Below the pieces are notes generated by a model. It was not told the DNA's origin, made no database searches, and saw nothing but the letters and a program-made list of their open reading frames with translations. A stretch of 64,000 nt of DNA from Bradyrhizobium lupini. Its GTDB lineage: Bacteria; Pseudomonadota; Alphaproteobacteria; Rhizobiales; Xanthobacteraceae. Below, one piece after another: positions 1-64,000 of the stretch. Within the stretch, counting starts at the first letter, position 1. Every line of letters begins with the position of its first letter. The stretch spans positions 7,645,001 to 7,709,000 of the forward strand of contig NZ_CP162553.1 of assembly GCF_040939785.1 (NCBI RefSeq). The letters are read 5' to 3'. The position numbers and the translations under genes are program-made.

Positions 1-852
1 CTGATCGAGGCGCATCGCGTCAGCAATCTCTTCGTGGTGCCGACCATTCTGAAGATGATGGTCGAGCATCCCGCCGCCGACAAATACGATCATTCCTCGC
101 TGCGCCATGTGATCTATGCGGGTGCGCCGATGTATCGCGAGGACCAGAAGGCTGCGCTGAGGAAGCTCGGCAAGGTGATCGTGCAGTATTTCGGCCTCGG
201 CGAGGTGACCGGCAACATCACCGTGCTGCCGGCAGCGCTGCATGACCCCGAGGACGGGCCGCACGCGAAGATCGGCACCTGTGGCTTCGAGCGTACCGGC
301 ATGCAGGTCTCGATCCAGGACGACGAGGGCCGTGAACTCGGCGCCAACCAGAGCGGCGAGATCTGCGTAATCGGCCCCGCGGTGCTGGCCGGCTACTATG
401 ACAATCCCGAAGCCAATGCGAAGGCGTTCCGCAACGGCTGGTTCCGCACTGGCGATCTCGGCCACATGGACGAGGAGGGGTTCGTCTACATCACGGGACG
501 AGCCTCCGACATGTACATCTCCGGCGGCTCCAACATCTATCCGCGCGAAATCGAGGAGAAGATTCTGACCCATCCTTGCGTCGGCGAGGTCGCGGTGCTC
601 GGCGTGCCCGATGCGACCTGGGGCGAGGTCGGCGTTGCCGTCTGCGTCGCCCGCGAGGGCGCGAAGCCGGTGAGCGAAGCGGAGATGGCGGCATTCCTCA
701 GCCCCAAGGTGCCGCGCTACAAGATGCCGAAGCGGTTCTTCTTTTGGGAGGCCTTGCCGAAATCCGGCTACGGCAAGGTTCCCAAACGGATGGTTCGCGA
801 CGAGCTCGAGGCGCGCGGGCTGCTCGATCTCGACAAGACACGGGCGGGCTGA
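1..852 (+). CDS. Acyl-CoA synthetase (AMP-binding), 3' part only
   Basis: Adenylate-forming acyl-CoA ligase that activates a carboxylic acid through an acyl-AMP and passes it to CoA. The frame is open from base 1, so the N-terminal half lies outside the window. Visible motifs are the hinge segment TGDLGHMDEEGFVYITGR, the following YISGGSNIYPREIE segment that binds the nucleotide ribose, and the C-terminal lysine region PKSGYGKVPKR that catalyses adenylation. It resembles the medium/long-chain fatty acyl-CoA ligase (FadD-like) branch, but the substrate cannot be read from this fragment. The next gene starts 9 nt downstream, so the two are probably co-transcribed. Confidence 0.9.
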   Translation: MIEAHRVSNLFVVPTILKMMVEHPAADKYDHSSLRHVIYAGAPMYREDQKAALRKLGKVIVQYFGLGEVTGNITVLPAALHDPEDGPHAKIGTCGFERTGMQVSIQDDEGRELGANQSGEICVIGPAVLAGYYDNPEANAKAFRNGWFRTGDLGHMDEEGFVYITGRASDMYISGGSNIYPREIEEKILTHPCVGEVAVLGVPDATWGEVGVAVCVAREGAKPVSEAEMAAFLSPKVPRYKMPKRFFFWEALPKSGYGKVPKRMVRDELEARGLLDLDKTRAG

Positions 853-861
853 GCGAAGGTC

Positions 862-1722
862 ATGCGCAGCATCAAGCAGCCCGGCGCGCCGGTCGCCGAG
901 CGCATCCAATGGGCGGAGGCGAGGGGACGCGCTTTCTCCTTCACGCTTCAAGCAGGTCTGCCGCTGCTGGAGGCGGCGCGCCGCGGTTTCGCCGCGGAGG
1001 GATTCGCCGGCGGCGTGCTCAGCTTCGAGCGCGGCGCGCTCGGGCCGTTCGGCTATGTCATGCCGGCGCTGTCGAAGACCAGCGAGAACGCCGCGTTTTA
1101 TAGCGACACATTCCGGCCAAGCGGCGTGACGCGCACCAGGCTCGGCAGCATGACGCTGGGCATGCGCGATGGCGCCCCGTTCTTTCATTGCCATGGGCTG
1201 TGGACGGAGGCCGATGGCCGCGCCGGTGGTGGCCACATGCTGCCGGACGTGACCGATGTCGCCGAGCCGTTCGAGGTCGAGGCCTTCGGCATCGATGGTG
1301 CGATGTTCGCCGCAGAGCCAGATCCCGAGACCAATTTCAAGCTGTTCGGGCCCGTGGCGGCTGCGAGCACCGGCGCACGCACGACCAGCCGCGCTTTCGC
1401 GCTGCGGCTGCGCCCCAATCAGGATTTCGCGGGCTGTCTCGAAGACTTCTGCCGCGCGCAAGGCATCGCGCGCGCGAGGATCCATGGCGGTGTCGGCTCG
1501 ACAATTGGGGCGCGCTTCACCCATGGCGGCGTGACTGAGCCCTTCGCGACCGAGCTTGCGGTAACCGGCGGCGCGATTGCGGCCGGCTCCTCCGGCGCCC
1601 TCGAAGCCGCACTCGATGTCGCCCTGATCGACTACACTGGCGGCATAGCGGAGGGCCGTCTGATTCGTGGCGACAATCCCGTGCTGATGACCATGGAGCT
1701 GGTGCTCGAGGTGTTGGGCTAG
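862..1722 (+). CDS. PCC (DUF296) domain protein, duplicated domain
   Basis: 286-residue protein with two PCC/DUF296-like modules, the fold found in plant AT-hook proteins and in some bacterial proteins of unknown activity. The first module carries the histidine cluster FFHCHGLWTEADG followed by GGHMLPD, as in PCC proteins where three His residues can bind a metal. The second half (RIHGGVGSTIGARF) looks like a degenerate copy. No signal peptide or membrane segment is visible. It follows the acyl-CoA synthetase by 9 nt with an AAGG sequence before the ATG, so an operon is likely. The biochemical role is unknown. Confidence 0.75.
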   Translation: MRSIKQPGAPVAERIQWAEARGRAFSFTLQAGLPLLEAARRGFAAEGFAGGVLSFERGALGPFGYVMPALSKTSENAAFYSDTFRPSGVTRTRLGSMTLGMRDGAPFFHCHGLWTEADGRAGGGHMLPDVTDVAEPFEVEAFGIDGAMFAAEPDPETNFKLFGPVAAASTGARTTSRAFALRLRPNQDFAGCLEDFCRAQGIARARIHGGVGSTIGARFTHGGVTEPFATELAVTGGAIAAGSSGALEAALDVALIDYTGGIAEGRLIRGDNPVLMTMELVLEVLG

Positions 1723-1738
1723 TATCGGCGAGCGATCA

Positions 1739-3812
1739 TCAGCGGGTGCGTAGCTTGGCGATGGCCAAGTATGTGGAGTCACTGATCCCCGAACTGGATC
1801 CCTGAAACAGGTTGAGCAGGGGGGATTGACCCTGGCCGGTGCTCTGGCTGTTTCTGATGTCATACATGGCGGAGAAACGGCTCAACAGCTTTGTCACCTT
1901 CGCGGGATCGGACAGATCCTTGATCTTCATGAATCTGTCTACGAACTTGGCCTGCTGATCGATCGGCATCGCCGCCATCGAGTCAGGCAAATCGAAAGTG
2001 GTCCTGAACACCTCCGAAAGAGCCTTGTCGGCAAGGATGTCGTATGCGGACGTGATGTCCCCCCGCCTTTCGCTGGAAATAGAGCGCAAGGCGCACGCCG
2101 GGATTGGCATCGCCCTGCTGCTGCTCCAGGCTTTGCTCGACATAGTTCGCTTGTGTTTCCCGAAACTGATCCCGCTTTTGCGGACCCATCATCGGAAGAC
2201 GCGCGACGTTGCCTTTACTGTCGAAATTGAACGACGCCACGATTTCGGCAAAGCGAGGATCGCTCTCGGTGTTCGCGAAGCTCTTTGGATCGTTCAGGTC
2301 GGAGCTGAAGATCTTCTTGAGAAATTCGGTGCTGACCTTCCTGGGATCCAGACCCTTGGCCAAGAGAATGAAATCGACCATCGGCCTGTTTGCGAGAAGA
2401 TCGGAAACACTGTCGATGCCGGCGATGGCCTGCTGATATTCCGACGCATCCTTCGTGGCCTGTGCCCGAACTGCGGCCTGCTGCTGGGGAGTCGCCGTGC
2501 TGGCGCTCTTCACCGCTCCAATGACGTAGTCCTTGGCGATCTGGAGGACTTCAGCCGAGTCCTGAGCCACCAAGGGGGTGGTCAGATTGCCTTTTGCGTC
2601 GAAGTTGAAGGCGCGTGCCAGCTCCAAATATCGATTGTCCTTGAGGGTATAGACGTAGCTTTTGGGGTCGTTGATGTCGCTTTCGAGCACGGCCTTGACA
2701 GTCGCCGGCGAGACGTTCACGGGCTCGAGGCCGACAGCTCCCAGCGCAAATTCATACACGCCCGGTGTCGATACGAACGCCTGGACTGAATTGATCTTGA
2801 GGATGGCAGTTCTAAATTGCCTGATTGCAAAAGCTTCGTTCAACGGGCTCGCCGCCGAATAGACGGCGGACTTGCTGTCGTCGAACTTCTGTTTCGTGAT
2901 CGTGACATTTGCAGCAGTCTGCGCCGACACACCTGACGGAAGCGACCCGTCGGAGGAAAACTCGAACGCACCGGCCAGGTCGACGAACCCGCCAATCGTC
3001 CCTATCTGCTCGCTAAGGCTGAAAATGCTGCTCGCATATGACTCCAAATGATGCTTTTCGACCAGAATCTGGACGTTCAACTGGGCTACGTTCGCGCCCG
3101 GTTGCGATAGTTGGGCGGTGTAGTCGGCGATCCTTGAATTGGCCGCGGTGACATCCGATCGGGCCTGAGCAAGGTCGGCGTTGAGGCCACTTAGCTGAGA
3201 AGCGAAAGTGGTGTTGACGTAGCTGTTGGGATCGGATGGATCGCTGCGCAAGACCTGGCTTATGGTGTCACGCGACCACTTGCTTTGATCGATCCCGTAC
3301 GCCGAATAGACATAGTTGCGAAGACGGTCGTTGTTCAGGAGCTGGTCTGCACTGCTGATGTTACCGATTTCGGCGCTGTAGTAATTCGAATCGCCGGCAA
3401 GTGCATCGACCTGGCTTTTCCTGGTCGCCGTGTACAGACCAATCATCTCGTCGGTCTGGTTCTCCGATTGCGCCACCGACGTGGCACTGCCATTGAAGGA
3501 AAACGCGGCGGCGAACTCACGGTAACGCTTGTCGACCAGCTTGTTGATAAAGCTGTTTGCGTCGGAGAGGTCGCTCTCCAGCACCTTTTTCATGAAGGCC
3601 TTGGCGTAGGCCATGTCTTCCAGGCCATACGCCTTCGTTGCATAACGATAAAGGCGATAGTCTTTCATGAAGTCGTCGACGGACTTCACCTTGCCGATGT
3701 GGGCTTTGTAATAGGCGGCCTCTCGCGCTACGTCCTGTTGCTGTTCGACCCGCGTCAGGGACTGCTTGAGATTGCGCGTGATGTAGCTGTAACTGAAATA
3801 CGTTGATACCAT
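1739..3812 (-). CDS. DUF1217 repeat protein (flagellum-associated family), frameshifted
   Basis: Large protein of the DUF1217 family, members of which lie in flagellar gene clusters of Rhizobiales; its molecular role is unknown. Four repeats of about 100-150 residues each contain a YxxxIGxIxSxxxLL-like start and a later SDxxDPxSxxN motif. The start chosen is the ATG at 3810-3812 with a GAGGAG sequence 8 nt upstream, not the ATG 42 nt earlier. The reading frame breaks in a run of six C at 2059-2064: upstream it reads ALYFQRKAG, and the expected continuation DITSAYDILADKALSEVF is found one frame over and runs to 1739. Restoring one base gives about 690 residues. No other flagellar gene is in the window. 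Confidence 0.8.
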
Positions 3813-4075
3813 CGCGCACTCCTCGCGGCTCTTACGGTCCCGGACGTCCGTCAATCATTGCGGGGTCGCGAGGTGGGCGCGGGCCTTATGCCTGCCGACT
3901 GCCTCAGAGCTGCGTTCTCTAAGGCGATTTCGGACCGCAATCCCAGATTCCAGTTTGCCCTCGCCACGCGTGTCGGGTTTTGTTGCTGTATGTCTCTCAG
4001 ATGCAGCTTTCGCGAGGGTTGCGTTCCGGATATGTTCTAGTGGCCCGATTGGACGGAATGGATCGGAAACCGGAC

Positions 4076-4843
4076 ATGAGTCGAAGAAGCAGCCGAACGA
4101 TCAACCTGCCGGCGCCTTACCTGAAACGGGTTTGGCTCGACCCGTCGCAAGTTCGCGATCGCGAGGCTTATCCGTTTTGCCTGCCCATCTTTCCGGATGA
4201 TTTCGATCTCAACTTCGACGCCGCCATCACGATCATCGTCGGAGAGAATGGCACCGGGAAGTCGACGATCCTCGAAGGGATCGCAGCGCTCGCCGGCTAC
4301 GACGACGCCGGTGGCGGGAAGGGTTACATGCCGGTCGATCACTCCGAAGCGCGGGAGAAGATGGGTGGCCAACTCTCCAGGGCGCTGCGCGCAAGCTGGC
4401 TGCCGAAAATCACGAATGGCTGGTTTTTTCGCGCCGAGAGTTTTTTCTCGGTGGCGCGATATCTCGACAAGGCCGCACGTGATGCCGGGCAGGTCGGCCC
4501 CGATTTCCTGTCGCATTCCCACGGCGAAGGATTCCTGCGCTTCTTCGAGGAGCGCTGCCAGCGCCAGGGCATTTTCATCTTCGACGAGCCTGAATCGGCG
4601 TTGTCGCCGGCGCGCCAGATCGAATTTCTGAAGCTGCTTCGACGCATGGAGAATTCCCGCATCTGCCAGGTCATCATGGCGACCCATTCGCCGATGCTCA
4701 TGGCCTATCCCAACGCACAGCTGCTCCGGCTCGGGAAATACGGCCTGGAGCCGACGACGGTGGAGCAGACCGATCATTACCGGGTGATGCGGAAGTTCTG
4801 TGACGACCCGCGCGGGTTCGTAGAGGCGACGCTGGCGGAGTGA
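4076..4843 (+). CDS. Predicted AAA/ABC-type ATPase (COG3910-like)
   Basis: Soluble ATPase of about 255 residues. From the ATG at 4076, Walker A GENGTGKST lies at residues 56-64, a signature-like SHGEGFLRFF follows, then Walker B IFIFDEPESALSP and the switch histidine ATHSPML. The layout matches stand-alone ABC/SMC-like ATPases annotated only as predicted ATPase. No membrane segment and no adjacent partner (nuclease, TOPRIM or transporter) is present, so a specific role in defence or transport cannot be assigned. The start is uncertain: ATGs at 3980, 4058 and 4076 are in frame and none has a strong ribosome-binding site. A repeat-rich gap of about 880 bp follows. Confidence 0.75.
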   Translation: MSRRSSRTINLPAPYLKRVWLDPSQVRDREAYPFCLPIFPDDFDLNFDAAITIIVGENGTGKSTILEGIAALAGYDDAGGGKGYMPVDHSEAREKMGGQLSRALRASWLPKITNGWFFRAESFFSVARYLDKAARDAGQVGPDFLSHSHGEGFLRFFEERCQRQGIFIFDEPESALSPARQIEFLKLLRRMENSRICQVIMATHSPMLMAYPNAQLLRLGKYGLEPTTVEQTDHYRVMRKFCDDPRGFVEATLAE

Positions 4844-4867
4844 TCGGGCGGCGTGATCGGCACTCAC

Positions 4868-4965
4868 TGTCTCGGTCGTCATCGCGAGGAGCCCTGCGAC
4901 GAAGCAATCCAGAGTCTCTCCGCGGAGGTACTCTGGATTGCTTCACTGTGCTCGCAATGAGGGAG
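4868..4965. repeat. Short palindromic intergenic repeat
   Basis: A perfect 15-bp inverted repeat, GAAGCAATCCAGAGT at 4901-4915 and ACTCTGGATTGCTTC at 4930-4944, is flanked by GTCATCGCGAGGAGCCCTGCGACGA on the left and GCTCGCAATGAGG on the right. I recognise this as one of the dispersed short repeats of Bradyrhizobium-type chromosomes. It could fold in RNA but has no T-run. Copy number cannot be judged from one window. Confidence 0.7.
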
Positions 4966-5070
4966 CGAGAAGCATCGTTGTTCTCCGCCAACTCGCTTCT
5001 GAATCGTAGACACATCTTCGCCTCCTCGCGGCGCATCGCGCCCGAGCTTTGCGGTCATCACAGCCCCCAA

Positions 5071-5545
5071 AAATGCCGAGGGCGCAGGGAAGGCCGGGTG
5101 CCGGCTGGCACCGACGGTCCACTGTGCGAAGGTTGCGCTACAAGAGGCTGCACAGCGGCATACAGGTGAAGCCCAACACACGGCCTTCCCTGCGCAGTGG
5201 TTTTACGGCTTATGTCGTGATCTCCCCGGGGAGCGATGCACTATTGCCCCCGTCACCTTGCGGATGGCTGACGCTGCGGCCCGGTCGGCCCGCACGCATC
5301 ACCGCAAGACTTGGCGCACAGACCCCGGGCGCCAGGACCACACGATTTTGCCGTACGCAGGCTGCACCGGTCGTGTGCCCGACACTTTCGCTCACGGTTG
5401 CCCGCCCTGCGAAGCCTTCGCGCCGGTGTGGCCCACGTCCACCACGTCCCATCCCGCGTTCGTGACGATCGCGATCCGCCCCTCGGCCGGGTTGGCTCTT
5501 TATATGATAATCCGAAATGCGGATAAAGAGAAATATTTTTAAGCG
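5071..5545. repeat. Large dispersed intergenic element (about 0.45 kb), non-coding
   Basis: The left end carries a perfect 15-bp inverted repeat, GCGCAGGGAAGGCCG at 5082-5096 and CGGCCTTCCCTGCGC at 5181-5195, followed by the segment GGTTTTACGGCTTATGTCGTG and a GC-rich tail to about 5480. I associate this order with a repeat present many times in Bradyrhizobium and relatives. ORFs inside it run in several frames without protein-like composition. The right part becomes AT-rich (5500-5541) and may hold the promoter of the next gene. The exact right boundary is a guess. Confidence 0.6.
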
Positions 5546-5721
5546 CCGTGATTGACCCGCTTATTGGTGTTTTGCCCGCCGGGGCGGCAAGGGGTTGTGG
5601 GGCGCGCGGGCCCCGCCGCAACGCGGCCACGAACGGGTCTCCCCGCGGCCGCAAAATGCGCTACCATGATTCCAGCGCGCTTCAAGTCGCGCATGATCAA
5701 CGACACGTATGAGGAAACGAG

Positions 5722-6304
5722 ATGAGGGTGACGATTGGACGGCGCACGGTCCTGGCCGCGGTGCTGATTGCCGCGGGCGCGGTGGCTTTGACGGCGGCGT
5801 TTGGCCCGGTTTCGACATCGGCCTGGGCCCACGGGCCGACCCGTCAGAAGGTGCGCGAATCCATCGAGATCAACGCCGCCCCGGCCAAGGTGTGGGCCGC
5901 AATGGGCAATTTCCAGGACATGAGCTGGCTGCCACCTGTCACCAAGACCGAGGGCGAGAAGGGCAACGAGATCGGCGCGACGCGGAAGCTGACGCTGACG
6001 GGAGGCGCGACCGTCGACGAGGAGCTCTACAAGTTTGACGCCGCCGCGATGAGCTATTCCTACCGGATCACCAATGTGGACGTGAAGGTGCTGCCGGTCA
6101 CCAATTATTCCTCGACATTGACGGTGACGCCGAGCGCTGACGGCAAGGGCTCGACGCTGGAATGGGCCGGCGCGTTCTATCGTGGCTTTCCCAACAACGA
6201 GCCGCCGCCGGAGCTGGAGTGACGAGGCCGCGGTCAAGGCGGTGAAGGGGCTGTACCAGGCGGGCCTCGAGGCACTCAAGAAGAAGATCGAGAGCGGAAG
6301 CTGA
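5722..6304 (+). CDS. Secreted SRPBCC (polyketide cyclase/START-like) protein, frameshifted near its end
   Basis: Residues 1-37 form a signal peptide ending near SAWAHG. The mature part starts with RESIEINAAPAKVWAAMGNF, typical of the SRPBCC ligand-binding fold. The annotated frame stops at 6222 right after PPPELE. In the next frame the sequence continues as DEAAVKAVKGLYQAGLEALK and ends at a TGA at 6302-6304, the usual C-terminal helix of this family. One extra base near 6212-6222 therefore splits the gene. The next gene starts 2 nt after the restored stop, which supports the longer product and a tight operon. The ligand is unknown. Confidence 0.75.
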
Positions 6305-6306
6305 CG

Positions 6307-7260
6307 GTGCGGGCGCTGGTCCTGGCGGCGCTCGCCGCCAGCTTTTGCCTGGCCGGCATCGCGCATGTGTTCGCCGAAGAGGCATTCGTCACCAACCAGC
6401 TCAGCGACGATCTGATGGTCGTGGACCTCGCCACGGCGCGCAGCGTCGCGACCATCCCGATCGGCGGCAAGCCGGCCGGCGTCGCCGTCAGCGCGGACGG
6501 ACGTTTTGCCTATGTCACGAGCCCGGATGCCAAAGCCGTGACGGTGGTGGACGCAGCAACGCGGCAGGTTGCGGCGCGGATCGAGGTCGGCGGCGGGCCG
6601 CTCGGCATTGCCGTCGCGCCGGATGGCCGCACCGTCTATGTCGCGGACTGGTATGCGGCGGCGGTGCGGGTGATCGACGCGGCCTCGCGCAGCGTCACGG
6701 CCAGCATTGCGGTCGGCGCCTCGCCATCGGGGCTCGCGGTAACGCCGGATGGCAAGCTGCTGCTCTCGGCCGACCGCGACGACGACAGTGTGTCGGTGGT
6801 CGACACCGCGACGCGCCAGCGCACGACGACCATCAAGGTCGGCACCCGTCCGTTCGGCGTCACCATCGATGCCGAGGGCAAGCGCGCCTACACCGCCAAT
6901 GTCGGCTCCAACGACGTCTCCGTGATCGACATCGCCACTGGGGCTGAGACCGGCCGCGTGCAGGTCGGGATGCGCCCTTATGCGGTGGCGCTGGCGCAGG
7001 GCCGCGGCTTCGTCACCGATCAGTATGGCGGCACTGTCAGCGTGTTCGATCTGGTGACCTTGAAGCCGCTCAAGCGCATCAATGTCGGCGATTATCCCGA
7101 AGGCATTGCCGCGACTGCCGACGGCAAGCGCATTATCGTCGCCTGCTGGGAAAGCAACACGCTCGATATCATCGATGCGGTCGAGCTGAAGCTGATCGGC
7201 GAGGTCAAGACCGGCGACGGCCCGCGCGCGTTTGGGGCATTCTTGCGCAGGACGGAGTAG
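6307..7260 (+). CDS. YVTN/YncE-type beta-propeller protein, secreted
   Basis: 317 residues with a signal peptide (cleavage near HVFAEE) and about seven blades containing the recurrent core of the type SVIDxATxxxxxxIxVGxxPxGVAxxPDGxxxYV. These propellers act outside the cytoplasm, often beside quinoprotein or copper-dependent oxidation systems, but no dehydrogenase is present here. It uses a GTG start 2 nt behind the restored stop of the SRPBCC gene, so the two probably form one secretion-targeted operon. Confidence 0.85.
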   Translation: MRALVLAALAASFCLAGIAHVFAEEAFVTNQLSDDLMVVDLATARSVATIPIGGKPAGVAVSADGRFAYVTSPDAKAVTVVDAATRQVAARIEVGGGPLGIAVAPDGRTVYVADWYAAAVRVIDAASRSVTASIAVGASPSGLAVTPDGKLLLSADRDDDSVSVVDTATRQRTTTIKVGTRPFGVTIDAEGKRAYTANVGSNDVSVIDIATGAETGRVQVGMRPYAVALAQGRGFVTDQYGGTVSVFDLVTLKPLKRINVGDYPEGIAATADGKRIIVACWESNTLDIIDAVELKLIGEVKTGDGPRAFGAFLRRTE

Positions 7261-7263
7261 GGG

Positions 7264-7350
7264 CGTGTAGCCCGCGTGAGCGGAGCGACATGCGGGACGG
7301 GGCTCTCCTCATCCACCGGCGTTCCCGGATATCGCTTCGCTCATCCGGGC
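7264..7350. repeat. Two REP-like palindromes between convergent genes
   Basis: Two copies of a GTAGCCCG..GAGCG-type palindrome stand in opposite orientation. The first pairs CCCGC (7271-7275) with GCGGG (7292-7296). The second pairs CCCGGAT (7324-7330) with ATCCGGG (7343-7349). They lie at the convergent ends of the propeller and HAD genes and may work as a bidirectional transcription stop. The second copy is inside the last codons of the HAD gene. Confidence 0.65.
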
Positions 7351-7983
7351 TACGGCACCGGGGCACAGCGTCCATACAATCTCATCCATCTGATCAAACA
7401 TGTGATCCGGCGCCATCGCCCGCAGCGCCGCCGGCGCCGCATAACCCCAGCCCACCGCTCCGCAGGCAATTCCCACTGTCCGCGCCGCCTCGATGTCGCG
7501 CACTTCGTCGCCGATCGAGATGACCTTGCCCGGCTCCACGCCGGCGCGGCGGATGACCCGTCGGAACTTCGCGGGCTTGCCGAAAAGCGAGGCCGCGCAA
7601 TCGAAATGGGCGAACAGCGTCGCGCAATCGCCGAGCTTCTCGCGCGCATTGGCTTCGCTGTCCGACGTCACCATCGCGAGCTGCACGCCACCCTCCGCCA
7701 GCGTCCGCAGCATTGTCTCGACCCCCGCAAACAGCGAAATCTCCGCTGCAGCCTCCGCCTTCAGTCGCCGCGCATGCCGCGCGATCGCCGGCAGCTTCCA
7801 CAGCGGCACCTCGAGCCGGCTCAGAATCTCCCGCGAAGAAGCATGCCGCAGCCCCTCGATATCCTCGTCCGCGACGCGGCGGAAGCCGAAGCGATCGGCG
7901 ACGTCGTTGATGGTGCGCAGGAACCACGGAAAGCTGTCGGTCAGCGTGCCGTCGAGATCAAAGATGGCGAGGGAGTAGGGCAT
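7309..7983 (-). CDS. HAD-superfamily hydrolase (phosphoglycolate phosphatase-like)
   Basis: 224-residue HAD phosphatase with all four motifs: FDLDGTLTDS near the N-terminus (nucleophile Asp and general acid Asp), MVTSDS, the Lys of FGKPAKF, and SIGDEVRDIEAA for metal binding. The helical cap lies between motifs 1 and 2, as in Gph/PGPase-like enzymes. The substrate is not certain. The last 11 residues (MSEAISGNAGG) are encoded by a REP-like palindrome, so the original C-terminus may have been replaced. Confidence 0.85.
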   Translation of the reverse strand: MPYSLAIFDLDGTLTDSFPWFLRTINDVADRFGFRRVADEDIEGLRHASSREILSRLEVPLWKLPAIARHARRLKAEAAAEISLFAGVETMLRTLAEGGVQLAMVTSDSEANAREKLGDCATLFAHFDCAASLFGKPAKFRRVIRRAGVEPGKVISIGDEVRDIEAARTVGIACGAVGWGYAAPAALRAMAPDHMFDQMDEIVWTLCPGAVARMSEAISGNAGG

Positions 7984-8001
7984 GGAGACGAAGCTACACC
8001 G

Positions 8002-8565
8002 CTAGGCTTTCCACACGGTTTCCTCGGTCCATCCGAGTTGGTCGAATTCGGTGGCCCTGAGCGGCGCCTCTCCCTCGGCGAAGAACTCGTCAAGCTGAGG
8101 CGGCGCGACGCTCGTTTCGGACAGCATGGCGTGCGCTTGTCCGCGGTGATGAATTTGATGCTGGAGCAGATGCATGAGCAGTCGGTCGCGGCGTTCGGCC
8201 TGGACCCGCGTGTCGCGGTTGATCCGCACAATGCCGTTGAGAATCTCGGGCGTCAGTGCATCGCACATGGCGATCAAGCGCTTGTCGATCGCGGCTTGCG
8301 CAGGCTTCAGCGCAGCAAGGGAAAGGTGCGGCACGTCGTTCTTCCAAGCTGCCGGTCCCAACCATCCGCCCTCCAGTGCATCGACATAGAAGAGGTCGAT
8401 GACATGGATGTGGTTCAGCGTGCGTTGCAGGCTCGGAAAGAAGCCGGTCCGCTCGGCTTCGAAGTCGGCCTGAGACAGCGCCGCGCAAGCGGTGAGCAGC
8501 CGGTGGTTTGCCCAAGCATTATTGTGGGCGAACGCACGATAGGTTTGCACAAGTCCGGCAGGCAA
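8002..8565 (-). CDS. DinB-family four-helix protein
   Basis: 187 residues of the DinB/YfiT-like fold, a four-helix bundle that normally binds a divalent metal through three histidines. Candidates are the His of TLNHIHVIDLF and the cluster LLQHQIHHRGQAHAML. Members include damage-inducible proteins and bacillithiol- or mycothiol-dependent transferases, but the substrate here is unknown. The gene lies between uvrA and the HAD gene in the same direction and could be read from the uvrA promoter. No LexA-like box was identified with confidence. Confidence 0.85.
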   Translation of the reverse strand: MPAGLVQTYRAFAHNNAWANHRLLTACAALSQADFEAERTGFFPSLQRTLNHIHVIDLFYVDALEGGWLGPAAWKNDVPHLSLAALKPAQAAIDKRLIAMCDALTPEILNGIVRINRDTRVQAERRDRLLMHLLQHQIHHRGQAHAMLSETSVAPPQLDEFFAEGEAPLRATEFDQLGWTEETVWKA

Positions 8566-8611
8566 ACTCAGTCTCCCTCAGACAATGTGTCGGCCGCTCC
8601 CGCGGCGTAAC

Positions 8612-11593
<2,982 letters not shown>

Positions 11594-11813
11594 CCGGGTT
11601 GCCCTCAAGGAATCCCAAAGGCGCGCGATCGCGCCAACAAAAAAGGCGCGCTTCGCCCGGAACCGGGATCGGCGCCGATGGGGTTGTCAGCGAACGTAGG
11701 AAGAACGGAGACGGATTTCCAGTGGGACTTGCGAATCGTCAACGGATTGTTGGCGCACTGGCGGCATCTGGCAGGAGCAGGGTGGAACTGCGCGGCAACG
11801 TGCCCGACAAAAC

Positions 11814-11840
11814 AAAAAGGCCGGCACAAGGCCGGCCTTT
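11814..11840 (-). terminator. Rho-independent terminator of porin gene 1
   Basis: Read on the minus strand, GGCCGGCC pairs with the downstream GGCCGGC copy around a CTTGT loop and is followed by TTTTTG. It lies about 35 nt after the stop codon of the gene ending at 11876. Confidence 0.85.
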
Positions 11841-11875
11841 CGTAACGCGGATGGCGTTGGGGCTAAGTACTGAAC

Positions 11876-12565
11876 TCAGTACTTGGCGACCACCGGGCCC
11901 CCGAAGTGATAGTTCACGCCGACCTGCACGGTGTGAAACTCGAGCGTGCCGGAGGGCAGGGCGCCCGAGAAGTAGGTCTCGCCGCCGAGGCTGCGAAAGA
12001 GGTACTCGCCCTTGACCGACCACTGCGGAGCGAAGAACGCTTCGACGCCCGCACCGACGGTCCAGCCGGAGTGCCACTTGCTGTCGGAAACGGTCACGCC
12101 GAGCGCGCTGACGCTGAGCTTGTTGTCGATCCAGGCGTAACCACCGGTGCCGTAAAACAGGACGTTGTTGACGGCGTAGCCGATGCGGCCGCGCACGGTT
12201 CCCATCGCATCGGTTTTGGAGCTGAGGGTGGTGCTGACGAGGCCGAAGCCGGGGACGGCAACGGGGCCGGTGACCGACGCGCTGACATCAGCCCAGGAAC
12301 CATCGGCCTCGACGCCGAGCACGACATTGCCGGTCTGCCAGTTGTAGCCGGCAGTACCGCCGACGAAGCCGCCCTTCATCTTCGGGTCGGTCGAGGAATT
12401 TTCCCAAGCGCCGCCACCGACGATACCGAGGTAGAAGCCGGTCCAGTTGTAGACCGAAGCCATGGCCACCGGGGCCTTGGTGTAGGGGCGCGCCGCGAGA
12501 TCAGCGGCCGAAGCCGGGGCGGCGAGAGCGAACAAACAGGCCGAAGCCAACAAAACCTTTTTCAT
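11876..12565 (-). CDS. Omp31-like outer-membrane beta-barrel protein 1
   Basis: 229-residue porin-family protein. The ATG at 12563-12565 gives a clear signal peptide (MKKVLLASACLFALAAPASA); a TTG 6 nt upstream is less likely. The mature protein starts ADLAARPYTKAP and has the WTGFYLGIVGGG strand typical of Omp25/Omp31 outer-membrane proteins. It ends in alternating beta strands with a C-terminal aromatic, YHFGGPVVAKY. It probably forms an 8-strand barrel; transport activity is not established for the family. It is paralogous to the gene at 12796-13578 but the two have separate terminators and probably separate promoters. Confidence 0.9.
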   Translation of the reverse strand: MKKVLLASACLFALAAPASAADLAARPYTKAPVAMASVYNWTGFYLGIVGGGAWENSSTDPKMKGGFVGGTAGYNWQTGNVVLGVEADGSWADVSASVTGPVAVPGFGLVSTTLSSKTDAMGTVRGRIGYAVNNVLFYGTGGYAWIDNKLSVSALGVTVSDSKWHSGWTVGAGVEAFFAPQWSVKGEYLFRSLGGETYFSGALPSGTLEFHTVQVGVNYHFGGPVVAKY

Positions 12566-12746
12566 TTTCAACTAATCCCAGTCCCAGTTTCTGATTGTGC
12601 CTTCCACGATAGGGAGGGCATCGGACTCACTTGCCCAACTGATGCCGTACTTACACCAGTGAAGCCGCAAGTTGTGTCACTCAAAAGCAACAACGGTCGG
12701 AAAACGGAACGGTTATTGACCGATTAATATTGGAGAACTGCACAGC

Positions 12747-12772
12747 AAAAGGCCGGCGCAAGGCCGGCCTTC
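12747..12772 (-). terminator. Rho-independent terminator of porin gene 2
   Basis: On the minus strand, AAGGCCGGCC and GGCCGGCCTTTT arms surround a TTGCG loop, ending in TTTTGC. It follows the stop codon of the gene ending at 12796 by about 24 nt and is nearly identical to the terminator of porin gene 1. Confidence 0.85.
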
Positions 12773-12795
12773 GAAGTGCGATATGTCCAGCGCGA

Positions 12796-13578
12796 TCAGT
12801 ACCTTGCGATGGCCGGACCGCCCCAGCGATAGTTCAAGCGCACCAGGCCCATGTCTACGTCCTGGCGAATCCGGTCGCTGCCGAATACCGCACCCGCGGG
12901 CGTTGTGAAGCCGATCGTGCGATCGCCAAGGAAGATGTGGTCGTACTCAAAGCCCAGCGACCAGTTCGGGGCGAAGCCGAATTCCAGACCGGCCCCGACC
13001 GTGCCACCCCAGCGAGTCTCCCGGGCCGAAGCCAGCAGCGCGCCCGCGCCGGGCGTACCCGCAGCAGCGTAGATGTCGTACTTGTCACCGACGACGGCGG
13101 CGCCGCCCTTCACGTAAAGCAGCACGTTGTTCCAGGCGTAACCGACCTGACCGGTGATGAGACCGAAAGCGTCGATGCGGGAACGGTTGCGATCACCCGT
13201 CACCAAAGCGGTACCAGGGAAGAGGGTGCTCACGTTGTCGCCCCGGAAGTCAGCCCAGTTGCCCTGGCCTTCCAGACCGAACACCCAATTGGCGGACTGC
13301 CAGCGATAGCCGATCTGGCCGCCGACGGTGCCCCCTGTTGCATTGTGACAGCCTTCGCCGACGAGAACGCCGGTCGCGGGCGTGACGAAGTCCCAGCACT
13401 TGTGGCTGGAGCCACCGCCGCCGTTGATGCCGATGTAGAAGCCGCTCCAGTCGTAGATGGCGGCAACCGCCGGCGGCGGGGCTTTGGTGTAGGGACGCGC
13501 GGCCATGTCCGCCGCGCTTGCGGGAGCCGACAAGCCCATCGCCACTGCACCGATTGCACAAATAAGAAGCTTATTCAT
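12796..13578 (-). CDS. Omp31-like outer-membrane beta-barrel protein 2
   Basis: 260-residue paralogue of the preceding barrel protein. The signal peptide (MNKLLICAIGAVAMGLSAPASA) is followed by ADMAARPYTKAPPPAVAAIY and the WSGFYIGINGGGG strand. Two cysteines in the first loop region (HKCWDF and VGEGCHN) may form a disulfide in the first surface loop, a difference from copy 1. The C-terminus, NYRWGGPAIARY, is a typical aromatic-terminated strand. The ATG at 13578 has GGGGAGA 6 nt upstream. Probably an abundant surface protein; specific role unknown. Confidence 0.9.
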   Translation of the reverse strand: MNKLLICAIGAVAMGLSAPASAADMAARPYTKAPPPAVAAIYDWSGFYIGINGGGGSSHKCWDFVTPATGVLVGEGCHNATGGTVGGQIGYRWQSANWVFGLEGQGNWADFRGDNVSTLFPGTALVTGDRNRSRIDAFGLITGQVGYAWNNVLLYVKGGAAVVGDKYDIYAAAGTPGAGALLASARETRWGGTVGAGLEFGFAPNWSLGFEYDHIFLGDRTIGFTTPAGAVFGSDRIRQDVDMGLVRLNYRWGGPAIARY

Positions 13579-14037
13579 TGCCAGTCTCCCCAGGTTTCGT
13601 CCGCTTCTTATTTCCCCGAAGCGGCTGATCAGGCGCGAGGGCCCATATGAACTAAGTCCGAGGCAACCGTAGCTCTACGGAGCGGCAGAGTCCGTCTCCC
13701 AAATGCAACAAGACCGGGGCAGTGCGAGTACCCATAACTTGCTGAATGTTAAGTTCTTTCTTCCATTTTTGGGAACCTACAAAGGTTCCAATCGACGTGT
13801 GCCTTTCCGCAACACATGTGGCCGATCGATCCCACGCCTTCAGATCTGTCTTCGCCAAGAACAAATCTGGAACGAACCGGAGGTCGATGCTATATGTGGG
13901 GATAACCGGAGGGGTGACGGCCTGATCGTCGTCCGCAAGTGTTCGGCGAGCGTATAGGGTCGCCTCAACAGGCACGGCGGAACGCGGGAGCGGACCGGCC
14001 TTCTTGAATTCAGTGGCATTCGGAGCGGAGAGCGGAG
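13579..14037. other. Gene-free interval between porin 2 and ssb
   Basis: 459 bp of lower GC than its surroundings, with no ORF of protein-like composition. It must hold the promoters of the divergent porin gene and ssb. A short palindrome, CCGTAG-CT-CTACGG, lies at 13667-13680. No SOS box was recognised with confidence. Confidence 0.5.
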
Positions 14038-14535
14038 ATGGCGGGAAGCGTCAACAAGGTCATTCTGGTTGGAAATCTCGGCAAGGATCCTGAAATCCGC
14101 CGCACCCAGGACGGGCGGCCGATCGCCAATCTGAGCGTCGCGACCTCGGAGACGTGGCGCGACAAGGCGACTGGCGAGCGCAAGGAAAAGACCGAGTGGC
14201 ACCGCGTCGTGATCTTCAATGAAGGGCTCTGCAAGGTCGCCGAACAGTATCTGAAGAAGGGCGCCAAGATTTACGTCGAGGGTGCGCTCCAGACCCGCAA
14301 ATGGACCGACCAGAGCGGTGTCGAAAAGTACTCGACCGAAGTCGTGCTCCAGGGGTTCAACTCGACGTTGACGATGCTGGACGGTCGTAGCGGCGGTGGC
14401 GGAGGCGGCAGCTTCGGCGACGAGCCGGGCGGCGATTTCGGCTCCTCCGGTCCGGTCAGCAGCGCGCCGCGGCGCCCTGTTGCCGCCGGCGGCGGTGGCC
14501 GCAACAGCGACATGGACGACGATATCCCGTTCTGA
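14038..14535 (+). CDS. ssb: Single-stranded DNA-binding protein
   Basis: 165-residue SSB. The OB-fold covers residues 1-110 ([21 protein letters not shown], then WHRVVIF and KGAKIYVEG). A Gly-rich linker follows, and the acidic tail DMDDDIPF is the docking site for partner proteins in replication and repair. Length and tail are standard. uvrA lies divergently upstream, as often in alphaproteobacteria, but here two porin genes stand between them. Confidence 0.98.
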
Positions 14536-14905
14536 GCGATTCCGCTCCAAGAACGCGGCGCCTGATGCGGACGCCCGGCCGGATGGGCGGCGCTTCTCAT
14601 CTCATGTCAGAACATCCCACTAATCGACAGGACGGGCTCGGCATTTCCGGGCCCGCTTCATGTTTGGGGTGAGCTCGGATTGCGGCTTGGCAAACGCGCC
14701 GACGCGGCAAGCTCACCGCGCGGCTTTCCACGCGTGAGCGGCGATTTTGCAAGGCCGATGCGAGTGCTGTCCGAGACACCGCTCGCAAGGGCTTAAGTTG
14801 TTGGAAAAATAGGCGGAACAAGCGCTTCCCAGAACGCCGCGAGGGTGGTTATCAGAGGCTCGATGCGCTATATGATTCCCAGATAAAACCTCACCGGATT
14901 TCCCC
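14536..14905. other. Interval between ssb and gyrA, no gene seen
   Basis: 370 bp without a credible ORF. The last 40 bp are AT-rich (GCGCTATATGATTCCC at about 14866-14881), the best candidate for the gyrA -10 region. A weak GC-rich inverted repeat at about 14630-14660 could terminate ssb transcription, but it has no T-run. Confidence 0.4.
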
Positions 14906-17650
<2,745 letters not shown>

Positions 17651-17662
17651 TGCGTCACCCCC

Positions 17663-17742
17663 TAGCCCGGATGGAGCGCAAGCGAAATCCGGGTTCTTCA
17701 TTCGGACGGCTGTCCCGGATTGAGTTGTGCTCGATCCGGATA
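17663..17742. repeat. REP-like palindromes downstream of gyrA
   Basis: TAGCCCGGAT..AATCCGGG pairs CCCGGAT (17666-17672) with ATCCGGG (17687-17693). A second copy, CCCGGATT..GATCCGGA, follows within 50 bp. The pair lies between the convergent ends of gyrA and kup. It is the same repeat family as at 7264-7350. Confidence 0.6.
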
Positions 17743-17755
17743 CTTCACTGACCAG

Positions 17756-19666
17756 CTAAATCTCCAGCTCCGTGCCGAATTCCACCACCTGCTTGGTCGG
17801 TACGCCGAAGAACGCGGCGGAGCGTTCGGCGTTGCGTTGCAGGAAGGCGAACACGGTTTCGCGCCAGACCCACATGCCCGGCACGTCCTCGCGCGGGATG
17901 ATGGTCTCGCGGCCGACGTAATAGGTGATGTCGGAGAGATCGATGCCGGGCAGCTTGCCGTGGCGGCAGGCGAAGGTCAGCCCTTCGTAAATCGTCGGGT
18001 TCTGCATGAAGCCGTAATGCAGAACGACGCGGGTAATGCCGGGAATGATCTCGATCACCTCGATGCGGTCTTCGTCGGCGATGTGAGGAAGCTCCTCGAT
18101 CAGCACGGTGACCAGGACGATGCGCTCGTGCAGCACGTGGTTGTGCTTGACGAACTGGGTCAGTGCCAGCGGCACGCCGCGCGGCGCCGAGGCCAGGAAC
18201 ACGGCGGTGCCGGGGAGTCTGGCGCTGCACTGGTTGACCGCGGTCTCGATCAGATCCTCCTCGGGCTGGCGCAGCTTCGCGCGTGCGGCTTCGACGAGCT
18301 TCACGCCGCTGCGCCAGGTCAGCATCAGGAAGGCGACGAAGCCCGCCAGCATCAGCGGAAACCAGCCGCCCTCGAACAGCTTGATCGAATTGGCCGAGAA
18401 GAAGATCAAATCGATCACGAAGAAGAAGCCGTTCACGGCAACCACGAGCCACGGTGAATAGCCCCACTGGATCGCGACCAGGGCGGCGAGCAGCGTGGTG
18501 ATCGCCATCAATAGCGACACCGCGATGCCGTAGGCGCCGGCCAGCGCCTCCGAGCTGCCGAAACTCAGCACGGCGCCGAGCGTTGCGGCGGCGAGCAGCC
18601 AGTTCACCAACGGCACGTAGATCTGACCGATCGCGTCGCTCGTGGTGTGACGGATCTGCATGCGCGGCAGGAAGCCGAGCTGGATCGACTGCTGCGTCAA
18701 CGAGAACACGCCGGAGATGATGGCTTGCGAGGCGATCACGGTCGCGACCGCCGAGAACGCGACCAGCGGATAATGCAGGGCGTCAGGGCAGAGCTGGAAG
18801 AACGGATTTTCGATCATGGTGGGATCGGTGATCAGCAGCGCGGCCTGGCCGAAATAGTTCAGCACGAGCGCAGGCAGGCAGATCGCGAACCAGGCCAGCC
18901 GGATCGGCAGGCGGCCGAAATGCCCCATGTCGGCGTACATGGCTTCGCCGCCGGTCACCGCGAGGAAGGCGGCCCCCAGGATCGCGAAGGAGACATGAAA
19001 ATCCTGATGGATCAGGAAGTCGAACGCATAGAGCGGGCTGAGCGCCGCCAGCACCGCCGGCGCCTTGACGATGCCGTGGATGCCGAGCGCTGCCAGCACG
19101 AAGAACCAGGCCAGCATCACCGGTCCGAAGATGCGGCCGATGAAGCCGGTGCCCTGCTTCTGCATCATGAACAGTCCGATCAGGATGACGACGGTCACGG
19201 GCACAACCGCCGGCGCGAGCGAGGGTGCGTCGACCTTCAGACCTTCGATGGCTGAGAGCACGGAGATGGCCGGCGTGATCGCGCCGTCCCCGTACAGTAG
19301 CGCGGCGCCGACGAGGCCGACGACCAGCAAATGCGCGCGCCAGGTACCGGGTTGAGCGTTGCGGGCATGCAGCAAGGCCAGCAGCGCGACGATGCCGCCT
19401 TCGCCGCGGTTATCCGCACGCAGAATCAACAGCGCATATTTCAGTGAGATGATCAGCAACAGCGCCCAGAGGATCAGCGAGGCGACGCCCAGAACGGCAT
19501 CGTTCGTCAAAGTGCCGCCATGGGCGGCGGCCTTGGCGGCTTCCTTCAGGGCGTAGAGGGGGCTGGTGCCGATATCGCCATAGACCACCCCGAGGGCGCC
19601 CATGGTCATGGCAATCGGCAGTGGATCAGGTTGATGGCCGGAGGCGACTGCAGGCGTACTGGACAA
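17756..19666 (-). CDS. kup: Kup-family potassium uptake protein
   Basis: 636-residue K+/H+ symporter of the inner membrane. The signature GALGVVYGDIGTSPLYALKE is at residues 23-42, and LLYGDGAITPAISVLSAIEGL follows, both diagnostic of Kup/HAK/KT transporters. About twelve hydrophobic segments run to residue ~430, followed by a cytoplasmic tail with YYVGRETIIP. Length is standard for the family. It is convergent with gyrA and its stop is 105 bp from the gyrA stop. A stable-looking hairpin lies in its predicted 5' leader. Confidence 0.96.
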   Translation of the reverse strand: MSSTPAVASGHQPDPLPIAMTMGALGVVYGDIGTSPLYALKEAAKAAAHGGTLTNDAVLGVASLILWALLLIISLKYALLILRADNRGEGGIVALLALLHARNAQPGTWRAHLLVVGLVGAALLYGDGAITPAISVLSAIEGLKVDAPSLAPAVVPVTVVILIGLFMMQKQGTGFIGRIFGPVMLAWFFVLAALGIHGIVKAPAVLAALSPLYAFDFLIHQDFHVSFAILGAAFLAVTGGEAMYADMGHFGRLPIRLAWFAICLPALVLNYFGQAALLITDPTMIENPFFQLCPDALHYPLVAFSAVATVIASQAIISGVFSLTQQSIQLGFLPRMQIRHTTSDAIGQIYVPLVNWLLAAATLGAVLSFGSSEALAGAYGIAVSLLMAITTLLAALVAIQWGYSPWLVVAVNGFFFVIDLIFFSANSIKLFEGGWFPLMLAGFVAFLMLTWRSGVKLVEAARAKLRQPEEDLIETAVNQCSARLPGTAVFLASAPRGVPLALTQFVKHNHVLHERIVLVTVLIEELPHIADEDRIEVIEIIPGITRVVLHYGFMQNPTIYEGLTFACRHGKLPGIDLSDITYYVGRETIIPREDVPGMWVWRETVFAFLQRNAERSAAFFGVPTKQVVEFGTELEI

Positions 19667-19685
19667 TGGCGACCCCCCGATGGGA

Positions 19686-19717
19686 TCGCGCCCGACGGGT
19701 CATTCCGACGGGCGCGA
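19686..19717 (-). promoter_or_regulatory. Hairpin in the kup 5' leader
   Basis: A perfect 9-bp inverted repeat (TCGCGCCCG at 19686-19694, CGGGCGCGA at 19709-19717) with a 14-nt loop lies about 20 nt upstream of the kup start codon. There is no T-run, so it is not a terminator. It could affect translation or be an operator. Confidence 0.4.
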
Positions 19718-19815
19718 GCATCAGGCAGTGTGCGACGGGACGTCGCAAATATCCATGGGGTATATCTTTGGGGTTTATCTTGAGAGTTAGCTGACGCGAA
19801 ACTGACAGACCCCCA

Positions 19816-20073
19816 CTACGGAGTACGGTTGGCAGTCACAAGGCGAGCCTCGCGGATGTTGGCTTTGGTGCCGGCCTGGCGGAGGCAGGACGCTTCGAAA
19901 TTCGGCCAGGCCTGCTGCGAGCAGTCCTTGCCGACGGTGCGGATATCGAGCCGGTCGCTCTTGGCAAGCGGCTGCGGCACGCTCGCCTCGACGGTGGGGG
20001 CGAAGCCGGGCAGGAGCGTGAGGGTGGCAGCAACACACGCAGAAATGGCGATCGCCGAAAGAGCCTTGATCAT
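19816..20073 (-). CDS. Small secreted hypothetical protein
   Basis: 85 residues with a signal peptide (MIKALSAIAISACVAATLTLLPGFAP). The short mature part contains KSDRLDIRTVGKDCSQQAWPN and a second Cys (FEASCLRQAG), suggesting one disulfide in the periplasm. Similar small proteins occur in Bradyrhizobium annotated as hypothetical; function unknown. Confidence 0.7.
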   Translation of the reverse strand: MIKALSAIAISACVAATLTLLPGFAPTVEASVPQPLAKSDRLDIRTVGKDCSQQAWPNFEASCLRQAGTKANIREARLVTANRTP

Positions 20074-20320
20074 GACAGTCCCCTGTGATGCGGCCGCTAC
20101 GCCCAGTGTGCGGCCCGTCGTTCGTTGGCTGGATTAGTAACCATGGCCAGTTTCCGGACGTCTTCGCGAACGCGGGAAATGGTTTCGTTCGCGCTCCGTT
20201 TTGTGTCGTGGCCGCCCTTAGGACGAAACAATTCGGCGCATTCCGACACGCTTCTGCGGAAAAACCGCCAGGGAACTTGACCGGCTTGCCGGGCCGGGCA
20301 GGGCGCGGTAGGACGTGGCC

Positions 20321-20815
20321 ATGCCGCGCATTGCCTTCTATCCAGGTTCCTTCGACCCCATCACCAACGGCCATCTGGACGTGGTCCGGCACAGCGTGTC
20401 GCTGTGCGACAGGCTTGTTGTCGCGATCGGGGTGCACCCCGGCAAGAAGCCTCTGTTCTCGACCGAGGAGCGGCTGAAGATGCTCCATGACGTCTGCGGG
20501 CCGGTGGCCGCCCAGGCCGGCTGCTTGCTCGAGGCCGTGACGTTTGACGATCTGTCGGTGACCTCGGCGCGCAAGCACGGTGCCACGATCATGATTCGGG
20601 GCCTGCGCGACGGCACCGACCTCGACTTCGAGATGCAGCTCGCCGGCATGAACGAGGCCATGGCGCCCGAGGTGCATACGATCTTCCTGCCGGCCTCTCC
20701 CATGGTCCGCCCGATCACCGCCACTTTGGTGCGCCAGATCGCTGCCATGGGCGGGGATGTCTCGGCCTTCGTTCCGCCGCTGGTTGCGGCCCAGCTCAAG
20801 GCAAAATTCGCCTGA
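20321..20815 (+). CDS. coaD: Phosphopantetheine adenylyltransferase
   Basis: Fourth step of CoA synthesis: transfers AMP from ATP to 4'-phosphopantetheine, giving dephospho-CoA. The nucleotidyltransferase motif [13 protein letters not shown] (TxGH type) is at the N-terminus, and [13 protein letters not shown] and a modified TATLVRQIA segment (usually SSTLVR) follow. The ATG at 20321 is preferred because TAGGA lies 8 nt upstream; a GTG 6 nt earlier would be too close. It heads a plus-strand series with two cyclophilins and queA. Confidence 0.96.
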
Positions 20816-20856
20816 TAACGGCGGGTTTCCTTTCTCATCTCTGATCCGGAGTTGTC

Positions 20857-21420
20857 ATGATCCGAATTCTCGCAGTTCTTGCCGCGGTTCTGTTCGCGGT
20901 GCCGGCCTTCGCGCAAGCCTTGCCGGCCGGCCTCGACAAGGCCAACGCCATCGTCATCGACTCCACCAAGGGCCGCATCGTCATCAAGCTCCGGCCGGAC
21001 CTTGCGCCCCAGCACGCCGAGCGCATCAAGCAGCTCGCGCGCGAGGGTTTTTACAACAACGTGCCGTTCCACCGCGTCATGGATGGCTTCATGGCGCAGA
21101 CCGGCGACGGTCAGAACTTCAATGGCACCGGCGGCTCGAAATATCCGAACCTGAAGCAGGAATTCTCGAAGGTGCATTTTGCGCGCGGCATCGTCGGCAT
21201 GGCCCGGCGCGGCGACAGCGTCGACTCCGCAAATTCGCAGTTCTTCATCATGTTTGCCGACGGCGGCAGCCTCGACAACCAGTACACCGTGATCGGCGAG
21301 GTCGTGCAGGGCATGGACGTCGTCGACAAGCTGAAGAAGGCGCCTCCCGGATCGAGCGGCGGCACCGTCACCGACCCCGACAAGATGGTGAAGGTGCAGG
21401 TCGCTTCCGACATCAAGTAG
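20857..21420 (+). CDS. Periplasmic cyclophilin-type peptidyl-prolyl isomerase
   Basis: 187-residue cyclophilin with signal peptide (MIRILAVLAAVLFAVPAFAQA), so it acts on proteins in the periplasm. Active-site landmarks are FHRVMDGFMAQTGDG (catalytic Arg and substrate pocket), GMARRGDSVDSANSQFFI and LDNQYTVIGEVVQGMDVV. It lies 41 bp behind coaD and is paralogous to the cytoplasmic enzyme 430 bp downstream. Confidence 0.95.
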   Translation: MIRILAVLAAVLFAVPAFAQALPAGLDKANAIVIDSTKGRIVIKLRPDLAPQHAERIKQLAREGFYNNVPFHRVMDGFMAQTGDGQNFNGTGGSKYPNLKQEFSKVHFARGIVGMARRGDSVDSANSQFFIMFADGGSLDNQYTVIGEVVQGMDVVDKLKKAPPGSSGGTVTDPDKMVKVQVASDIK

Positions 21421-21428
21421 GAGCGGCG

Positions 21429-21854
21429 ATGGCGCGCTGCGGTGGCAAGCTCCTGCTGGTTGCCGCGGTGCTGCTGCTCGGCGTCCCGGGCGCGGTCGCC
21501 GAGGACGCACAGGTCAACACCATCCAGGACATCTTCCGGCATTTGCGCACCTGCTGGAAGCCGCCGCCCGCCGCCAGGGCCCGCCCGATCGACATCACCG
21601 TCGTGGTGAGCTTCAACCGGGCTGGAAACATTCTGGGCCATCCGAGGATTACCTATGAATCCGCGGAGGCTTCCGACAATGACCGGCTGCAATACCGGGT
21701 CGCGGTGATGGAGGCATTGCAACGCTGCACGCCGATGCCATTTACCGATGCGATGGCCGGCGCCGCTGCGGGGCGTCCGTTCGCGATCCAGTTTCGCAAC
21801 CGCAAGTCTTCACCTGACAGGACTTCACCCCCAACCCAAGAGAGACGAGCATGA
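21429..21854 (+). CDS. Periplasmic TolA/TonB C-terminal-like protein
   Basis: 141 residues with a signal peptide (ending near GAVAED). The region LRTCWKPPP..DITVVVSFNRAGNILGHPRI..ALQRCTPMPF has the arrangement of the TolA/TonB C-terminal fold, including a Cys pair about 60 residues apart. It lies between two cyclophilin genes; its stop overlaps the next ATG by 4 bp (ATGA), so translation is probably coupled. Partner and function are unknown. Confidence 0.75.
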   Translation: MARCGGKLLLVAAVLLLGVPGAVAEDAQVNTIQDIFRHLRTCWKPPPAARARPIDITVVVSFNRAGNILGHPRITYESAEASDNDRLQYRVAVMEALQRCTPMPFTDAMAGAAAGRPFAIQFRNRKSSPDRTSPPTQERRA

Positions 21855-22315
21855 GCGCCACCGAAAACACACTGATCCTCGAGACCACGCAGGGCCCCGT
21901 CACCATCGAGATGCGGCCTGATCTGGCGCCCGGCCACGTCGCACGCATCAAGGAACTCGTGCGCGAAGGCTTCTACGACGGCATCGTGTTCCATCGCGTG
22001 ATCGACGGCTTCATGGCGCAGACCGGCTGCCCCCAGGGCACCGGCACCGGCGGCTCCGGCCAGAAGCTGAAGGCCGAGTTCAACAAGGAGCCGCATGTGC
22101 GCGGCACCACCTCGATGGCGCGCGCCGCCAGCCCGGATTCCGGCGATAGCCAGTTCTTCATCTGCTTCGACGATGCCCGCTTCCTCGACAACCAGTACAC
22201 GGTGTGGGGCAAGGTCACCGAGGGCATGGAGAACGTCGACAAGATCAAGCGTGGCGAGCCCGTGCAGAACCCCGACAAGATCGTCAAGGCGCGGATGGCG
22301 GCTGACGCGGCGTAG
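21851..22315 (+). CDS. ppiB: Cytoplasmic cyclophilin-type peptidyl-prolyl isomerase
   Basis: 154-residue single-domain cyclophilin without signal peptide. It has FHRVIDGFMAQTGCPQGTGTGGSG, MARAASPDSGDSQFFICF and LDNQYTVWGKVTEGMENV, the complete PPIase active site. Its ATG overlaps the preceding stop by 4 bp. It probably shares an operon with coaD, the periplasmic cyclophilin and the TolA-like gene. Confidence 0.95.
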   Translation: MSATENTLILETTQGPVTIEMRPDLAPGHVARIKELVREGFYDGIVFHRVIDGFMAQTGCPQGTGTGGSGQKLKAEFNKEPHVRGTTSMARAASPDSGDSQFFICFDDARFLDNQYTVWGKVTEGMENVDKIKRGEPVQNPDKIVKARMAADAA

Positions 22316-22321
22316 GCGTTC

Positions 22322-22435
22322 AACCCTCATGGTGAGGAGGCGCGTGGCGCCGTCTCGAACCATGAAGGCCGAGCTGCAGCAGCGGGGCCTTCATCCGTCG
22401 AGACGCGCGTTCCGCACCCCTCAGGATGAGGAGTG
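22322..22435. repeat. Dispersed palindromic repeat upstream of queA
   Basis: The sequence ACCCTCATGGTGAGGAGGCG..GTCTCGAACCATGAAGGCC is followed by a mirrored GGCCTTCATCCGTCGAGACGCGCG and CCCTCAGGATGAGGAGTG, forming long imperfect inverted arms. I recognise it as another Bradyrhizobium-type intergenic repeat. It separates ppiB from queA. Confidence 0.6.
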
Positions 22436-22457
22436 ACTGTACGGCCCTGAGTCCGAG

Positions 22458-23532
22458 ATGCGCACCGACTTCTTCGATTTCGACCTGCCCGCCGAGCGCA
22501 TCGCATTGCGCCCGGCGAGCCCGCGCGACTCCGCGAAGATGCTGGTCGTCGATCGCGGCACGCTGCGCGACCGAAATCATCACCGACCTGCCGCAATGGC
22601 TGAAGCCGGGCGACCAGCTCGTCGTCAACGACACCAAGGTGATCGCGGCGCAATTAAAAGGCCGTCGCATCGGCCGCGAGACCGAGCCGAAGATCGAGGC
22701 AACGCTGATCAAGCGCCTCGACGGCTCGCGCTGGCAGGCGTTGGTGAAGCCTGCCAAGAAACTCATCGCCGGCGACCGCATCCGCTTCGGCAATGAGGGC
22801 AAGGTCTGCCTGCTCGGCCATCTCGACGCCGAGGTCGAGGCGAAGGGCGGGGAAGGCGAGGTGACGCTGTCATTTTCGTTTCACGGCCCGACGCTGGATC
22901 AAGCCATCGCCGATCTCGGCAGCCCGCCGCTGCCGCCCTACATCGCCTCGAAACGCACGCCTGATGATCAGGATCTCGCCGACTACCAGACCATGTTCGC
23001 TGTGAACGAAGGCGCCGTTGCCGCGCCGACAGCAGGCCTGCATTTCACCCCGGCGCTGGAGCAGGCGATGCACGCGCGCGGCGTCGGCATCAATCGCGTC
23101 ACGCTGCATGTCGGGGCAGGGACCTTCCTGCCGGTGAAGGTGGACGACACCGAAGGCCACAAGATGCATGCCGAGTGGGGTACGCTGTCGTCCGAGACGG
23201 CGGAGCGGCTCAACACGGCGCGCAAGAACGGCGGCCGTATCATCGCGGTTGGCACCACGTCGTTGCGCCTGATCGAAAGCGCAGCCAGCGAGGACGGCAC
23301 CATTGAGCCGTTCGCCGCCGAGACGTCGATCTTCATCACCCCCGGCTATCGCTTCCGCGCCGTTGATATTCTGCTGACCAATTTCCATTTGCCGAAGTCG
23401 ACACTGTTCATGCTGGTGTCGGCGTTCTCCGGGCTGGAGGCGATGCAGCAAGCCTATGCACACGCGATCGCAACCGGCTATCGGTTCTATTCGTACGGGG
23501 ATGCCTGTTTGCTGTTTCCGGCGCGGGAGTGA
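22458..23532 (+). CDS. queA: S-adenosylmethionine:tRNA ribosyltransferase-isomerase, frameshifted
   Basis: Penultimate enzyme of queuosine synthesis: adds the epoxycyclopentane moiety from SAM to the preQ1 base in tRNA. The N-terminus [25 protein letters not shown] is in one frame and [20 protein letters not shown] onward in another. One extra C at about 22571-22572 accounts for the break. Downstream all landmarks are present: [38 protein letters not shown] and [18 protein letters not shown]. Corrected length is about 358 residues. tgt, its usual neighbour, lies 5.2 kb downstream in this window. Confidence 0.92.
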
Positions 23533-23589
23533 CGCCGGCGGCGTTCTCGTGCTATACTGCTCATACGTTTTGCATGGATCGAGTGGCCG

Positions 23590-23831
23590 ATGAACATCCG
23601 TTCCGCGAAAGTCGATGAGCTTGCCCAGCGCCTCGCCCGCCTGACGGGGAAGATATCGAGACGGCGCTCGAACGCGCCATCGAGGAGCGCTTGTCTCGCG
23701 TGGCATCGCCGGCGGTCGATAGGAGGGCCGCCCTGACGTCGTTCTTCGAGCGAACCGCTGGCTTGCCCGTTCTCGATTCTCGGCCTGCAGACGAAATCCT
23801 CGGCTATGACCGTTTCGGGCTGCCGTCCTGA
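23590..23831 (+). CDS. vapB: VapB-type antitoxin, frameshifted
   Basis: Short antitoxin of the type MNIRSAKVDELAQRLARLTG, a frame break, then EDIETALERAIEERLSRV, followed by a toxin-binding tail ending DEILGYDRFGLPS. This matches VapB antitoxins of the Rv0623/PSK type. A G-run at 23646-23649 has four G where five restore the frame. The TGA overlaps the vapC ATG (TGATG), as expected for a translationally coupled toxin-antitoxin pair. A promoter-like TGCTATACTGCTCATACG lies 30-50 bp upstream. Confidence 0.8.
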
Positions 23832-24226
23832 TGGTGCTGGATACGTCTGCGATCGTCGCGACCGTCACCAACGAGCCAGATGGGCAGCGCTATCGGAAAG
23901 CCATGCTGGATGCTGCCAGCCTGTCGATGTCAGCAGTAGCAATCCTGGAAACCAAGATCGTTCTCTCTGCTCGCTTCGGAGCATCGGCCGTGAAGTTCTT
24001 CGACGAATTGCTGGAGACTGCCGGGATTGTCGTAGTGCCGTTCGACGCAGACATGGCGAAAGGCGCGTTCGAGGCATTTCAACGCTTCGGCACGGGCGGG
24101 GGACATCCGGCGCAGCTCAACATCGTCGATTGTGCGGTCTACGCTTTGGCGAAAGCGCGTTCGCAACCGCTGCTCTTCAAGGGAGCCGACTTTGCTAAGA
24201 CAGACATTCTCCCCGCGTTGACCTGA
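23831..24226 (+). CDS. vapC: VapC-type PIN-domain ribonuclease toxin
   Basis: 131-residue PIN-domain toxin. Acidic catalytic residues are visible at MVLDTSAIVA (Asp4), AILETKIVL (Glu), NIVDCAVYALA (Asp) and KGADFAKTDI (Asp). Such enzymes cleave tRNA or rRNA when not held by the cognate VapB. It starts by 1-nt overlap with the antitoxin stop. The pair lies between queA and asd. Confidence 0.9.
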   Translation: MVLDTSAIVATVTNEPDGQRYRKAMLDAASLSMSAVAILETKIVLSARFGASAVKFFDELLETAGIVVVPFDADMAKGAFEAFQRFGTGGGHPAQLNIVDCAVYALAKARSQPLLFKGADFAKTDILPALT

Positions 24227-24243
24227 CCGCGCTGTTTGCCATT

Positions 24244-24329
24244 GTAGGGTGGGCAAAGCGAAGCGTGCCGACCAACTTTCTTGATGCGAAGTGGTGGGCA
24301 CGGCGCTTGCGCGCCTTTGCCCACCTTAC
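24244..24329. repeat. Short palindromic intergenic repeat
   Basis: GTAGGGTGGGCAAAG (24244-24258) and CTTTGCCCACCTTAC (24315-24329) are inverted copies with one mismatch, around a GC-rich centre. It lies between the convergent ends of vapC and asd. A common Bradyrhizobium-type element as far as I can recall. Confidence 0.65.
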
Positions 24330-24339
24330 GCATCTTCCG

Positions 24340-25365
24340 TTACGCCATCACCCGCTGTGGCAGGAGCTCCGCGATCTGCACCGCGTTGAGCGCAGCGCCC
24401 TTGAGCAGCTGGTCCGCCGCCACGAACATCGAGATCGAATGCCCGGAGGGGTCGCTGAAGTCCTTGCGGATGCGGCCGACCAGGACGTCGTCCTGGCCCG
24501 AGGCGTCGATCGGCATCGGGAAGTAGTTCCTGGCACGGTCGTCGACGACCTTGACGCCGCGCGCTCGTGCCATGATGGCGCGGACCTGGTCCTCGCTGAT
24601 CGGCTTCTCGCATTCGAAGGTGATGGCCTCGCAATGAGCCCGCAGCACCGGCACACGCACGCAGGTGACGCCGATCGCGATCTTGTCGTCCTCAAAGATC
24701 TTGCGGGTTTCGTTGATGACCTTGGTCTCTTCGTCGTTGTAGCCGGTGTCAGGGTCGATCGCCGTGTTGTGGTTGAAGAGGTTGAACGCGTAGGGATGCG
24801 GCATCACCTTCGGCGTATAAACCTGCCCGTTGAGGTTGGCGCGGGTGGACTCGACCAGCTCCTCCATCGCGGCAGCGCCGGCGCCGGAGGCCGCCTGGTA
24901 GGTCGAGATGATCACCCGCTTGATGCGGTTGCTCTGGTGGATCGGCCACAGCGGCACCAGCGCCGTGATGGCGGCGCAGTTCGGGTTGGCGATGATGCCC
25001 TTGTGGTCGCGGATGCGGTTCGCGTTGATCTCGGGGATCACCAGCGGCACGTTCGGGTCCATGCGGAAGGCGGAGGAGTTGTCGACGACGACGGCGCCGG
25101 CCTTGACCGCGATCGGCGCGAACTTCTTGGAGATGCTGCCGCCAGCGGAGAACAGGGCGATGTCAACGCCCTCGAAGGCGCGTTCGGTCAGCTCCTCGAT
25201 GATGACGTCTTGCCCATGGAACGACACCGTCTTGCCGGCCGAGCGGGCGCTCGCCAGCGCCTTGAGCTTGCCGACGCGAAAGCCGCGCTTGTCCATGGTG
25301 GCGATGAATTCGGCGCCCACCGCACCGGTGACGCCGACAATCGCGACGACGGGATCGTTACTCAC
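24340..25365 (-). CDS. asd: Aspartate-semialdehyde dehydrogenase
   Basis: NADPH-dependent reduction of aspartyl phosphate to aspartate semialdehyde, the branch point to Thr, Met, Lys and diaminopimelate. The NADP-binding IVGVTGAVGAEF opens the protein, the catalytic Cys is in IANPNCAAI, and STYQAASGAGAAAMEEL and RVPVLRAHCEAI follow. I choose the GTG at 25365 because GGAGG lies 5 nt upstream; the ATG 12 nt earlier contains that site and has none of its own. From memory the sequence looks closer to plant/cyanobacterial Asd than to the usual rhizobial Asd (which begins MGYKVAVVGATGNVG), so this may be a second copy. It is preceded by a leader peptide and attenuator. Confidence 0.95.
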   Translation of the reverse strand: MSNDPVVAIVGVTGAVGAEFIATMDKRGFRVGKLKALASARSAGKTVSFHGQDVIIEELTERAFEGVDIALFSAGGSISKKFAPIAVKAGAVVVDNSSAFRMDPNVPLVIPEINANRIRDHKGIIANPNCAAITALVPLWPIHQSNRIKRVIISTYQAASGAGAAAMEELVESTRANLNGQVYTPKVMPHPYAFNLFNHNTAIDPDTGYNDEETKVINETRKIFEDDKIAIGVTCVRVPVLRAHCEAITFECEKPISEDQVRAIMARARGVKVVDDRARNYFPMPIDASGQDDVLVGRIRKDFSDPSGHSISMFVAADQLLKGAALNAVQIAELLPQRVMA

Positions 25366-25397
25366 TTTGTCCTCCATTGAATTGCGATCTAAACAAC

Positions 25398-25430
25398 AAA
25401 AAAGCCCCGGACCATCATGGGCGGGGCTTC
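25398..25430 (-). terminator. Attenuator terminator upstream of asd
   Basis: On the minus strand AAGCCCCG (25429-25422) pairs with CGGGGCTT (25409-25402) around a 12-nt loop, followed by the U-rich tail TTTTTTGTTGTTT. It starts 30 nt after the stop codon of the Thr-rich leader ORF and ends about 33 nt before the asd GTG. A competing pairing is possible between GCCCCG of its left arm and CGGGGC at 25487-25482, inside the leader ORF. Confidence 0.8.
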
Positions 25431-25459
25431 GGTAGAGTGGATTGCGTTCTAGTCGACGA

Positions 25460-25531
25460 CTACACGCGCACGCCTCCCCGGGCCCCGAAGGCCGTGGTGG
25501 TTTTAGTCGTGCGTTTGGTGGTCGCGAACAT
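25460..25531 (-). CDS. Threonine-rich leader peptide (attenuation of asd)
   Basis: 23-codon ORF beginning MFATTKRTTKTTTAFGA and ending GVRV before a TAG. Seven of residues 4-13 are Thr (codons ACC, ACG and ACT), plus two Lys. It has no Shine-Dalgarno sequence, but its ATG lies 8 nt after a -10 box, where transcription should start, so the mRNA may be leaderless, as I recall for trpL of rhizobia. Ribosome stalling at Thr codons for lack of charged tRNA-Thr would favour antitermination and asd expression. Inferred from layout; not seen in a database. Confidence 0.7.
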   Translation of the reverse strand: MFATTKRTTKTTTAFGARGGVRV

Positions 25532-25539
25532 GGCGGGAG

Positions 25540-25568
25540 CTTATGCGGGAGAGTCCTGCCCCCGTCAA
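25540..25568 (-). promoter_or_regulatory. Predicted promoter of the asd leader
   Basis: On the minus strand TTGACG (25568-25563), a 17-nt spacer, and CATAAG (25545-25540). The predicted start point falls at or next to the A of the leader-peptide ATG at 25531. Confidence 0.65.
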
Positions 25569-25596
25569 TGGCTTTTCGGCGGGATTGGGGCTGCCG

Positions 25597-26199
25597 CTAT
25601 TTGGTCCGGGCGCCCGGCGGTTCGAGGATGACCTCCTTGAGGTTGTCGCCACTGATGACGACGATCGCGAAATTCAGCCGGCCGCGTTCGCGCACCAGTC
25701 CGCCGCTGATGGCTTTGCCGGAGGCCGCGCGCTCGGCGACGTGGACGGCATCCGCAAGTCGGTGCTTGATGGCACCGAGCGCTGCGAGATTGCTGCGATC
25801 GTCGAGGTCGAGCTCGGCGAGAGGGAGGGCGGCTTCCCCGCCGACGAGCTCGCCGGTCGCGGCATTGATGGTGTGGCGCCAGATCCGGTCGTTGTGCAGG
25901 GTCTTCACCCGGTAGACCGGCACGCCTGAGGCTCCGTCGAAACTCACATCCGCCGTGGTGGCACCGACGTGGCGGGCTTCCGCAATCGCCATGGCCTGGT
26001 TGATCGAGATCGACGAGCTGCGGAAGCGCTCGATCTCGCGGCTGACCGCTTGGCGGTCGACCTCGGCGTCACCATCTGTGTCGCTGTGAAGGGTGGTCGG
26101 CGTGCCCGTGCTCACGATCGCCCGCGCCGGCGCTGCGAGGAGGAGTGCGGACAGGGCGATCGCGAGCAGTCCCGAGATCCGTCGTTTGGCCGTCGTCAT
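25597..26199 (-). CDS. Secreted PepSY-domain protein
   Basis: 200 residues. The ATG at 26199 gives a signal peptide (MTTAKRRISGLLAIALSALLLAAPARA). The mature part has a PepSY module: INQAMAIAEARHVGATTADVSF, then VYRVKTL, and TINAATGELVGGEA. PepSY modules inhibit peptidases or sense ligands in the periplasm. The promoter lies about 170 bp upstream and contains the same operator core as the patatin promoter, so it is probably repressed by the adjacent TetR protein. Confidence 0.85.
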   Translation of the reverse strand: MTTAKRRISGLLAIALSALLLAAPARAIVSTGTPTTLHSDTDGDAEVDRQAVSREIERFRSSSISINQAMAIAEARHVGATTADVSFDGASGVPVYRVKTLHNDRIWRHTINAATGELVGGEAALPLAELDLDDRSNLAALGAIKHRLADAVHVAERAASGKAISGGLVRERGRLNFAIVVISGDNLKEVILEPPGARTK

Positions 26200-26368
26200 G
26201 CTCGAACCCTCGGCCAGCGAGTATGCCGGATGATCGTCAAGAATTTGCGGCCGACCTTGGGCATCGGTCGGCCGCTGAGCGTCGCGACGGGCTGTACCGC
26301 CGCGACGATCGAAGCGGTGCGGACCTCTTGGGGCTGGTGAAAAAGCGATCCGCATCGCCCTATAATTA

Positions 26369-26399
26369 AACAATACCGTATCGTTTTGTTTCGGTCAAC
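26369..26399 (-). promoter_or_regulatory. Promoter with TetR-type operator, upstream of PepSY gene
   Basis: On the minus strand TTGACC (26399-26394), 17-nt spacer, TATTGT (26376-26371). The spacer holds AAACAAAACGATAC (26392-26379), identical to the core in the patatin promoter. A 24-bp window 26369-26392 begins and ends AAAC..GTTT, a partly symmetric site. A repressor bound there would cover the -10 box and spacer. Confidence 0.65.
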
Positions 26400-26446
26400 G
26401 GCGCGGCCACGAGATCTCCTGGAAAGATCGTAAGCTCACGGAATTG

Positions 26447-27229
26447 TCAGCGCGATGGGCGCCGCCGCTGCGTGCCCTTGGCGGCACTCTGGCTGCCGTC
26501 CGCTGATCCCAGCGCGCCTGCCAGGAACAGCTTGATCGCAGCGCGCATGCGCTTTTCCGCGGCCTTCATCTCCGGCGGCGTTCCAAACGTCGCCAGACGA
26601 TGGTTATGACCGACGACGACGTCGAGAAACACTTCCGCCGCGATGGTGGTGTCGTCGACGTCGAGCGCGCCTTGCGCCACCAGATGGTCGAAGAAGCGTG
26701 CCGTGGTGGCGACGGCCTTGAGCCAGCCTTCCTCCTTGCCGAGCTTGGCGATGTCGGGAAAGTTGATGGCCTGCGACGTCATCATGCGGCTGAAGGCGAC
26801 GGCATCGGGTCCGCAGGTGAATGTCAGCATCTCGCGCCCGATCTCGACCAGCCGTTGCTCGACCGAGATATCCGAGGCGCTGCCGAGCTGCGTCTCGGCT
26901 GCCGCGGACAGCGGTGCCAGCCATCGCGCGATCTCGCGTCTCAGCACGGCTGCAAACAGGCCGCGCTTGTCGCCGTAACGGGCATAGACGGTGGGCTTGC
27001 TCACTCGCGCGGCTTCCGCGACCGCATCGAGCGAGGTCGCGTCAAAGCCGCGATCCAGGAATAGGCGGGTGGCGACCTCGATCAGCCGCTGATCGCGCTC
27101 GATCGCGGCGCTTTTCGTCGGCCGGCCGCCGCGCGATTTCGGCACCTCGCGCCGCGGCGCCGCCGGTCTTGTCCTGGTCGCAGTCAATCCCATGCCCAAT
27201 GATTCCTGCGCGGTCGTGACATCAGTCAT
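26447..27229 (-). CDS. TetR-family transcriptional regulator
   Basis: 260-residue repressor. Residues ~50-95 form the HTH domain (IEVATRLFLDRGFDATSLDAV..VSKPTVYARYGDKRGLFAAV). The C-terminal part resembles AefR-like ligand domains, with the segment RMMTSQAINFPDIAKLGKEEGW. I take the ATG at 27229 as start. It lies 97 bp behind the patatin gene in the same direction and may be co-transcribed with it. Matching operator-like sites stand before the patatin and PepSY genes, so these are its likely targets together with itself. Confidence 0.9.
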   Translation of the reverse strand: MTDVTTAQESLGMGLTATRTRPAAPRREVPKSRGGRPTKSAAIERDQRLIEVATRLFLDRGFDATSLDAVAEAARVSKPTVYARYGDKRGLFAAVLRREIARWLAPLSAAAETQLGSASDISVEQRLVEIGREMLTFTCGPDAVAFSRMMTSQAINFPDIAKLGKEEGWLKAVATTARFFDHLVAQGALDVDDTTIAAEVFLDVVVGHNHRLATFGTPPEMKAAEKRMRAAIKLFLAGALGSADGSQSAAKGTQRRRPSR

Positions 27230-27326
27230 TGCTCTATAACGCGCGGCAACGAGTGCGTCATGGCTAATCTGGCCGAATGACCGCATCGTCAACCGTCTCG
27301 GCACGGCCCCGTTCCTCACCGAGCGC

Positions 27327-28511
27327 TCACGGAGGCGTCGAAGTCCAGGCCTCGCCCGAAGCCGCCTTCTCGTATCCGTACTGATACAGCGCTCGCATAT
27401 AAGCGGTGTCGAACCCTTCCGAGGGGGCGGCCGGATAATCGCGCGCGATATAGGAGAGATGGAAGCCCAGGCGGTTGCGCCTCGCAAAATCATAAGTCGA
27501 GAAGATGATCGAGCGGGTCTGCGACTGGGTGATCGACGACAGGCTGCGGGAGGCAACGTCGATGGTGCTGTTGGAAACGAGCTCGAAATTGCGTTCGATC
27601 TTCTTGTTGACGAGGATGTAGATGTCCAGCTTCGCAGGGCCGGGAAGGCGACTGCCCTGGAAAAGCAAGGCTTCCGGCAGCGTCAGCACCGGGGCCGTGA
27701 CGCCGCCGTCGACATGCATCTCCTGAAATCTGCGGCCCTCGCCTTCGGCGTCGATCATGATCGGCGGAAACACCAGCGGGATGCTGGCGGAGGCCGCCAT
27801 CACGTCGCGAAACAGCTTGAGCGCCTCGGGCGTGCCGACCGCGGCGATCCTGCCCATGTCCCAGATCGCGGTGCGCTGGGTGTCGAGATCGGTCGTCACC
27901 ACCAGCAGCCTTCGGCCCTTGGCGTTTTCATGGGCGACCTGCGCCATGATCTCCGGTCCGACATAGCGGGCGACGAGCTCGCGCAGCCGGGTGTTGCCGA
28001 ACAGGCCGGATCCGAACAGCACGCGCATGATGCTGGGATCGCTCAACAGGCTCTCCGCGACGCCGCTGGTATAGACCTCCTTCAGCGTGTCGTCATATTG
28101 CGAGCCGAGAAACGCAAAGGGCGCAATCAGGCCGCCGGTGCTCACGCCCGAGACAACCGAGAAGGTGGGACGGGTTCTGGCCGCGGTCCAGCCGTTGAGC
28201 ACACCGACGCCGTAGGCGCCATCTGCGCCGCCGCCTGACAGCGCCAGGTAGGACTTCGTCGCGGTGCTGGTGTCCTTCTCGAAATTGAATTTCGTGATGG
28301 GTTCGTCGGCGTAGCGCCGCAGGCCATCAATATCGAGCACGCGCGATGTGCTGGCTTCGGTGGCCGTATAGGGCGTGCGGGGCAGGGAGGTGCAGGCGCC
28401 GAGCGCCAAGCTGCACGTCAGGACCAGCAATCCGAACAGGCGGGCGCCGGTCCACCTCGTCCAGCCATGCGAACGGCCGGCTGGGTCAGTCGAACTTGAG
28501 GGGAGGGGCAT
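27327..28511 (-). CDS. Patatin-like phospholipase lipoprotein
   Basis: 394 residues. A lipobox-type signal (VLTCSLALGAC) predicts a lipid-anchored envelope protein. The patatin domain shows the oxyanion loop SGGGADGAYGVGVLNGW, the nucleophile GVSTGGLIAPFAFLG (GxSxG) and the catalytic Asp in HVDGGVTAP, forming a Ser-Asp dyad for acyl ester hydrolysis. Its promoter has the TetR-type operator and it precedes the tetR gene, so lipid or membrane stress might be the signal; that is inference. Confidence 0.92.
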   Translation of the reverse strand: MPLPSSSTDPAGRSHGWTRWTGARLFGLLVLTCSLALGACTSLPRTPYTATEASTSRVLDIDGLRRYADEPITKFNFEKDTSTATKSYLALSGGGADGAYGVGVLNGWTAARTRPTFSVVSGVSTGGLIAPFAFLGSQYDDTLKEVYTSGVAESLLSDPSIMRVLFGSGLFGNTRLRELVARYVGPEIMAQVAHENAKGRRLLVVTTDLDTQRTAIWDMGRIAAVGTPEALKLFRDVMAASASIPLVFPPIMIDAEGEGRRFQEMHVDGGVTAPVLTLPEALLFQGSRLPGPAKLDIYILVNKKIERNFELVSNSTIDVASRSLSSITQSQTRSIIFSTYDFARRNRLGFHLSYIARDYPAAPSEGFDTAYMRALYQYGYEKAASGEAWTSTPP

Positions 28512-28582
28512 TGCGGTGGCTGGCGATCACGCATCTACCGCCGCCGGCAACATCGCCGCGGCATCTCGTCCAGCCCAACGTA

Positions 28583-28611
28583 AAACTACACTGTATCGTT
28601 TTGTTTAACAA
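28583..28611 (-). promoter_or_regulatory. Promoter with TetR-type operator, upstream of patatin gene
   Basis: On the minus strand TTGTTA (28611-28606), 17-nt spacer, TAGTTT (28588-28583). The spacer contains AAACAAAACGATAC (28606-28593), the same 14-bp core, in the same position relative to -35 and -10, as at 26369-26399. Confidence 0.65.
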
Positions 28612-28738
28612 GCGTCGCAGGCGCACAATTCCGTGTCCCCCAATATTTGCACCCATTGTCCCAGTCTGATGCATAAGCCGGCCGAGGCATCGCCCGAGCG
28701 GGTTGATCGGCCTGCTCCGACACGCAATAAGCACCGTC

Positions 28739-29885
28739 ATGAATCGTCCTGACACCGGTCTGCCCAATCATTTCGAACTGCTCGCCACCAATGGCGCCGC
28801 GCGCACCGGGCGCCTGACCACGCCGCACGGCGTGGTGCGCACGCCCGCCTTCATGCCGGTCGGTACCGCCGGCGCGATGAAGGGCATGCACTGGCGCGAG
28901 GTGCGTGAGGCCGGTGCCGACATCGTGCTCGGCAACACCTATCATCTGATGCTGCGTCCCGGCGCCGAGCGGATCGCGGCGCTTGGCGGCTTGCAGACAT
29001 TCACCGGCTGGAACGGGCCGATGCTGACGGATTCCGGCGGCTTCCAGGTGATGTCGCTGGCGGATCTGCGCAAGGTCAGCGAGCAGGCCGTGACCTTCCG
29101 TTCGCATATCGACGGCGCCAAGGTCGAGCTGTCGCCGGAGCGCTCGATCGAGGTGCAGCGTTTGCTTGGCTCCGATATCGCCATGCAGATGGACGAATGC
29201 GTGCGACTGCCCGCCGAGCGCGCCGACATCGACCGCGCGATGCAATTGTCGCTGCGCTGGGCCGAGCGAAGCAAGCGCGCCTTCGAGCGCGCCCGACGGC
29301 TACATGCTGTTCGGCATCGTGCAGGGCGGCGACATACCCCAGCTTCGCCATGCCAGCGCGCAAGGCCTCATCGAGATCGGTTTCCATGGTTATGCCATTG
29401 GCGGCCTCGCCGTCGGTGAGCCGCAGGCGGTGATGCTGGCGATGATCGACGAGACAGCGCCGCTGCTGCCGAGAGAGCGGCCGCGCTACCTGATGGGCGT
29501 CGGCACACCCGACGACATCCTCGAGGCGGTCAAGCGCGGCATCGACATGTTCGACTGCGTGATGCCGACGCGCAATGGCCGGCATGGCGTTGCCTTCACA
29601 CGCTTCGGCCAGGTGAATTTGCGCAACGCGCGCCACGCCGACGATCCCCGTCCGCTCGACGAAGAGAGCTCCTGGCCGTCGGCGCGCAGCTACGCGCGCG
29701 CCTATTTGCACCATCTCGTCAAGGCGGGCGAGACGCTGGGTGCGATGCTGCTGTCCGAGATCAATATCGCTTATTACCAGTTCCTGATGCAGGGCATCAG
29801 GGATGCGATCGCACAGGGAACGTTCGAGGAGTTCTATCGGCGTACGCGCGAAGACTGGGGGAGGGGCGACATCGCCCCGCGCTAG
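28739..29885 (+). CDS. tgt: Queuine tRNA-ribosyltransferase, frameshifted
   Basis: Exchanges guanine-34 of tRNAs with GUN anticodons for preQ1. The N-terminal half has [24 protein letters not shown], the nucleophilic/acid region [12 protein letters not shown] and MQMDECV. The frame breaks near 29288-29294 (between SKRAFER and [14 protein letters not shown]), consistent with a 2-bp loss in a GC repeat or a 1-bp gain. The rest carries [33 protein letters not shown] and [10 protein letters not shown] (normally the zinc site follows). No CxCxxC motif is seen near that position, unlike E. coli Tgt; several rhizobial Tgt sequences I recall also read [12 protein letters not shown] here. Confidence 0.92.
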
Positions 29886-29900
29886 GTCAAGTGCAAAACG

Positions 29901-30119
29901 TCAGTTGCAGACGAGGCGCTGCTTGACGGAGTGCTTGGTCACGAAGCCGTAGCCGCAATTGTCGCAGGTCCAGAGATAGCTGATCACGTGTTCCGACAAA
30001 TACGCAGAACCTTCGGCGGCGATCATGGAGTCGGCGCAGACGGGACAGGCCGGCAACTCACTGCAACGCGGAGCGCGGTTCGGTGCGACGGTCGACAACA
30101 CTTCAGCGACTGCTGACAT
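29901..30119 (-). CDS. Small zinc-ribbon protein
   Basis: 72 residues with two Cys pairs, CPVCADS and CDNCGYGF, spaced as in a zinc ribbon. No signal peptide. The ATG at 30119 is divergent from cysK. Function unknown; similar short Cys4 proteins are common in Bradyrhizobium. Confidence 0.75.
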   Translation of the reverse strand: MSAVAEVLSTVAPNRAPRCSELPACPVCADSMIAAEGSAYLSEHVISYLWTCDNCGYGFVTKHSVKQRLVCN

Positions 30120-30188
30120 CGTGGTGACCTCCCAGCTTGAGACCTAAGTCTAACATAAGCAGAATCAGTTGACGAGGTCGCAACACAA

Positions 30189-30245
30189 ATGCGTTGGTTT
30201 TCTGATAATTATTGCTCACGCGATTTTGCGATGCAGCGTATTTAA
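30189..30245 (+). other. Possible short upstream ORF before cysK
   Basis: 18 codons (MRWFSDNYCSRDFAMQRI) ending at TAA 30243-30245, with GAGG 11 nt upstream. A perfect 6-bp inverted repeat, ACGCAA-TCTCGC-TTGCGT, follows at 30252-30269. Only one Cys codon is present, so a cysteine-attenuation role is weakly supported. No terminator follows it. Confidence 0.3.
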
Positions 30246-30318
30246 CATGTAACGCAATCTCGCTTGCGTGTCGCCGCAGGCTGTCTAGAAGCACAATCGT
30301 CGCCACAGGGAGTTCATC

Positions 30319-31377
30319 ATGGACGCATCGTCCACCACGGGTGCAGCGCACCAACCCGGCCGCGGCCGGATCTATGACTCGATCGTCGATGCTTTTGGCG
30401 ACACGCCGATCGTGCGCTTGCGCCGGCTGCCGGGCATGCATGGCGTGAACGCGACCATTTTGGCAAAGCTTGAATATTTCAATCCCGCCGCAAGCGTGAA
30501 GGATCGCATCGGCGCGGCCATGATCATCGCCATGGAGAAGGCCGGAATCGTCAAGCCCGACACCGTGCTGATCGAACCGACCTCCGGCAATACCGGCATC
30601 GCACTGGCCTTCGTCGCGGCGTCGCGCGGCTATAGGCTCAAGCTGGTCATGCCGGAGTCGATGTCGATCGAACGCCGCAAGATGCTGGCCTTTCTGGGCG
30701 CGGAGCTGGTGCTGACACCGGCCGCGCAAGGCATGAAGGGCGCGATCGCGACGGCCGAAGAGCTGTTGAAGACGACGCCGAATTCGGTGATGCCGCAGCA
30801 GTTCAAGAATCTCGCCAATCCCGAGGTGCACCGCCGCACCACCGCGGAGGAGATCTGGAATGACACCGCCGGCAACATCGACTTCTTCGTCGCCGGCGTC
30901 GGCACCGGGGGCACCATCACCGGCGTCGGCCAGGTGCTGAAGCCGCGCAAGCCCTCGCTGCGCGTGGTTGCGGTCGAGCCGGAGGAGAGCCCGGTGCTGT
31001 CGGGTGGCCAGCACACGCCGCACAAGATCCAGGGCATCGGTGCGGGCTTCGTCCCTGACATTCTCGATCGCTCGGTGATCGACGAGATCGTCAAGGTCAA
31101 CTCGACGACGGCGATCGAGACCTCGCGGGCACTGGCGCGGCATGAGGGCATTCCGGGCGGCATCTCCTCGGGCGCCGCGATTGCCGCGGCCGTCGAGATC
31201 GGCAAGCGCCCCGAAGCTGCGGGAAAGACCATCCTGGCTATAGTGCCGTCCTTCTCCGAGCGGTATCTTTCGACGGCTCTGTTTGAGGGATCTAGGACAT
31301 GGCGGATCAACCACCGAGGCGGCCGCGGACGTTGGGCGACGCCAGGACGGAGGCCGAGGCGGCGTTCAAGAAGGTGA
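30319..31377 (+). CDS. cysK: Cysteine synthase A (O-acetylserine sulfhydrylase)
   Basis: PLP enzyme making cysteine from O-acetylserine and sulfide. PLP lysine in [14 protein letters not shown], the phosphate/substrate loop [13 protein letters not shown], and [12 protein letters not shown] are present. AGGGAG lies 6 nt before the ATG. The normal C-terminus [11 protein letters not shown] is followed by 30 unrelated residues that overlap the next gene. If the GGG at 31287-31289 had one more G, the frame would read EGI-stop at 31293-31295, the usual ending, so a 1-base loss is likely. Confidence 0.95.
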
Positions 31378-31541
31378 CGGCGAAGGTCGCTGCGGCGCCG
31401 CCAAAGCAGAACGTGGCGCCGGGGGTCAAGGAGCAGGTCACGCTGCGGATCGACCAGGACGTGCTGGAGCATTTCCAGTCCGGCGGGCCCGGCTGGCAGG
31501 ACCGCATCAACGAGGCGCTGCGAAAGGCCGCGGGGAAGTAG
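31299..31541 (+). CDS. BrnA-type antitoxin family protein
   Basis: 80 residues ending [34 protein letters not shown], the ribbon-helix-helix-like C-terminus of BrnA antitoxins. No BrnT-like toxin is adjacent. It starts 4 nt after the restored cysK stop, so it is probably expressed with cysK. It may be a stand-alone DNA-binding protein rather than half of a toxin-antitoxin pair. Confidence 0.75.
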
Positions 31542-31567
31542 ACGCCAAAGCTTTGGTTTTTCGCAAC

Positions 31568-31595
31568 GAAAAAGCCCGGCGCGAGCCGGGCTTTT
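31568..31595. terminator. Bidirectional rho-independent terminator
   Basis: AAAAAGCCCGGC-GCGA-GCCGGGCTTTT forms a strong stem with A and T tracts on both sides. It lies between the convergent BrnA-like and caspase-like genes. Confidence 0.9.
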
Positions 31596-31616
31596 GTATC
31601 TGCGATTGGCCTCGCC

Positions 31617-33047
31617 TCAGCGGCGGAACATGCCGCCCATCATGCCGCCGACGACACCGCCAACGAAGGCTGCTCCGGCAGGATCGCCGCCGCTGCTGCG
31701 ATGGGGAGCCGGTGCGGGCGCGCTGCTGGCCGCGGGGGCGGCGGCCCGGCGGGCTGCCTTCTGGCTGTTGTCGCTCGCGGTCGGCGGGCCGGCCACGACC
31801 TCCGAAAGCAGAGCCTTGTGCTGGAGCTTGTTCAGGTAGCCAGACGCGGGATAGCCGCGCGCCGCCTGCCAGCGCTTGAGCACCGACCGGGTCTCGTCGC
31901 CGAAGACGCCTGTCTGTTTGTTGTCGAAGCCGAGCCCGCCCAGGCGACGCTGAACGTCGCGGCGCTGGTTCTTGTCGAGGCCGATCTGGTCCTCGGTAAG
32001 CTGGGTGGCCTCTTCGGTGAAGGTCGCGGGATCGACGCCTGCGGTGAGGGTACGCGTCGCGGTCGAGGGGCCGCTCTTGATGGCCGCGAGGCGTGCCAGC
32101 GCAAGCGCCTTGAACTGACCGTTCGGGTAGGCGGAGAGATAGGCGTTGAGCTCTTCCGACTTGTTGCTCTCCTTGACCGAACGCCAGTATTCGAGCTCGA
32201 CACCGTCCGAGCTGCCGCCCGTCGCCATTGGCACGCTGCCAGCAGCCGTCGGTGCCACATTGGCGACCTGGGTCGTCGGAGCCTGGTTGAGATAGACCGC
32301 GCCGGTCAGATTGGTGTGGCCCCATGGCAGTTGACCCTTGTGGGTCTCCTCGTTGACCTGGGCGCGGACCGACGTCATCGCCTGCTGGATCTCGACACCA
32401 GGCTTGGTGATGTTGTCGATGAGCGCACGGGTGAACGGGCTGTTGTTGCCCTCCTGGCCGTCGAGCGCGGTCTGGCCCGGGCCGGTGGCGAACGCGATCA
32501 GCGTGCCTTCGCCGGATTTCATCTCGGCAAGACCGCTCTGCACGTTGACGCTGCGGGTCGCGGAGTTCGACTTGATCTTGGCGGCGAACGGATTGTCGCG
32601 GCAGGCGTCAAGGAAGACCAGCTTGACCTTGGCGTCGCCCATGGTCTGCTCGAGGGTCAGATCGATGTTGATGGCGGCACCGAGCTTGACGTCCATCTCC
32701 GACTTGATGTCGGCGTCGACAGGCAGAAGATAATTGGAGCCGCCGACCGCGATGCCGTGACCGGCATAATAGAACACTGCGACGTCGGAGCCCTGCGCCT
32801 TGCGGCCGAAGTCCAGCAGCTTCTCCGTCATCTGGTCGCGCGAGAGGTTCGAACCTTCGATCACCTCGAAGCCGACATTGCGCAGCGTTGCCGCCATCGC
32901 CTTAGCGTCGATCGGCGGGTTCGGCAATTGTGCGACGTTCTTGTAGGTGCCGTTGCCGACGACGAAAGCAACGCGGCGGTCGGCCTTCGCGGCACTGATC
33001 GACAGTGCCATGCACATCAGCGACGCGAGGAGGGTGAGAGTGCGCAT
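31617..33047 (-). CDS. Secreted caspase-like (peptidase C14) protein with peptidoglycan-binding-like module
   Basis: 476 residues from the ATG at 33047, which has GGGGA 8 nt upstream. After a signal peptide (ending SAAKAD) comes a caspase fold: RVAFVVGNGTYKNVAQLPNP, catalytic His in VFYYAGHGIAV, catalytic Cys in LVFLDACRDNPF. A Sel1/Tol-like segment (YLSAYPNGQFKALALARL) follows. Residues ~375-440 (LDKNQRRDVQRRLGGLGFDN..VFGDETRSVLKRWQAARGYP) form a PG_binding_1-type module. A Gly/Met-rich tail ends the protein. Such orthocaspases cleave after basic residues; the substrate is unknown. Confidence 0.9.
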   Translation of the reverse strand: MRTLTLLASLMCMALSISAAKADRRVAFVVGNGTYKNVAQLPNPPIDAKAMAATLRNVGFEVIEGSNLSRDQMTEKLLDFGRKAQGSDVAVFYYAGHGIAVGGSNYLLPVDADIKSEMDVKLGAAINIDLTLEQTMGDAKVKLVFLDACRDNPFAAKIKSNSATRSVNVQSGLAEMKSGEGTLIAFATGPGQTALDGQEGNNSPFTRALIDNITKPGVEIQQAMTSVRAQVNEETHKGQLPWGHTNLTGAVYLNQAPTTQVANVAPTAAGSVPMATGGSSDGVELEYWRSVKESNKSEELNAYLSAYPNGQFKALALARLAAIKSGPSTATRTLTAGVDPATFTEEATQLTEDQIGLDKNQRRDVQRRLGGLGFDNKQTGVFGDETRSVLKRWQAARGYPASGYLNKLQHKALLSEVVAGPPTASDNSQKAARRAAAPAASSAPAPAPHRSSGGDPAGAAFVGGVVGGMMGGMFRR

Positions 33048-33251
33048 CTGGAATCCCCAACAGAATCGAAATTGCAGGCAGCAACGAATTGGCAACGAAC
33101 TTACATGAAGTGCCCGCCTCGGCGCCACCAAAACGGCAGTTCGTCGCGTTCAACCCGCTGCTGTGTGGCAGAATGTGCACGATGGAATACCCTTCCAACG
33201 TGATCTAAATCACACGGCCACTTGGTTTTGTCGCGCGAGGCGGCGCGAGGT

Positions 33252-34126
33252 TCAGCGTGCGGGAGCAGGATCCGCCGGAGCTGGCTTTAGATTCAGGAGA
33301 TTGCCGAACAGGATCAGCGCGGCGCCGACCACCGTCCAGGTGTCAAGCCGCTCCGAATACAGCAGCCAGCCAGCGGTCGCGGTCAATGGAACTCGCAGGA
33401 AATCCATGGGAACGACGATGGTCGCATCCGCATAGCGCATCGCGCTGGCGAGGCAGTAGTGCGAAAACGTGCCGCAGACGCCGATCACGCCAACCCATGC
33501 CCAGACATAGGCGGAGGGCCACGTCCAGACGAACAGCGTCGGAATGAAGCCTGCGACCGATTGCACCACCAGCATCCAGAACAGGATCGACAGTGCGCTT
33601 TCGGTGCGGGTCAGCGATTTGACGAGCACCATGGATACGCCAAAGCCCAGCGCGGCGCCTAGTGCGATGAGTTGACCGGGATTGATTTCGCCGGTGGCGG
33701 GTCGGACGATGACGATCACACCGAAAAGGCCAAGCGCGATGGCGGCGATCTTCCACGGCGTCATGCGCTCGGAGAGGAGGCTCGCTGCGAGCAGCGCCGT
33801 CCAGATTGGCATGGTGAACTCGATAGCCACCACTTGGCCGATCGGGATCAGCGTGAGCGCGAAGAACCAGCCGAGCTGCGCAACATAGTGCACCAAATTG
33901 CGCCCGATGTGCTGCGGCAGGCGCGACGTCCTGAGCACTTTGAAGCCGCCGGCCCGATAGATGATCGGCGAAAGCAAAGGAATCCTAGCAGCGAACGCAC
34001 TTCCATGATCTGAAATACATTCAGCTCGCGCGTGGTCTCGCGTCCGGCGACCGCCATGACCAGCATCAGCGACAGCCAGCCAGCCATCCACAGGGCAGCC
34101 ATCGTTTTGGACGGTGTCGTGTTCAT
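33252..34126 (-). CDS. EamA/DMT-family inner-membrane transporter, frameshifted
   Basis: About ten hydrophobic segments in two EamA repeats, a drug/metabolite-type exporter of unknown substrate. The N-terminus (MNTTPSKTMAALWMAGWLSLMLVMAVAGRE..EVRSLLGFL) is in one frame and SPIIYRAGGFKVLRTS onward in another. One missing T opposite the A-run at 33976-33978 explains the shift (LLLSPII expected). The ATG at 34126 is taken as start; a TTG in the same frame lies 75 nt upstream. It is divergent from the RidA gene. Confidence 0.85.
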
Positions 34127-34277
34127 CGGCGCGGGTGTGAGAGGCGAGGGTCTTGAGGGAAGGCCGGTATCGGCGACATCCTCGCCGTTTGCAACGGTCA
34201 AATCTGCCGGTGCAGCGATGCAGGGCGCCGTGCTAAGGCATCAGTGAACAACGAGAACAATCGGGAGATCTTCGCTC

Positions 34278-34676
34278 ATGCACATCTTGCAGCCGGCCGA
34301 GTGGAAAAAACCGCGCGGCTTTTCCCATGGTGTCGTGGTCGAGGGGCCGGGCCGCTGGGTGGTGCTGGCCGGGCAGACCGGCGGCGACGAGACCGGCAAT
34401 TACGTGCCTGACATGGCAGCGCAGGTCGGGACCGCGCTGAAGCGGATCATCAAGCTCCTGGGCGAGGCCGGCGCCAGCCCCGAGCATATCGTCCGCCTGA
34501 CCTGGTACCTGACCAGCCGCAGCGAATATGAGGCAGCCGGGGCCGGCATCGGCGCGGCCTGGAAGGAAACGCTGGGGCGCAATTTCCCGCCCTCGACCTT
34601 GCTCTACATCGGCGGCCTCGTGGATGACCGGGCCAAGGTCGAGATCGAGGTCACGGCGTTCGTGCCGGGCACATAA
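34278..34676 (+). CDS. RidA-family enamine/imine deaminase-like protein
   Basis: 132 residues of the RidA/YjgF fold: VLAGQTGGDETGNYVPDMAAQ, TALKRIIKLLGEAG, VRLTWYLTS and KVEIEVTAFVPGT. The Arg that binds the substrate carboxylate in E. coli RidA is not obvious near the C-terminus (DDRAKVEIE has an Arg five residues earlier), so it may belong to an Rid subfamily without deaminase activity. No pathway neighbour. Confidence 0.88.
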   Translation: MHILQPAEWKKPRGFSHGVVVEGPGRWVVLAGQTGGDETGNYVPDMAAQVGTALKRIIKLLGEAGASPEHIVRLTWYLTSRSEYEAAGAGIGAAWKETLGRNFPPSTLLYIGGLVDDRAKVEIEVTAFVPGT

Positions 34677-34709
34677 AAAATCGACCCCGCGAGATCGCCG
34701 GGTCGATTG
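34675..34709 (-). terminator. Rho-independent terminator
   Basis: On the minus strand AATCGACCC pairs with GGGTCGATT around GGCGATCTCGC, followed by TTTTT. It is placed 20-50 nt after the stop of the minus-strand gene ending at 34729 and just past the RidA stop. Confidence 0.8.
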
Positions 34710-34728
34710 TCAATCTACTCGTATCGGC

Positions 34729-35211
34729 TTAGCGCGACAGCGAGATGTTGGCGCCGCGGAACTGGCTGTCGGCGCGCATCGTGACGTTCTGCTTGTTGCC
34801 GGACGTCTTCAGCGAAATGTTGGCGTTGAAGCCGGCAGTGGAGGCGAGCAGCTCATAGTTTCCGCCGGCCCCGCGACCCGAAAGGGAGCCGCTGATATTA
34901 CGGCTGGCCTCGGACCAGCTGCCCGCGATGGCGCTGCCTTCAGCCTTGACGTTGGCGCCGAGGTTGAACTTGTAGGCGTCGCTGGCGCAGGTCAGAGACA
35001 ACTCCATGGTCGGTCCGATCGGAGCGTATTTCGCCCGGCAGCGGATCCGTTCGGTCGAGCCGTCATCCAGGGTGACCGTGCCTGAGCCGCTCCAGCTGCC
35101 GGCCAGCGGGGCGAACGGGCCGGACTGGGCCTTGCTCTCGGAGTTTGCAATTCCGGCGGCAAACATAACGGCGGCCGCGATCAGCAGCCGCCGGCCCACA
35201 CCGCTCGTCAC
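34729..35211 (-). CDS. Secreted hypothetical protein (tandem partner A)
   Basis: 160 residues from a GTG at 35211, chosen because it gives a signal peptide (GVGRRLLIAAAVMFAAGIA) and starts 7 nt after the upstream stop. The mature part opens FAPLAGSWSGSGTVTLDDGS, has a Cys pair (IRCRAKYAP and SLTCASD) and a beta-rich pattern that suggests a small barrel. It forms an operon with the gene at 35219-35563, which has similar beta-rich composition. Function unknown. Confidence 0.7.
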   Translation of the reverse strand: MTSGVGRRLLIAAAVMFAAGIANSESKAQSGPFAPLAGSWSGSGTVTLDDGSTERIRCRAKYAPIGPTMELSLTCASDAYKFNLGANVKAEGSAIAGSWSEASRNISGSLSGRGAGGNYELLASTAGFNANISLKTSGNKQNVTMRADSQFRGANISLSR

Positions 35212-35218
35212 GATTTTT

Positions 35219-35563
35219 CTATTGGCGCGATGCTTCCCACCGCCCGCTGCACGGTATGCCTGCAGATGCTCCATTCCACTTCCCCGATCCGGCGTTGCCG
35301 CTGAGTTGACCGTTGGCATATGCACCATTGATCGAAACTTTCACAAGTCCCCCGCTGCCGATGGTGCCGGAAACGTTAGCGCCGGGCGCGGTGATCTTGC
35401 CGTCGGCAACCGTCAGCAAGGAGCTCGCGGTCGGCTCGCAGGTGCCGCTCTTGGTGACGATGGTGACGTGCCAGTTGCCGTCATAGGGGGTCTGGGCAAA
35501 GGCGGGCGCGGCGAGGGTGGTAACTGAGGCGGCACAGAACGCCGCAATGCGAGCAAAACGCAT
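35219..35563 (-). CDS. Secreted hypothetical protein (tandem partner B)
   Basis: 114 residues; signal peptide MRFARIAAFCAASVTTLAAPAFAQ. The mature part YDGNWHVTIVTKSGTCEPTAS..VADGKITAPG..VSGTIGSGGLVKVSI..CSGRWEASRQ contains repeated short beta strands and one likely disulfide. It is the first gene of a two-gene operon with 34729-35211. Function unknown. Confidence 0.75.
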   Translation of the reverse strand: MRFARIAAFCAASVTTLAAPAFAQTPYDGNWHVTIVTKSGTCEPTASSLLTVADGKITAPGANVSGTIGSGGLVKVSINGAYANGQLSGNAGSGKWNGASAGIPCSGRWEASRQ

Positions 35564-35762
35564 AAAATCCGTCCTTGAATTTGTCTGATATGCTGACCCT
35601 TATTCGGGCCAAATGTGACGGAAATTTGGTGCAGTGCCAAATCGAAAATTGTTCCTGTGGGAACAATGGTTTATTTGGGTTTCAAGCTGGGATTCTTGAA
35701 GCAAAATCAATGCCCCGTCACGTTAAGAGTAACGTCAGGAGATCGACTCAGGATAAAGGGCC

Positions 35763-36349
35763 TCAGGAAAGACTTGGCGCTGAAGTCGCGAACTGCTCGT
35801 CTTGAGTCTTGGACGGCAGCGCCTTGTGGACCTTGGCATAGTCGATCACGTCGGCCAGCAATTTGAGCCCGAGCGGGGCGAGCGCGCGCTCCACAGTTCC
35901 CGCGCCGTCTCGCCCTTCTTGACGAAGCACCACTCCTGGGCCGCAATGGCGCCAGCGTCCATGCGGTCGGCGAGGTGATAGATCGTGCCGCCGGCGATCG
36001 GATCGCCTTCCTTGATGGTCCATTCCACGGCCGCCTTGCCGCGGTGACGCGGCAGCAGCGAGGGATGATAGCCGATACCGCCCAGCTTCGCTGCCTCAAG
36101 CGCGTCCTTGCCGATCCGGGCGTGGCTGTGCGCGGTGACGATCAGATCGGTGTCGGGGGCGATCTCGGAGGCCACCACCAGTTTGGGATTGGCCTGGACC
36201 ACGACGTCGATGCCCGCCGCCTTGGCTGTTGCGGCGAGACGATCCTCGGCGTCGGCCACCACGACGCGCACGATCGAGACACCATGCTCCCGGAGCATGT
36301 TCAGGGTGGTCACGCCGAAATGGCGGGAGCCGACAAGAGTAATGCGCAT
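35763..36349 (-). CDS. Formyltransferase-family protein (Fmt N-terminal-like), frameshifted
   Basis: N-terminal MRITLVGSRHFGVTTLNML and the core GIGYHPSLLPRHRGKAAVEW..GGTIYHLADRMDAGAI define the formyltransferase fold of Fmt, PurN and ArnA. The catalytic His and Asp of the triad are present but the Asn (NxH in Fmt) is replaced by Gly (IGYH). The frame breaks at CC 35891-35892 (expected ELWERALAPLGLKLL); one missing base restores about 195 residues ending SAPSLS. The Fmt C-terminal tRNA-binding domain is absent, so it does not replace Fmt. Acceptor unknown. Confidence 0.8.
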
Positions 36350-36536
36350 GGGTGTCCGATCCGTCTCGCAACTGCGTCATCTCCCGATAACACGTCCGGA
36401 CGTCCTGTCACCACCCGCGCTGGGTTTGCGCCGGTTATCAACAACGCGCCGGGCGAGGCTGCGCGATGAATTCCGCGATTGCGGTGTCGGCCGGTCCGGT
36501 GCTTCCATGCGCATGGCATCGGCTCGGAGTGAACGC

Positions 36537-36824
36537 ATGCGGAGCGCGTGGTTTGTCCTTCTCGCGGCCTTGGTTGCAACCACTTCGGCGCGCGCTGGCG
36601 GACCGCCCTATCCCGTGGTTCCGCCCGAGGTCGGGGTGGCGCCCTTCATCGGCCCGACCTGGGACACCTATCGCTGCGCGGAAGGGCCGGTCACCAATTT
36701 TTATCACGGCGCCTATTACGGCCAGGAGCCGCCGGCGCTCTATCGCGGCTACGCGTACCGGCCGCATTACCGCTACAGCGCCTACCGCAGGCTGCCGCGC
36801 AAATATTTCTGCGTCACAGACTAG
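36537..36824 (+). CDS. Small secreted Tyr-rich hypothetical protein
   Basis: 95 residues; the ATG at 36537 has GGAG 7 nt upstream. The signal peptide (MRSAWFVLLAALVATTSARA) is followed by GGPPYPVVPPEVGVAP and a Tyr-rich tail with NFYHGAYYGQEPP and YRPHYRYSAYRR. Proteins of this kind are common and uncharacterised in Bradyrhizobium. Confidence 0.7.
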   Translation: MRSAWFVLLAALVATTSARAGGPPYPVVPPEVGVAPFIGPTWDTYRCAEGPVTNFYHGAYYGQEPPALYRGYAYRPHYRYSAYRRLPRKYFCVTD

Positions 36825-36975
36825 CGTTGCCACGCCGCCACGGTGGTGCGGCGAGTGCCGACGGCCGGTTCCTGTGTTTCGTTTTTAACAGAGAGACCCA
36901 GGATTTGCCGTTAGAACGTGGACCGACCGGGGCTGGCGACATTTCAACCCGCATCCGTTTTCGAACCCGGATTTG

Positions 36976-37004
36976 GCCGCTGGCGTGATCGCCAGCGGCT
37001 TTTT
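36976..37004 (+). terminator. Strong rho-independent terminator
   Basis: Perfect 10-bp stem GCCGCTGGCG-TGAT-CGCCAGCGGC followed by TTTTT. It is 150 bp beyond the stop of the upstream gene. The interval 36825-36975 has no ORF and could be a 3' UTR or a short RNA gene. Confidence 0.9.
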
Positions 37005-37161
37005 CATGCTCGGCCATCACGAAATCATCTGACGGTAACGTGATCTCAACCAGCTTGGCGTATCGACGAATCCGTCGCGGATTTGTATTGCGTACCGCGA
37101 CACCGAGATTGTCGCGCCGGCGCGGGTGCGCCGTGCGGGCTTTTTCGCCGGGACCTATTTC

Positions 37162-37398
37162 ATGCCGAGCGCGATTGAGCAGATCGTCGACGTCTATGTC
37201 CGGCTGAAGAACCGGCGCGGCCTCGACGAGCTGATGATGCACAGGCAACGGCTTGCAGTCGATCTGAAGAGCAGGTCCGGCTACGACTTCAGCCTGCCGA
37301 TCGGCCAGATCGACGAGGAGATCGCGATCATCGAAGCCGGCCTCAGCCGGCTCAAGTCGGGCGATATCGCCGCGACGGACGACGGACGGCCAGTTTGA
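37162..37398 (+). CDS. Conserved hypothetical protein, 78 aa
   Basis: MPSAIEQIVDVYVRLKNRRGL opens a fully soluble, helical protein with DLKSRSGYDFSLPIGQIDEEI in the middle. The ATG at 37162 is preferred to the one 36 nt upstream, because homologues I recall begin here. It is convergent with the next gene (stops 4 bp apart). Function unknown. Confidence 0.7.
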   Translation: MPSAIEQIVDVYVRLKNRRGLDELMMHRQRLAVDLKSRSGYDFSLPIGQIDEEIAIIEAGLSRLKSGDIAATDDGRPV

Positions 37399-37401
37399 CG
37401 T

Positions 37402-37704
37402 TCAGTCGCGCCGGCCACCGTCGATGACGGTGAACAACGGCCGCGCCTGGGTCGGCTCGACCAGCAATTCCTCCACCAGTGCGGTCGCCGCATCGACATA
37501 TTTGCGCGTCGGCTTGTCGAGGGGACGCGTGGCTTCGTCGTCGAGCGCGACCTTGGCGGCCTCGACCAGCTTGCGCATTCGCGCCGCGTGGTCATCGCCC
37601 GCCGTCAGCGTCGCGCGGGCCAGCGAGCGCAGCACGAACAGCTCGCCCTCGAGGCGGAGCAGACGGTCGTTCAGCCTGGAGAGGACGGCGTTGAGGTCGG
37701 CCAT
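37402..37704 (-). CDS. Hypothetical helical protein, 100 aa
   Basis: MADLNAVLSRLNDRLLRLEGELF and the segments VLRSLARATLTAG and KLVEAAKVALDDEA suggest an all-helical protein with coiled-coil potential at the N-terminus. ATG at 37704 chosen over one 27 nt upstream. No known domain recognised. Confidence 0.65.
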   Translation of the reverse strand: MADLNAVLSRLNDRLLRLEGELFVLRSLARATLTAGDDHAARMRKLVEAAKVALDDEATRPLDKPTRKYVDAATALVEELLVEPTQARPLFTVIDGGRRD

Positions 37705-37795
37705 GGCGCGCGTTCGCTGCGGAAGATGCATCCTGCTCTAGCGGCGATCGGTGAACGGAGTCCAAACGGCATCGGCGCAATTGCGGCGATCTCCC

Positions 37796-39844
37796 TCAAG
37801 TCTCGCTCCGCGCCAGATAGTCGCGTGCGAAGGCGAGATACCAGTCGAGACAGGCGGGATTGGCCATCGCCTCGCGGTTGATGACCTTCTCGACGGGCTG
37901 GCCGAGCAGCAGCTTCTTGATCGGCAGCTCCTGCTTCTTGCCCGAGAGCGTGCGGGGAATTTCGGCGACCGCAAAAATCTCGTTGGGCAGGAATCGGCGC
38001 GAGAGGCCGGCCTCGATCGCCTTGTTGATCTTCGCCTGCATCGCGCCGTCGAAGGCGACGCCTTCGCGCAGCACCACGAACAGGGGCATGTAGCTGTCAC
38101 GGCCGAGATATTCGAGATCGACGACGAGGGAATCCAGCACCTCCGGCAAGGCCTCGATCGCGGAATAGAGTTCGCTCGTGCCCATGCGCAGGCCATGCCG
38201 GTTGATGGTGGCATCGCTGCGGCCATAGATGATGCAGGAGCCGTCCGGGTCGACCTTGAGCCAGTCGCCATGCCGCCACACCGGCCCACGGCCGGTGCCG
38301 TCGAAATTGTCCGGATAGGTCTCGAAATAGCTCGCGCGATAGCGCGCACCGCCCTTGTCGTTCCAGAAATAGAGCGGCATCGACGGCATCGGCTCGGTGC
38401 AGACGAGCTCGCCGACCTCGCCGATGACGGCGCGGCCCTGTTCGTCAAAGGCTTCCACGGCAGCACCCAGCAGACGGCACTGCATCGCGCCCGGCGTCTG
38501 CGGCAGTTCGCGATTGCCGCCAATGAACGCGCCGGCGAAATCGGTGCCGCCGGAGATGTTGGCCCACCAGATATCGGCCTGCGCCTTGCTGCCGTTGGTC
38601 TTCGACAGGCCAGCGAAGCGGTTGTTGAACCAGGCTTGGGTGTCGGCGCTCAGCGGAGAGCCGGTCGAGCCGAGACATCGAAGCTGTGAGAGATCACCGG
38701 CGGCGACGAGGTCGACCTCGGCCTTGGCGCAGTTGGCGAAGAACGCGGCGCCCGCGCCGAAGAAGGTCGCTTTCGACTGCGCGACGAAGCGCCACAGCGT
38801 GGTCCAGTCTGGCTTGTCCCTGGCGCCGCCGGGGCTGCCGTCGAAGATGCAGCAGGTGGTGCCGCTGAGCAGGCCGCCGACCTGGCTGTTCCACATGATC
38901 CAGCCCGTCGAAGAGTACCAGTGATAGCGCTCGCCGAACGAGGTCTCGTGGTAGGAGCAGCCGAGATCGTTGTGCAGTCCGAGCAGCGCCAGCACCACGA
39001 TGACGATGCCGCCATGGCCGTGCACGATCGGCTTCGGCAGGCCGGTGGTACCGCTGGAATAGACGATCCAGAGCGGATGATCGAACGGCAGCCAGGCCGG
39101 CTCGAACGCGTCGATCTCCGCGCCGGTTGTTGCGCTAATTTCGGAGAGCAGGGCGTCGGCCGCTGCGAGCGCGGCGGCCTCGCTGTGCAGGATGACGTGC
39201 TCGACCGTCGGCAGCGACCGCCGCAGCTCGGCGAGGACGTCTTTGCGATCGTGCCGGCGGCCGGCATAGGTGACGGCGTCGCAGGCAATCAGTACTTTCG
39301 GTTCGATCTGCTTGAAGCGGTCGATCACGGCGGGCGCGGCCATGTCGGGCGCGCACAGGCTCCAGATCGCGCCGATGCTGGCGCTCGCCAGGAATGCGAT
39401 GATGGTCTCGGGGATGTTGGGCAGATAGGCGGCGACGCGGTCGCCGGGCTTGATGCCTTTTTCTTTCAGATGCAGCGCGAGCGCAGCCGCCTTGCGCCGC
39501 AGCTCCGGCCAGCTCGTCTCGCAAAGCCTGCCGTCCTCGCCACAGCTGACGATTGCGGGCAGGCCGGCGGCGTCAGCCGCGTCCACGTGGCGGAACACCT
39601 GCCGGGCATAGTTGACCTGCGCGCCGGGAAACCAGAGCGCGCCGGGCATCTTGCGCTCGGTGATCACGGCGGCAAACGGCGTCGGCGATTGCAGATCGTA
39701 ATAGTCCCAGATGGCGTGCCAGAACCCGTCGAGATCGCGCACCGACCATTGCCGCATCTCCTCGTAGCTGTCGAAGTTGAGGCCGCGCTTCTCGGCGAGC
39801 CAGGTGCGGTAAAGGGCGATCTGGGGAACGAAGGGTGAGGTCAT
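37796..39844 (-). CDS. Acetoacetyl-CoA synthetase (acetoacetate-CoA ligase)
   Basis: 682-residue ANL-family ligase. AMP-binding motif IVYSSGTTGLPKPIVHGHGG near residue 265, the HGHGGI and SSTGWIMWN segments of AacS/acetyl-CoA synthetase, GRSDATINRHGLRMGTSELY and the catalytic Lys near KKQELPIKKLL are visible. The N-terminal FDSYEEMRQWSVRDLDGFW is the acetyl-CoA synthetase-type N-domain. It allows use of acetoacetate, as from polyhydroxybutyrate breakdown, in rhizobia. Single gene with no obvious partner. Length is in the normal 650-680 range. Confidence 0.9.
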   Translation of the reverse strand: MTSPFVPQIALYRTWLAEKRGLNFDSYEEMRQWSVRDLDGFWHAIWDYYDLQSPTPFAAVITERKMPGALWFPGAQVNYARQVFRHVDAADAAGLPAIVSCGEDGRLCETSWPELRRKAAALALHLKEKGIKPGDRVAAYLPNIPETIIAFLASASIGAIWSLCAPDMAAPAVIDRFKQIEPKVLIACDAVTYAGRRHDRKDVLAELRRSLPTVEHVILHSEAAALAAADALLSEISATTGAEIDAFEPAWLPFDHPLWIVYSSGTTGLPKPIVHGHGGIVIVVLALLGLHNDLGCSYHETSFGERYHWYSSTGWIMWNSQVGGLLSGTTCCIFDGSPGGARDKPDWTTLWRFVAQSKATFFGAGAAFFANCAKAEVDLVAAGDLSQLRCLGSTGSPLSADTQAWFNNRFAGLSKTNGSKAQADIWWANISGGTDFAGAFIGGNRELPQTPGAMQCRLLGAAVEAFDEQGRAVIGEVGELVCTEPMPSMPLYFWNDKGGARYRASYFETYPDNFDGTGRGPVWRHGDWLKVDPDGSCIIYGRSDATINRHGLRMGTSELYSAIEALPEVLDSLVVDLEYLGRDSYMPLFVVLREGVAFDGAMQAKINKAIEAGLSRRFLPNEIFAVAEIPRTLSGKKQELPIKKLLLGQPVEKVINREAMANPACLDWYLAFARDYLARSET

Positions 39845-39962
39845 TGCGTGTCGGCTTCAGTTGCGGGGCGGAGAGTTTAACCGTTGCCGCAGAGTAGCAG
39901 AAGCCGCAGTTCGGGCAGGGGGCGTTGACGGGAGTAGCTGGTCTGGGTCCGGTGGAAGCAGT

Positions 39963-40190
39963 CTACCCGCCGGCTCCGGCCCAACGCCTTCCGAACACGG
40001 GTGGCTTGGTTTTCACCGCTTCCCAGCCGAAGAAATGATGTTTGCCGGACCATGTGTGCACCACGCCGCTGCAGATGCTGCACTTGAAGGTGCCGGAATG
40101 CGCTTCGGCGTGCTCCTCCCTTGTCGCCGTGTAGTTCATGCTGCAACCCGCGCAGGTGAATTCTTCGATCGTCCAGATGGTATTGGCCAT
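39963..40190 (-). CDS. Small Cys4 zinc-ribbon-like protein
   Basis: 75 residues, MANTIWTIEEFTCAGCSMNY then FKCSICSGVVHTWSGKHHFFGW. The two CxxC pairs suggest one bound zinc. ATG at 40190. No neighbour gives a clue to its role. Confidence 0.7.
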   Translation of the reverse strand: MANTIWTIEEFTCAGCSMNYTATREEHAEAHSGTFKCSICSGVVHTWSGKHHFFGWEAVKTKPPVFGRRWAGAGG

Positions 40191-40345
40191 TGCACCGAAG
40201 TGGTTTGAGGGACCTCGATGGAAGCGTAGGTGCACGCCTTTGCATCGACGTAAACCGGTCGGCCGAAATCCGGTTAATCACCGTTAGCCAAGCCGGCATC
40301 ACGTCGCGCACCTTGCCGGCGCTCGCCCACGGCGCCGCCGCAAGA

Positions 40346-40567
40346 TCAATCGCCGGTCCGGATGCTTCGCATGTCCCGGTCGATGCACATCTGCACGCGC
40401 CTGATGGCGAGCAACGGCAGCCTGCCTTGCACGCGCCCGGTGCGGGCCCTGTCGCCGACGGCATAGGCGTAGCGCCAATAGCCCGGTGCGCCGTTTGGCT
40501 TCAGCGAAAAGCGGATGCCGCGGTGAATTCCCGCGTGTGCGACGGGCTCTCTGGGGCGGCGTGCCAT
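40346..40567 (-). CDS. Small hypothetical protein, 73 aa
   Basis: MARRPREPVAHAGIHRGIRF opens a basic protein containing GYWRYAYAVGDRARTGRV and a helix LLAIRRVQMCIDRDMRSI. The composition and amphipathic pattern look coding, and similar short proteins occur in Bradyrhizobium. ATG at 40567 within a longer open frame; no clear ribosome-binding site. Confidence 0.55.
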   Translation of the reverse strand: MARRPREPVAHAGIHRGIRFSLKPNGAPGYWRYAYAVGDRARTGRVQGRLPLLAIRRVQMCIDRDMRSIRTGD

Positions 40568-40714
40568 CGTCTCGGAATGCAGAATGGCCCGATGCGTTCC
40601 TAATCGCCGGCTCGTGCCGGCCCGGTCGTCTTGACGCCGGGTGCGCGGCTGGCAATAACGCGGGGCCGCGCAAGTGCCGGAACCCGCGTCAATGCCGCAA
40701 GGAAAGCCGTGCCC

Positions 40715-41818
40715 GTGAAAAGTCTGCGTCAGCTCCTGACGGGCGAGGACATCATCCAGCTCGTGATCCGCGTCGGCCTGCTCGGCCTGCTGATCATCTG
40801 GACCTTGCTGATCATCCGCCCCTTCGTGCCGATCCTTGCCTGGAGCGGCGTGCTCGCGGTCGCGTTCTACCCGGCCTTCAGCTGGGTCGCCAAGATCCTC
40901 GGCGGCCGGCCCAAGACCGCAGCGGCGATCCTGACCCTGATCACGCTCGGCATCGTCATCGGTCCTGCGACCTGGCTCGGTATCAGCGCAGTGGACGGAG
41001 TGCGCGAGCTGGCGCACCAGCTCGGCACCGGCGACCTCGCGCTTCAATCGGCGCCGGAGCAGCTCAAGTCGTGGCCGGTCGTTGGCCCCTGGTTATTCGA
41101 CCTCTGGGAGCAGGCCTACAACAACATCCGCGCAGTGCTGCGCGAGGTGGCGCCGTATCTCCAGCCGCTGGCGGGACCGCTCTTGTCGCTCGCGGGCGAT
41201 GCCGGCGTCGGCACGCTCCAGTTCCTGGTCTCGGTGTTCGTGGCCGGCTTCCTGTTTCCGCACGGGCCGCGGCTGGTTGCGGCCGGCCGCGGTTTCCTGT
41301 TTCGCATCGTGCCCGAACAGAGCGAGCATTTCCTGGGGCTCGCGGGCGCGACCATCCGCGCCGTGGCGCAAGGCGTGATCGGCGTCGCGATCGTGCAGGC
41401 ATTGCTCGCCGGCATCGGCTTCAAGCTTGCCGCGGTGCCGAGCGCCGGCCTGCTCGCCTTCATTGTGCTGCTGCTCTCGATCGTGCAGATCGGCGCCTTC
41501 CTGGTGCTGCTGCCGGTGATCATCTGGATCTGGACCGCCAAGGACGTCACCACCGCGCTGCTGCTCACCGTGTTTCTCGTCCTCGTCGGCTTCCTCGACA
41601 CCATGTTGAAGCCGCTGGTGATGGGGCGCGGCCTGACCACGCCGACCATCGTCATCTTCGTCGGCGTGATCGGTGGCACGCTCGCCCACGGTATCGTCGG
41701 CCTGTTCATCGGCCCGATCATCCTGTCGGTGGCCTGGGAGATGATGATGGCCTGGATCAGGACGGAGGACCGGGCAGAGGCGGGGTCAAGGGCGGGGACA
41801 GCGACGGGCGAGGGCTGA
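40715..41818 (+). CDS. AI-2E-family (PF01594) membrane transporter
   Basis: About 367 residues from the GTG at 40715 (AAGGA 11 nt upstream; another GTG lies at 40709). Seven to eight hydrophobic segments, the first pair at residues ~18-60, a long central periplasmic loop, and the C-terminal LVLLPVIIWIWTAKDV..FLDTMLKPLVMGRGL..IGGTLAHGIVGLFIGP typical of the family. Members export AI-2 or exchange Na+/H+, or have no known substrate. Isolated gene. Confidence 0.9.
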   Translation: MKSLRQLLTGEDIIQLVIRVGLLGLLIIWTLLIIRPFVPILAWSGVLAVAFYPAFSWVAKILGGRPKTAAAILTLITLGIVIGPATWLGISAVDGVRELAHQLGTGDLALQSAPEQLKSWPVVGPWLFDLWEQAYNNIRAVLREVAPYLQPLAGPLLSLAGDAGVGTLQFLVSVFVAGFLFPHGPRLVAAGRGFLFRIVPEQSEHFLGLAGATIRAVAQGVIGVAIVQALLAGIGFKLAAVPSAGLLAFIVLLLSIVQIGAFLVLLPVIIWIWTAKDVTTALLLTVFLVLVGFLDTMLKPLVMGRGLTTPTIVIFVGVIGGTLAHGIVGLFIGPIILSVAWEMMMAWIRTEDRAEAGSRAGTATGEG

Positions 41819-41900
41819 TCGGGCCGCTCGAATGGCGGAATCGGCCGCCGGGACTAATCAGACCTGACGGCCTTGCCCCGGGTGATCAAGATCCATCCCG

Positions 41901-41926
41901 AACTTGTCTATCCGACTAGACAAGTT
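41901..41926 (+). promoter_or_regulatory. 26-bp perfect palindrome upstream of NUDIX gene
   Basis: AACTTGTCTA (41901-41910), spacer TCCGAC, TAGACAAGTT (41917-41926). The half-sites TTGTCTA/TAGACAA resemble operators of GntR/HutC-type regulators, although those are usually contiguous. No T-run follows. It lies 37-62 bp before the NUDIX ATG. Confidence 0.6.
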
Positions 41927-41962
41927 ACCATGGGCTCGATTCTATTTTCGATTACGGCGGAC

Positions 41963-42349
41963 ATGGCGAAGTCTTCCAAACTGGTTGCCGCCAAGCGCGG
42001 CAAGGTATTGTTGGTCAGACGCCGGTCGGACGGCCTGTGGATGTTCCCGGGCGGCCGCAAGCGCGCGCGCGAGTCCGACAAGGACTGCCTGCGGCGGGAG
42101 ATCAAGGAAGAGCTGCCCAAGCTGAAGCTCGGCCGGATCAGCCTCTGGAAGGAAGTGACGGCCAGGAACAAGCGCTCCGGCCGCAAGATGAGCGATGCGA
42201 TCTTCATTGCCAAGGGCGCCAAGGGCAGGCTCGCGATCGGGGACAAGAACGAGATCGACCGCGCCGTCTGGCAGAAGCCGCGCGGCATCCGCCTGACGCC
42301 GACCTCGCGCTACATCCGCGACCGCCTGTTTCCGCGGAAGCGCGGGTGA
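41963..42349 (+). CDS. NUDIX hydrolase
   Basis: 128 residues. NUDIX box GGRKRARESDKDCLRREIKEELPKL (Gx5Ex7REIxEEL) is at residues ~32-56 from the ATG at 41963. Hydrolyses a nucleoside diphosphate linked to another moiety; substrate unknown. An in-frame ATG at 41930 and one at 41873 are less likely, since they would place the palindrome in or at the coding region. It is convergent with the gene at 42351, stops adjacent. Confidence 0.85.
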   Translation: MAKSSKLVAAKRGKVLLVRRRSDGLWMFPGGRKRARESDKDCLRREIKEELPKLKLGRISLWKEVTARNKRSGRKMSDAIFIAKGAKGRLAIGDKNEIDRAVWQKPRGIRLTPTSRYIRDRLFPRKRG

Positions 42350-42350
42350 G

Positions 42351-42641
42351 CTAGTCCTCCTCGTCCTCCGACGAGTGCTGTATCCGTCCGGTCTGGGTCC
42401 GCGAAAAATTGCCGCGCACTTGCGGCGCGGACACCCTGGCCATTTCGGTTTCGCGCCGCTCCTTGCGAGCCTGGCGCGCGCGCTTCATGGCCTGCTTGAC
42501 CTGAGGGTTCGGTGAATCCTCCGCGAAGAACAGCACCACCTCGCAGCTCGGACATTGCCTGGAATAGCCGTCCTGCAACCGTCCCGCGCGGTCGCGGAAT
42601 ACGGTCTTGCAGCGCGTGCACTGAATCTGGACGAAACTCAT
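42351..42641 (-). CDS. MJ0042-type zinc-ribbon protein
   Basis: 96 residues beginning MSFVQIQCTRCKTVFRDRAG and continuing RQCPSCEVVLFF, so CxxC-x(~20)-CxxC. A basic, charged helix follows (VKQAMKRARQARKERRETE) and then an acidic tail, SSEDEED. Start ATG at 42641. Possibly nucleic-acid binding; unknown. Confidence 0.7.
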   Translation of the reverse strand: MSFVQIQCTRCKTVFRDRAGRLQDGYSRQCPSCEVVLFFAEDSPNPQVKQAMKRARQARKERRETEMARVSAPQVRGNFSRTQTGRIQHSSEDEED

Positions 42642-42745
42642 GCGCGGTCGATCGACAATGACTGATGAAAATGGATCGTCAGGTGATCCCAAATGTCTGA
42701 AGAAAGCTTGAACGCGTCGGCGACTTCAAGCCGCTCGATCAGGCG

Positions 42746-42985
42746 CTATTGCTTGGCCGCCATCGTGTCCAGGCAATGGTTGAGATAGACGGTGCGATCC
42801 CTGGGCAGCACCTTCTCGAGATCCGCCTTCAGCGCGCATTCGCGCTGCCGCATCTGCTCGGCCCGCCGCTTCTCGGCCGCCTCGCGATATTCGGGAGCAA
42901 CCTTGTTGGGATCGACGAGAGCCTGCGAGCGGGCGGGAGCCGTCACGGCGAGTGCAATGGCGGTGATGATCATGAACTGTTTCAA
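42746..42985 (-). CDS. Small secreted protein with PsiF-like Cys pair
   Basis: 79 residues; signal peptide MKQFMIITAIALAVTAPARSQA. The mature part has RECALKADLEKVLPRDRTVY and NHCLD, two cysteines about 23 residues apart, similar in spacing to PsiF-repeat proteins. Function unknown. Confidence 0.7.
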   Translation of the reverse strand: MKQFMIITAIALAVTAPARSQALVDPNKVAPEYREAAEKRRAEQMRQRECALKADLEKVLPRDRTVYLNHCLDTMAAKQ

Positions 42986-43106
42986 ATGAGCCTCCGTAAA
43001 AGACTCATCTTAGCGCTCGGGCGGCGAGGGCTCAAACGGCAAGTTCGCCGAGACGCCCGGCAGCCCAGTTGATTCAACTACCTGAAGTTGGGACTCGTGA
43101 CGTCCA

Positions 43107-43349
43107 TCACTTCGGGACGTGGTCGATCTTGTGGCTGAGATGCCCGGTGTCGTGATCGCGCCGCAACTGGCTGAGCGATGTCTCGTTCAGCTGATGCAAG
43201 ACCTCGCTGAGTTCAGTCGTATCCGGATAACCGGCAGCAAAACCCTTGCCGTAGATCTTGCGCAACGTACCGACCAGCGTGTTGCCGTGCTTCTTGCTGA
43301 TCGCGCCATCCTTGTCGCGGTGGCGATGATCCAGGCCCGTGTCCTTCAT
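43107..43349 (-). CDS. Conserved hypothetical protein, 80 aa
   Basis: MKDTGLDHRHRDKDGAISKK opens a soluble, His/Lys-rich protein with the segment GNTLVGTLRKIYGKGFAAGY, found in many Rhizobiales. ATG at 43349 rather than the longer open frame upstream. Function unknown. Confidence 0.75.
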   Translation of the reverse strand: MKDTGLDHRHRDKDGAISKKHGNTLVGTLRKIYGKGFAAGYPDTTELSEVLHQLNETSLSQLRRDHDTGHLSHKIDHVPK

Positions 43350-43670
43350 GGCTTTCTCCCTGAGCGGCGTCTGCGCGCCTGGAGAGAGCGTGCTCCCAAA
43401 CGAGTTGATTGGCAACGGCACGGCGCGCGGCAGGTGAGCCTCGTCAAGATGTGGAAAGATCGAAGGCCGTGTGAAGCAGTTCACAAGCGATGGTCGAGAT
43501 CGCTGCTACGAAGGCCTCATTGCTTGACCGATTGATATTTTGAAAACGCCCCAGCGCTCCACCAGGCGCTGGGGTTTTCACGTCGATCACCGCCACGGCC
43601 AGAGCGCGCGACGCGCGATCGGTCGGGTGCTTTTCGAATGATGCCGAAGGCTGGTGCCGAAGGCGGGCGA
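43350..43670. other. Interval without a gene; one terminator-like hairpin
   Basis: No ORF with protein-like composition except overlapping shadows. The hairpin at 43543-43578 is listed separately. Confidence 0.4.
43543..43578 (-). terminator. Terminator-like hairpin
   Basis: On the minus strand CCCCAGCGC pairs with GCGCTGGGG, then CGTTTTC. It follows the gene ending at 43671 by about 95 nt. The plus strand also has TTTT after the stem, so it may work both ways. Confidence 0.65.
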
Positions 43671-43841
43671 CTACGCGGCTTGCTCCTCGAACGAGGTGTA
43701 GACCTGGCCACCTGGACCGATCACCTGAACGCCCCAGCACCCGTCGGCGATGAGCTCCTTGGCCTTCTTGAGGGCGGCGGCGAGTGACAGCCGCTTGAGG
43801 CTGACGATTCCTGCCGTGTCGAAACCGCTGATTTCAAACAT
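43671..43841 (-). CDS. Small hypothetical protein, 56 aa
   Basis: MFEISGFDTAGIVSLKRLSL opens a short alpha/beta protein with a helix SLAAALKKAKELIADG and a final strand WGVQVIGPGGQVYTSF. Similar 55-70 residue proteins are common in Bradyrhizobium. ATG at 43841. Function unknown. Confidence 0.65.
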   Translation of the reverse strand: MFEISGFDTAGIVSLKRLSLAAALKKAKELIADGCWGVQVIGPGGQVYTSFEEQAA

Positions 43842-44330
43842 GCCGCTCCTCCCTGTTTTGTCGAATCCTACACTTTTTGAGCGGGTTGTCTCGCGGCTTT
43901 TGGGACAGGGGCCCGGCGCACGAGCAGGCGGTGGCCAAAATCGCGAAAACAACCCCATGCACAGTAGCTAAGTCCCGCTGGCGCAACGCTTTCTTTTTGG
44001 CACATGGCGGTCCTGCATCCGGCGGAGACGCCGGGTTGACGCGTCGGGCAAAACAGGGGTAGTCTGCCAACTTCGGAAAATCCGCTTCGGGCCAGGGCGG
44101 CTTCCCGGGATCGGGAGGAGCTCGCGCACCGGCCTGCCTGTCATGACCCTCGCACGACCCCGTAGTCGGCCGGGGGTGGCGGGGTCTGCAGCAGGCCGCG
44201 GCCGCTAACGTGGAATTAAGCTGAAAAGCCCACAATTTTAGACAGTTGTAGATGGGTGCTGCGTAAGGGAGCTGTCGCGAGGACGTTCCGGCGACGGCTT
44301 CCTGTTGCTCGCTCATTTGGGGTCAATCCC
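43842..44330. other. Gene-free interval
   Basis: 489 bp without a convincing ORF, repeat or RNA. The right end must hold the promoter for the gene at 44331. Confidence 0.4.
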
Positions 44331-44993
44331 ATGACCGCGACTTTCGAAACGCAAGGCCTTGTCGAACAGCTCGACCCTGCAGCACTGGCTGCGGCCATCG
44401 CCGCCGGCGAACCCGCAAGTTTGGACGCTCCGGAACCGATCAAGCGATCCAGCCGGACGTCCGTCATGGCGCTGTCGGTGTGTGCCCTGGCCATCAACGG
44501 CGCCGCGGCGATCTACACATGGCCGTCCGGCCTGCCATCGCTGAATCTGAGCAGCCTGGCTGATCTGCTCCCGCGCCAAGAGGCTTCAGCGCCAAAGCCG
44601 GATCCGGTTGTCGCGGCCTTGAAGGATATTCAGTCGACCCAGCAGCAACACACGGCTTCGCTGCAGGAGAGCAATCAGGCCTTGCAACAAAACGCGGCTG
44701 TGCTGCAGGCGGATTCGATGGTGCTGCTTTCGCTGCGGCAGAGCATCACGGACGAACGGGTGGATGTGAAGAAGGTATCTTCGCAGCTGTCCACGCTGAT
44801 TGCGAAGATCGACTCGCTGCAAAATGCCATGATGTCGGACGTCACGTCCTCGGTTCGAAGAGCGCATGCGCGCTATGGACTGTCCGCAGCGATGCGCAAG
44901 CGGATGGTTCGGCAGTCGAAATCTGCAGGTCCCGTTTCAGTTGGAGGAGCGCCGTTGAGCGTGCCTGCCACAGTTTCGGGCCCGGAGAGCTGA
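44331..44993 (+). CDS. Single-span membrane protein with coiled coil
   Basis: 220 residues. The N-terminal MTATFETQGLVEQLDPAALA is cytoplasmic, one membrane span lies near residues 47-70 (VMALSVCALAINGAAAIY), and residues ~95-170 form heptad-like repeats rich in Gln (STQQQHTASLQESNQALQQN, QSITDERVDVKKVSSQL). The C-terminus has a basic KRMVRQSKSAGPVSVGGAPL motif. I recall several such proteins per Bradyrhizobium genome. Function unknown. Confidence 0.75.
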   Translation: MTATFETQGLVEQLDPAALAAAIAAGEPASLDAPEPIKRSSRTSVMALSVCALAINGAAAIYTWPSGLPSLNLSSLADLLPRQEASAPKPDPVVAALKDIQSTQQQHTASLQESNQALQQNAAVLQADSMVLLSLRQSITDERVDVKKVSSQLSTLIAKIDSLQNAMMSDVTSSVRRAHARYGLSAAMRKRMVRQSKSAGPVSVGGAPLSVPATVSGPES

Positions 44994-45026
44994 AGATAGG
45001 GTCAGGCAGGTGATCTGAGACTTTGT

Positions 45027-45065
45027 CCGCGCTCACTTGGCGGGCTCACGTGAGCGCGGCTTTTT
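45027..45065 (+). terminator. Rho-independent terminator
   Basis: CCGCGCTCAC (45027-45036) pairs with GTGAGCGCGG (45050-45059), followed by CTTTTT. It is 34 nt after the stop of the coiled-coil gene. Confidence 0.9.
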
Positions 45066-45171
45066 ACCCGACTTGGAACTACGGAATGCTGGTGACAGTG
45101 CTCTCCGGCACTGTCACCGCGAATCCTAAGAAGCGATGATCAGGGGCCCGCCGGTTTGCCCTGAGGGTCTT

Positions 45172-45531
45172 TCAATAGTAGCGGCGCCTCGGACGGCGCT
45201 CGTAATAATCATCGCCGTAATAGCCTTGCCGGCCCTGTTGAAACTGCGGCGGAACCGTTCCGGTCGGGTAACACTGGCCGTCGCGGGTATCGATATCGGC
45301 ACCGTTTCCGCAAGGAACGGGATAATGGCCATAGCCTCTACCGCCACCATAGTACTGCCGTGCGGCCTGTTCTTGCGGCGGCAAGTAGCCGTTGGGGTAG
45401 CACATGCCGTCGCGGGCGCTGACGTCCCAGCCGTGGCCGCACGGCGGTGGGTGCACAGGGACACGGTATTGAACCTGATGAACCTCACCGAGCTGTAGAG
45501 CCAGCAAGGTTGCGACAACTGCACCGATCAT
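45172..45531 (-). CDS. Secreted protein with two CGxG..RDGxCYPxG repeats
   Basis: 119 residues with an N-terminal hydrophobic signal (MIGAVVATLLALQLG). Two units of the type PPCGHGWDVSARDGMCYPNG and PCGNGADIDTRDGQCYPTG, each with two Cys, are separated by a Gly/Tyr-rich stretch, and the tail is Tyr/Arg-rich. The repeats suggest two small disulfide knots. Function unknown. Confidence 0.75.
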   Translation of the reverse strand: MIGAVVATLLALQLGEVHQVQYRVPVHPPPCGHGWDVSARDGMCYPNGYLPPQEQAARQYYGGGRGYGHYPVPCGNGADIDTRDGQCYPTGTVPPQFQQGRQGYYGDDYYERRPRRRYY

Positions 45532-45692
45532 CGGACTTCTCCCAATCGCACTATGCCTACGCCTGAGCGGCTGAATGATCGCTGAACGGGTTCACGCCGG
45601 CGATCTTAACCTCACTTTAGGAAATCGTTGTTCGGCGGCCTGCCGTTGGATATAAAGGGAGCCGCCGTTAGCGTCAGTTGCGTCCGTGAGTC

Positions 45693-45899
45693 ATGATTAC
45701 CTATAAGCAGTACCATATCCAGCAAGTCGAGCACGGCCCCAAGCGCTGGGTTGCTCGCATCACGCGGACAGACGGCCAAAACATCCGCACGATAATGCCG
45801 GCGACTGAGCGTCCCTACCTCGACACGAAGCCGACAACGTCCGCCGAGGAAGCCGAGGCGCTTGCCAAGGAAGGCATCGACTTCGGCGGCGTGGTGTAG
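45693..45899 (+). CDS. Small conserved hypothetical protein, 68 aa
   Basis: MITYKQYHIQQVEHGPKRWV opens a two-strand/one-helix protein ending AEEAEALAKEGIDFGGVV. The pattern YxxYxIxxVxxGxxRWxARITR is shared by several Bradyrhizobium small proteins. Function unknown. Confidence 0.7.
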   Translation: MITYKQYHIQQVEHGPKRWVARITRTDGQNIRTIMPATERPYLDTKPTTSAEEAEALAKEGIDFGGVV

Positions 45900-45982
45900 G
45901 CCGTCGTCGGGGTCGACTGACATTCGTTCGCGAACTCGCCGGTGGCTTCATCCGCCTCCGCAGCCGGCTTTTCACCCAAGAA

Positions 45983-46147
45983 CTATTGTGGCTCGGTTGG
46001 CTTGTCTCGCTCATGGCTCTCGGCTTCGGCGGCCGCGCACGCATCCATGCCATGGCATTTGCTCAGATAGTACCGAGCGCCTGCGAAGATCGAGCAAACA
46101 ATCACCACGGAAACCAGCAGGAAGATCATCCACCGTCGGTTCAACAT
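45983..46147 (-). CDS. Small single-span membrane protein
   Basis: 54 residues from the ATG at 46147 (MLNRRWMIFLLVSVVIVCSI), with one membrane span and a short acidic tail holding two Cys (KCHGMDACAAAEAE). An in-frame ATG 18 nt upstream is also possible. Function unknown. Confidence 0.5.
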   Translation of the reverse strand: MLNRRWMIFLLVSVVIVCSIFAGARYYLSKCHGMDACAAAEAESHERDKPTEPQ

Positions 46148-46234
46148 TCCCATGACCTTCTGCACCCGCCATCCGACGCGGCCCGTTCGCCTGACCGGCC
46201 CAGCCAGGCGAGGCGAAGGGTCGATAAGCTCAAA

Positions 46235-46426
46235 TCAGACCTTGTGCTTCGGATTCAGTCTAGCCTCACGCTCCAGCCGCTCGGACTTCAGGCGTTTGAG
46301 GTTCTCCTGAAACTCCGGAGTGGCTTGGCTGTCCGCTATTGTCTGTCTCGATCCTATCGGATTGAGGGTCCTTCGATCGGCTTCGTCCGAGACTTGTTGC
46401 GCGGCCGACCGTTTGGGTTTGATCAT
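46235..46426 (-). CDS. Small charged hypothetical protein, 63 aa
   Basis: MIKPKRSAAQQVSDEADRRT, then NPIGSRQTIADSQATPEF and a basic helix ENLKRLKSERLEREARL. AAGG lies 9 nt before the ATG at 46426. Similar proteins occur in Rhizobiales. Function unknown. Confidence 0.6.
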   Translation of the reverse strand: MIKPKRSAAQQVSDEADRRTLNPIGSRQTIADSQATPEFQENLKRLKSERLEREARLNPKHKV

Positions 46427-46473
46427 TTGCTTTTTGCCTTCAGGCGAGATTGACCAGGCGGGCGCCGGTCAAT

Positions 46474-46857
46474 TCATTTTCGATTTGGCCGGTCGCGTCG
46501 AACATTCTGGAATTCCTCGGGTCCCTTGACGAGCCGCCGCTTGCGGCTGGCCTGGTCATCCGGGCTCGCTTTGTTGTCTTTGAGCTTGTCGATCGCATTA
46601 CCCGCCATTTCCCGAGCCCGCTCGGACGAGGCCTTGGCGGTAGACGTAACCGCGAGGGCGGGGGCGGGTTTGCCCAAGCCAATATCAACCAGCCGACGGA
46701 TGGATTCAGAGCGAGCCGGAGTGTCTTCCTGCCCCGACGCCCATGCGTCGATCTGAGCGACAGTCGCCTCCGGCCAGCGCGTGCCGATCTGGACGCCTTG
46801 ACCAGTAGCGGGGCGGCCGCGATGCTTTTTGGCACGAATCTTTTTTGCTGGTTTCAT
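46474..46857 (-). CDS. Ribbon-helix-helix-type protein
   Basis: 127 residues. A basic N-terminus (MKPAKKIRAKKHRGRPATG) leads into GTRWPEATVAQIDAWA and SRSESIRRLVDIGL-like helices (ARSESIRRLVDIGLGK), the RHH pattern of small DNA-binding proteins. The tail ends RKRRLVKGPEEFQNVR. No toxin partner adjacent. ATG at 46857. Confidence 0.75.
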   Translation of the reverse strand: MKPAKKIRAKKHRGRPATGQGVQIGTRWPEATVAQIDAWASGQEDTPARSESIRRLVDIGLGKPAPALAVTSTAKASSERAREMAGNAIDKLKDNKASPDDQASRKRRLVKGPEEFQNVRRDRPNRK

Positions 46858-46957
46858 TTTATTTGGTACCAAAAAATCATGCCGAAGGGAAGCGCGAACT
46901 TCCGACGGCTGTGCCTGTTTAGTGCACTGGCACCGCAATCCCCACGCAACATCACGA

Positions 46958-47326
46958 TCACAGATTGAACTCAGGCGGCCCCCGTAAAGGAAGCGCCAGT
47001 TGTACAGCAAAAGGTCGGGAAGCATTTGCTTGGACGAAGGCCTGCAAGGCCGGCGTGATCTCGCTACTCGTGACACGCTCGGCAAGCTCATCTGCGATCT
47101 CGCTGGTGGCATCGCGAGACCAGCCCTCGATGGCGTTGAAGGCGACGATACGGACGGGATACGCGTACTGCCCGGAGAGTAGGTCGCGGATGATGGTCTC
47201 GACGTCGGTATCCTGCTCGTCGGCCTCGCGCCAGGAGCAGCCGGCGCGCGCGCCGAAGTCTTCCAGTACCAGGTAAATCTCCCGGTCGAGCCGATCCAGC
47301 GGCACAATCGACGGCGCATGACGCAT
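46958..47326 (-). CDS. Conserved hypothetical protein, 122 aa
   Basis: MRHAPSIVPLDRLDREIYLV, then WREADEQDTDVETIIRDLLS and PVRIVAFNAIEGWSRDATSE. Soluble and acidic, without a recognised domain. Starts at the ATG 47326. I recall homologues annotated as hypothetical throughout Bradyrhizobium. Confidence 0.7.
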   Translation of the reverse strand: MRHAPSIVPLDRLDREIYLVLEDFGARAGCSWREADEQDTDVETIIRDLLSGQYAYPVRIVAFNAIEGWSRDATSEIADELAERVTSSEITPALQAFVQANASRPFAVQLALPLRGPPEFNL

Positions 47327-47431
47327 GACGCAACTCCTACTCAAGAGGAGCAATCGTTCGACTGTCCGTTCGTTCCGCCCGGAACTCAGGCCGATAGGCA
47401 AATGAAAGAGGCGGACGTTTGAGAAGCGGCC

Positions 47432-47614
47432 TTACTTCTTTGGCAGAAGTCCCAAGACGAACCATTGAGCCGGAAACAGTGGAAACAGCAGCGCTCCCCA
47501 GATGAACCAAATGCGCCTAGACCGGCCTCTCTGTGCCGCGAAATTGGCGGTCACGCGCCCACACCACATCATCAGGGTGACAATGACAAAGCCAAACATG
47601 ATTGAGGCAAGCAT
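47432..47614 (-). CDS. Small membrane protein, 60 aa
   Basis: Two predicted membrane spans, MLASIMFGFVIVTLMMWCG and WFIWGALLFPLFPAQWFVLG, with a basic loop AAQRGRSRRI and C-terminal LLPKK. ATG at 47614. Function unknown. Confidence 0.65.
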   Translation of the reverse strand: MLASIMFGFVIVTLMMWCGRVTANFAAQRGRSRRIWFIWGALLFPLFPAQWFVLGLLPKK

Positions 47615-48000
47615 GGAGTGGCTCCTGCCGATGGTCCGTTGGTTATCATATAGGATTGGCCTGTCGCCGGGGAGAGAGCCCAAATCAAGATTGCGCGCTT
47701 AAGGCGGGGACGACCGGCGCCGCCTTAATTTACTTGTTCTCTGGCTCCGGTGACGAGGCGGAGCCCGGCGTGCGGGACGTCGGCACCGTCTGAGAGAGCG
47801 GCAACTGAGGCGGCCTATTTGGGGCGGAATGGCTTTGGGCACACCAGTTTTCCGGAAGAGTCTCGTCGGCAAGCGCCGACATCAAAGCGCCGCTCATTTG
47901 CGGCGGCAGGACGCGTCAGCAGCGGAATTCCAGCTGCCGACACAGTGCCGACATGGAGCTTTCTGTCGAAGTTGCGTTTGGGATTACTGCTTCATTGTGT
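47615..48000. other. Gene-free interval next to tRNA-Lys
   Basis: 386 bp without a convincing ORF. No integrase, att-like duplication of the tRNA 3' end or other mobile-element sign was found in it. Confidence 0.4.
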
Positions 48001-48076
48001 TGGTGAGCGCGCTGGGGCTCGAACCCAGGACCCCGTGATTAAAAGTCACGTGCTCTACCGGCTGAGCTACGCGCTC
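48001..48076 (-). tRNA. tRNA-Lys (anticodon UUU)
   Basis: On the minus strand the acceptor stem GAGCGCG pairs with CGCGCTC, the D arm reads TAGCTCAGCCGGTAGAGCA, the anticodon loop is CTTTTAA (anticodon TTT), and the T arm contains GGTTCGAGCC. A CCA end is encoded (TGG at 48001-48003 on the plus strand). 76 nt in total. Confidence 0.97.
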
Positions 48077-48391
48077 CCATGGCCGCTGATGGCTTCAAAG
48101 AAATCGCCATCGTCTTCGGTCATTTGGAAAAGCATGTCTTGCCGCCACATCGACGCAAGCGTTGCGGAAAAACCGGCTGTTTCCGGATCATGCTTTCGGC
48201 CCGCGCTGTGTAGGGGGATGGGGCGCGGAGGTCAATAGCTCGGGTGGTTGCCGAACTTGAAGGCAACAGCGGGAATTCGCTCGCCGTTTCCAATGCTTGA
48301 GCCGGGATTTTCAACCCGAATGGCGGCCGTCATCCACGCCGAAGAAGCCGCGACGTCCGCCCACGGGACGGATGCCACGTTCGGAGCCCCG
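48077..48391. other. Gene-free interval between tRNA-Lys and ndvB
   Basis: 315 bp without a convincing ORF. It contains the upstream region of tRNA-Lys (minus strand) and the 3' side of ndvB. No clear terminator was identified for ndvB. Confidence 0.4.
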
Positions 48392-51067
48392 TCAGTTCGC
48401 TTCCCGCCGGACCTCGCTCGGCACCGGCACTTGCTGCGGCGTGCCGGCGGGGGTGGGTAGCGCGACCGGGCGCAAGCCGATCAGCTCGGCGGTGCGGATC
48501 GCGCTGTCGCGCCAGAACTGGAACGAGTTGATGCGGCTGAGCTCGAGGATGGCGATGGCGACCGCGGCCAGGAACGGCAGGCTCTGCAGCACCAGCACGC
48601 CGGCGAAGATGTAGATCTCGGTGATCTGGCGGTAGCTGTTGGAGGCCACCAGCACGCCGGCGCCGATCAGGAGCAGGGCGCCGATCACGGCCTCCCAGAA
48701 CGCCTGGAACTCGATCGACATCCTGGACAGGCCGCCCTTGGAGGTGCGCGCGAACGCAATGTGCTCGGTGATCAGTCCCTGCGCCACCGCGCGCGACACC
48801 GTCCACTGCACGCTCATCGCCGCGATCATCGCGCCCAGCATCTGGCCGGGCTTGATCGCGACGCGGGCGCGGTACATCGACAAGAAGTGTACGAGCGAGA
48901 CGATGAAGGCGCCGATGATCGGCAGCGTCAGGATCTTGTCGGGGATGGCGATGTCGGCGAAGGCGACGATCGGCACCCAGACGAGGTTGAGCAGCGCCAC
49001 GACGACGCCGAGGCTTTCGGCACCCAGCCAGTTCAGCCAGCCCAGGCCATATTCGCGCTTCTGGTCGGGCGTCAGCCGGCTCCGTCCGGGCAGGAAGTTC
49101 CGCCAGTGCTTCTTGACGATCTGGAGGCCGCCATAGGCCCAGCGGTGACGCTGCTTCTTGAAGGCCTCGTAGGTGTCGGGGAGCAGGCCCTGGCCGTAGC
49201 GGTGGTTGGTGTAGTGCGTAGTCCAGCCGAGCTGCTGGATCGAAAGGCCGAGATCGCTGTCCTCGCAGATCGTGTCGGACGACCAGCCGCCGGCCATGTC
49301 CATCGCGGCGCGGCGGATCAGGCACATCGTGCCGTGCACGATGATGGCGTTGGTCTCGTTGCGCTGGACCATGCCGATGTCGAAGAACCCGGCATATTCG
49401 CCGTTCATGATGTAGTGCATGATCGACAGGTCGCCGTCGCGATGTTCCTGCGGCGCCTGCACCAGGCCGACGCTGGGATCGGCGAACGCCGGCACGAGGT
49501 CCTTCAGCCAGTCGGGATCGACGACGTAATCGGCATCGAGGATGCCGATGATCTCGGCGTCGACGGCGGTGCGGTCCATCGCGATGCGCAGCGCACCGGC
49601 CTTGAAGCCCTGCACCTTCTCGGCGTTGATGAACTTGAAGCGTTCACCGAGCGCGCGGCAATGATCCTGGATCGGCTGCCAGAAGGCAGGGTCCGGCGTG
49701 TTGTTGATGATGACGACGCATTCGTAGTTCGGATAGTTCAGCCGCGACAGCGCATCGAGCGTCTGCTTGAGCATCTCGACCGGTTCGAAATAGGCGGGGA
49801 TGTGGATCGAGACCTTCGGGCAATAATTCTCGGGCACGTCCTCGACCGGCTTACCTTTCGTGAGCAGCCGCTGCGGCGGCCGGCCGAATGCGACGGCCGC
49901 GATTTCGTCGATGCGCGCCATCGCGATCAGCACGAGGGGAACAAGCAGGATCATGCCGAGCGTGAGCGCGAAGGCCGAGCCGAAGATGAAATAGTGCCCG
50001 TTCCAGAACGCGAACACGGTGGCAGCCCAGGCGCCGACGCCGTTGGCGGTGGCCGACAGCAGGAACGCCTGCTTCGCCGTCGGCTGCTGCAGCCGCAGGA
50101 TCGGCAGCGACAGCAGGATACCGACGAGGAGCGCCACACCCATCAGCTTCCAATAATCGGGATTTTGCACCGGGCCGGTCCAGGCAAATTTCGGCTCGCG
50201 GCTGGCGTTGAGGATGCCCCAGTACGGACCGACGCCGCCTTCGAAGTATTTCCAGGGCTGATCGATGGCCTCGACGATGTTGTATTCCATGCCGATGGCG
50301 TCGGCGCGGCTGACGAAGTTGCGCAAGGTCAGTGCTTGCTGGAACGGACCGGGGTCGGCGTTGCGTAAATTGTAACCCGCGCTCGGCCAGCCGAATTCGG
50401 CGATCACGATGCGCTTGCCGGGGAACAGGTTGCGTAACAGATTGTAGCGGTCGACGGCCTGGTCGACCGCCTGATCCGAGCGGAAGTTTTCCCAATAGGG
50501 CAGCACGTGGGCGGCGATGAAGTCGACGTTGGAGCCGAGGTCGGGATTGTCGCGCCAGATGTTCCAGATCTCACCGGTCGTGACGGGTACGCGGACCGAG
50601 CCCTTGACCTTCTTGATCATCTCGATGAGGTCTTCGACCTTCTGCTCGCCGCGGTAGATCACCTCGTTGCCGACGACGACGCCGTTGACGTTGCTGTTCT
50701 TGCGCGCGAGCTCGATGGCGGCCTTGATCTCGCGCTCGTTGCGATCCTTGTCCTTGTCGATCCACGCGCCGACGGTGACCTTGAGGCCGAACTCCGCCGC
50801 GATCGGCGGCACCAGTTCCACGCCGCCCGTGGACGAATAAAGGCGGATCGCGCGCGTCATCGTCGACAGCGTCTTCAGGTCGGCGCGGATTTTCTCCACC
50901 GTCGGAATGTTGTCGATATCAGGATGAGCCGAGCCCTCGAACGGGGCGTAGGAGACGCTGGGCAGCAGGCCCTTGAAGTCGGGCGCGGGTTCCTTGTCGC
51001 GCGAGACTCCCCAGAGGCCGGCGTGGAGCGCGGACACAAGCAACAGAACGGCGGCGACAACCCGCAT
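48392..51067 (-). CDS. ndvB: Cyclic beta-(1,3)/(1,6)-glucan synthase, GH17-like plus GT2 (NdvB)
   Basis: About 891 residues from the ATG at 51067, close to the ~102 kDa NdvB reported for Bradyrhizobium. Residues ~35-300 are a GH17-like domain with GVVVGNEVIYRGE and IVIAEFGWPSAG, the two catalytic Glu regions. After two membrane spans, a family-2 glycosyltransferase follows: VSIHIPAYFEPVEMLKQTL, ILDADYVVDPDW, TICEDSDLGLSI and QRHRWAYGG (D, DxD, ED, QxxRW). Several membrane spans end the protein. It makes osmoregulated cyclic glucans needed for hypo-osmotic adaptation and nodulation. Confidence 0.92.
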   Translation of the reverse strand: MRVVAAVLLLVSALHAGLWGVSRDKEPAPDFKGLLPSVSYAPFEGSAHPDIDNIPTVEKIRADLKTLSTMTRAIRLYSSTGGVELVPPIAAEFGLKVTVGAWIDKDKDRNEREIKAAIELARKNSNVNGVVVGNEVIYRGEQKVEDLIEMIKKVKGSVRVPVTTGEIWNIWRDNPDLGSNVDFIAAHVLPYWENFRSDQAVDQAVDRYNLLRNLFPGKRIVIAEFGWPSAGYNLRNADPGPFQQALTLRNFVSRADAIGMEYNIVEAIDQPWKYFEGGVGPYWGILNASREPKFAWTGPVQNPDYWKLMGVALLVGILLSLPILRLQQPTAKQAFLLSATANGVGAWAATVFAFWNGHYFIFGSAFALTLGMILLVPLVLIAMARIDEIAAVAFGRPPQRLLTKGKPVEDVPENYCPKVSIHIPAYFEPVEMLKQTLDALSRLNYPNYECVVIINNTPDPAFWQPIQDHCRALGERFKFINAEKVQGFKAGALRIAMDRTAVDAEIIGILDADYVVDPDWLKDLVPAFADPSVGLVQAPQEHRDGDLSIMHYIMNGEYAGFFDIGMVQRNETNAIIVHGTMCLIRRAAMDMAGGWSSDTICEDSDLGLSIQQLGWTTHYTNHRYGQGLLPDTYEAFKKQRHRWAYGGLQIVKKHWRNFLPGRSRLTPDQKREYGLGWLNWLGAESLGVVVALLNLVWVPIVAFADIAIPDKILTLPIIGAFIVSLVHFLSMYRARVAIKPGQMLGAMIAAMSVQWTVSRAVAQGLITEHIAFARTSKGGLSRMSIEFQAFWEAVIGALLLIGAGVLVASNSYRQITEIYIFAGVLVLQSLPFLAAVAIAILELSRINSFQFWRDSAIRTAELIGLRPVALPTPAGTPQQVPVPSEVRREAN

Positions 51068-51281
51068 CGCGGCTAAACCAAAAGGGGCTGAGGGGGCAGG
51101 GAAGCGGATCCGACCCCGAGATCCGACCAAGTCCGCGGCAAATGGAGCATACCTCTGCCGCGCGGTTTCACAACTGTCATCGCCTCATGACCGAATGAGG
51201 GCATGCACATTTCGAAATTCGCAGCAGTGCCAATTGCTTCTATCGCCGATCGTTCCTGAACGGAGGCTGAAACAATCGCGG

Positions 51282-51872
51282 CTATTTCGGGGGCGCCGGT
51301 GACGGGCTTGCCGCCGGCGAGGGGCTCGCGGCCGGCTGCGGCTGCGCATTGCCCGATGCGGGCGCGGCCGGCTGCGAGGCCGCGGCCGCCGCCTGCTGTG
51401 GCTGCGACGCCGGGTTGATCCAGCAAGCGTGCACACGGCTGTCCAGGGTCTCGGCGACCTTGGGATCGATCTGGCCGCCGAAGCGGGTCAGGCAGCGGAA
51501 GGCGGCCTGGATGTGGCCGCCGGGGCAGCCGAAACGGTCATAGAGGTCGAGATGGCGGAATGCGGTATCGAGGTCGTCCCGCCACATCAGCCGCACCACG
51601 CGGCGGCCGAGCCAGACGCATTCGGGGTTGCCGGCCGGGCCGCTGATGACCTGGGCTGCTTCGGCGAATTCGTCGGTGCGGCGCTGATTCTGGGCGGCAT
51701 CCTTGGCCGTGTCGGCGGGCTGGGCGGCTGCCTTGCTCTGGTCGGGGGCGGGCGTGCCGCTCTGGGCGGAGGCCGCGCCGATACCCATCAGGATGACAAG
51801 GGAAGAAACGGCCAAGGTGGCGGCGAACTGCCGCAGGACCGCATTTCGTAACTCGAACACCCGTTGCCGCAT
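51282..51872 (-). CDS. ndvD: Beta-(1,3)/(1,6)-glucan biosynthesis protein (NdvD-like)
   Basis: 196 residues with an N-terminal membrane/signal segment (FAATLAVSSLVILMGIGAASAQ). A conserved core has four Cys: NPECVWLG, DRFGCPGGHI, FRCLTRFGG and VHACWINP. A Pro/Ala-rich tail follows. The published ndvD lies between ndvB and ndvC in Bradyrhizobium japonicum, encodes one membrane span and is needed for glucan synthesis; position and topology agree. The reported mass (26.4 kDa) is larger than this 20 kDa product, so the start or the identity deserves checking. Confidence 0.75.
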   Translation of the reverse strand: MRQRVFELRNAVLRQFAATLAVSSLVILMGIGAASAQSGTPAPDQSKAAAQPADTAKDAAQNQRRTDEFAEAAQVISGPAGNPECVWLGRRVVRLMWRDDLDTAFRHLDLYDRFGCPGGHIQAAFRCLTRFGGQIDPKVAETLDSRVHACWINPASQPQQAAAAASQPAAPASGNAQPQPAASPSPAASPSPAPPK

Positions 51873-52144
51873 GAATTCCCCAATATATCACTGACCGTCC
51901 GCGTCAGGACCTTCGCGGACGCGCCCGGTGATGGCGTCCAAATGGGTCTCCAATGCGGCGGAAAAGTCCTCCCGAGTCCATGGCCTGAATCTGGAATTTT
52001 GTCCAGCAAAGTCACGATCCTAGGCCTCGGTCGAACGGCCGCAGGTAAATTCCTCAGGGGAGGGATGGATCCATAACGGAGTCACCCCCTTGGCAGACGG
52101 CGTGCTAGCAGGTAATCGACGGCCCTTCGCGGAGGACGGAACCG

Positions 52145-53760
52145 ATTTCTCTTCGTACGCCACTGGCGCTTCTGCTCGTTTCATTGGGTGCGATCGCTGC
52201 CGTTTGGTGGTGGCTTGCCACGCCGATCTCGCTCGCGCGCGCCCCGATCGATCCCGCCGACAAGGTCCAATGCGTCTCCTACGCGCCGTTCCGCGGCGAG
52301 CAGTCGCCGCTGAACGCATGGACTCATATCGAGGCCGATCAGATCGAGCAGGACCTGCGCCAGCTCAAGGAGATCACCGACTGCGTCCGCACCTATTCGA
52401 TGGAGAACGGGCTCGACCAGGTGCCGGCGATCGCGGCCCGGATCGGCGGGCTGAAGGTGCTCCAGGGCATCTGGCTCTCCAGCAACCGCACCAAGAATTT
52501 CGAGCAGGCCGCGCTCGCCATTCGCCTTTCAAGGATTTCCCCGGGATCATCACCAGCATCATCGTCGGCAACGAAGTGCTGCTGCGCGGCGAGATGACGA
52601 CCGCGGACCTCGTCTCCATCATCCGCTCGGTGAAGGCGCAGGTCAGCGTGCCCGTCACCTATGCCGATGTCTGGGAGTTCTGGCTCAGGAATCGCGAGAT
52701 CTATGACGCCGTCGACTTCGTCACGATCCACATCCTGCCCTATTGGGAAGACAATCCGGTGCGGGCCAAGTTCGCCGCCTCCCATGTTGAACAGATCCGC
52801 GAGCGCATGGCGGTCGCATTTCCCGGCAAGGAGATTTTGATCGGCGAAACCGGCTGGCCGAGCGAAGGGCGCATGCGAGATGGCGCGCTGCCGTCGCGCA
52901 CCAACCAGGCGCGCGTGGTCTCGGAGATCCTGAGTCTGGCGAAAGCGCAGAAATTCCGCGTCAATCTGATCGAGTCCTACGACCAGCCGTGGAAGCGCAA
53001 ACTGGAAGGCACCGTCGGCGGCTATTGGGGCCTCTATGACTCGGTGCGCCGGAGCCTGAAATATCCGCCGGGCGAGCCGATCAGCAATTTCCCGTACTGG
53101 AAATGGTACATGGCCGCCGGCATGGGCCTCTCCGTGCTGGTGTTCGCGGTCGCGGGCCTGACGTTGCGGCGCAGACCCTGGACGCCGCGCTTCTCGTCCT
53201 GGCTCGGCGTGGCGATCTCGGCAACCTCGGCCGGCATTCTGCTCGGGATCGGCGCCGACAAGATGTACTACGAGAGCTACGGCATCGGCGGCTGGCTGCT
53301 GTGGGGCGCGCTGCTCGCGGCTGGCATCCTGTCGCCGATCTTCTGCGCGCAGGCGATGGTGATCGGCCGCAGCCTTCCGACCTTCCTCGATCTGCTTGGT
53401 CCGCGCGAGGGCCGGAAATGGTCGAAGCTCACCGCCGTGCTCGGCTTGACGCTGGCAGTGACGGCGGTCATCGCGGCGCAGACCGCGCTCGGATTCGTGT
53501 TCGACCCGCGCTACAAGGATTTCCCTTACGCCGCGCTGACGATGGCGGTTGTGCCGTTTGCGCTGTTGATGCTGAACCGGCCGCAGATCGGTCAGCGTCC
53601 GATCGCGGAATCGGTCTTCGCCGGCGTGCTGACGCTGTCGGCGGCCTATGTGCTGTTCAACGAGGGCCGCGACAATTGGCAGTCGCTGTGGACCTGCGCG
53701 ATCTATCTCTTGTTCGCGCTCACGCTGTGGCGGGCGCGGGCCGAGCAAATCCAAGAATGA
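52145..53760 (+). CDS. ndvC: GH17-like membrane glucan enzyme (NdvC), frameshifted
   Basis: Partner of NdvB in cyclic glucan synthesis, implicated in beta-1,6 linkages. After an N-terminal membrane anchor, a GH17-like domain spans VQCVSYAPFRGEQS, SIIVGNEVLLRGEM and ILIGETGWPSEG, then about eight membrane spans. The frame breaks at about 52530 (IRLS then KDFPGIITSI one frame over); one missing C restores it. The start is unclear: the frame has no ATG or GTG after the stop at 52106, but GGAGG at 52131-52135 lies 9 nt before an ATT (52145); a TTG at 52184 is the alternative. Confidence 0.85.
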
Positions 53761-54100
53761 GCAGGCCGATCGCCAGGCCCGACAGCACGACATTGTAGAG
53801 CACGATGCCAAGGCCCGCGGCGATGATGCCGGCGGTGAGCAGCACGATGGACGGCCGCATCAGGTTCAGCGTTGCCACCACCAGCGCGACGATGCCGAAC
53901 ACCGAATTCTTGAACAGCACGGTCGAGACCGAGCGCGCCTTGCAGACCAGGGTCTGAAGCCCGGCGTCGCAGGCGAGACCGACCTGCGAGTTTTCGATTC
54001 CGAGATAGCGCAGATAGAGCGCATAGCCGACGCTGGCGAAGCCGACGACGATCAGGAACTGCACCTGGTAGGGCGTGAGGCGGAAGGGCTTTTTTGTCAT
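53720..54100 (-). CDS. Four-span membrane protein, hypothetical
   Basis: 126 residues, MTKKPFRLTPYQVQFLIVVG, with four hydrophobic segments (to about residue 118). Two cysteines in the first loop (GLACDAG and TLVCKARS) are 9 residues apart, which could be redox-active or a disulfide; VKOR-like architecture was considered but the CxxC is absent. Its 3' end overlaps ndvC by 41 bp on the other strand. Confidence 0.75.
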   Translation of the reverse strand: MTKKPFRLTPYQVQFLIVVGFASVGYALYLRYLGIENSQVGLACDAGLQTLVCKARSVSTVLFKNSVFGIVALVVATLNLMRPSIVLLTAGIIAAGLGIVLYNVVLSGLAIGLLILGFARPAPATA

Positions 54101-54210
54101 GGCGGCAATATGGTCGGGATGGTGGAACGGGGCAACAGGGGAGGCGCAAGTTTCTCGCGACCTGCGTGAGATCCTTCACCCATTACGCTGATGAATTGCC
54201 GCGAGGTAAG

Positions 54211-55569
54211 CTACCTTCTGAAGAACGACGACAGCGTTGATCCCGCCGACGCCGTCTCGGGCTTCGGCTGTGCGGCCGGCTGCGCCGCAGGAGCAGGCGC
54301 GGGCTCCTCGCGCTTCGATGAGCGTTTTGAGGAATAGCTGCGGCGACGCTTGTCGGGCTTGGCGGCCGGCGCGGGCGCTGGGGCGGTCTCGGCTTGCGGC
54401 ACCGAGTCCTGGGGCTTGTCGGAGTCCTTCTCCTGAACCCTGTCTTGGGTCTTGTCTTGGGTCTTGTCCTGCTTCTTCTCTTGGCCGCCGCGCATTGACA
54501 GCCGCTGGCCGTCGAACACGGTGGTCTCGCAGTGGCGGTCGTTCTCGGCGAGGCCGGCGCAGAGTTTTGCTGCAGCCGCTGCATTGATCAGCGGACCGGC
54601 GCCGAGGCGGAGCTGCATGCCAAGGCCGGTGTTGCCTTCCTTGATCATGATGATCGGCCGCAGCGCTGCGATTTCGGGATTGGATTTGGTGACCCCGCGC
54701 CACAGCGCGCGCAGGCCATCGAGCGAGTTGGCGCCACCGAGATCAATCGCAAAGCGCGTCTGCTGGACCGCGATCGCGGGAGCCTCGCTTTCGGCGGCCT
54801 CCTTGGCAGGTGCCGCGGCGACTTCGATCGGAGCGGGCGCCGGTTCTGGCTTCGTCTCGGCAGCCTTCTCGGTCGCCTTCTCTGCGGTTTCGGGCTGAAC
54901 CAGTTTCGGGGCGGCCGGATCGGGCGGCGCCATGATCGATTTGGATGGGACCAACGGAAGCATCGGCAGTGCCGAATTCGTCGCCGGCAACTGCGCGACC
55001 AGCGAGGCCGCGGCCGCGCTCTGCGGCGGCGGACTCCACGGCTCCTTTGCGGCCTCGGCGCGCGGCTTGTCGTTGGCCGGAGCCGGTGTCGAGGCGACCT
55101 GCGCGATGCCGGGCGCCGGCGGGCCGATCAAGGCCGGCGCGTCCTGCGGCTTCGCAACGGACGCCTGCGGCGGCGTTGTCGTCTGCTTGGCGATGGCGCC
55201 GGTGACGGAATCGAGCCCTTGCTCCAGCACGGTGACGCGCGAATAGAGCCGGTCGCGATCGGTGTTCAGCGTCTCGATGGCGGAGGCGAGCCGGCGGGCC
55301 TCGTTCTGGCTCTCCTTGGTCAGGATCTGGAGCCGGTCGGCCTGGCGCGCGAGATCGGCGGATGCGACCTGGTCGCGCCGCCAGCCGAGCTGGGCCTGGT
55401 TGGCGAACACGGCAAGCACCACGGCGCCGACGGCCGCCACGCCCCATGAGCCCAGCCGCCACATCATGCCGCGATCGAACGAACTCTCCTCGGCCACAAG
55501 TCCGGAGAACAGCCCGCCGGTCTCCTTGGCGCCGAAGGCATCCGCCAGTGGGTCGGAATCCTTTGCCAT
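54211..55569 (-). CDS. Membrane-anchored protein with C-terminal SPOR-like domain
   Basis: 452 residues. Cytoplasmic N-terminus (MAKDSDPLADAFGAKETGGL), one membrane span near residue 40-60 (LGSWGVAAVGAVVLAVFAN), a coiled-coil-like stretch (residues ~85-130), a long Pro/Ala/Glu-rich linker, and a folded domain at about residues 275-365 (RFAIDLGGANSLDGLRALWR..GLGMQLRLGAGPLINAAAA) that resembles SPOR domains, which bind glycan strands of peptidoglycan. Charged repeats of KTQDK type follow. It is divergent from glmU. Envelope/septum role is inference. Confidence 0.75.
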   Translation of the reverse strand: MAKDSDPLADAFGAKETGGLFSGLVAEESSFDRGMMWRLGSWGVAAVGAVVLAVFANQAQLGWRRDQVASADLARQADRLQILTKESQNEARRLASAIETLNTDRDRLYSRVTVLEQGLDSVTGAIAKQTTTPPQASVAKPQDAPALIGPPAPGIAQVASTPAPANDKPRAEAAKEPWSPPPQSAAAASLVAQLPATNSALPMLPLVPSKSIMAPPDPAAPKLVQPETAEKATEKAAETKPEPAPAPIEVAAAPAKEAAESEAPAIAVQQTRFAIDLGGANSLDGLRALWRGVTKSNPEIAALRPIIMIKEGNTGLGMQLRLGAGPLINAAAAAKLCAGLAENDRHCETTVFDGQRLSMRGGQEKKQDKTQDKTQDRVQEKDSDKPQDSVPQAETAPAPAPAAKPDKRRRSYSSKRSSKREEPAPAPAAQPAAQPKPETASAGSTLSSFFRR

Positions 55570-55742
55570 GAACGTTAAGTGCCCAACCCCTGTCCGGCTT
55601 CCCCGATCAATCAGGGAACATTAACAGGAAAAGCGTGTCGCACTTGAACTCCGGGCGTTTGCGGGGGTAGCAAGGCGATAGCTGATGAGGGCGGCCCGTC
55701 GCCCGCTGGCGCCGATTGATTCGGCCGATTGACAGGATTGCG

Positions 55743-57098
55743 ATGACCGCCCGTTCCAGCCTCACGATCGTGCTCGCCGCCGGCGAAGGCACGCGTATGC
55801 GCTCACACCTGCCGAAAGTGCTGCATCCTGTCGCGCACCAGAGCCTGCTCGCCCACGTGCTCGCCGCGGCGCCCAAGGGAACCGGCACCTCGCTCGCGGT
55901 CGTGATCGGACCCGATCATCAGGCGGTGGCGGACGAAGCAAGGCGCATCCGTCCCGACGCGCTCACCTTCGTGCAACAGGAACGGCTCGGCACCGCACAT
56001 GCGGTGCTGGCGGCGTGTGATGTCATTGCGCGGGGCGTGGATGATCTGCTGATTGCGTTCGGCGACACGCCGCTGATCTCGGCCGAGACCTTTGCGCGGC
56101 TGCGCGCGCCGCTGGCCAAAGGCGCCGCAATTGCCGCACTCGGCTTCCGCGCCGCCGATCCCACCGGCTATGGCCGCTTCATCGTCGAGGGCGACCGCCT
56201 GGTCGCGATCCGCGAGCAGGCCGATGCCAGCGCCGAGGAGCGCAAGATCGACCTGTGCAATGCCGGGGTCATGGCGATCGACGGCCGCCGCGCGCTCGCG
56301 ATCCTCGACAAGATCGGCAATGCGAATTCCAAGGGCGAATATTATCTGACCGACGCGGTCGGCATTATCAGCGAACAGGGATGGGATGCCGTGGTGATCG
56401 AAACCAGCGAGGACGAAGTGCGCGGCATCAACACCAAGGCGCAGCTCGCCGAGGCTGAAGGCGTGATGCAGGCGCGGTTGCGGAAAGTGGCGATGGAGTC
56501 CGGCGTCACGCTGATCGCGCCCGAAACCGTCTATCTCGCCGCGGATACCGTATTCGGCAACGACGTGACGATCGAGCCCTTCGTGGTGATCGGCCCCGGC
56601 GTTTCGATCGGCGACGGCACGGTGGTCCATTCCTTCTCGCATATCGTCGAGACCAAGCTCGGCAAGAAGGTCTCGATCGGCCCCTATGCGCGGCTGCGGC
56701 CCGGCACCTCGCTCGGCGACGGCGCGCGCATCGGCAATTTTGTGGAGACCAAGGCCGCGACGCTGGAGGCCGGCGTCAAGGTCAACCATCTCTCCTACAT
56801 CGGCGACGCCACCATCGGCGCCAATTCCAACATCGGCGCCGGCACCATCACCTGCAACTACGATGGGTTCAAGAAGCACAAGACGATCATCGGGCAGGGC
56901 GCCTTCGTCGGCACCAACTCCTCGCTGGTTGCACCGGTGACAATCGGCAACGGCGCCTATATCGGCTCGGGCTCCGTGATCACGCGCGACGTGCCTGATG
57001 ACGCCATGGCGCTGGAGCGTAGCCCGCAGACCATCCGCGAAGGTGGGGCGGTGCGCTATCGCGAGCTGAAGACGGGTGGCAAGAAGCCGGAGAAATGA
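55743..57098 (+). CDS. glmU: Bifunctional GlcN-1-P acetyltransferase / UDP-GlcNAc pyrophosphorylase
   Basis: Cytoplasmic enzyme for the last two steps to UDP-GlcNAc. The pyrophosphorylase motif [21 protein letters not shown] opens the protein, and [17 protein letters not shown] [11 protein letters not shown] and NAGVMAIDG follow. The left-handed beta-helix acetyltransferase begins near residue 260 (hexapeptide repeats [19 protein letters not shown]), with the catalytic His/acetyl-CoA region [12 protein letters not shown] and [16 protein letters not shown] at 55743 with AGGA 6 nt before it; 451 residues, normal length. Confidence 0.97.
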
Positions 57099-57104
57099 AC
57101 GCCG

Positions 57105-57323
57105 CTATTCGTCGTCGGCGAATTCGGAGAAGATCGCGCGCGTCAGGCGCCAGCCGCGCGGCTTGGCACGCTTCGCCGGCTCGCCCGCGACATGCTTGAT
57201 GAAGACGGGCTTGCTTTCCTTGCCGCGCTGGGGCGGCGGCCAATGCGCGAGGTGCGTGCCGGTGGTCTCGCTGGCGCGCACCGCCATCGATGACAGGCCT
57301 TTGCGGTTGGATGAGCCTTTCAT
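57105..57323 (-). CDS. Small hypothetical protein, 72 aa
   Basis: MKGSSNRKGLSSMAVRASET, then WPPPQRGKESKPVFIKHVAG and RGWRLTRAIFSEFADDE. Basic and probably soluble, convergent with glmU (stops 7 bp apart). ATG at 57323. Function unknown. Confidence 0.65.
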   Translation of the reverse strand: MKGSSNRKGLSSMAVRASETTGTHLAHWPPPQRGKESKPVFIKHVAGEPAKRAKPRGWRLTRAIFSEFADDE

Positions 57324-57447
57324 GGCCTCTCTCCTTGGTACGCAAGGGTTGGCCAAATTTGTTGACAACAAGTTAACGCGCGCGGTTTAAGGCCCAGCCA
57401 GTTCGACGCAGGCGAGGCTCGGTCGCCGTCGGTGCTGTCTCAATCAG

Positions 57448-57480
57448 CAATAATTATTGAGTATCTGGTTCCTTAGGAAC
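57448..57480. promoter_or_regulatory. Two palindromes upstream of glmS
   Basis: CAATAATTATTG (57448-57459), a perfect 12-bp palindrome, and GTTCC-TTA-GGAAC (57468-57480). They lie 65-95 bp before the glmS ATG in the AT-rich promoter zone and may be operators. Confidence 0.45.
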
Positions 57481-57543
57481 TTCGCTAAAAACTGAGCTGG
57501 TCGTTTAGGCGATTTTTCGACGATTTGGGGGATATTGATCCGC

Positions 57544-59370
57544 ATGTGCGGGATTGTCGGCATTCTCGGGCGCCAGCCGGTTGCAGAGCAATTGGTGGAT
57601 TCGCTCAAACGTCTTGAATATCGCGGCTATGATTCCGCGGGCGTCGCCACGCTCGAGGGCAAGCATCTCGAGCGCCGCCGCGCCGAGGGCAAGCTGAAGA
57701 ATCTGGAGAAGCGGCTGGAGGCCGAGCCGCTCAAGGGCACGACCGGAATCGGTCACACCCGCTGGGCCACCCACGGAAAGCCGACCGTGAACAATGCGCA
57801 CCCGCACGCGACCGAGCGTGTCGCCGTCGTTCACAACGGCATCATCGAGAATTTCCGCGAGCTGCGCGAGGAGCTCGAAAAGAAAGGCACGGTGTTCCAC
57901 ACCCAGACCGACACCGAGATCGTGCTGCATCTCGTCGACGACCTGCTCACGCGCGGCAACAAGCCGGTGGAAGCGGTGAAATTGACGCTGGCGCGGCTGC
58001 GCGGCGCGTTCGCACTCGGCTTCATCTTCGCGGGCGAGGACGATTTGATGATCGGCGCGCGCAACGGTCCGCCGCTCGCGATCGGCTATGGTGACGGCGA
58101 GATGTATCTCGGCTCCGACGCCATCGCGCTCGGGCCGTTCACCGACACGATCAGCTATCTCGAGGACGGCGACTGGGTCGTGCTGACCCATACAAGCGCT
58201 TCGATCTTCGACAAGGACGGCCATGCCGTCCAGCGCGAGAAGACCAAGCACGCGGCCTCGACCTCGCTGGTCGACAAGGCCAATTACCGCCACTTCATGG
58301 CCAAGGAGATCCACGAGCAGCCGGAAGTGGTCGGCCACACGCTGGCACGCTATGTCGACATGGCGACCGAGCGGGTCTCGCTGCCGGTCAAGCTGCCGTT
58401 CGACTTCAAGAACATCCAGCGCATCAACATCACGGCTTGCGGCACTGCGAGCTACGCCGGCTTCGTCGCAAAATACTGGTTCGAGCGTTTCGCGCGCGTG
58501 CCGGTCGAGGTCGATGTCGCCTCCGAATTCCGCTACCGCGAGGCGCCGTTGCGCAAGGGTGATCTCGCCATCTTCATCTCGCAGTCGGGCGAGACCGCCG
58601 ACACCTTGGCCGCGCTGCGCTACGCCAAGGCCCAAGGCGTGCACACGGTGGCCGTCGTCAACGTGCCGACCTCGACGATCGCGCGCGAAAGCGAGACCGT
58701 GCTACCAACGCTGGCCGGCCCAGAGATCGGCGTCGCCTCGACCAAGGCGTTCACTTGCCAGCTCATGGTGCTGGCAAATCTTGCGATCGCGGCCGGCAAG
58801 GCCCGCGGCGAACTGACCGACGAGGACGAGACCAAGCTCGTTCACGGGCTCGTCGAAATCCCGCGTTTGATGTCGGATGCGCTCACCACCGAGCTCCAGA
58901 TCGAGAAGCTCGCGCGCGAGATCGCGAAATCTCGCGACGTGCTCTATCTCGGTCGCGGCACCAGCTTCCCGCTCGCCCTCGAAGGGGCGTTGAAGCTGAA
59001 GGAGATCTCCTACATCCACGCCGAGGGCTATGCCGCCGGCGAGCTCAAGCACGGCCCGATCGCGCTGATCGACGAGACCATGCCTGTCGTCGTCATCGCG
59101 CCCTACGACCGGGTGTTCGAAAAGACCGTCTCCAACATGCAGGAGGTCGCCGCTCGCGGCGGCAAGATCATCCTGATGACCGACGCCAAAGGCGCGCAGG
59201 AGGCAACCGTCGAGTCCCTCGTCACCATCGTCATGCCCGATATGGCGGCGGCGTTCACGCCGATGGTCTATGCGGTCCCGGTTCAGCTGCTCGCCTATCA
59301 TACGGCGGTCATCATGGGGACCGATGTCGACCAGCCGCGCAATCTCGCGAAATCCGTGACGGTGGAATAG
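57544..59370 (+). CDS. glmS: Glutamine-fructose-6-phosphate aminotransferase (isomerizing)
   Basis: First committed step of hexosamine synthesis. The ATG at 57544 places the catalytic Cys directly after Met (MCGIVGILGRQPV); a TTG 9 nt upstream would not. Class-II glutaminase (RYEGYDSAG-like LEYRGYDSAGVATLEG, GHTRWATHG) is followed by two SIS domains (ITACGTASYAGFVAKYWFE, SQSGETADTLAALR, STKAFTCQLMVL, HAEGYAAGELKHGPIALI) and C-terminal QPRNLAKSVTVE. 608 residues, normal. No glmS-ribozyme-like leader was seen. Confidence 0.97.
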   Translation: MCGIVGILGRQPVAEQLVDSLKRLEYRGYDSAGVATLEGKHLERRRAEGKLKNLEKRLEAEPLKGTTGIGHTRWATHGKPTVNNAHPHATERVAVVHNGIIENFRELREELEKKGTVFHTQTDTEIVLHLVDDLLTRGNKPVEAVKLTLARLRGAFALGFIFAGEDDLMIGARNGPPLAIGYGDGEMYLGSDAIALGPFTDTISYLEDGDWVVLTHTSASIFDKDGHAVQREKTKHAASTSLVDKANYRHFMAKEIHEQPEVVGHTLARYVDMATERVSLPVKLPFDFKNIQRINITACGTASYAGFVAKYWFERFARVPVEVDVASEFRYREAPLRKGDLAIFISQSGETADTLAALRYAKAQGVHTVAVVNVPTSTIARESETVLPTLAGPEIGVASTKAFTCQLMVLANLAIAAGKARGELTDEDETKLVHGLVEIPRLMSDALTTELQIEKLAREIAKSRDVLYLGRGTSFPLALEGALKLKEISYIHAEGYAAGELKHGPIALIDETMPVVVIAPYDRVFEKTVSNMQEVAARGGKIILMTDAKGAQEATVESLVTIVMPDMAAAFTPMVYAVPVQLLAYHTAVIMGTDVDQPRNLAKSVTVE

Positions 59371-59459
59371 GCAGAAGGGTCGAGTGCGGGACGCTTCGTG
59401 GTCTTCCAAAACCTGCTAGAAGACCCTAGCTTGGACGAAGCGACTGACTTGGAACCCGA

Positions 59460-60233
59460 ATGAACCCCCGTGACGACGCGCCTGCGCCTCTTGATGCCGT
59501 GCTCGAGCCGCATACCGGCCTGATCGGCCGCTTCCGTAACTATTTCCTCACCGGCCTCATCGTGACGGGGCCGATTGCGATCACGCTGTATCTGGTCTGG
59601 TGGTTCGTCACCTGGGTCGATGGCGTGGTGCGGCCGTTCGTGCCGCTGGCCTATCGGCCCGAGACTTATCTGCCCTATGTCATTCCCGGCTGGGGGCTGA
59701 TCGTCGCATTCTTCACGTTGACGCTGGTCGGCTTCCTCGCGGCCAATTTGATCGGCCGGACACTGGTCGATGTCGGCGAGACCTTCCTCGGCCGCATCCC
59801 GGCGGTACGCGCCATCTACCGCGGCCTGAAGCAGGTGTTCGAGACGCTGTTCTCGGGCAAGGGCTCGAGCTTCCGCAAAGTCGGCCTGGTTGAGTTTCCC
59901 TCGCCGGGCATGTGGTCGATCGTGCTGATCTCGCAAGCGCCGAACGAGGACGTCTCCCGCAGCCTGCCGGGTCAGGAGGAGCACGTCTCGGTGTTCCTGC
60001 CGTGCTCGCCGAACCCGACGACCGGCTTCTTCTTCTATGTGCCCAAGAGCAAGATCGTCGAGGTCGACATGAGCACCGAGGATGCCGCGACGCTGATCAT
60101 GTCGGCCGGCGTCGTGCAGCCGGGCTCAGCGCCCGATTCGAAGAAGGCAGCGGCGCTGGCGGGCATGGCGAATGCCGCGCGTATTGCCAACGCCTCGGCG
60201 GCGGTGCAGCCCCAGCCTGCGAAGGTGGAGTAG
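59460..60233 (+). CDS. DUF502 membrane protein
   Basis: 257 residues. Two membrane spans (YFLTGLIVTGPIAITLYLVWWFV and PGWGLIVAFFTLTLVGFLAANLIG) with PRIPAVRAIYRGLKQ-like GRIPAVRAIYRGLKQVFETL and a soluble domain ending IMSAGVVQPG, as in DUF502. Many family members have no known function. It lies 90 bp downstream of glmS, on the same strand. Confidence 0.9.
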   Translation: MNPRDDAPAPLDAVLEPHTGLIGRFRNYFLTGLIVTGPIAITLYLVWWFVTWVDGVVRPFVPLAYRPETYLPYVIPGWGLIVAFFTLTLVGFLAANLIGRTLVDVGETFLGRIPAVRAIYRGLKQVFETLFSGKGSSFRKVGLVEFPSPGMWSIVLISQAPNEDVSRSLPGQEEHVSVFLPCSPNPTTGFFFYVPKSKIVEVDMSTEDAATLIMSAGVVQPGSAPDSKKAAALAGMANAARIANASAAVQPQPAKVE

Positions 60234-60337
60234 GGCCATTCCCCTGCGGGATGGCCGCCGTTCACGCGGGCGTCTCGTCCTCTGCTAGTCTCCGATTGAA
60301 CTGAGCGCGTTGCTCGGGCTTCGATCTGGAGTGCACG

Positions 60338-61195
60338 ATGTCCAAAACTATTGCGATCCTCGCGCCCGGTGCCATGGGCAGTGCCGTGGCCCGCCGTCTC
60401 GGCGAGCACGGTGCGCGTGTGCTGACGTCGTTGAGAGGGCGGAGCGAAGCGACGCGCAAACGCGCCACGGATGCCGGCATGATCGGCGCCGAGGACGACG
60501 CGATCGCGGACGCCGACATCATCCTGTCGATCGTGCCGCCGGGCGAAGCCGTGGCGCTCGCCGAGCGGCTGGCCGGGCTGATCGTCCGGCGCGAGAAGAA
60601 GCCGGTCGTGGTCGATTGCAATGCCGTCAACGTCGATACCGTGATGAGGATCGAGGAGATCATCGGCTCGGCACAGGCGCCGTTCGTCGATGCCGGCATC
60701 ATCGGGTTCCCGCCCCAGCCCGGTGGCAAGAGCCCGGCCTTCTACATGTCGGGCGAGCACGCCAAGGATGTCGCCGTGCTGAAGGATTTCGGGCTCGACG
60801 TGCGGATCGTCGAAGGGCCGGTCGGTGCCGCGTCCGCGCTGAAAATGTCCTATGCCGGGATCGTCAAGGGCCTCGCCGGGATCGGCGCGGCGATGGTGGT
60901 CGCGGCAACGAAAGCGGGGGCTGCGGATGCGCTGCGCGACGAACTCGCACTCAGCCAGCCCGCGGTTCTGGCCCGGCTCGAAGTCGCGCTGCCGGACATG
61001 ATTCCGAAAGCCTATCGCTGGGTCGCGGAGATGCGGGAGATTTCCGGCTTCCTCGGCCCCGATCATCCGGCGAGCCAGGTTTACGAAGGCTTTGCGCGCT
61101 GGTTCGACCACCTCGCCGAGGATGCGAAAGGCGAGGCGGCGGATACCGACCTGATGAAGGCATTCGCCGCGCGCATCGCGCAGAAGAAATCCTGA
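60338..61195 (+). CDS. NAD(P)-dependent oxidoreductase, 6PGDH-like (DUF1932)
   Basis: 285 residues. Rossmann motif ILAPGAMGSAVARRLGEHGA at the N-terminus (GxGxxG variant APGAMG), then SIVPPGEAVALAERLA and an all-helical C-terminal domain with DUF1932-like ending. It resembles beta-hydroxyacid dehydrogenases, but the Lys of the GLAGKI/GxxGxGxxxK active site appears as GPVGAASALKMSYAGIVKG. Substrate unknown. Confidence 0.85.
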   Translation: MSKTIAILAPGAMGSAVARRLGEHGARVLTSLRGRSEATRKRATDAGMIGAEDDAIADADIILSIVPPGEAVALAERLAGLIVRREKKPVVVDCNAVNVDTVMRIEEIIGSAQAPFVDAGIIGFPPQPGGKSPAFYMSGEHAKDVAVLKDFGLDVRIVEGPVGAASALKMSYAGIVKGLAGIGAAMVVAATKAGAADALRDELALSQPAVLARLEVALPDMIPKAYRWVAEMREISGFLGPDHPASQVYEGFARWFDHLAEDAKGEAADTDLMKAFAARIAQKKS

Positions 61196-61740
61196 TCGTC
61201 CCGTCTCACGTCACCGCCATCCATCATGTGCCGTGCAGCGAGATCCAGAAACCCCTGGATGTCTCGATCGCGTCTCAAGCGCACGACCGGAACGTCAGCG
61301 CCATACTGCATACGCTCGGCCTCGATGACAGGCGCGCGCTCGGTGTCGTAGCGCCACGCCTCGCGCATCAATTTCCAGTCGAACTGCTCGGGGCACCCCT
61401 CTGGGAGATCAGGCCGGGCCTTGTCGCGATCGAAGGCGGATCGCAGGAGAATGCGCCACTGGCAGAGCCAGCGCGGGCGGTCGATGACGACCAGCGTATC
61501 GGCGCGCGCGAGCGTGAGATCGAAGGCAAGTCCCGAGAAGCTGCCGTCGACAACCCATGCGTCGCCCGCGATCGCCTCAGTAACCCGTGCTCGGAAGTTC
61601 GGTTTGTCGGATGGCTTCCATCCCGGCCGCCAGTAGAGCACGTCGAGATGCACCACCGGCAGCGCGAGCTTTTGCCCGAGATTTCGGGAGAGGCTCGTCT
61701 TTCCGCTACCCTGACAGCCTACAACGATGATCCGGCGCAT
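61081..61740 (-). CDS. P-loop adenylate-kinase-like protein
   Basis: 219 residues from the ATG at 61740 (MRRIIVVGCQGSGKTSLSRN, Walker A). LPVVHLDVLYWRPGWKPSD and DAWVVDGSFSG follow the pattern of the short kinases found near AAA/uridine kinase families. About 115 bp at its 3' end overlap the oxidoreductase gene on the opposite strand, and the last ~40 residues (FCAMRAANAFIRSV...) look unrelated to the fold. A small indel near 61200 may have removed the natural stop. Substrate unknown. Confidence 0.75.
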   Translation of the reverse strand: MRRIIVVGCQGSGKTSLSRNLGQKLALPVVHLDVLYWRPGWKPSDKPNFRARVTEAIAGDAWVVDGSFSGLAFDLTLARADTLVVIDRPRWLCQWRILLRSAFDRDKARPDLPEGCPEQFDWKLMREAWRYDTERAPVIEAERMQYGADVPVVRLRRDRDIQGFLDLAARHMMDGGDVRRDDQDFFCAMRAANAFIRSVSAASPFASSARWSNQRAKPS

Positions 61741-61917
61741 CGTCGTAGGGTTCCATAAAGTCGGGCGAAGGGAAGAGGAGGCCTCCGAACGCGCCTTATT
61801 ACCTGGCATGTAATTGAGCCCATCTGCAGCCTGGCTACTGTCCCGGTTCATTCACCCGACAGGAAGCATTCCATCAAGCCTCCTGTCGCGTGTGTGTCGG
61901 TGCATGAGGAGAGAGCT

Positions 61918-62307
61918 ATGCAAGTCGTGTTTACGAAGAAGGAGCCGCCGCAATGGCTGCTCGACATGTGGCGGGAGATCGACAACAAGACCTTCGGACC
62001 AGGCTTCGACTGTTTTACGGAAGATGCCGTTTGCAACCTCGGCGTCGCCGATTGGAAGGGGCGCGAGGCGATCCGCGGCAATCTGAAGGCCTTCATCGAC
62101 ACCGGATTCACCGCGCTCCATCACATCACCGAATATTGGGACGCGGGGTCGCTGAAGGTGTTTCGGGGTGTCGTGGACATGACACCCGATGATCCCTCAA
62201 TGAAGACGGTTCATCCCACGATGACGCACTTCTTCTACATGGACGAGAGGAACGACACCAAGGTACGGCACTGGGTCGGTGCCGTGGGGCCGGTCGCCTT
62301 CGGTTGA
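61918..62307 (+). CDS. NTF2/SnoaL-like protein
   Basis: 129 residues, MQVVFTKKEPPQWLLDMWRE, with WKGREAIRGNLKAFIDTGFT and HHITEYWDAGSLKVFRG, the curved sheet/helix pattern of SnoaL-like domains. GGAGAGAG lies 5-12 nt before the ATG at 61918. No specific activity is assignable. It is followed by a regulator gene on the same strand. Confidence 0.8.
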   Translation: MQVVFTKKEPPQWLLDMWREIDNKTFGPGFDCFTEDAVCNLGVADWKGREAIRGNLKAFIDTGFTALHHITEYWDAGSLKVFRGVVDMTPDDPSMKTVHPTMTHFFYMDERNDTKVRHWVGAVGPVAFG

Positions 62308-62413
62308 TCGCCACGAACCTGCTACCATCGGCGGTGGTGCCTCGGACAAGCCGACTTACCGCCGCCGATGCGCGTTGACGATGCCGCACATCGACAGGAA
62401 GGATCAGTCGGCC

Positions 62414-63244
62414 ATGAAAGCGACGGCCAGTGCCCTCAAGACGCGCGCCAGTTCCGCGGGCGCGCTGCTGCGTCAATGGCGGGACATTCGCGGCAAGACG
62501 CAGCTCGACCTGTCCTTCGACGCCGGCGTCTCGCAGAAGCACATCAGCTTCGTCGAGAGCGGCCGCAGCGTTCCGAGCCGCCAGATGCTGCTCGACCTTG
62601 CGCAAGCCCTCGACGTGCCCTTGCGCGAACGCAACGAGCTGCTGCTGGCCGCCGGCTATGCGCCGTCCTATTCCGAGCCCGCGCTCGAGGCGCCCGCCAT
62701 GACGAGCATCAACCGTGCCCTGCAACGCATGCTGCGTCAGCACGAGCCGTTTCCCGCCATCGTCATGGACCGGTACTGGAACGTGCTGATGACCAATGAG
62801 GCCGCGCCGCTTCTGTTCAATTGCTTCATCGACATGTCCGCACGGCCGGCGCCACGAAACCTGCTGCATCTTATGTTCGATCCGGAGGGCATGCGCCCTT
62901 TTATCGCGAACTGGCCGCAGACCGCACGCGGGCTGCTGGCGCGGGTGTATCGCGAGGCAGTCGGACACGTGGTTGACATCAGGACGAAGGCGTTGCTGGA
63001 GGAGCTGTCGCAATACCCCGGGGTGAAGCCGGAATGGCGTGCGCCGTCGGCATCCGATGCGATGCCGATGATCCCGTTGTCCTTCGTCAAGGACGGTGTG
63101 ACGCTGGACTACTTCTCCCTGATCACGACGGTTGGAACGCCGCAGACGGTGACGGGGGAGGAGCTGCGGCTCGAGTGCATGTTCCCCGCCAACGAGGGGA
63201 CCGAAGCCGAGCACGGCAGGTTCTTGCGCGCGCACGCCGGTTGA
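62414..63244 (+). CDS. XRE/MmyB-like transcriptional regulator
   Basis: 276 residues. N-terminal helix-turn-helix (LLRQWRDIRGKTQLDLSFDA, GVSQKHISFVESGRSVPSRQ) and a C-terminal MmyB-like ligand-binding region (FPAIVMDRYWNVLMTNEAAP, RNLLHLMFDPEGMRPFIANW). Start taken as ATG 62414 with AGGAAGGA 10 nt upstream; an ATG at 62381 is in frame. MmyB proteins bind fatty acids or similar and control neighbouring genes; the NTF2-like and PanE-like genes next to it are candidate targets. Confidence 0.88.
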   Translation: MKATASALKTRASSAGALLRQWRDIRGKTQLDLSFDAGVSQKHISFVESGRSVPSRQMLLDLAQALDVPLRERNELLLAAGYAPSYSEPALEAPAMTSINRALQRMLRQHEPFPAIVMDRYWNVLMTNEAAPLLFNCFIDMSARPAPRNLLHLMFDPEGMRPFIANWPQTARGLLARVYREAVGHVVDIRTKALLEELSQYPGVKPEWRAPSASDAMPMIPLSFVKDGVTLDYFSLITTVGTPQTVTGEELRLECMFPANEGTEAEHGRFLRAHAG

Positions 63245-63310
63245 GGAGACGTCGCGAGGCTCATCTGTTATTGTTTCTGCGAAAGCGGTCACTCCGCAAT
63301 GGGAGTTCGA

Positions 63311-64000
63311 ATGAGAGTGCTTGTGATCGGCGCGGGAGCGCTCGGAGGCTACTACGGAGCGCGCCTGGTCCGAGCCGGCGGCGACGTGAACTTTCTGGTG
63401 CGGGCCGGGCGTGCGGAGCAATTGCGGCGGAATGGATTGCAGGTCGTGAGCCCGCAGGGCGATTTCGCCGTGCAGCCGAAGATCATCCTGGCCAACGACC
63501 TCAAGGAAACGTTCGACGTCGTGCTCGTCGGGGTGAAATCCTACTCGCTCGACGATGCGATGGCCCAGTTTGCCCCGGCCGTTGGCGCCCACACGATGAT
63601 TTTGCCGATCCTCAACGGGCTGAAACATGTCGACGCCCTGACGGCGCGGTTCGGCGCCGCTCAGGTTCTCGGCGGGCTCGCGAACGTCAGTGCCGGGCTC
63701 GATGCGGATGGCCGCGTCGTTCAGTTCATGGCCAATCAGACCATCGTCTTCGGCGAAATCGGGGGGTCGTTGAGCGAGCGTGTGCTCGCCCTGGAGACGC
63801 TGCTGCACGTGCCCGGTATCGACGTGCGCGCCAGCGAAGCGATCATGCAGGACATGTGGGAGAAATTCGTCCAGCTCTCGACGCTCGCCGGCATCACCTG
63901 CCTGATGCGTGCAAGCATCGGAGACATTCTGGCCGTTCCGAACGGCGAGCAATCCATCTTCCGCCTGTTTGCCGAATGCTGCGCCGTCGCCACGGCCTCG
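63311..64000 (+). CDS. 2-dehydropantoate 2-reductase family (PanE-like), 3' end outside window
   Basis: Frame open to base 64000. MRVLVIGAGALGGYYGARLV is the Rossmann motif of ketopantoate reductases, and FDVVLVGVKSYSLDDAM, ILPILNGLKHVDAL and the catalytic-Lys segment MWEKFVQLSTLAGITCLMR follow. GGGAG is 5 nt before the ATG. Only 230 residues of about 300 are visible, and the family has side branches with other substrates, so panE is a likely but not certain identity. Confidence 0.9.
   Translation, partial: MRVLVIGAGALGGYYGARLVRAGGDVNFLVRAGRAEQLRRNGLQVVSPQGDFAVQPKIILANDLKETFDVVLVGVKSYSLDDAMAQFAPAVGAHTMILPILNGLKHVDALTARFGAAQVLGGLANVSAGLDADGRVVQFMANQTIVFGEIGGSLSERVLALETLLHVPGIDVRASEAIMQDMWEKFVQLSTLAGITCLMRASIGDILAVPNGEQSIFRLFAECCAVATAS

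Follow-up and report, generated by a model that had tools for sequence, protein, structure and literature searches.

A conserved threonine- and lysine-rich leader, probably a leaderless transcription attenuator, precedes a second aspartate-semialdehyde dehydrogenase gene in Bradyrhizobium

An asd gene in the analyzed stretch of Bradyrhizobium lupini DNA (64,000 nucleotides, positions 7,645,001 to 7,709,000 of contig NZ_CP162553.1; the window) is preceded by a short, threonine-rich open reading frame and a terminator-like hairpin. A preliminary description interpreted the two as a leader peptide and an attenuator by which the supply of threonine controls asd. The question is whether this arrangement is a genuine attenuator, and if so, which gene it would control and which amino acids it would sense.

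When the minus strand was read again, every described part was recovered (Table 1). The two promoter boxes are 17 nt apart, and the second is followed after 8 nt by the leader ATG (25531). The leader ORF encodes MFATTKRTTKTTTAFGARGGVRV, ends with a stop codon at 25462-25460 and has seven threonine codons (4, 5, 8, 9, 11, 12 and 13) and two lysine codons among its 23 codons. The hairpin GAAGCCCCG...CGGGGCTTTTTT is followed by a T-run (25403-25398), and the terminator is present in the minimum-energy fold of the full leader RNA when the whole RNA is free. The GTG is taken as the start of asd, and an in-frame ATG at 25377 is a possible alternative. A generic consensus scan listed neither the leader promoter nor the terminator, the latter having 12 nt between its two perfect arms against a loop limit of 8 in the scan; both calls rest on conservation and folding instead. 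When 4227 Rfam families were searched, the gathering cut-offs were passed only by a tRNA elsewhere and by nothing at the leader, where the best sub-threshold match was on the opposite strand (18.1 bits versus 70 needed). The neighbors of the gene are a PIN-domain protein on the other strand (window 23831-24226, plus) and, upstream, a PepSY-domain protein (25597-26199, minus), and the gene looks monocistronic.

Table 1 Promoter, leader, predicted RNA strands, terminator and downstream gene in the window
Feature	Position	Strand	Basis
-35 box, TTGACG	25563..25568	-	TTGAC 15-17 nt from -10 box in 107/112 upstream regions
-10 box, CATAAG	25540..25545	-	CATAAG or listed variant in 112/112
Leader ORF, 23 codons, Thr/Lys-rich, probably leaderless	25460..25531	-	Kept in 112/112
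Strand 1 (predicted)	25489..25493	-	Small hairpin with 25485-25481, directly 3' of the Thr/Lys run; minimum-energy fold, first 24-36 nt blocked
Strand 2 (predicted), GGGGC-C-CGG, antiterminator 5' arm within leader ORF	25478..25486	-	Folding
Strand 3, CCGAAGCCCC, its GCCCC doubling as terminator left arm	25423..25432	-	Near-invariant in alignment A1
Intrinsic terminator, GC-rich hairpin and six T	25398..25430	-	Sequence, folding, conservation
asd Shine-Dalgarno, GGAGG	25371..25375	-	SD-like site in 111/112
asd2, GTG start, second aspartate-semialdehyde dehydrogenase	24340..25365	-	PF01118 and PF02774, PDB relatives

The downstream protein exceeded the Pfam cut-offs for both semialdehyde dehydrogenase domains, and its PDB relatives are aspartate-semialdehyde dehydrogenases (E-values down to 8e-95). 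The downstream gene was thus correctly named as an asd, but judged by its sequence it is a second paralogue (asd2) and not the housekeeping gene, to which it is about 45% identical (G000:C1:3883187-3884176 in the window's genome). A close relative of asd2 (best E-value below 1e-100) was found in 138 of the 146 genomes of the genus that were searched. Two of the eight others (G097 and G137) are incomplete and one (G091) had no match whatever, and housekeeping asd is present in seven of the eight, once in two pieces. When the family was searched, 115 of 119 genomes gave a match, most other genera only with a different asd (about 45% identical); the closest asd2 proteins, among the best 120 listed, carry the organism name Bradyrhizobium. 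Further asd2 copies were seen in five genomes (L079, L081, L082, L084 and, in the window's own genome, L116 at G000:C1:2732350-2733359). These five have a leader and a terminator of the same kind, are the only exceptions to the TTGAC spacing in Table 1, and have a different sequence 5' of the -10 box. In the window's genome, the extra copy is broken, being split between two frames.

For comparison, 112 asd2 upstream regions from 108 genomes were used, including the five extra copies; 107 genomes belong to the genus, as part of the 138 with asd2, and one (L033) to another genus of the family. The leader was found in all 112, and no region had lost the threonine run or the ORF while keeping asd, the lowest number of threonines being three (L125). 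The threonine block, described as being far from chance in the window alone, is by this comparison more than chance. A -10-like box, for which variants were picked after the sequences had been seen, lies 8 nt before the leader ATG in 100 regions and 7-11 nt before it in the rest. An SD-like site (GGAG, GAGG or AGGA) within 16 nt upstream of the leader ATG was found in 0/112, and the described lack of a ribosome-binding site is thus general. Because of this lack and the nearly constant position of the -10 box, a leaderless start of the leader ORF is likely. Beyond about 10 nt on the 5' side of the -35 box, the share of the most frequent base drops to 38-75%. The exact terminator GGGGCTTTT is present in 110 of the 112 regions (L078 and L084 have GGGGCC before the T-run), and the spacing is conserved. 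In six genomes (L010, L016, L028, L063, L130 and L134), a palindromic repeat (GCATGATCCGGAAAAG...CCGGTTTTCCGA...AGATCATGC) lies in the asd2 5' UTR between terminator and start; it stretches the distance from leader stop to GTG to about 144-151 nt, with leader and terminator intact.

A covariance model of the element was built from 64 sequences. It gave 117-148 bits in 35 of 36 genomes of the genus, partly by construction since many of the searched genomes had supplied model sequences. There were 36 strong matches, two of them in the window's genome where the second precedes the broken copy, and all 36 are located 24-91 nt before an asd2 copy. The remaining genome (G032) has no asd2 and only a 30-bit match, and all remaining listed matches were at or below 34.7 bits. 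In 24 genomes of other families, no match was found at E <= 0.001. The element is real and is conserved wherever asd2 was read in the genus.

The preliminary description had also proposed that GCCCCG of the left terminator arm can pair instead with CGGGGC inside the leader ORF. Folding reproduced this competition once the 5' end was made unavailable. With 42-45 nt blocked at the start of the window RNA, which we take as a ribosome with about codon 11 in the A site (the footprint is our estimate), the antiterminator GGGGC..CGG / CCG..GCCCC had a probability of 0.91-0.96. At other blocking positions (0-72, steps of 3 nt) it was at most 0.06, and it was gone once at least 48 nt were blocked. For nascent RNA without the right terminator arm, the antiterminator exceeded 0.5 in 64/64 sequences with 21-36 nt blocked and in 0/64 with at least 57 nt blocked; with nothing blocked it exceeded 0.5 in 28/64, and the nascent window RNA also favored it. 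In the whole RNA at equilibrium, it exceeded 0.5 in at most 32/64 at any position, and kinetics must therefore be invoked. When the segment from nt 40 to the terminator (Thr/Lys run to terminator) was shuffled in 10 of the 64 sequences, 60 times each, the observed nascent value was matched by 0-6 of 60 shuffles, and the observed whole-RNA value with 42 nt blocked by 0-7 of 60, this whole-RNA value being only 0.00-0.25 in six of the ten.

Strand 2 paired with strand 3 more strongly than in 95% of shuffles for no more than 39 of the 64 sequences. The pairing is present in 85% of alignment cells, with no pair changed on both sides (shuffles scored at least as high as observed in 500/500). However, column counting is a weak test of covariation here, because strand 3 is near-invariant and the register of strand 2 shifts between clades. 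The consensus fold of the alignment preferred the terminator together with small local hairpins in the strand 2 region, one pair of which is changed on both sides in 11/64 sequences. In the absence of a stalled ribosome, strand 2 could be kept in these local hairpins. Since they are preferred in the consensus, support for the switch comes from thermodynamics and placement and not from compensatory change.

We consider it likely that the element is a leaderless, ribosome-mediated transcription attenuator of asd2. RNA polymerase would start at, or a few bases from, the leader ATG, and a ribosome would begin there without an SD sequence. When charged Thr-tRNA (and, we think, Lys-tRNA) is scarce, the ribosome would stall at codons 5-13 and cover strand 1, and strand 2 would be free to pair with CCG..GCCCC, so that no terminator forms and asd2 is transcribed. 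When threonine and lysine are plentiful, the ribosome would reach the stop codon and cover strand 2, and the GCCCC/GGGGC terminator with its six U would stop transcription. Extra aspartate-semialdehyde dehydrogenase would thus be made on demand, with the housekeeping asd, which has no leader peptide, being made independently. The observations in the preliminary description are confirmed, and its reading of them as an attenuator is supported.

The choice of threonine as the signal covers only half of the leader, because lysine is conserved together with it. When the codon columns of the 105 leaders with exactly 23 codons were counted, Thr5 (103), Lys6 (103), Thr8 (100), Lys10 (102) and Thr11 (105) were the most constant; threonine at positions 3, 4, 9 and 12 was less so (67-79), as was Thr13 (57). 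Threonine at position 8 is kept while its codon varies (ACG 61, ACC 39). The 112 leaders contain three to nine threonines and one to four lysines each, and the clades typically have either seven or eight threonines with two lysines, or four to six threonines with three lysines; the L125 leader has three of each. Lysine is an end product of the pathway through asd. At positions 2-13 of 73 distinct leaders (for one of which, from L087, the start used was too far upstream), lysine is encoded by AAA 160 times and by AAG 20 times. In 22 likely genes of the window, these counts are 70 and 355, and in asd2 itself 0 and 17. AAA is thus the locally rare lysine codon, yet it is preferred in the leaders.

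Short ORFs with at least six Thr and Lys (at least three Thr) in 12 codons were also scanned for upstream of housekeeping-type asd genes. Outside the family but in the same order, 65 of 102 loci, in 18 of the 29 sampled families, have a Thr/Lys-rich leader, the loci not being a random sample since most were drawn from the genomes ranked highest by similarity among the 187 with a match outside the family. Some families were positive throughout (7/7, 7/7, 6/6, 6/6) and others negative throughout (0/7, 0/5, 0/5). In controls, such an ORF was found antisense at 1 in 134 loci and in 2 of 816 tiles elsewhere. In other orders, 3 of 36 loci were positive (40 of the best matches were taken, 4 of them unplaceable). 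These sporadic cases in other orders of the class are L251, L256 and L286. Among the other asd genes of the window's family, 1 of 25 (L034-L057 and L153) was positive. This locus, L053 of another genus, has the leader MATVTKKPATTPSTAKGGTTR and a TTGACA promoter-like box upstream. For the housekeeping asd of Bradyrhizobium, a Thr/Lys leader was found in 0/7 loci, and in 0/6 in genomes without a full asd2 match. Of 80 named loci, 38 passed the scan, four of them (L366, L369, L378 and L380) probably by chance; the positives include Sinorhizobium, Rhizobium, Agrobacterium, Mesorhizobium, Bosea, Kaistia and one uncultured Bartonella. Two Ancylobacter, one Rhodopseudomonas, three Methylobacterium, two Bartonella and one Bradyrhizobium (housekeeping asd) failed.

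The RNA downstream of these leaders differs from that of asd2. Of the 68 leader-bearing loci outside the family, 64 lack five consecutive T anywhere from leader to asd, and in no more than 22 did the best local helix between leader stop and asd rank within the top 5% of shuffles. In the consensus fold of 18 Rhizobiaceae-type loci (alignment A3: L315, L316, L318, L320, L323-L327, L329, L331-L333, L335-L337, L339, L346; 840-992), CUCU right after the leader stop pairs with AGAG near the asd SD. Of these four pairs, one has both of its bases changed in 7 sequences, and both-sided changes are also seen at some pairs elsewhere in the fold. The fold hints at a possible translational attenuator without a U-tract in the Rhizobiaceae-type asd leaders.

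Sensing of threonine alone is the alternative that survives best, and we regard it as possible though rather unlikely. In that case, the AAA codons would serve as an A-rich, unstructured 5' end that aids leaderless initiation and keeps the RNA open. The strong preference for AAA over AAG fits this explanation, as do the excess of threonine over lysine (50.8% vs 20.5% of codons 2-13) and the invariance of Thr11, which in our judgment has the most favorable position for the switch when the window RNA is folded. However, Lys6 and Lys10 are as well conserved as the best threonine positions, and lysine is made through asd by established biochemistry. In addition, when leaders of the order, which precede a different gene, were picked on threonine alone, 59 of 60 also contained lysine, and lysine made up 37% of non-threonine residues (3% in long ORFs, 250 codons or more, of any frame); these leaders use AAG as well (AAA 105, AAG 43). 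Sensing of both amino acids by the asd2 leader is thus favored but unproven. We lean, by a small degree, towards a wider reading in which the leader responds to two inputs: threonine and lysine are the end products of the two branches from aspartate semialdehyde, and if either ran short, the ribosome would stall and Asd would rise. The same two-amino-acid logic would act on housekeeping asd across much of the Hyphomicrobiales with a different, SD-proximal RNA architecture, and in Bradyrhizobium on a second asd, not orthologous to the first and preceded by a classical U-tract terminator, the housekeeping copy having lost its leader or never had one.

It is improbable that the element acts mainly in trans as an RNA or peptide, in the manner of rnTrpL/peTrpL of Sinorhizobium meliloti, with control of asd2 being secondary. 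The 3' part of the ORF is near-invariant in nucleotides (CGC at codon 22 in 105/105, GTG at codon 21 in 102, GGA at codon 19 in 104), as such a function would have it, and the account of the S. meliloti trp attenuator in PMC7298713 describes both a leaderless sRNA and a functional peptide. However, these invariant nucleotides fall in the predicted antiterminator region, the peptide residues other than threonine and lysine differ between clades, and the strong matches of the covariance model are all directly before asd2 copies. That the terminator is a site of ordinary, constitutive termination or of processing behind an accidental Thr/Lys run, for which the missing antiterminator covariation could be cited, is hardly credible given that leader and spacing are kept in 112/112, that the terminator is kept with a changed base before the T-run in only two, and that Thr/Lys-rich short ORFs are far more frequent upstream of asd in the order than in control tiles.

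A wider Thr/Lys regulon in the window's genome was also considered and is not supported. The model matched strongly there only at asd2 and its second copy, and no short sense ORFs (8-90 codons, at least six Thr and Lys in 12 codons) were seen near hom, lysC, dapA and thrC candidates in the 7 of 14 loci that were scanned.

Among known systems, the thrL attenuator of thrABC in gammaproteobacteria has a threonine-rich leader peptide with threonine and isoleucine codons, an intrinsic terminator and a competing antiterminator; leaders of this type are named Thr_leader in Rfam. The asd2 element shares the threonine-rich leader ORF and the terminator, and a competing antiterminator is predicted for it. 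It differs in that threonine is combined with lysine and not isoleucine, that a single asd paralogue and not the thrABC operon follows, that the leader probably has no SD sequence, and that no Rfam family exceeded the cut-off at the locus. The leaderless trp attenuator trpL of S. meliloti (PMC7298713), as described there, resembles the predicted asd2 leader in its ORF at the RNA 5' end, its ribosome-dependent transcription attenuation and its rhizobial host, and differs in the amino acid sensed and the gene controlled. For B. japonicum, PMC4842269 gives 320 transcription starts located 0-10 nt before annotated start codons; the main texts of this start-site map and of a small-ORF paper (PMC5082802) contain neither 'asd' nor 'threonine'.

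The preliminary description knew of no such attenuation for asd in rhizobia. This holds for Bradyrhizobium, for which no paper was found; for Sinorhizobium, a leader of this kind has been suggested. The passage on S. meliloti SEP5 in PMC10117765 reports its translation (Ribo-seq, Western blot), six threonine and three lysine codons, and a position within the 5' UTR of a gene called 'aspartate dehydrogenase'; it takes SEP5 as a possible leader peptide whose conservation is limited to Sinorhizobium. The asd leaders of S. americanum and S. psoraleae end in SKTTAKTTTKTV before the stop codon, with six threonines and three lysines. Because they share its composition, we infer that SEP5 is an asd leader, and the gene behind it is most likely asd. 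By that passage, a Thr/Lys leader at Sinorhizobium asd has already been suggested in print. This passage was the only directly relevant text found when the full-text literature was searched for attenuation of asd by threonine and lysine, whether in Bradyrhizobium or across the order. SEP5 and the asd2 leader are alike in having threonine and lysine codons before a probable asd. The SEP5 type, as compared in S. americanum and S. psoraleae, differs in its housekeeping-type asd, its leader sequence and the absence of a visible U-tract terminator.

If the proposed mechanism is true, asd, which encodes the branch-point enzyme for lysine, threonine and methionine, would join the attenuation-controlled genes of alphaproteobacteria, and its leader would be a natural test of one leader that reads two amino acids. 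The same sensing logic would then be found on two non-orthologous genes with two RNA architectures, which would hint at why Bradyrhizobium retains a second asd. SEP5 of S. meliloti, thought to be specific to its genus, would fall into a pattern that is spread through the order.
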